Origin: Phoronis ovalis
Lineage: Eukaryota; Phoronida; Phoronidae
Direction of reading: 5' to 3'
NCBI GenBank assembly: GCA_028565635.1
Contig: JAOXYB010035283.1
Span: 1-29,307, forward strand
Length of the DNA: 29,307 nucleotides
Shown here: positions 1 to 29,307 of the stretch, in pieces
How positions within the stretch are numbered: the first letter of the stretch is position 1
Layout of the letters: each line of letters starts with the position of its first letter
The notes under the pieces: generated by a model
The model's input: the letters and a program-made list of their open reading frames with translations, nothing else
What the model was told of the DNA's origin: nothing
Database searches by the model: none
Program-made: the position numbers and the translations under genes

Positions 1-3000
1 ATGTATATACCACCAGTAGTATATCTCGGTCAAATTATGCCATTACCCTTGCAAATTTTGATTTAAATTGTTTCAATTAATAGGTTTTTGTTTCTTCCCT
101 GTGTTTTAATAATTTATAAAGAACAAATAATAATACCGTCTGCAGCACACAGGATATTGGAAAATAACTGATCAATTTCTAAGTAGTAAGTTGTACTAAT
201 GCATATTTCAAAAACATTCACAAGACGGTTACCTTGATAAAGAGCCTCATTTTATTTAAAATAATAGCGTAAAAAACGCGCGTGAGGAAATGTAAGGTTG
301 AAGTAAGGTACATTGATACGCTTTCTGTAGTTCATAATGATCGAAGCACTCGACTCGCATTATACACATTTCCTTTATAATAATGGTTACAAAAGAAAGT
401 CAAATACAATTGAAAATTAAATCGAAGAAGGGTTGTTACTTTAGCTTATGCACATTATTAATTATATTTTTGCGCAATGAGTACTCTTAAAATTGCATTG
501 TTTGCAATACACTATCACAATTACCCTCATTAAAAAAGGAAAATGAAAACCAATTATGTTATATGTATACCCCCAACTTGTTTCCGATCAGAGGGAGTTA
601 AACACGTGTTTTTGTATGAGGAAGGATTCTGGTTCTCCACTTTGCTTAGCACGAATAAGGAAAAGGAAAGGGAGAATTCCATTATATTCGTAACCGATGA
701 ATGAAACACCTAGTACTGATTAACGAGTTTCTTGTTTCAATGATCTTGCGTCAAATGGTTTGGTGACTTGTCATGCACATGACAAAGCTATTTGTTATTA
801 AAGACATCAATTTGTAAAGCTCTCCTGACTCATTTAACTTCATATTTTAATTTAAAAGATTTACACTGCGGAAACTTTTGCAGTAAAGGATTAACTAATT
901 ATCACTTGTTAATGAGGGCAAGTACATGAAATAAATCAAGTTGACTCTACAATTTGAAGTTCAATCTTGGGTCAGTTAATATCAAAATCGACCTGCTAAT
1001 CAATCTTATAATACACGAGGTATTACCGGGGTATTACTTTCGAATACATTTAATTGTAATTGCTTGGCTTTAAACAAAAAACCGCTAATAGAATCATGAA
1101 CTGAATGTGCACTTATAAATACTATAAGCACTATAAATACTATAAACACAAGTGATTAGTTCAGCGATTAACCGACCTATTAAATTGATAGTGTTTCTCC
1201 CCTGGTTCGTACTGGTACCTTAGGACACTTAAATCCTATAATTATACATTCATTATTAATTATTATCAGGGGATCAGGCCTGTGAATTATGCGTCCAGAT
1301 CTCCATATGAGACCAACAATACATTTTTTCCTTGCATTTAACGAGAAAAATGGCAAAATACTACGCCCATAAAAACAAGGTTATGAATATTTAATGCATG
1401 CACTTTGTTATAATAATTCCCATGAATATAATGTACTCTTTTTTTATGCTTACGTGCTAATGTATTTGACAGCAACATATCCTCTGCACCTCTCAAAGAT
1501 GAAGGCATTGACAATGAAAAGTGCTTTTCTTGCGGTAGTCGACGTACCGTGTTGTTCAAAGATGAGGGCATTGTTTTAACCTTATTAACCTGGCTAATTA
1601 GTATAATGAGCATTAAAAAACAATTAAAGCTAAAATTAGAACAAGGCGAGTGGTACACAGGGGCAGTATTATCATTAACCGGTACTTTACCTGAATATGT
1701 TTACCTAAAAAATGCTTAATTCGAATTCTCAGTCTTGTGTGATGGTCTCATTTTTACTACATTGCACTGTTTAACCTGATTTTATTAGTACAACGTTACA
1801 GTGACACACCTTTGTCCAAGAGCATTAACGGTACTTTTAAACCTTAATGTTTAACCTAATATTATCGCATTTTCATACTACTGCAAACCCGGGATTGCAA
1901 ACCATGTACAAGAAACATGGGACATGCAAAGGGACTCCTGCGCCTGTATGTACTACAGGCTCGACATTACGAGGGAAACGTATAACCAACTGAGAACATT
2001 GTAGCAACACCTGTGGGGGCATCTCCCCAGCTTAAGCCACTGGGTTGCAAGTGGGTGCACGCGTACCTGTACATAAATGATAATAAATCAATATATAGGT
2101 CAGACGTCGCAGTCTATTAAACAGTTGTTTCATTGATAATTTCTTATCACTTAACTTACACTTTGAACTAAAAATAATGAATTGTGATACATAAAAATCT
2201 CGTTGATAAATCTTCGCTTTCTTCTTTTGCGTATCCAAGATAAAGCAGATGCACCCTCAACATTATTTATATTCCGGGTATATATTTACATAGCATCGCG
2301 AAAAATGCGGCATCTCACAACCACATGTTTTCAAAACTATTGTAAACTATTTTCTATACGTGGTTTCTGAATACGATTTGCATCTGATTGCTTTGGATTG
2401 ATTAGATTATCAAAAATCAAATTTGTATTAAAACAGTGAAGCAGGAAGTTTTGTTGAAGGATGTATCTGTGCTCAATTGCCATCAGGAATTCTTTAGATA
2501 TTGAGGCGTAACCGTAAATACCATTATCTATCTGATACAAGACAAATTTATTTTTATGGAAATCCAGAAGACAGTTTACAAACATGTCAATTCTTTGGTC
2601 AAAACAGGGCACGACCCCTTACTATTACTTCTCAGTGTGACGTCAACGTTTTACAATCAGCAGATATCGTGGCAAACAACATGGAATTTGGTCAAAACAA
2701 TCCGTGTGGACCATACACAGGATCAAGATATATGAAAATAAATTGACCATAAAACTGGGTAGATCAGTTTATCAAAATAATAAACTGACCACAGTCATAC
2801 TAATGTACTCGCTGACTTGACTGTCATAAATTTTAGAATGCAATGCAAGCAGAGGGATAATTGCAAACATAAAAACCGCAGGCGAACTGGTATGATGGTA
2901 TATTTGAACATTTGTACCAAAATTGACTATACTGATGTAAGATACATATATAAACAAGTATGTTAACCAGGTGGCAAAAATATTATAGTATATGTTGACA

Positions 3001-4285
3001 CTAAGCCGTGAAAAATGCTTTACCAAATCGGGTGTGATTTGTTTGCATCTAACATGGTCGCTAGCGGACAAAGTTCCAGAGTAGGTTTCAATGCCCAAAT
3101 AGACGTATTTACGTCATGCAATCACCTGCATCAGAACTCTTTTATGAAAAATATTTAATTCTTAGACATTGCCATATATAGTTCCGTGATTAATGTTTTC
3201 CAGTTGCTAATTGCAAAGTGGCAAACACGTAAACAGGTTTGCCTGCTTCCATTTACCTAATCCTAGATCCATCGCTGATTGACACTTTATCCCAGTTGAC
3301 TGACACACAGCTCGAGCTTGAAGTGTTTGTATATATACCACCTGTCGCATAATAATGCCCAGCCGCGGATACGTACAGAACTGTAAGCAACAGATGCTTG
3401 CAAGATGCATTGGAATCCGGAGTATGTGTAATGCAACTTTGTTTAAAAAAACACGCACTTGTTACCCCTTTAAAGCAGTAGCTTACGTAATGCAGTCACT
3501 ACGATGGAATAGTGGGATAACATACGTCTTGCAAGAAACATTTATGATTCAGGGTTTAATATATTTATACTATCGTCTGACATACGTTCGTAGGTTCAAA
3601 TTTTAAATAGTTTATCTTTGTAAACATGAACTGCTAACAGGTATAATAATATTTATAATGAAAAAAATGCAGATGCGTTCACCATAGTTAATTTATTCAA
3701 TAATTCGAATTACTCCCCCACTCATTATTTCGGCAAATTATTGGCTTATGAGTAAATAACCTCGAGGCAAAATGTAAAATAACTGACAGAAAAATTAATA
3801 AACTGTCATACAAATATCCGAAATATATTATTAATACTGGATGACGTCTGAATTTTGATTTAATTAACCCATAAGTTTCTATCATTTGTAAATATTTTGG
3901 ACAAAAGATCTTCGATTTTTTACCAATAGTCAAAACATATATCGTTTAATTAAATACGTCTGTCGTTGTCCTTGTATTGTACTTGACAGTAATCGGTGGT
4001 CTAAACTATTGTTCGAAGACCAACTTAGAGAGCATTGTACTATTTCACAATAATTCGAATTTTCTAAATATCCATATCCACTTATTGTTGCTTTGGTTAT
4101 TGAGTTTACAGAGAAGTCGAAGAAAGCGAGCTCGTCGTAATTAGATTCAACATTGATTGCTTTCATTTCATCCAGTATGCAATTATAGATTATTGCGATT
4201 ATAGACGCCATCTATTGTGTTTGGAAATATCTGTTCTGTATCGTTTCTTGTCTGTTCCTCATTCTTATTCATTTTATGGTTTCAG
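1..4285. other. Left flank with no recognisable gene; should contain missing P450 exon 1
   Basis: This stretch is AT-rich and has only short open frames on both strands (for example 3930-4211 on - and 2501-2746 on +) that resemble no family I know. A P450 exon starting at 4286 needs an upstream exon with the start codon and membrane anchor, ending two bases into a codon. I did not find a convincing ATG plus hydrophobic stretch plus donor here. The frame at 4104-4285 is open but contains no ATG and reads into a polypyrimidine acceptor. Minor repeats seen are a 9-bp tandem around 1111-1149 (units like ACTATAAAT) and a 17-bp direct repeat at 1496-1513 and 1557-1574. Confidence 0.5.
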
Positions 4286-7200
4286 ACAACGAAAAGAGAA
4301 GCAATGTGTATTTAAATTTATGGGAATCACAGGCCCAGAGCCAAATGTTGTGTTTGGAAATGTACATCAAGTTGGAAACAAGGTAAGTCTTAGAGTCGTA
4401 ATATTATTAGTAAAACTAACTATTGTATCCTGTTGTATGTATTATCGGCAGTAGTTCGTTGGATGACAATGAGGAATTAGGGCCGAAGTCATTCAACTGT
4501 ATTATTTACAGACAGTTTCAAGGTTACTGAACGTATAGACTTGATTACTCACTAGTACTCACTATGAAAATCTAACATTACACATAAATTAGAAATAGTA
4601 ATGCAAATAAAAACAAAATTGAACCCCAAAAGTACATTGGCATATTTTATTTTCCCAATTTGTTATTAAGGACAGTTATTTGTGTCATGAACCGAAACGA
4701 GATTAATTATCACCACACCGTATAAGGGGGAAACAAAACAAAAAATTACAATGCAATAACAATTATAATGTGATTTTTTATCCCAAAAGTGCATTGACAT
4801 ATTTCAAATTTTCCCTATTTGTAACATAGTTAAATAACTTTATTGCTTATTAAACATTGCTCTTGATTTCATGACCACAGCCGTATAGATAATGAGACAT
4901 AAATAAGAAAACAACTATGATGGTATTGGAATTATATGCAGAATACAAAAGGATTTAGACAACAAACTAGTAAACAATCTAAATTTATCAAATATTATTT
5001 GTTATCTTGATAGGATTTGTCTTATCTCTAGTATCTTGAACATAACACTAAATATGAGTGCTTTTGGAAAAATGTCAAGTCTGTGTTATTAGTCTATTGT
5101 TACACTTCATAAAATTTTAAAATCTCTTCTATTATAGTATGTTTATCGTTATTTCTTATTTATAGTGGTATTGGTGGCAATTATAAATAGTTTATTGTCG
5201 TATTTCACGATATGCCAAATTCTTGTTTGTAATAAAAAGTGTACTTTGGCCTTTAAATGCGTCCTCGCACTGACTGGATGTTACGAAATTACTGATTACG
5301 GAAGCCAATGACTGATTAGTGCCAGGACCTAGCTAGTATTTACGAAAATAAATCAATTCGGGTTTAAACGCAATTATACTTGTTGAATGTAAATGTAAAA
5401 CAAGCATAACAGAGCGTTTAATTGTTATTCTTGATTTTAAAAATGCACGCTGATAAATTTCATAAAAGAGAAAAAAATAATTTAAAAGCAAAAGTCACAT
5501 TAGCCGTTAGTATAAGGTACAAAGTTTACACTTTCTATTGGGAAACGTTCTTATCTCTAATTCTGTTGCATCTTACCAGTTAACGGCTGTCGCGCGTCGG
5601 CCTAAACCTTAGTTATGTACTAAAATGTGTCCCTCTAGATCCCCGTTCTAGATCTTTTTAACATAATGAATCATGCATCTGTTCATGCCTCTGGAAAATC
5701 CTGGGAAACCGGGATGTCGCAAGGTTTTCATACCTATAAAAATATTTCAAAAATAGATAATATTTAACCTTGTTCAGAGGCAAGTTCCACTATTCAAATG
5801 TATGTACCAGAGCGTGATGTTTGGTGTGAAACTATTAAAATGTACATGAACACAAAAAAGTTCGCGACAAGATAATGATCGCTTTTTAATGAAATATAAA
5901 ATTAAAAAGCCACTGGTGTCTTTCACAGAGCGGTACACACGGCTCGAATGGTGGGTCTAGGTCAAATAACTGACGAAATACCATTCTGTATCGTGCAAAT
6001 AATGGGTGACAATCTGTGAGCCTTGTCGTAAAACTCATAAAGCTATCCGTACCGTGCCAAATGTCCCCGTGTTGACCTACCTATACTACCTAATTTTCCG
6101 ATATGACGTCCAATTACTGTCTAAGTTTTAATTACTCACTAATCGTTTTTCATTTTAAATTGATAAAGAGGTAAAAATAAAAGTATACTCATGCTGCAAT
6201 AAAAATATCAAAAAAATATATGCACATGCATTAAAAAACAATATAAAAAAAAATGAATTGCACACATCTAAACACATTTTAAATAAAGTAACATGTGGGC
6301 ATATCTGTATGTTCATGAAAAAAACTGATATCACGTGAATTGCACACATCTAAACAATTTTTAAAAAGTAATAATATGCCAGCATACATGCATGTTCACA
6401 CAAAGCTATGTTGGACCATGAGTCCCTGCTGATTGCAAATATACATTTTTCAGTCTTATCTACCTATCGACATTTACGTTTAATAGATTGTCTTGAATAA
6501 CATAGAATAACAAATGCGTTGCTAGACTTTAATATTAAAAATCATATTTACAAAGTACAAAAGACCTAGATATACAGGTTTACAGATTGCTATATTTTTA
6601 ATGACAAGGATACAAAAAATGCAAAAAAAACCTACGTAAGTTTAAACCAAGTTCGTAAAAAAAATAATGCAATTAATCATATTTTTTGCACACATTTCAG
6701 CTACACCTCGCTAATTATCTATCAGATATAAACAACTAGAGTTGTTTTTTATAAGTATTTATTATTTTCGAATTTGATGTCAAAATTAAAAACCAACAGA
6801 TCACGCTAATGGGATTGTCAATAGCTATAATATTTTTTCTGTGGTCAAACCCGCTTATTTCTACTCATAAACCCACTATAAATTGTAGTCTCAATAGTCT
6901 CACATTACAAAAGATTCATTGATAAACTTTTGATATCGGCACCTAATAATATGACTGAAAACGGGCTGGTGGCAAACCTGATGAGTAAAGAGAAGCAAAA
7001 GTTTCAAATTTCGTTTTTACTACTATAACATTTAACCTTGTCAATTCCAATAATGAGATAACGCATCATTTTCAATTTGGAAAATTTAATAAAAATTAAA
7101 GGTTAACGACAGCTGTTTTGTAAAAATATAATAAAACTAGCCGCCACATAATATAATCCGTCAAAATTCACGGCACACAATTTAAAGGTTGTCATAACCT

Positions 7201-10200
7201 ATTATATTATTTTGTATAGACGTGGTTTTATTTAGAATTCATTACATGATTTCTGTCTCTTGCTACTAGAGCCTGGTATCATGTTCGAATTCGCTGTGCT
7301 TTTGATACTTTGGACAAATGTACGGGTCAACAAAACTGTTCTACTATGTCTTTGCCCCTGATTGCAGAATGGGAAACTGTATAGCTTAATTTTTATCACA
7401 TTATGTGTGTGCAAAATTGCAAACATGAGCGCCCTCTGCTGGATGTGTTTAAGGAAATTATGTGGTTCCCACGGGCAATGAATTTGTAGCTCGCATAGTA
7501 TATCAAACAGCATTATTGTGAATTGCATTGTCCTATCTTTTTCCAGAAACTTTATGAGGCAATCCGTGATTGGACCAAAGAATATGGTAAAACCTATGGG
7601 TATTTCGAAGGTCCTTCTCCTATATTGGTGACATCAGATCTTGAAATTCTTAAGCAAGTTTACATAAAGAACTTTAGCAGCTTTCATGGGAGAAAGGTAA
7701 ATATTCTCAATATCGCACTTTGCTGCAAACTTGAAACTTTATACAAGAATAGATATCCTGCTTTTCGTTGTATTAATCAAATCTGTCTACGCCGCAAATT
7801 TCTTGTACTGGAAAATCAGAGAAAAGTTCTTAATAAAACGAGAACATTAACAACTTGGCCTTTTTTTGACAAGAATCGATATCAGCATAAACTTTGATGT
7901 AGCGACATATTATGATTGTGGGAACACCCTGGTTTTCTATTCATTGTTTCATTTTCTCATTTTAGCCATTACCTGTTATGCCTGGTCCCGAAACAGGTGA
8001 TAGTAAAGACGTACATCTATTCCTATCACGAGGCGATAGATGGAAGCACTTGCGCACTGTAATAAATCCAAGTTTCAGTGCAGCGAAAATGAAGCAGATG
8101 TCACCGATAATAAATAAATGTGCCGATGAAATGGTTAACAATTTGGAAGAAAAATGTCAAGATGGAAAGTCTTTTGATATTTACAGGTATGTAATCAAAC
8201 GGTATTTTTATTCAAATTCTACGAAGAAGTCCGCATGGTTGTGAAAGCCACGAAAAGTGTTTGAGACTTGATTGTTGGCGTTGCTTTTTGTGCGAGTATT
8301 TGTTGTATAGCTGGTACCGTTTGTGCTTATAATAACATTTTCCGTTTTTTTTTTCAGTATCTTACAAGGAATGACGTTAGACGTCATAGCTGAATGCGCG
8401 TTTGGTATTGAAGTCAATTCGCAGAAAAACCAAGATGATCCATTTTTACACAGATGTCGTCTGCTTTTTGATGAAAATACTCACAGATTGTGGTTACTAA
8501 TTCTCGGCAGTAAGTAGCTTAGATTGAATATTCACTAATGCTAAAAAAATACATGAAAAATAGCACCTTAATGTAAATATATGCATGTAACACGTTACAG
8601 ACCGCGACTTTTACTTTATTACAGAATTGAATATTACTGGTATGTAACTTCCATTTTGATCCATTCATTTATATAGTTATATAGAAATAGCAAAACAGTA
8701 TATTTATATAAAAAGTGAAACAGAAGCCGAAATTATTCTTAAAAAAAGATATGCACAAACACATGAAGAAAAAATACCTTTGAGGATAAATATCATATTA
8801 ATTGAACTTGTGGCGTAACTTGAAAATTCTTTGGTGAAAAATAATCCTTTTTAACTTTATTACTTCAGTTCTGTTTCCTGAAGCCAAAGGGTTCTGGTGG
8901 AAATTGCATAAATTCCTTGGATATTTCCGAGAAGACACGATGGAATGGTTGTTTAACAATTTAGGAAAAGTTATTGAAATTAGACAGATGCAAACAGAGA
9001 AATGGGTAAGTAATGTTCTACAACTGAGCCATTCTGTATGACTAACATCTATAAAAACCTAAACAAAGCAGGAAAAGCAACTGTACTTGGACTAAAGCAA
9101 GATTGCAAAGAGTCACCGAGCAGAACAACTATTAACAATCATTATCAAATAAATTAATCATAAATTAATCATAAATTAATCATAAGCTAATGAATAAGTT
9201 TGATCTTGTTTATAGGCAAGGGTTGACCTTTTGCAACTGTTACTGGAAGCAGAAGTTAACGCTGTTTCAAGACGCTCTTCGGCATCGCACCTCACCATGA
9301 CGGAAAATGACCAAGATGCGAATAACAACATGGAAGAAACACTTGAACCAGAGAGTGCCACTAATTCAAACAACTTAGCGTCATCCCTAACAAAACGCTT
9401 GCTCTCATTGCAAAATGGTGCACGAAATAGATCGTCATCTGGGTCATCATCATCATCATCCTCATCAAACGACACCCGTAATGGTTACGTATTTGCAACG
9501 AGCCCCAAAAACACTACAGAAGAAAAGAAAACAAAGAAAGAAAAAAGAGTGCTTACAATGGATGTAAGTACACTTGTTGTATTCCGTCTGTACAAAAAAT
9601 AATTGGTCTTATGCACTTGGCTTAAATTTGTTTTCTCTGAATCACCACTGCAGCAATAAAACAAAAAAAAATTGCAGCGGCTTTCTTTAAGATAAAACTA
9701 AGAGACAAACTGAAATTGCTAGTGTGCTGACAAACATTGTTCCCTTAAGGTTTAAATGGTGTGTTTGGACAGCCTAATAAAAATTTAACAACTTGTTTTA
9801 TCTTTACAGGAAGTGAAATCTCAGTGTGTCTTATTTCTACTTGCGGGTTACGAGACAACGAGCACATTATTGGCATATGCATCCTACGAACTGGCACGTA
9901 ATCCCGAAGTTCAGGAAAAATTACAAATGGAAATAGATCGTCACTTAGTGCCAGCAGTAAGTAAATGTGAATGTTGTCTTATTTCATCTTTTTGGTAATT
10001 ATTCCGTTTTTTTTTGTTGTTATTGCTCTATGAAACTACATGCGGTTAGTTGCAAACAAACATGATTTAGTTTGTATTGCTGATAAATATTAATATTAGT
10101 TAGCTCTATTTACACAATATCTAAATATATCAATTCTGCTTTGGATCTATTCCTTATAGATCAAACACAGAATGAGTTATAAAACAGCGTTACTTTTACT

Positions 10201-11229
10201 GATTACAAATTGGGTAAAATCTTACATTTTTGTGTATTTTAGGAGAAAATTGGTTATGAAGCAGTGTCTAGAATGTCTTACCTAGATATGGTAATAAACG
10301 AGGTGCTCAGGATGTATCCATTAGCAGAAATGTAAGCGTGCCTTTACACTAAGTTTACAATATCAGACTTGGATAAAGGGGTTGCCCCTGTAAAAGTTCT
10401 TGGATCCGAGTCTGAGTATAAAAAGGAATTTATTTGATACTATAAACGTGCTTGTGGAAATCTCTTAAGGGCTATTAAACAAGTTAAACAGCTTACATAT
10501 TAAAATAATTGTTAATATATTTTCACATTTTGTATTTTCAGTTTACAAGGTAGACAATGCATGGAAAGCTGTACAGTCAGCGGTATTAACATCCCAACTG
10601 GTATGACAATACAGCCTGATATCTGGAGCATACATTATGACCCTGAACACTGGGGACCAGACACAGAAGTTTTTAACCCAGATAGGTAAGATTTTTATCC
10701 TACAAAACACACACACACACACACAATGTTAGTGTATGTAGTTATCAGGTAAAGAGTATTGATAATTGTTTCACAGGATTGATTGTAAGCTATTTATGTA
10801 TCTGAAGGGAGTTTGTTTATCATTTTCAAATTTGTTTCTCGCTCACTCATTAAATGTTCTCAAATATCTAGTTACTGTCATTGACGAAACCGATGTAATC
10901 ATGTTGCTTCCTTTTGCAGACATACAGCTGATAAAAAAGCCAACAGACATTCAATGGCATTTATGTCATTTGGTTCAGGGCCTAAAAACTGCGTAGGAAT
11001 GAGGTTTGCGCTGATGGAAATAAAGATCGCTTTAGTAAAAGTTTTACAAAAGTTCACAATTTACACGTCGGAAGAAACGCAAATTCCATTAACACTTGTT
11101 GAAGGAGGTACTTTGACTCCAAAAGATGGTGTAAAAGTAAGACTTGAAAAAAGAAAAGACATTTGTGACATTGCTAGCCCCACCACATCAGACTATCATT
11201 CAGATATGTCGGAAGTATTCGAAGAGTAA
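4286..11229 (+). CDS. Cytochrome P450, CYP3 clan (CYP3A/CYP5A-like), 5' partial, 10 exons
   Basis: Haem-thiolate monooxygenase, by family anchored in the ER and fed by NADPH-P450 reductase; the substrate cannot be told. Exons: 4286-4382, 7547-7696, 7966-8186, 8358-8509, 8869-9005, 9216-9563, 9810-9956, 10243-10331, 10542-10685, 10920-11229; all introns are GT-AG and phases agree, giving about 597 residues plus a missing N-terminus. Motifs in order: proline-rich hinge GITGPEP after the missing anchor; C-helix WKHLR (WxxxR); I-helix AGYETTS with the acid-threonine pair; K-helix EVLR (ExxR); FNPDR in place of the PERF motif; haem loop FGSGPKNCVG with the ligand Cys codon at 10990-10992. The end MRFALMEIKIALVKVL and ETQIPL resembles CYP3A more than thromboxane synthase, whose I-helix differs. 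The first exon junctions fall where I recall vertebrate CYP3A junctions. Oddities are a long polar insert (exon at 9216-9563) and an acidic C-terminal tail. Confidence 0.93.
4605..4825. repeat. Diverged direct repeat pair in P450 intron 1
   Basis: The segment near 4605-4666 and the one near 4751-4825 share a core beginning CCCAAAAGT, followed by CATTG, CATATTT and TTTTCCC, then TTTGT. The spacing is about 157 bp. This is an old tandem duplication or remnants of one mobile-element family. Confidence 0.55.
6255..6398. repeat. Tandem direct repeat, two copies, about 82 bp period
   Basis: Copies at 6255-6315 and 6337-6398 both start GAATTGCACACATCTAAACA and end in ATG-TTCA; the middle parts are diverged (TTTTAAA and GTAA shared). 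Located in P450 intron 1. Confidence 0.75.
7429..7442 (-). promoter_or_regulatory. Sequence matching the CTCF core motif
   Basis: GCGCCCTCTGCTGG on + reads CCAGCAGAGGGCGC on -, which fits the core consensus CCASYAGRKGGCRS at all 14 positions. It sits 104 bp upstream of the P450 exon at 7547. Binding is an inference. The same string also occurs by descent inside some transposable elements in other animals. Confidence 0.35.
9151..9183. repeat. 11-bp tandem repeat, three perfect copies
   Basis: AAATTAATCAT is repeated three times without change, 33 bp upstream of the acceptor of the P450 exon at 9216. It may overlap the branch-point region of that intron. Confidence 0.85.
10707..10724. repeat. 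(AC)9 microsatellite
   Basis: A dinucleotide run 21 bp after the donor of the P450 exon ending at 10685. Confidence 0.9.
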
Positions 11230-14140
11230 GAACTACATAAGCTTTTGTTTTTATTTTTCCGGTGGAAAACGTATAAGCGAACTAAGGTCTCACAGAATGA
11301 CAAGACGAGATGCATTGTAATTAAAAGTTCTGTGGCAATTCGATGAAATCCAGTATTTTTAATTTAAACATTTTGTGGACCTCAAACCTGAACTTTTAAA
11401 ATATTTATTTCATTAAATCTCTGTTATAAACTTTGTTGATATTGTAATTTATAAAATAAGAATTCTAAAAACAATTGTTATTATAGTATATAGATATATT
11501 ATATATATACATGTTTGAATTTGCATTTATAACATGTGATGTACATTCTGTCTGCACATTGTAACAAACATGCATGAGTTTATTTAAAGGTGTATGCACC
11601 ATACCACGGTTAACAATGTCTAGTAACCAACAGCACAAAGAAACATGAATTACATAGTTAGGGACTATATATATTCTTGTGAAAGGTAAACAATATGGAA
11701 GGGTGGTTGCAGTATAATCTTAGTAATCGATTGTTGTAAACGTGTACATATATATAAATAGTGTATAGCATGAGGCGGTACCTGTTAAATCAGTATTATT
11801 ATTAAGCCTAATGCATTACTTTCGCCTCCGACACATTGCAACACTTTGGTGATATGCCACTTTTATTGTCATGTTGTACATTGTCTTTCGGTTTAGTGAT
11901 GTAACAGTTACATGATTGTAGAGGGAGAGAAGCTGCTGGTGAGTGCAAGTGAGTAAGGAATCTGATTCTTGTTACACACGATAGCTAGTTTTATCTTACT
12001 AATTAATGAATGTGATTTCATAAAAGAAAATTATCAACGAAAGCTGTAGTAATAGACCCGAAAAATGAAGAAACAACCATTGCCATGCCTTAATCTACTT
12101 ATAGGATGGCTCAACAGACTTAAAGTAATCTGAAGTTTCTTTCCGTCCACAATGTATTCTCAGTATTACTTGTAAATACGTTAACATTCAATCATACCAT
12201 TTTGTTTGCTTTCTATCAACTATGTACTTTAGATAATTTTTACACCTATGGTAACTAAAAAAATCCTTAACCCCCACACAAACTGATAGCTAACACATAC
12301 AACACTGATACACTGAAATGTATAACTAGTCAGCAAAAGCAGCACTTATTATAATTCTACAGTTTAGTTAACTTTAGTAATTTAAATGCCAAAAAGGATA
12401 ATAAAACTTCACATTTTGTTCCGGAGATATTTTTCAGTTTAGTTTATAATTTTTATAATGAACATTGTTGTTAAGATTCATGTACATTGTTTACAAAATT
12501 AGCAAAACTGAAAAATCTAATAATATTAACATTGCCTACGAATGTACTAAAAATGTTCTGTTTTGAAATTTAGTATTTCGCTTCAACTGTAGATTGTTAC
12601 TGTTGAGGCGATTTTCAGTTGCTCAGAAAATACACAGGGAAATTCTAGTACAAATTTTGTGATTAACATTGAATATATTAAGTGACAAAAGTAAAAAGTA
12701 TTTATATTTTTGTACTAAGTTATGGTGCAATTTTTATTATTGAAATGTATTATAAAAACTGTTTACTAAGGAATGTATTTTGTTAAAAATTGACTAGGTA
12801 TAGATGCGAATTCAAAACTAGTGTGCATCTGCATCTAAAGGATCAATTCGAAACTTTTCACTGAATATTTGTTAGTTTACCACTACCTCTAAAACAAGTA
12901 GAAATACTCTATTAATTCTTAAAGTCTATAGAGCTGAAGAAAAATCCTGATTTTAGTTATAAATATGATGCTTGTTCTGAAATAATGACAATTACTAGTA
13001 GATTATGTTCTTTATATCTGACACAATGCAAGGATGATACAAGTTGTTGTAAACTATTATGTAATATATGTAGTAAGAGCTATATGGTGATTATGTAAGT
13101 TATTAAAATTGTGAATTAATAGTAAACAAAAATAAAAGTGTTCCTGGAATACAATATGATGCCTTTGCCTTTTCATATAATAATGGTTCAACTTTTTCAG
13201 TTGACTTTTAACAGAGATCAACATAAGCATTACAGACTGATCAATGGACACAACATCTGGAGAGTAGAGACCGAAAACATTTATCCCAGTTGCACCAAAC
13301 ATATTGAAGTTTATATTACATTTTGCAATTATATGAGACTTTGTTTTCATATGTCTTTCGTCATTGATTTGTGACATTATAACTAAGAAAACAAAAAGCA
13401 TTGGAGATGACCAAGTAATTGCTAGATTCAAGGCAACTTTGCACAACAATGTAACCAACCCAATACTTTTATCTTAGAGATATATCAAGAAAGTACAGTA
13501 CAAGTCACCAAAACTGTAAAAGAAAACGGAATAACTGATACACACAAAGGAGATTACCATACATAGACCTTGTCTTGCTGTCAAATTTGGGTAAACCAAG
13601 TTTACCAGAATGTATCTAGCAATGAACTTCAAAACTGCATTATTGCAGATGTTAGCAAACCAGTCTTGCCAATGTTTTCAGTAATTTAAAGTACTTTTAA
13701 CAAAATTTACTTCACCAGGCTTTTATCCCTTTGTATGGTATCATTATTATAAGGATACAGTTTGAGGTATAAAATCTGCAGATGTACAGCTAGATGTATT
13801 TCATTGCAGTGTTTTGTACAGTTCAGAACAGAACTGTTCTTGCAGGAGTTTGAATGTGAATTGTTTTTTAAAATTTTTTTTTAAGTTATAAAAATTAGTT
13901 TCCTTTGCCAATATCTGTATGTAATGCCAGAAAATGCGACAACAAATGAACCCTTTCAAAAGTTGTTTCTCCTACAAGACATCTATTTATCACTTTGTAG
14001 TATTCCTTCAGTGACAGTCATTTTGAAAATAAGTATACAAAATACAGAAATTAATAAAATACATTTTTAATATATTCTAAAAGCATTTGATACAACAGGT
14101 GATTGACAGATTTAACAGACTCAACACACGTACAACCTAT

Positions 14141-14161
14141 GCAAGCATTACCAATGCTTGC
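14141..14161. repeat. Perfect short hairpin
   Basis: GCAAGCATT, a three-base loop ACC, then AATGCTTGC: nine perfect base pairs. It lies about 520 bp beyond the QDPR stop codon, past the candidate polyadenylation signal. Confidence 0.7.
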
Positions 14162-14539
14162 TGTTTCCTATTGCTTAGAAAAGCTTGTAATGAAATTTAT
14201 TCTGCAATTATCACTTAAATATATAGCTTTGTCCCATGATTTAGAATTTGTCTTATGTAACTTCTAGAAACATTAACAGATAAAACTAAATACGATATAG
14301 AACAATTCCATACATTGATTTACCTTCGCAGACAGGTTTATAAGGCATATCTCAATTTTATTTAGTGTCAAGTACAAATCTAATTTAAAACATCCCATAT
14401 TCTAATTGATAACAGCACTGCACTGTGTTACAAATGCCATACCTATTTCTTCAGAATGTTATTTTAATTTGTTTCATATAAAAAAGGCAAGCAATGTTAT
14501 TTTAAAAACAGTTCTAAATACATTACCATTACGGAAAAC

Positions 14540-14545
14540 TTTATT
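14540..14545 (-). terminator. Candidate polyadenylation signal for QDPR
   Basis: TTTATT on + is AATAAA on -, about 136 nt after the QDPR stop codon at 14681. No cDNA end is visible, so this is a positional inference. Confidence 0.45.
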
Positions 14546-14680
14546 TATACAAATTTAGAACAATTTGGAATAATCTATCTAAATCCCAGAAAGAGCAATT
14601 ACTGGAATGTTCACAAGACATCAGGCACAAAAAGCACAGCATCTAAACATGGACAGCACTGTAGAGGACAGCAAATTAAT

Positions 14681-17600
14681 TTAGTTAGCCACGACAAAAT
14701 CTGTTTTTCCTTCTTTTGTAATAAGTTGTATTAAGCTGCCATTCACAGGACGATTGCCTTGAGTCCAACCGTAGAACAATCTGATAAACAAATACACAAC
14801 TTTAAAAAGCTCAAACATAAAGCATCTTCCGAAATAAAGCAGTAATTTTATTTTTTGAAATTACACAATCACCATTCATTAGTGTAAAGTATTTTAAAAT
14901 TATTCTTTTTACCTCTATAACTGTATCAGCCAATTGCATTTTTAATCTTTCTGTTTCAAAATTTTCATATCACAATGCTAATATTCTTATTTTAGAACAT
15001 ATGGTACTATGCCCTTTATTTATCTATTTATGATGCAACAAATGGGGTAACATTTCATTGTAAATGGTAGTAAGTAACTTACTACACATACAATATTGCA
15101 TATGCAAACAGTATAAAGTAACAGAGTTGTGTTTCTAATTGTTCACTTTTCACTTACTCAGCCACTGTATCCAGCGGTGTCCATGTTGTATGGTCAGCAT
15201 CTGGCATAAATTTTCGATTCATAGGTGTATCTAAAGTAATGCTGGAACAGGAAAATGACTGATAATACTTATGTTAACTCTATTTGTTTGCTACAATATT
15301 GGAAACCGTTAGGTTATGAAAAATGCATCGCAGTACCAAAAATATAACAAACAGCAAAGTTCAATAATCAACTGAAATTAATTTCAGCCGCATACCTTCT
15401 GCAGAAAACCATCCGTGGATATTTAGTTCTTTCACTCAGATAAAAACGTATTTCTTTTAAAAACCTAGGAGCCATATGCATTTAAGAAAACCTAAATATT
15501 TTTTTGGCATTCCAATGAAAAAATTAAGTATTTTTCCTCATCAACTTCTAAATCCATTCCTGCATAAACAATGCTTTAAGGAAATGGTTTCTTCCATTAA
15601 GAACAATCACGCATTCTTACGGGAGGATAGCTGCCACTGTACTGTTGGATGGAAGTCCACTTTTGTCCTCAGCTAAACTTTTGACCAATTGATGAACTGC
15701 TGCTTTTGCCATACCATAACCAATCATCCCTGTAAGGAACACGACATCAAGTTCTATCCAATCAGATGCACAGAAATCCCTTTAATGTGGCTACCAATGT
15801 CTCATTAAAACATGACCTCCAAGTAACTCATCTTATCAATTCAAAATCAGTGTCCGAAAGTATTTCAAAGGAGTTATGACACTTGACAATGAAATGAACT
15901 AAAGAATGGTAACAGTTATGAAAATTTCCTACATTTCATATCGAATAGTTAAAAGTGAGTTAAAATGCAATATGCCAGCAGCTTAGACAAATATCACTTT
16001 AATGCCTTGAAATGGCTACAAAGTTTGATTGAACATAGTCAGTTCTATACTCCTAAGCCAAGTGGATATCAACTTGGCGACAGCAGTGACAATTTAGTTT
16101 ATTATGACAAACTTTTATTTTACATGGACAGATTGTTTCATGTTTAAAGAAGTAAGTGCTAACTTTATGTGGTATAAGAAATGAGTATTCAATGAAACAA
16201 ATCTTTAGTCACATTCTGCAGCCTCCACACTTACCTGGTGTGCCACTGAGTGCTGCCTGGGCACCTGTTAGTGCTAAAACTCCACTTTCCTTCATATGTT
16301 TGCTAGCGATATGACTAGCAATGGCCGATGTCCAAACACTTTGCTTCCACATCAAATCTGCATTCTTCACAAATTCTATAACAAAACTGTTGCATTTAGT
16401 AAGTACGTTGGATTTACACTTTCAAGTGTTAATTTCTTTTAATTCCAACTCAAACATAGAGAGAAATAAATAATAATAAAATACCATGAATACATGGTGC
16501 AAAATAAAGTCCCACATTAAAATTTTATTTTTCTTTAATATGAAAAGTTTTAGATAATGTATGAAAGAGATGTAAGAGTTAGATAAAAATTAAGAGAAAT
16601 AGTCATGCGTCATATTTTCTGTCAACCAATTTATTTTTGTACTAAGGCAATTTTTACAAGTTATTCCTAGTTTCCAAATGTGGTTAGGCATTGAATAATT
16701 TTCATTGTTTGTAAGATTTGTTTATTTCATGTTTTTATAATGTATTGCCAACTATAAAAATACATTGAATTTACAAAAAAAAAATACAGCACAAAAATAA
16801 AATGCCATTTTCACACGATTTTGTCTGAGTGTGCTTAAAACTATTGGAAGAAACATCTGTCAAAACAGCTACAATTTACACTGTGACAACAAAATGTGCA
16901 TCCGATATATTCCAGATATATACCATAACTTTAATTTTTTTGCTAGTTTTCTGACATTTCTGTACATGTTGTTTCTTGTCTATGGTTTGCCACTTTGACA
17001 TGAGCCACAGTAGCCATATTCCCATGTTCCAGTTATTTTTTTATTATTAACTTCTATCCTCTAGAAGAAAAACGATGATAAATTTTGTAAACAAGGCAAT
17101 GTTTTTTACAGATAAGACAAACGGAGAAGGTTAAATGTCTAGACTATATAGTAAAAATCAATATTTATTACAACAAACAAACAAAATGCTGACTATTCTT
17201 CATGAGTGTGCAAAAAAAGTAAGTTAAATCTCATCATCATCATCAGCTTGCCACTCACATTTTCGTCAATTATTAATAAAGGCTTGCCTTCAAGATACTT
17301 TGTGATACATTATACTCTCTCGCCTTACCATTAGAAGCAGCATTTCCACCTGCCCAACCACCAGCCACGCACACTATGGCATCCACCTTCTCATTACCAA
17401 GAGAGCTTTGTACCGCTTCAGATACGGCTACCTCTTGTTCATGCCAACTATCACAAGGTTTGACAATGATATTAGAAGATGCTTCTTCGTTAGGAAACAG
17501 GTCAATTGAACCAACCCACTGCAAAAGTTCAAAAACAATTTTGCTATGTTTGAAAAAAAATAGCAACCCAAATTTCTTGAAATCGCAACATAGCTCAAAG

Positions 17601-19452
17601 GTGGTGATATAACTGCTTCTGATAAATATTCAAGCTTACTGCGGATTTTACTTATTTTGCCACGAAAAAGCCTGCGCGCGAAATCTGGGAACAAGATAAA
17701 AATGGCTGACAGCCGAAAATTAACCACAAAACTGTACTTCTAAAACAAGGTCCAATAAAAAACAAAATATGTATTATTTTATGTAAGAATAGCTGGTCTA
17801 TCAACAAAAAATATGTGAAAAGGTGTATAAATTTTGCGCTGAATTTCAACTTTTTTATGTAGGAGTTAAGAAGTACTACTGTTAGAAATTAAAAATACTG
17901 CAGCTAATATACATATAGCCTAAACATTTCTTTGAACTATCACTTTAAGGTACTTATTAATAAATGATTGTGTCGTTATAAAGGATTTTGTGTGTATCAT
18001 CAAAGTCTGTCCAACTCCTTGAACGTATAAAAAATAGTTTTTTTTCCTGGTAACTAATATCAAATATAACTTAATCAAGTAGTTGTTGAGATGGGCAGTC
18101 AATGCACTATATATTTATTGATGCATGTTGGGAATTTGATCAGTCTTTAGCTTTAGACACTGATTTATTCTTTTTACACAGATCAATACATTTCCAATAA
18201 CGTATTGCTTTATTTAATACAGTTGTAGAATCATGATTTCTAAAAGTTTAATTTCCTTGTTTAAACCCATCAATCATTGCAGTCTGATAGTATAATAGTA
18301 CTATGAAATCAAAGGTAGTTTTTAAACAATAAAGGTGTATTGATTTTCCATGCACTATAGAAAGATCAGTAATACTCTTCAGTAGACCTATAGCATTTAT
18401 GCTACATCACTCCACTAGTGCACTTAACTTCAGGAACTCTAAATTTAAAAACACCTGATACTGTATCAGGTTTTTAAAATTTAAATTGCATTAAATGAGA
18501 TTATTATTGACACTCCGAGCTGACAAAAACTGCCACAACATGTGGTATATAATATACTAAACGTTTCGATTGATTCGTAAGTCAAATGACAGAAAAAAAT
18601 CACTTAAGCTCTTTTAGCGACTGCGACAACATACAGCATTACTTTAAACATATGCATCCAAATAAGTGCTAAATCATGTGGCTGCAATCACCTGCAACCT
18701 AGTCCTTGTTCATGATGTTCTGCACTAGCTCTGGATAATCTGACTTGTGAGCTGTGTGAACAGTCATGGAATCTTACATAGATAATTACAGTGAAAATGC
18801 TCAAATTTGTAATTTCTACAGAGTGATTCATATATCACGGTCCAGATACTCTCTGAATATCCAACTTCAACTCCCACTACTTCTATGGCCATTTGCAACT
18901 CCCTGTGCTGGCACTCAGAGAACTTGGTTGGTGTATGAGGCCCAGGGTAAAACATGTTTACTGCATGGTAAAAACTGCATTCAGAAGTTTCAAATGGTGA
19001 TGGAAGTATTCAAGTTGATGTTGGATAATGTCTGTTTAATGAGAGGAAATCTGGACAGTAATGTATGAACTCATTCAGTAGGAATGACATAAATTTCGAA
19101 GTTTGGGCACTTTCACTGTAATTGGCTATGTAAGATTCCATGACTGTTCGTACAACTCAAAAGTCAGACTATCAAGAGCTCCAGTGCAGAAGTAGTCAGA
19201 ACATCAATCATCATGAACCAGGAGTAGTCAGGACTACCCGCATTGTCAGAAGTGATTTAAACCGCCTGCAACCCGGCGCGAATACAAATTATTGTAAATT
19301 TTAAGACGAATTTCTACATGATATAAATCCTTGTATATCTTTGTATTTAAGTAGTCACTTACCCAATTTTTAGCTTTAAAAAAAGCTACACAAGCAGAGC
19401 CCAAAGCTCCTTTACCTCCGTAAACTAGCACACGTGAAACAGTTGATGCCAT
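14681..19452 (-). CDS. QDPR: Dihydropteridine reductase, complete, 6 exons
   Basis: NADH-dependent short-chain reductase that regenerates tetrahydrobiopterin from quinonoid dihydrobiopterin in the cytosol, supporting the aromatic amino acid hydroxylases. Exons, in gene order: 19452-19363, 17518-17329, 16375-16235, 15729-15621, 15241-15158, 14780-14681; phases 0, 1, 1, 2, 2 agree, giving 237 residues (the human protein is 244). Visible features: Rossmann loop YGGKGALG at about residues 11-18; Asp36 after the second strand; NEEAS; EKVDA and [11 protein letters not shown] for the central strand; [11 protein letters not shown] helix; catalytic Tyr145-x3-Lys149 in [21 protein letters not shown]-terminal [11 protein letters not shown]. 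The ATG at 19452 is directly followed by the nucleotide-binding strand. Intron 1 (17519-19362) is the largest and holds two inverted-repeat structures. Confidence 0.97.
18441..18482. repeat. Near-perfect 42-bp palindrome in QDPR intron 1
   Basis: The left arm AAATTTAAAAACACCTGATA and the right arm TATCAGGTTTTTAAAATTT meet with almost no loop (CTG at 18461-18463). The ten central bases of each arm pair perfectly; there is one small offset in the A/T-rich outer part. Confidence 0.85.
18700..19235. mobile_element. Fold-back element / long imperfect inverted repeat in QDPR intron 1
   Basis: The two halves are imperfect reverse complements over about 260 bp each. The best block is CAGTCATGGAATCTTACATA at 18761-18780, which pairs perfectly with 19127-19146. 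Pairing continues outwards (TGACTTGTGAGCTGTGTGAAC against GTTCGTACAACTCAAAAGTCA) and inwards (GTCCAGAT near 18840 against ATCTGGAC near 19050, and CCATTTGCAAC against its partner near 18990). The centre lies around 18965, in GTTTACTGCATGGTAAA. It carries no plausible transposase; open frames of 63 and 100 codons on opposite strands are by-products. A non-autonomous fold-back or MITE-type transposon is the likeliest origin. The ends are uncertain by about 20 bp. Confidence 0.75.
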
Positions 19453-19833
19453 TGTTGATTTCCAAAATGACCACTATAAGCGTTGAGGTTGCTTAATTTG
19501 AGTATGATTGAAACTAAAGGATAAACCTATCTTCTCTACAGTTGACTACAAAATGAAGAAAGAATAAACTTTTTAAGCAAATAACGTTACTTTGATTAAA
19601 ATGTAAATTTATGTTTCACTCTAAAAATCCCGTTAGTTCGAGATTACAAACGTTACTTCCCATGTCGGTCATCTTCCTTTCGGTTTGTGGAATGTGAATT
19701 TTGAGGAAAACTGTCAGATTTATGGTTATATTATTATATTTTTGATAAAAGTACGACCTGATGATCGTTTCAAAGTATAAAGAGCATAGAAGGATTCAAG
19801 TATTTTGCCAAAAGGCCTTTGTTTTGGCCTAGG
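19453..19833. promoter_or_regulatory. Shared head-to-head promoter region of QDPR and KCMF1
   Basis: The start codons of QDPR (-) and KCMF1 (+) are 381 bp apart, so both 5' UTRs and core promoters should lie here. ETS-type cores (CTTCC) occur near 19655 and 19672, and ATCTTCC near 19670 could suit a YY1/ETS-type site. These motifs are short and common. A hairpin-prone stretch (GCCAAAA at 19807-19813, TTTTGGC at 19822-19828) ends six bases before the KCMF1 start codon. Confidence 0.6.
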
Positions 19834-22800
19834 ATGTCTCGTCATGAAGGTTGGTAATATATGAAAATAAAAATTGTCTTCGACTTTCGAGTTTTCCGAA
19901 TCTTTGATTAGGTCATTTCTGAAATAGCTCTTGTATTTTTTTAAACATGTTTATCTTGCTGTAATTCGTTTAACTGATCTAACATCTAATATTGTATTCT
20001 AAGATTTTGAAATTGTACTCACTGTGATGAATCGAAAAGCAACTGTGTGTAATTTTGCTAAATCACATATTAACAACTTCCTTTCGCATTTCAGATCTAT
20101 ATCTTCAAGTTCCCAGTGACCATTTCACTATATACCACATAGCTGTACATTATAAGTGTTTAATCTGCTTTCTGAGTCTTTGCAGAACAGAATCTTGCAG
20201 TATAAGCTTTTGTATGGCAGATTAAGATATTACATGTTATAATAAAGTTGACATAATACTCTGACAAAAGAATAATTAAATATAACATATGCGTTCGGCT
20301 GATTGTTTTTAAAGATGCTAATAAAATATAGCAGTTTTACTTTTCTTCCTTGGTCACTATCCAATATTGTCAATGAATGAAAACACTGTTTACTATTCCA
20401 AATACATAACACAATGCAAACAAAAAAGCTCATATTTCAATTATATATGAAAATTAATGTAACTTTTAAAATAATATTTCTTGCATGTATTGTAGGTGTT
20501 CGGTGTGACTCTTGTTCAAAAGGAGACTTCCGAGGGAGAAGATATAAATGCTTAATATGTTATGATTATGATTTATGTTCACAATGTTATGAAAATGGTG
20601 CAACTACTAAAATGCACACTACAGATCACCCAATGCAATGTATTATAACAAGAAGTGATTTTGGTAAGAGCATGCTATATTTTAAATACTTGTTTACATC
20701 ACAAAAACATAATACCATAAAATCTCTTTGTTATTACTATGTTGTTTGTACGGAACATTGTCGTATTCTATGAGAATGCTCTGCAAACTTTCTTTGTTAT
20801 AAAAGTAAGAAAAGGAAAAAGATTAGTAAAAAGCAGCAAACAGTGAATTTGAAATAGCCTAAAATGGATACCGAACTTGTCGCAAATTTTCCCACTTGAA
20901 GAGAAACACTGAACTTTTATTTTAGTAATTCATAAAAACAGCTTTGATTGGCAATGCAGTAAAATTGAGTTTGTCTTGTTAATTGGCTGCCCATTTAAGA
21001 TTATGTGTGATTCTTGACCGACATGATATAAGATACTAGTATTTATTATGAGTGGTGACAACTGGAAACTAACATTTATTGACTGGTTGATTTGTTGCAT
21101 TTCCAGATATATACTACGGTGGGGAAGCCTTAGCAGTTGAACAACCACAGGCTTTTAGCTGTCCATTCTGTTCAAAGATGGGTTTTAGTGAAGCTACGTT
21201 ACAAGAACATGTCACAACAGAACATGCTGACTCATCTACTGAAGTGGTAAGTCAAGTACTCTTTTGATGTGATTCATTTTAACAGCAGCTGTTGTTACAG
21301 TTGGTTATCCAAGAATTAATTCTTTTTGTTGAGCAATAGAATCTTGACATGAGGGTCATTGCAATGTCCTCTCAATCCCTTTAGCAAATAGGCTGCTGGA
21401 AATGTTTTAATAGTTAGCCTCATTGGCCATCATGTGCTTGATGGGATACTGTTCACGTTGTTTCTATTTAGAGCTATTCTATTAAAATTACTAACAGGGC
21501 GATGTGAAATTTTTTGTTTCCCCCCCCCAACATAATAAGTTGTAATGTAGCAGCTGTTAATTGATTGCTTTTAATGTCCAGGTTTGCCCAATATGTGCTT
21601 CGTTACCCGGTGGTGAACCAAACTATGTTACAGATGATTTTGCAGCTCATTTAACACTGGAACATAGGGCACCAAGAGATTTTATATCCTTTGTTTACGG
21701 TCTATAAATAATAGTGAAATAGTCTTGAGCAGGTAAAATAGGTTGTCACATTTTCTAACACATTATCAATATTAAAATTGAACATATAGACACGTGGAGT
21801 GGTAGAAATTATAAGATACCTAACTGTACAAAATTTCTGGTTTTCTATCTTCTGGCACATAATGTCTTCAGCTTTCAAACTTGGTTGTTATAGTTAGGTG
21901 AGTCCCAGAAGGTCTAAAATACATGTGCTGCATGTAAACAATTTATTATTTGGAAATATAACATTACTGATAGCTTTAAAACAAGTTTCCCTTAACTTTT
22001 CTTACGATGATCCTGCGGCTGGCAGTATACGTCATGTTCGTAGAATTCCTCATCCTGCAAGAGGTGTAGGCAGTCAAAGAGCCCGTCGCAATATGCATTT
22101 TCCTACTGGTGGACTGTCCTCAGGAGCAAGGGAAACAATGGATCCTATAGCAGGTAAAATTAGGGATGTAGAACAGCATTGAGTGTTAGGAAATGAGGAT
22201 TTGTAGACTACATTATTTTTTTGCGTGAACAGCAAAGAGAAAAAAATAAAGCCGATCTGTCTATGAAGCTAGATAAACCATCCAACTTTTCTTCACTTAC
22301 AAACTGTGAAACTCAGGAAAGATGCAAAGAACTTTTGACTTCCATTGCGCACATATATTTTGTTATGCGTTCAGAGGAAAATCATTGTTTCTGATTAAAA
22401 ACCCCACAAAAATGGGAATTTTCTGTCATTTTCAGAATTGCTCTCGCAATTATCGAGTGTAAGACATCGTGCAGCAGCTGCGCAAAGTGTTTCATCACAA
22501 TTACAACAGCTAGAAATGCAGTTACAGTCCACAAGGTATAGTATATACATCCTCTTGCATATTATACTTTTATCACCCTCGTTTCAGAATTATTGTCGCA
22601 GTTATCGGGTGTACGTCGAGCCGTTATCTCTGGCACACCACAGCAGTTGCATCAGCTCCAAATGCAACTGGAGGCTGAGCGAGACCAGGCTCGAACGTTA
22701 AGGTAAAACAGTTTATTGTTCTTCTGCCTTGGCTTATGTTTTATGGGAAGTGTATGAGATAAAATTAAAGGTATCCAGGGCTGTATAATTCTTTCCACGA

Positions 22801-24465
22801 TGGTGAAAAAGTATAATGCTTTACATGGATTTTTTGTATTAAATAATTTTCATATATAGCTTTTCTTAAGCGGCTTCTGCTTTTGAGGTTTTCTTAAAAT
22901 TACATATATCCATAATTATTTTAATATATTCATTTACAGTAATAGTTCGCAATTCACAGTTTCGATACAGAGTATCATGCATCTTGCCTTGTAAAATGTA
23001 AGAGTGAAAGTAAGTTTATATCCCATATTATAAATGAAATTATCCTTTGTTTAAACAGAGATCTGAAAATACTGTAATCTTATTTAGACCATGAGTAGGT
23101 GGACTTTGAGGCTCAATAAAAATAAAATATATGAATAAATAATATATGTAATTTATATACCTTTTAAAAACTACCTGTTTTGTGTTTTGTCCAAACTCCT
23201 TATTTATTTGATAAGAAAGAGTAACATGGTGTTAAGGACCCACTGTTTATATTAACAGAATACATTACTCAATATACAATATTACTACCAATTGTAATGA
23301 GATGTGACCATGTGATATCAGTATTTGTTACGTCAAAAATTAGTAAATAAAGGGCATAATACCTCTATACCATGAGATTGCATTTCATTGCAAACAGTAG
23401 TTACAAAAAGTGCTATGCATGAAAAGACCCAATGTTCACAATTCTTAATACAAGTACTTCTGGTCTTTGTCAAAAAAATAACTGATGGCAGTTTATCAAT
23501 TTGCAGGCTCTAATACACGCCTATGAATACAAGGGACGGGATTATAAGTGTCACATGCTCAATTTCTTGGAAATAATTGACTGTTTTGAATCTATTAGTT
23601 CCACTAAAGCTTGAAATGTCTCTTATATTATAAACTAATCTGGAAGATAAATATCTTAGATTTTCTTGAAAGAAAATGTATCATCCAAATATCACGTACC
23701 TGTGCAACATGCATTTTGCAACTCCTACTTAACTGTCAAAACTTAAGGGGCTGTTTAGCCACCTGACTATTTGATGGTATTCTTCTGGCAATTTACACCC
23801 CAACAACTCCGGTTTTAGTATCTTTATTTCCAATCCTACTTTTACAGGCAGCAGTTAGAGAGGCTTCCACGTCGAGCTGCAGAGTCACGGCAAGGACAAA
23901 GCAGTGTAGCAAACGCTAGCATAGAACTTGGCCGTACTTTGGCAGCTAGTGGCACTAGTACTAGTAGCTCAACCAATTCACAGTTTCTTTTGGCTAGGTG
24001 AGTTTTGAATTTAATTTTTTTTCAAGAATGGAGTCCACTCATGGGAGATGTTAGTACGTACCAGTATTCAGGATCCATTTATCCAGTGAATTGAGCTGTT
24101 CACATCTGGCACTTTTGATCGACGTTTTTTTTTCCGAATAGTGTTTGGTGAAACAATATGCTTTTGCTTTCAGATGTAATGAACCAGCTTTGTCTGAAAC
24201 AGAATTACAAGGAGTGGAAACAGAACGTGCTGATAGAAGTTTATTTGTGCAAGAACTTTTACTTGCAACTCTCACTGATCAATTAAAAATTAGTTCTGAA
24301 AGTGCTGATGCTGGGGGTCAAAGTTCAAATGTTCAACTGACCTCTGATCCTGGAGGACAACTACAGATGAAATGTGAAGAAAACAGTAGTAGTGATGGAA
24401 ATAATGTGAAACAAGATGACATTAGTCTTAGGAACAAATCGGAGAAAGAGCCTCCACCACACTAG
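19834..24465 (+). CDS. KCMF1: KCMF1-type E3 ubiquitin ligase, complete
   Basis: RING-less E3 ligase that in vertebrates works with UBR4 and RAD6 in degron-dependent and lysosomal protein turnover. Exons: 19834-19849, 20496-20663, 21107-21246, 21582-21683, 22006-22153, then 22436-22535 or 22588-22702 as alternatives, 23848-23997, 24174-24465. This gives 371 or 376 residues (the human protein is 381). The start MSRHEG matches the human one. ZZ zinc finger: Cys9, 12, 24, 27, 33, 36 and His46, 50 around FRGRRYKCLICYDYDLC. Di19-type finger: Cys80, Cys83, His96, His101, then VCPICASLPGG and DDFAAHLTLEHRAPRDF. Next come RHVRR, GGLSSG, MDPIA, a Gln/Leu-rich segment, NSQFLLAR, and ERADRSLFVQELLL near the end. 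The intron after 21683 is AT-AC (U12 type); the others are GT-AG. The last residues are EPPPH, where the human protein ends in a proline run. Confidence 0.97.
21684..22005 (+). other. U12-type AT-AC intron of KCMF1
   Basis: The intron starts ATATCCTTTG, an exact match to the minor-spliceosome AT-AC donor, and ends AC. CCCTTAAC, close to the U12 branch consensus TTCCTTAAC, places the branch A at 21995, ten bases before the end. Phase 0: the exon ends GAT TTT and the next begins GAT GAT CCT, giving RDF-DDPAAGSIRHVRR, which lines up with human RDLDESSGVRHVRR. No GT-AG choice gives a join that fits the family. Confidence 0.93.
22436..22535 (+). CDS. KCMF1: KCMF1 exon 6a (tandem-duplicated alternative exon)
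   Basis: 100 nt, entered in phase 1 (TTTTCAG before it) and left in phase 2 (ACAAG then GTATAG). It encodes (E)LLSQLSSVRHRAAAAQ, then SSQLQQLEMQLQSTR. It is homologous to the next exon and to the human segment ELLSQLSGVRR through QLQQLQMQLQ. Used alone it joins exon 23848 in frame. Confidence 0.9.
22588..22702 (+). CDS. KCMF1: KCMF1 exon 6b (tandem-duplicated alternative exon)
   Basis: 115 nt, entered in phase 1 (GTTTCAG before it) and left in phase 2 (TTAAG then GTAAAA). It encodes (E)LLSQLSGVRRAVISG, then TPQQLHQLQMQLEAERDQAR. It is closer to the vertebrate sequence than exon 6a at LSGVRR and the EAERDQAR end. If spliced after exon 6a it is read in the wrong frame and hits TGA at 22676-22678. 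Confidence 0.92.
22703..23847 (+). other. KCMF1 intron after the duplicated exons
   Basis: A 1.1 kb AT-rich intron. A weak possible cassette exon at 22940-22990 (CATTTACAG before, GTAAAA after; 51 nt, phase 2 to 2) is the only structure seen. No other copy of exon 6 is apparent. Confidence 0.5.
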
Positions 24466-26121
24466 CAAAAAAGAATGCTTTAAGCAATTTTAACATGGTG
24501 TCATTATCAAGATACCAAGAATGTTCGAGACTGATTATCTTGATGGATATAATGATGTCAAAACAAAATATTTAAAAGTGCGAAATCGAAACCAGCTATT
24601 AGTTTGCATTGAGTCCATGGTGTTTTGTTTCCCTTAATTGACCGACTGTCAAAAACTATACTGACGTGTTGCTGGGCCATCTTGAAAAGACATGTGATCA
24701 TTTTTTTCAGCACAGAGAATTTATTTGCTTATTATAGCCATGATAAACATGTTTCTTATTGAGTTTGCAATGGGCGATAGCTTGCGACATCTAACAGTGA
24801 AACCCAGTATTCTGAAAGTTACCATTATGACTGGAAATAATTATGCAGGATTGACAATTCAATCACGTACCTTTGACATATCTATGTTTTTAAAATCCTA
24901 AAAAGTTCGTTCAATGCAATTGATAGTCTGGTTATATAGAAGTGTTTAAAACTATCTGGTCTCATAATCTAGTAAACAGTGATTCATTTCACCCAGATTT
25001 AGCAAAATATCTGCAATGACCTGTCAACTCTTATTTATAATTTATGATATTTGTGTACTTTAAATTTAAAGCAATAATTCTGTCTTGGCATTACAAACAA
25101 TCTAGGAATTTCTCCAGATAGATATTAATGTTTGCCGTCTTTCGATAAAATATTATGACACATTAGAACATTCTTTGATTCGACACTCTTTTTATGAGGT
25201 TTATTAATTCATATTTTGGGGTTTAAAGAGATCCAAATAAAGAATACTGCATATACATCAAAACTTCATTATAAGGATTGTTCTATGAGTTACTACCAGC
25301 AAGGCCTGTCCATTATTGTAATTATGGGGCTAAGTGGATCTTTTGTGGTAACTTCAAGTGGAAAAACTATTAATGCATGTAGTTTATATAGGTAGTACCA
25401 TCTTTCCCATTTAAGAAGTTTTATTCTCATGAAATAAATATGAGATAATGTAAATCAATTTGTATAAATTTCAGAACATACTTGTGAGGTGTTTTCACCT
25501 GTCTGGTTTATTTAAATGTCCGTTTTTACATAAGTACAGTTCATTACACATTTTCTGTTGCTGGTCTCGTCTTGTGAGATGTATTCTCCTTTCATTTAAA
25601 TATTGCTTTTTGTTGATTAGAAACTTGTTAGTACATTAAAAGCATATTATGCTTGGTTTGTATGAATTGTTGGAAGTATGATTTATGTGTAAAAACATTT
25701 ATGTGAAACATAAAACTTTAAAGTTAACAAGCTAAGAATTAGTTTTCTTTTAACCATCTAAACTAAATTCTTCCCTTCATCTCTTTTGCACTGAAAGTGA
25801 TTGGTAATTATGGTGATACACATATTGCTTCAAACCAGGTTAGTTATAAATTGGCACTACTAATGTACATACTTGAATTACAGGAACCGTTTGCAATTGA
25901 CCCATTGCCATAAAAATCGAACTCCCCAAGCTAAAATACTATGCCCCAAGACTCATTTGGACATGTGGCTGAAAAATTTACAGAACAATGGTAACTGGTA
26001 ATGCATCAACTAAGACCACCATGATTGTCAGAGCCTACAAATTTTTGCTTGTATCATTTAAAACTTTCATATTTTATAGTTTCTTCCCTCTCAATTCAAA
26101 TATTTGATCTTACCATAGCTT

Positions 26122-26422
26122 CGTTTATAGACTCTGACACAACTCGAACAGACAGTTGATTGTCCATCTGGATACGCTTCCAGAACTAGAAGCAAGTGAC
26201 AACCAATGAGAACTCGGTAGAACCAAATTTTTATATAGGGGTGATCAGTTTTAGAAGCAGTGCCCGAGAAAGGACCGTGGCAAACAGAAGCTAATTATTT
26301 TGTGGGTTGTTGGAAATTATGCTATGCGTTGGGATTGGCTACTTTTAGTTGAGCAGTGCTTTCACATTAATTGACAGGCAGAGCTAGAGAAAAGGGTCCA
26401 GTTGTGTCAGAGTCGATAAACG
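26122..26422. mobile_element. MITE-like element with 23-bp terminal inverted repeats
   Basis: The left end CGTTTATAGACTCTGACACA, continuing ACT (26122-26144), and the right end 26400-26422, which reads CGTTTATCGACTCTGACACA then ACT on the other strand, differ at one base. The element is 301 bp and carries no open frame. A target-site duplication is not evident, so the superfamily is unknown. Confidence 0.8.
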
Positions 26423-27505
26423 GAATTACACTGAGATAAAATTTAAAGAGGCGAAATCATAAAATGTGAAATGATGATTTAAGGGCTCCGAAATTCAGGG
26501 TGACTGGCATATAAAAAAACACCACACAATTAAGTGAACCTAAATCAAAACTACTGGTGATAAAAGACTAATGAAAGTATACTTGTACATATGTTATACT
26601 TGATTTATTGGCTTTATGAAGTAAACGATTGCACATGTGATTGTATACAATAAGTGAACCTTCTTTTGGAAGATGAAGCATACTGGTACACTTATAATTT
26701 AGTTTTTACTAATAAACATTATGTATCCATTATGGTCATATCTTGCACTTCTGCTTACAAATGAGCAAAAATGGCAATGGCCAAATAGTTTAAGTTGAAC
26801 ATGTTAAAAATTCTTTTTGACAGAAACATTATTTTTCAATAACAAGGCAAAGTATTACAAAGGCATGCTTGGAATATTAAATATAAATTCAAACCCAAAA
26901 TTTGGCATAAAATGTTATTTTTTGACTGAAGTACCTGAAGACGTAACCAGTAAAATTTATTTTCGACACAAAGCATAAAACCTGTGTGTGGGCCAGCCCT
27001 CTATTAACAATTCCTATATGTAGCAATAACTTGCATCGCATCATACTTGGCTTCTGATTTGTGACAGTATCACATGGTAATAATATGAAGCATCTGTGTA
27101 CATTATATTCAGGTGCACCAAATGAATCTTAGCCAGTGGGCACCTTTATAACCAACATGTACCTCTTCTAATTTGCAGCTACTTTATTTGGCGACGCCAC
27201 AATATAAATATATTGTACAATGCGACAAGAAAATCGCATACTTAATATGCAAACTGTAATAAGAATACAACAAAAGGTTTCAATGATTTGAGATAAAGAA
27301 TAGAAATTTTCTTATAACTAATATGCAGGCTATCTGCTACATAGACAATAATATGGTACTGTAATTCTGTGCGAATACTCATTCAGCTCTGAAACAATAA
27401 CAAATGATTTAATCAACTATAAGACAAAACATTTAAAAGCCTATAAACAAAGTTTTCATTAATTTTCATTAATACTGACAACCTCAGGTGGGAATTTCTT
27501 TCATA

Positions 27506-27864
27506 AATGTTTTGCTTCCTAGATGATTAAGTGTATGTTTCTTAAACCACTTATTCTCTGACACACTCTTCAATGCCAAAAATGTAATTACATACATGCA
27601 TAATTCCAATTGCTAAGATATTGGTAAATCTAACATATTTACAAACTTACCTCTACAAAAAGGTGGACTTATCTTGCTAAGAATTTAGTTTTGCTCAGTA
27701 TAACAGAATGTTTTGTTTCCTAGAGGATTAAGTGTATGTTTCTTAAACCACTTATGTTCTGACACACCATTCAATGACACAAATATAATTACATACATAC
27801 ATAATTCCAATTGCTAAGATAATGGTAAATCGAACATATTTACAAATTTACCTCTACAAAAAAA
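27506..27864. repeat. Direct repeat, two copies of about 155 bp, 201 bp period
   Basis: Copies at about 27506-27661 and 27707-27864 share GATTAAGTGTATGTTTCTTA and ATAATTCCAATTGCTAAGAT among other blocks, with scattered substitutions and no indel over most of the length. Confidence 0.9.
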
Positions 27865-28063
27865 TAAACATAATATGTATCTGATTGCCCTTGTATTGTT
27901 TTTTTCTTTCTGAAAAGTAATGTCACAGTACTCCTGTAACAAATCGAAGCTACATCTGTTTAACCATTACTGACAAAAACTGGAATAATCATAAAACTAT
28001 TGTAAACAAAACATTCTGTTATACTGAGCAAAACAAATTCTTAGCAAGATAGGTACACCTTTT
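27657..28063. repeat. Inverted repeat pair of about 60 bp enclosing the second direct-repeat copy
   Basis: The left arm 27657-27718 (block ATCTTGCTAAGAATTTAGTT) and the right arm 28004-28063 are near-perfect reverse complements, with only a few differences across CTCAGTATAACAGAATGTTT. The arms enclose direct-repeat copy 2, so this may be one composite or nested element. Confidence 0.9.
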
Positions 28064-28468
28064 AAAACTGCAATCTAAAAACAACTAAAACTGGCGAATG
28101 AGCTTGACATTTTTCTCTCCCTAGTGGACATTAGTTAAAGTTGACAAAACATCAATAACTTAAATTCACAAAATTCAATTATGTTCAGATAACAGTTTTA
28201 ATAAAAAGGTGATATCCATTTATTCAATGCATACTAAACTATGAACAAATTTACATAAATGGTGACTTTATCATGGTACATGAGATCAAACAATAGTTAT
28301 CAATTGCACAAGCCAAGAATATCAACAAAAGAACAATCTCCTTTACAATCAAGTTCCTACGACTAGATGCTTTCCAACTCTGTTCAAACATTACATATCA
28401 TTACGTGACTGGCTCTTTTTCACATCCTTACAAAAAAGCGCAAGAAGAAGATGTATTTGTTATTGTGC

Positions 28469-29223
28469 CTAACTTTCTTTTGAATTATCTCGATTTGCTG
28501 CTAATACTTGTGAAAATTTTTTGTTATCAATATCCATGTCTATTCTCCTAATATTTCTAAACAGTTCATCAGATGAAAGATTTTCTGGTAGCTTTGTCAG
28601 ATGCTGCGCTAGATGGATAAAGTCCATATTTAATAGCACATCTTCATATAAATTTAAAATACCTAGAAAGAAATTCATTGTTACAATTAAGGCCTCGAGA
28701 TGATTACAACTATAGATTTTCATGTGATGAAAATTTCTTTTCAATAATATCCACACAAGTAGGTTAAAAAGAGACCTACGAAGCTTTCCAATACGTTTAA
28801 TGGCCAATACATTCCAAAATAAATTTGAATTACAAAATTTTACATTTTTAAGCCTAATACCTGTTACAGCAAGAAAATGTTGGCAAACCAAAGATTTTAT
28901 TTGTCTGTACTATTGTGACAACCAACTCCTTGTCCACCAATTGTCTTAATTATCCCAATATTCACTAAGGGATAACTGTGGCTGGTGCTAGGTTGGTTGC
29001 CAGGCAATCATCTTGTAATACTAAAAGCTATAGAACGATTACAATATGTCATTAAATAATAATCAGTAAAACATGACAAATATATTATGAAACACTCCTT
29101 CGTGTGCATGTAAAAATACCTAAAGCAGTCCTGAATAGGAATTCTTCACCATCACGACAGAAAACATCCCATACTCTGCTGGCAACATCTAGTGGCAACG
29201 ACTTGCTGTATAAGGTGAACATC
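28469..29223 (-). CDS. TBC1D12/TBC1D14-type Rab GAP, last two exons (5' part outside the window)
   Basis: C-terminal end of a Tre2/Bub2/Cdc16 domain protein. Exons: 29223-29120 (phase 2 in, phase 1 out; donor GTATTT) and 28662-28469 (acceptor TTTCTTTCTAG, stop TAG). The first encodes [20 protein letters not shown] and then [14 protein letters not shown], the most conserved late part of the TBC fold. The second encodes [20 protein letters not shown] and then [14 protein letters not shown], ending NRDNSKES. This run is as I recall in TBC1D14 and TBC1D12, which act on Rab11-positive recycling endosomes and autophagy. The catalytic Arg and Gln fingers lie upstream, outside the window, so GAP activity cannot be judged. 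Which of the two paralogues is closer cannot be told from about 98 residues. Confidence 0.9.
28996..29008. promoter_or_regulatory. RFX X-box-like palindrome
   Basis: GTTGCCAGGCAAT is an inverted repeat of the RFX half-site with a one-base spacer, in the last intron of the TBC gene. Function is inferred from the motif only. Confidence 0.3.
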
Positions 29224-29307
29224 CTAAAATTATTAGAAAACCGATCAGTTTCTACATACATACATACTTCTACAAACTAATTATTATATAAGGCATCTGT
29301 ATGTACT

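Follow-up and report, generated by a model that had tools for sequence, protein, structure and literature searches.

The window studied here, a stretch of 29,307 nucleotides from the phoronid Phoronis ovalis (contig JAOXYB010035283.1), carries on its plus strand an orthologue of KCMF1, recognised by its ZZ and Di19 domains, its conserved linker and its C-terminal pin helix. A Pfam scan of the protein matches ZZ and zf-Di19, and human KCMF1 chains match it at an E value of ~1e-130, with both the conserved linker and the pin helix present. Spliced reading, Pfam and the human match, with exon places also from the genome search, put the ZZ and Di19 zinc-binding domains and the first linker in exons 1–5 (19834-19849, 20496-20663, 21107-21246, 21582-21683 and 22006-22153). 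Downstream lie two exons that encode versions of one segment, exon A (22436-22535, 100 nt; ELLSQLSSVRHRAAAAQSVSSQLQQLEMQLQSTR) and exon B (22588-22702, 115 nt; ELLSQLSGVRRAVISGTPQQLHQLQMQLEAERDQARTLR), then an exon that begins QQLERLPRR (23848-23997) and the last coding exon (24174-24465), which holds the pin helix common to human KCMF1 (RSLFVQELLLATL) and the EPPPH end. Intron 4 (21684-22005) starts ATATCCTTT and ends TTCCCTTAACTTTTCTTAC; it is an AT-AC intron, which by its consensus looks like the U12 type. Drosophila CG11984 (KCMF1) is named among genes with U12-type introns in the available text of one study (PMC2952598), and Kcmf1-a is listed as such a gene in that of another (PMC7644725).

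A genome search of the 77.4-Mb assembly (4805 contigs) found a single KCMF1-like locus; six other matches, considered as possible paralogues, were rejected as short zinc-finger likenesses (best 39 bits). Profile scans of all six frames of the window returned no third copy of the exon at a meaningful score. Fragmentation into so many contigs leaves some room for an assembly error that placed two alleles, or two copies of the gene, one after the other, but A and B are too different for alleles, and with neither a further exon copy in the window nor a second locus in the genome we regard such an artefact as extremely improbable.

Other features of the window include cytochrome P450 exons on the plus strand (7499-11229; 21.1, 37.8 and 61.5 bits, the first below the curated cut-off of 22.8) and two minus-strand open frames (17273-17629 and 19246-19473) that lie head to head with KCMF1 at a distance of ~360 nt. 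These frames, which have no Pfam match, look to us like dihydropteridine reductase, and they possibly share a promoter region with KCMF1. Rfam and tRNA scans of the window gave no matches. Elsewhere in the assembly, one contig (C1114:1-15713) reads as a near-complete mitochondrial genome, with nad1-nad6-cob-nad4L-nad4-nad5 on one strand and cox3-atp6-nad3-nad2-cox1-cox2 on the other; the assignments are open reading frame readings of which only COX1 is confirmed by a family match, and a scan with the bacterial code found no tRNA on it. Its gene order recalls the chiton or phoronid type with atp6 moved. A KCMF1 tree from which the segment was omitted gives no resolved position for the window gene.

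A pair of homologous exons

The original prediction of two tandem homologous exons, with the boundaries given above, was borne out by spliced readings and a shuffle test. The A and B proteins align with a score of 57, above the maximum of 41 obtained from 5000 shuffles of B, and over a 32-nt stretch starting 6 nt upstream of each exon the two sequences share 84% identity. Their acceptors are the same (TTTCAG/AAT, the slash marking the exon boundary), and their donors read AAG/GTATAG for A and AAG/GTAAAA for B. A G at position +5 is absent from these two donors and from that of the preceding exon, and is present at exons 2, 3 and 7; its absence would be in keeping with regulation of these exons but is no proof of it.

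Both exons join as G/AA...AG/G, so that each alone keeps the frame, and the spliced readings have the expected phases and lengths, 371 amino acids with A only and 376 with B only. Joint inclusion shifts the frame, as had been claimed, and yields a reading of 254 amino acids that ends at a TGA at 22676-22678, while skipping of both leaves 194 amino acids with an early stop in exon 23848-23997. The GT...AG intron between them (22536-22587) has the 52 nt ascribed to it. One claim about the segments failed: the proposed difference in charge is not a net one, for A has three basic and two acidic residues and B five and four, giving +1 in both cases, and segment B is only denser in charge than A.

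Two animal types of the segment and the age of the pair

Three protein searches gave 340, 600 and 899 matches. The 120 top-ranked matches from each search together contained 294 distinct relatives (295 sequences before one wrong-frame translation was dropped), which were typed by the core motif of the segment. Among these, 84 are A-type, 210 are B-type and none has both. All 48 species-named A-type proteins among the matches listed are spiralian (we take their phyla to be mollusc, annelid, nemertean, brachiopod or flatworm), while the named B-type proteins that were checked among the matches listed come from arthropods, vertebrates or hemichordates. Species names are lacking for 36 of the 84 A-type proteins and for many of the B-type ones, and the division between clades is that of the named proteins. 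Vertebrate proteins among the matches listed have the B-type segment only. For the third search isoform B, flanked by its own neighbouring sequence, served as query, a choice that should raise any spiralian B-type protein to the top; the best 120 matches of this search comprised 25 A-type and 95 B-type proteins. No spiralian protein with a B-type segment was found among the matches listed, in a database clustered at 90% identity, where isoforms differing only in this exon would be merged and B exons may hide in other spiralians.

Profiles were built from the typed proteins, after removal of those with no clean segment (8 A-type and 2 B-type proteins, leaving 76 of 84 and 208 of 210) and application of a length limit (leaving 23 unique A-type and 98 unique B-type rows). 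Exon A of the window scores 77.1 bits on the A profile against 39.5 on the B profile, and exon B scores 55.7 bits on the B profile against 23.1 on the A profile. By this sequence comparison exon A is of the spiralian type and exon B of the arthropod/vertebrate type, and the presence of both animal types in one genome argues that the pair is probably old.

In 21 of the 84 A-type proteins (P0043, P0049-P0074, P0079 and P0120 range) extra residues were seen exactly between the A segment and QQLE. They number from a single residue, in one case, up to ~40 in the others, bear no likeness to B and fall at a point that corresponds to the site of exon B in the window. Judging from these sequences, an additional exon of optional use may exist at this point in molluscs.

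A tree of the segment was made from the 23 A rows, chosen B rows (25 of the 28 chosen were in the unique set) and the two window exons, over 42 columns only. The 23 A rows and window A lie on one side of a branch with support of 100/100, with window B outside. Forcing window A and B to be sisters costs 16.6 log units (p-AU 0.0455). A grouping that unites window B with all A rows has a p-AU of 0.488 and is not rejected. The branch of window B is long, at 1.44 changes per column against 0.043 for window A, and its place is unsure. Among 20 aligned codons, nine of the 16 residues shared by A and B use different codons, so that the copies are not recent. With the sisterhood of A and B disfavoured, the segment data indicate that the duplication most likely predates the Phoronis ovalis lineage. 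The unsure position of the long B branch is what a duplication of A confined to this lineage has in its favour; B would then resemble the exons of arthropods and vertebrates by convergence. Against such a recent duplication stand the p-AU value for sisterhood and the 32.6-bit lead of the B-type over the A-type profile for exon B, and we consider it very improbable. Exon B looks in these comparisons to be the older of the two, retained next to A, its spiralian replacement.

Since B diverges much faster than A, the main rival to an old pair in use is that B is a dying relic, still open and with splice sites but rarely or never used, while A is constitutive, as it apparently is in other spiralians. 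The difference in end branches (1.44 against 0.043) and the use of B by none of the spiralian proteins among the matches listed are in keeping with such decay. Exon B is flanked by usable splice sites, is in the phase required and stays open over 37 whole codons. Chance produces a frame this long in 5% of draws when the composition is that of the introns and in 18% when it is B's own, so that openness alone is weak support and fits a relic also, and the B-type profile fit is the stronger evidence. G+C content is 0.52 in B; the remaining coding exons range over 0.34-0.50 and the introns over 0.28-0.36. A long-unused exon should lose its coding-like composition, its splice sites, its phase and a 55.7-bit fit to its own type, all of which B keeps, and we therefore think a relic unlikely.

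Probable splicing of one exon at a time

The reading we prefer is that KCMF1 has long carried A and B as neighbouring duplicates and uses only one of them per transcript, and on the sequence evidence we hold it to be probable. Inclusion of A or of B alone would give a full-length KCMF1. Within the 52-nt intron any branch point for B would lie less than 50 nt from the donor of A, and A would not be joined to B. A study of duplicated exons cites ~50 nt as the minimum distance from donor to branch point (PMC7969005), so that every possible branch point in this intron falls under the limit and joining should be sterically blocked.

How unusual such an intron is in this genome was judged from introns estimated between neighbouring profile matches with query gaps of at most 12 residues, 47 of them in chaperonin and myosin genes and 32 in kinesin and SNF2 genes, a sample of four gene families only that leaves out most one-match contigs, the chaperonin rows of C3952 and two of C4686, and the kinesin row C1860:11789-11854, which would not pass this rule. 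All 79 estimates are ~113 nt or longer, and none is as short as the intron between A and B, which is the shortest in the sample; the seven other introns of KCMF1 measure 176-1145 nt. A 52-nt intron changes the frame and would normally split a profile match, and matches that might nevertheless read through short introns were checked for excess length. With an uninterrupted full-length gene set aside, a large inner excess occurs in one chaperonin match (222 nt) and one SNF2 match (399 nt), and the largest in the 81 myosin rows is 39 nt.

Among the kinesin genes, two matches at C1860:11625-11854 cover nearly the same family positions and are 11 nt apart; either part of an exon may be duplicated here too, or the sequence may contain an error.

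Introns of ~50 nt are spliced in some animals, and the steric block may leak for that reason. Transcripts with both exons or with neither would be expected to be removed: the TGA reached on joint inclusion has exon junctions 24 nt and 174 nt downstream, and the stop reached when both exons are skipped has a junction ~139 nt downstream, so that both forms should be targets of nonsense-mediated decay. The same early stops with downstream junctions would suit a regulated off-switch, in which joint inclusion or double skipping produces unproductive mRNA that sets the level of KCMF1 and the pair does not serve to make two useful proteins. Joint splicing is, however, unlikely across 52 nt, and an off-switch needs no full reading frame of a conserved type in B; this explanation seems to us improbable. 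For exclusive use as we favour it, inverted repeats are candidate selectors: there are 14 in 22100-23900 (a raw count), of which two touch the A/B intron. One pairs 22533-22550 with 23146-23163 over 18 nt at 78%, and the other, perfect over 11 nt, pairs 22561-22571 with 22807-22817.

The proposal that the two exons are mutually exclusive is thus supported by the frame logic and by the 52-nt intron, from which we infer how they are used. Its steric component is strengthened by the contrast between 52 nt and the ~113-nt minimum of the 79 estimated introns, together with the ~50-nt limit given in the available text of PMC7969005.

The KCMF1 linker and known exon pairs

According to published work, KCMF1 acts with UBR4 to silence a stress response and to clear orphan and unimported mitochondrial proteins; the N-terminal zinc modules of human KCMF1 read substrates and its C-terminal helix plugs into UBR4 (PMC7618180, PMC12286842). 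In the human match the segment falls between these two parts, in a linker that was not resolved by cryo-EM according to the available part of PMC12286842. The choice between A and B would exchange the central part of the linker that runs from the zinc modules, which read substrates, to the pin helix that locks KCMF1 into UBR4.

The segment had been suggested to be a coiled coil or to bind a partner. By human KCMF1 numbering, the mutations Q226/228/229/231/233E fall on its QLQQLQMQ core, and the available text reports that this mutant entered the complex with substrate degradation unchanged (PMC12286842); another study found the N-terminal domain and linker dispensable for one orphan substrate (PMC7617804). 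Together these results are evidence against the suggestion, and we regard it as weakened. Among 24 aligned A-type proteins, a set found partly through the segment and so biased in its favour, the segment is the best conserved part, with a mean majority identity of 0.98 against 0.86 for the zinc domains, 0.85 for the pin helix and 0.41 for the next linker. The segment is thus best conserved in A-type proteins, and yet the human tests, as far as the available text describes them, found no effect of changing it.

In a structure model of a brachiopod KCMF1 (A-type) the segment belongs to one unbroken helix (193-233), and in that of a hemichordate KCMF1 (B-type) a helix at 195-203 is followed by a break and a second helix at 218-246; these are models of relatives and not of the window protein, and they are poor overall, with mean pLDDT of 49.6 and 53.6; local confidence reaches ~88-89 in the core and is 53-58 in the middle of the segment. 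At the position of the break window B has Gly-Thr-Pro and window A four alanines. On the basis of these models we propose that the exon switch may set the stiffness and reach of the substrate-reader linker.

A broader scenario, which we put forward tentatively and with some doubt, is that Spiralia swapped one exon of a core quality-control gene for a duplicate, and that this species represents a half-way stage with the ancestral B beside A. Exclusive splicing would then have bridged the swap with no loss of function, and unbroken and hinged linkers would give the UBR4 ring two substrate-reader settings. Under this scenario the KCMF1 pair would show concretely how an exon can be replaced by way of a stage of exclusive splicing. 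With both clade types in one gene, the species amounts to a natural swap experiment on the KCMF1 linker.

Human KCMF1, in the UBR4-KCMF1-calmodulin (SIFI) complex, has the same domain order and the same place for the segment in the linker, but no exon pair is described for it in the available text of the structural papers, unlike the gene in the window (PMC7618180, PMC12286842). We found no earlier report of such exons in KCMF1 in open-access full texts; the statement that no published case was known therefore stands within the open-access full texts covered, as identified by title and abstract.

Alternative homologous exons within one gene are also found in muscle myosin heavy chain clusters (PMC2257972, PMC3912159). 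In the present genome a myosin head gene (C3048:2483-3172, 4928-5591 and 14380-16800) has parts that repeat the same family positions, with two or three matches to each; these are probably alternative muscle myosin exons of the known type. Copies in the first two of these clusters lie ~475-490 nt apart, against the 52-nt gap in KCMF1, and distance alone would not exclude their joint use.

Parallels are also found in two other genes. In alpha-tropomyosin, duplicated neighbouring exons exclude one another through a distance of less than ~50 nt from donor to branch point, with the branch point near the donor inside a longer intron, and the exclusion has been shown by experiment. OGDH exons 4a/4b are likewise duplicated neighbours that exclude one another in the way proposed here for A and B, again with experimental proof and with the branch point near the donor of a longer intron (118-131 nt in birds and mammals), whereas in KCMF1 the whole intron is 52 nt and exclusion is predicted from sequence (compared with PMC7969005). 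Exclusive duplicated exons are a known kind; within the literature covered, their occurrence in KCMF1 and the presence of both clade-typical versions in a single genome appear to be new.
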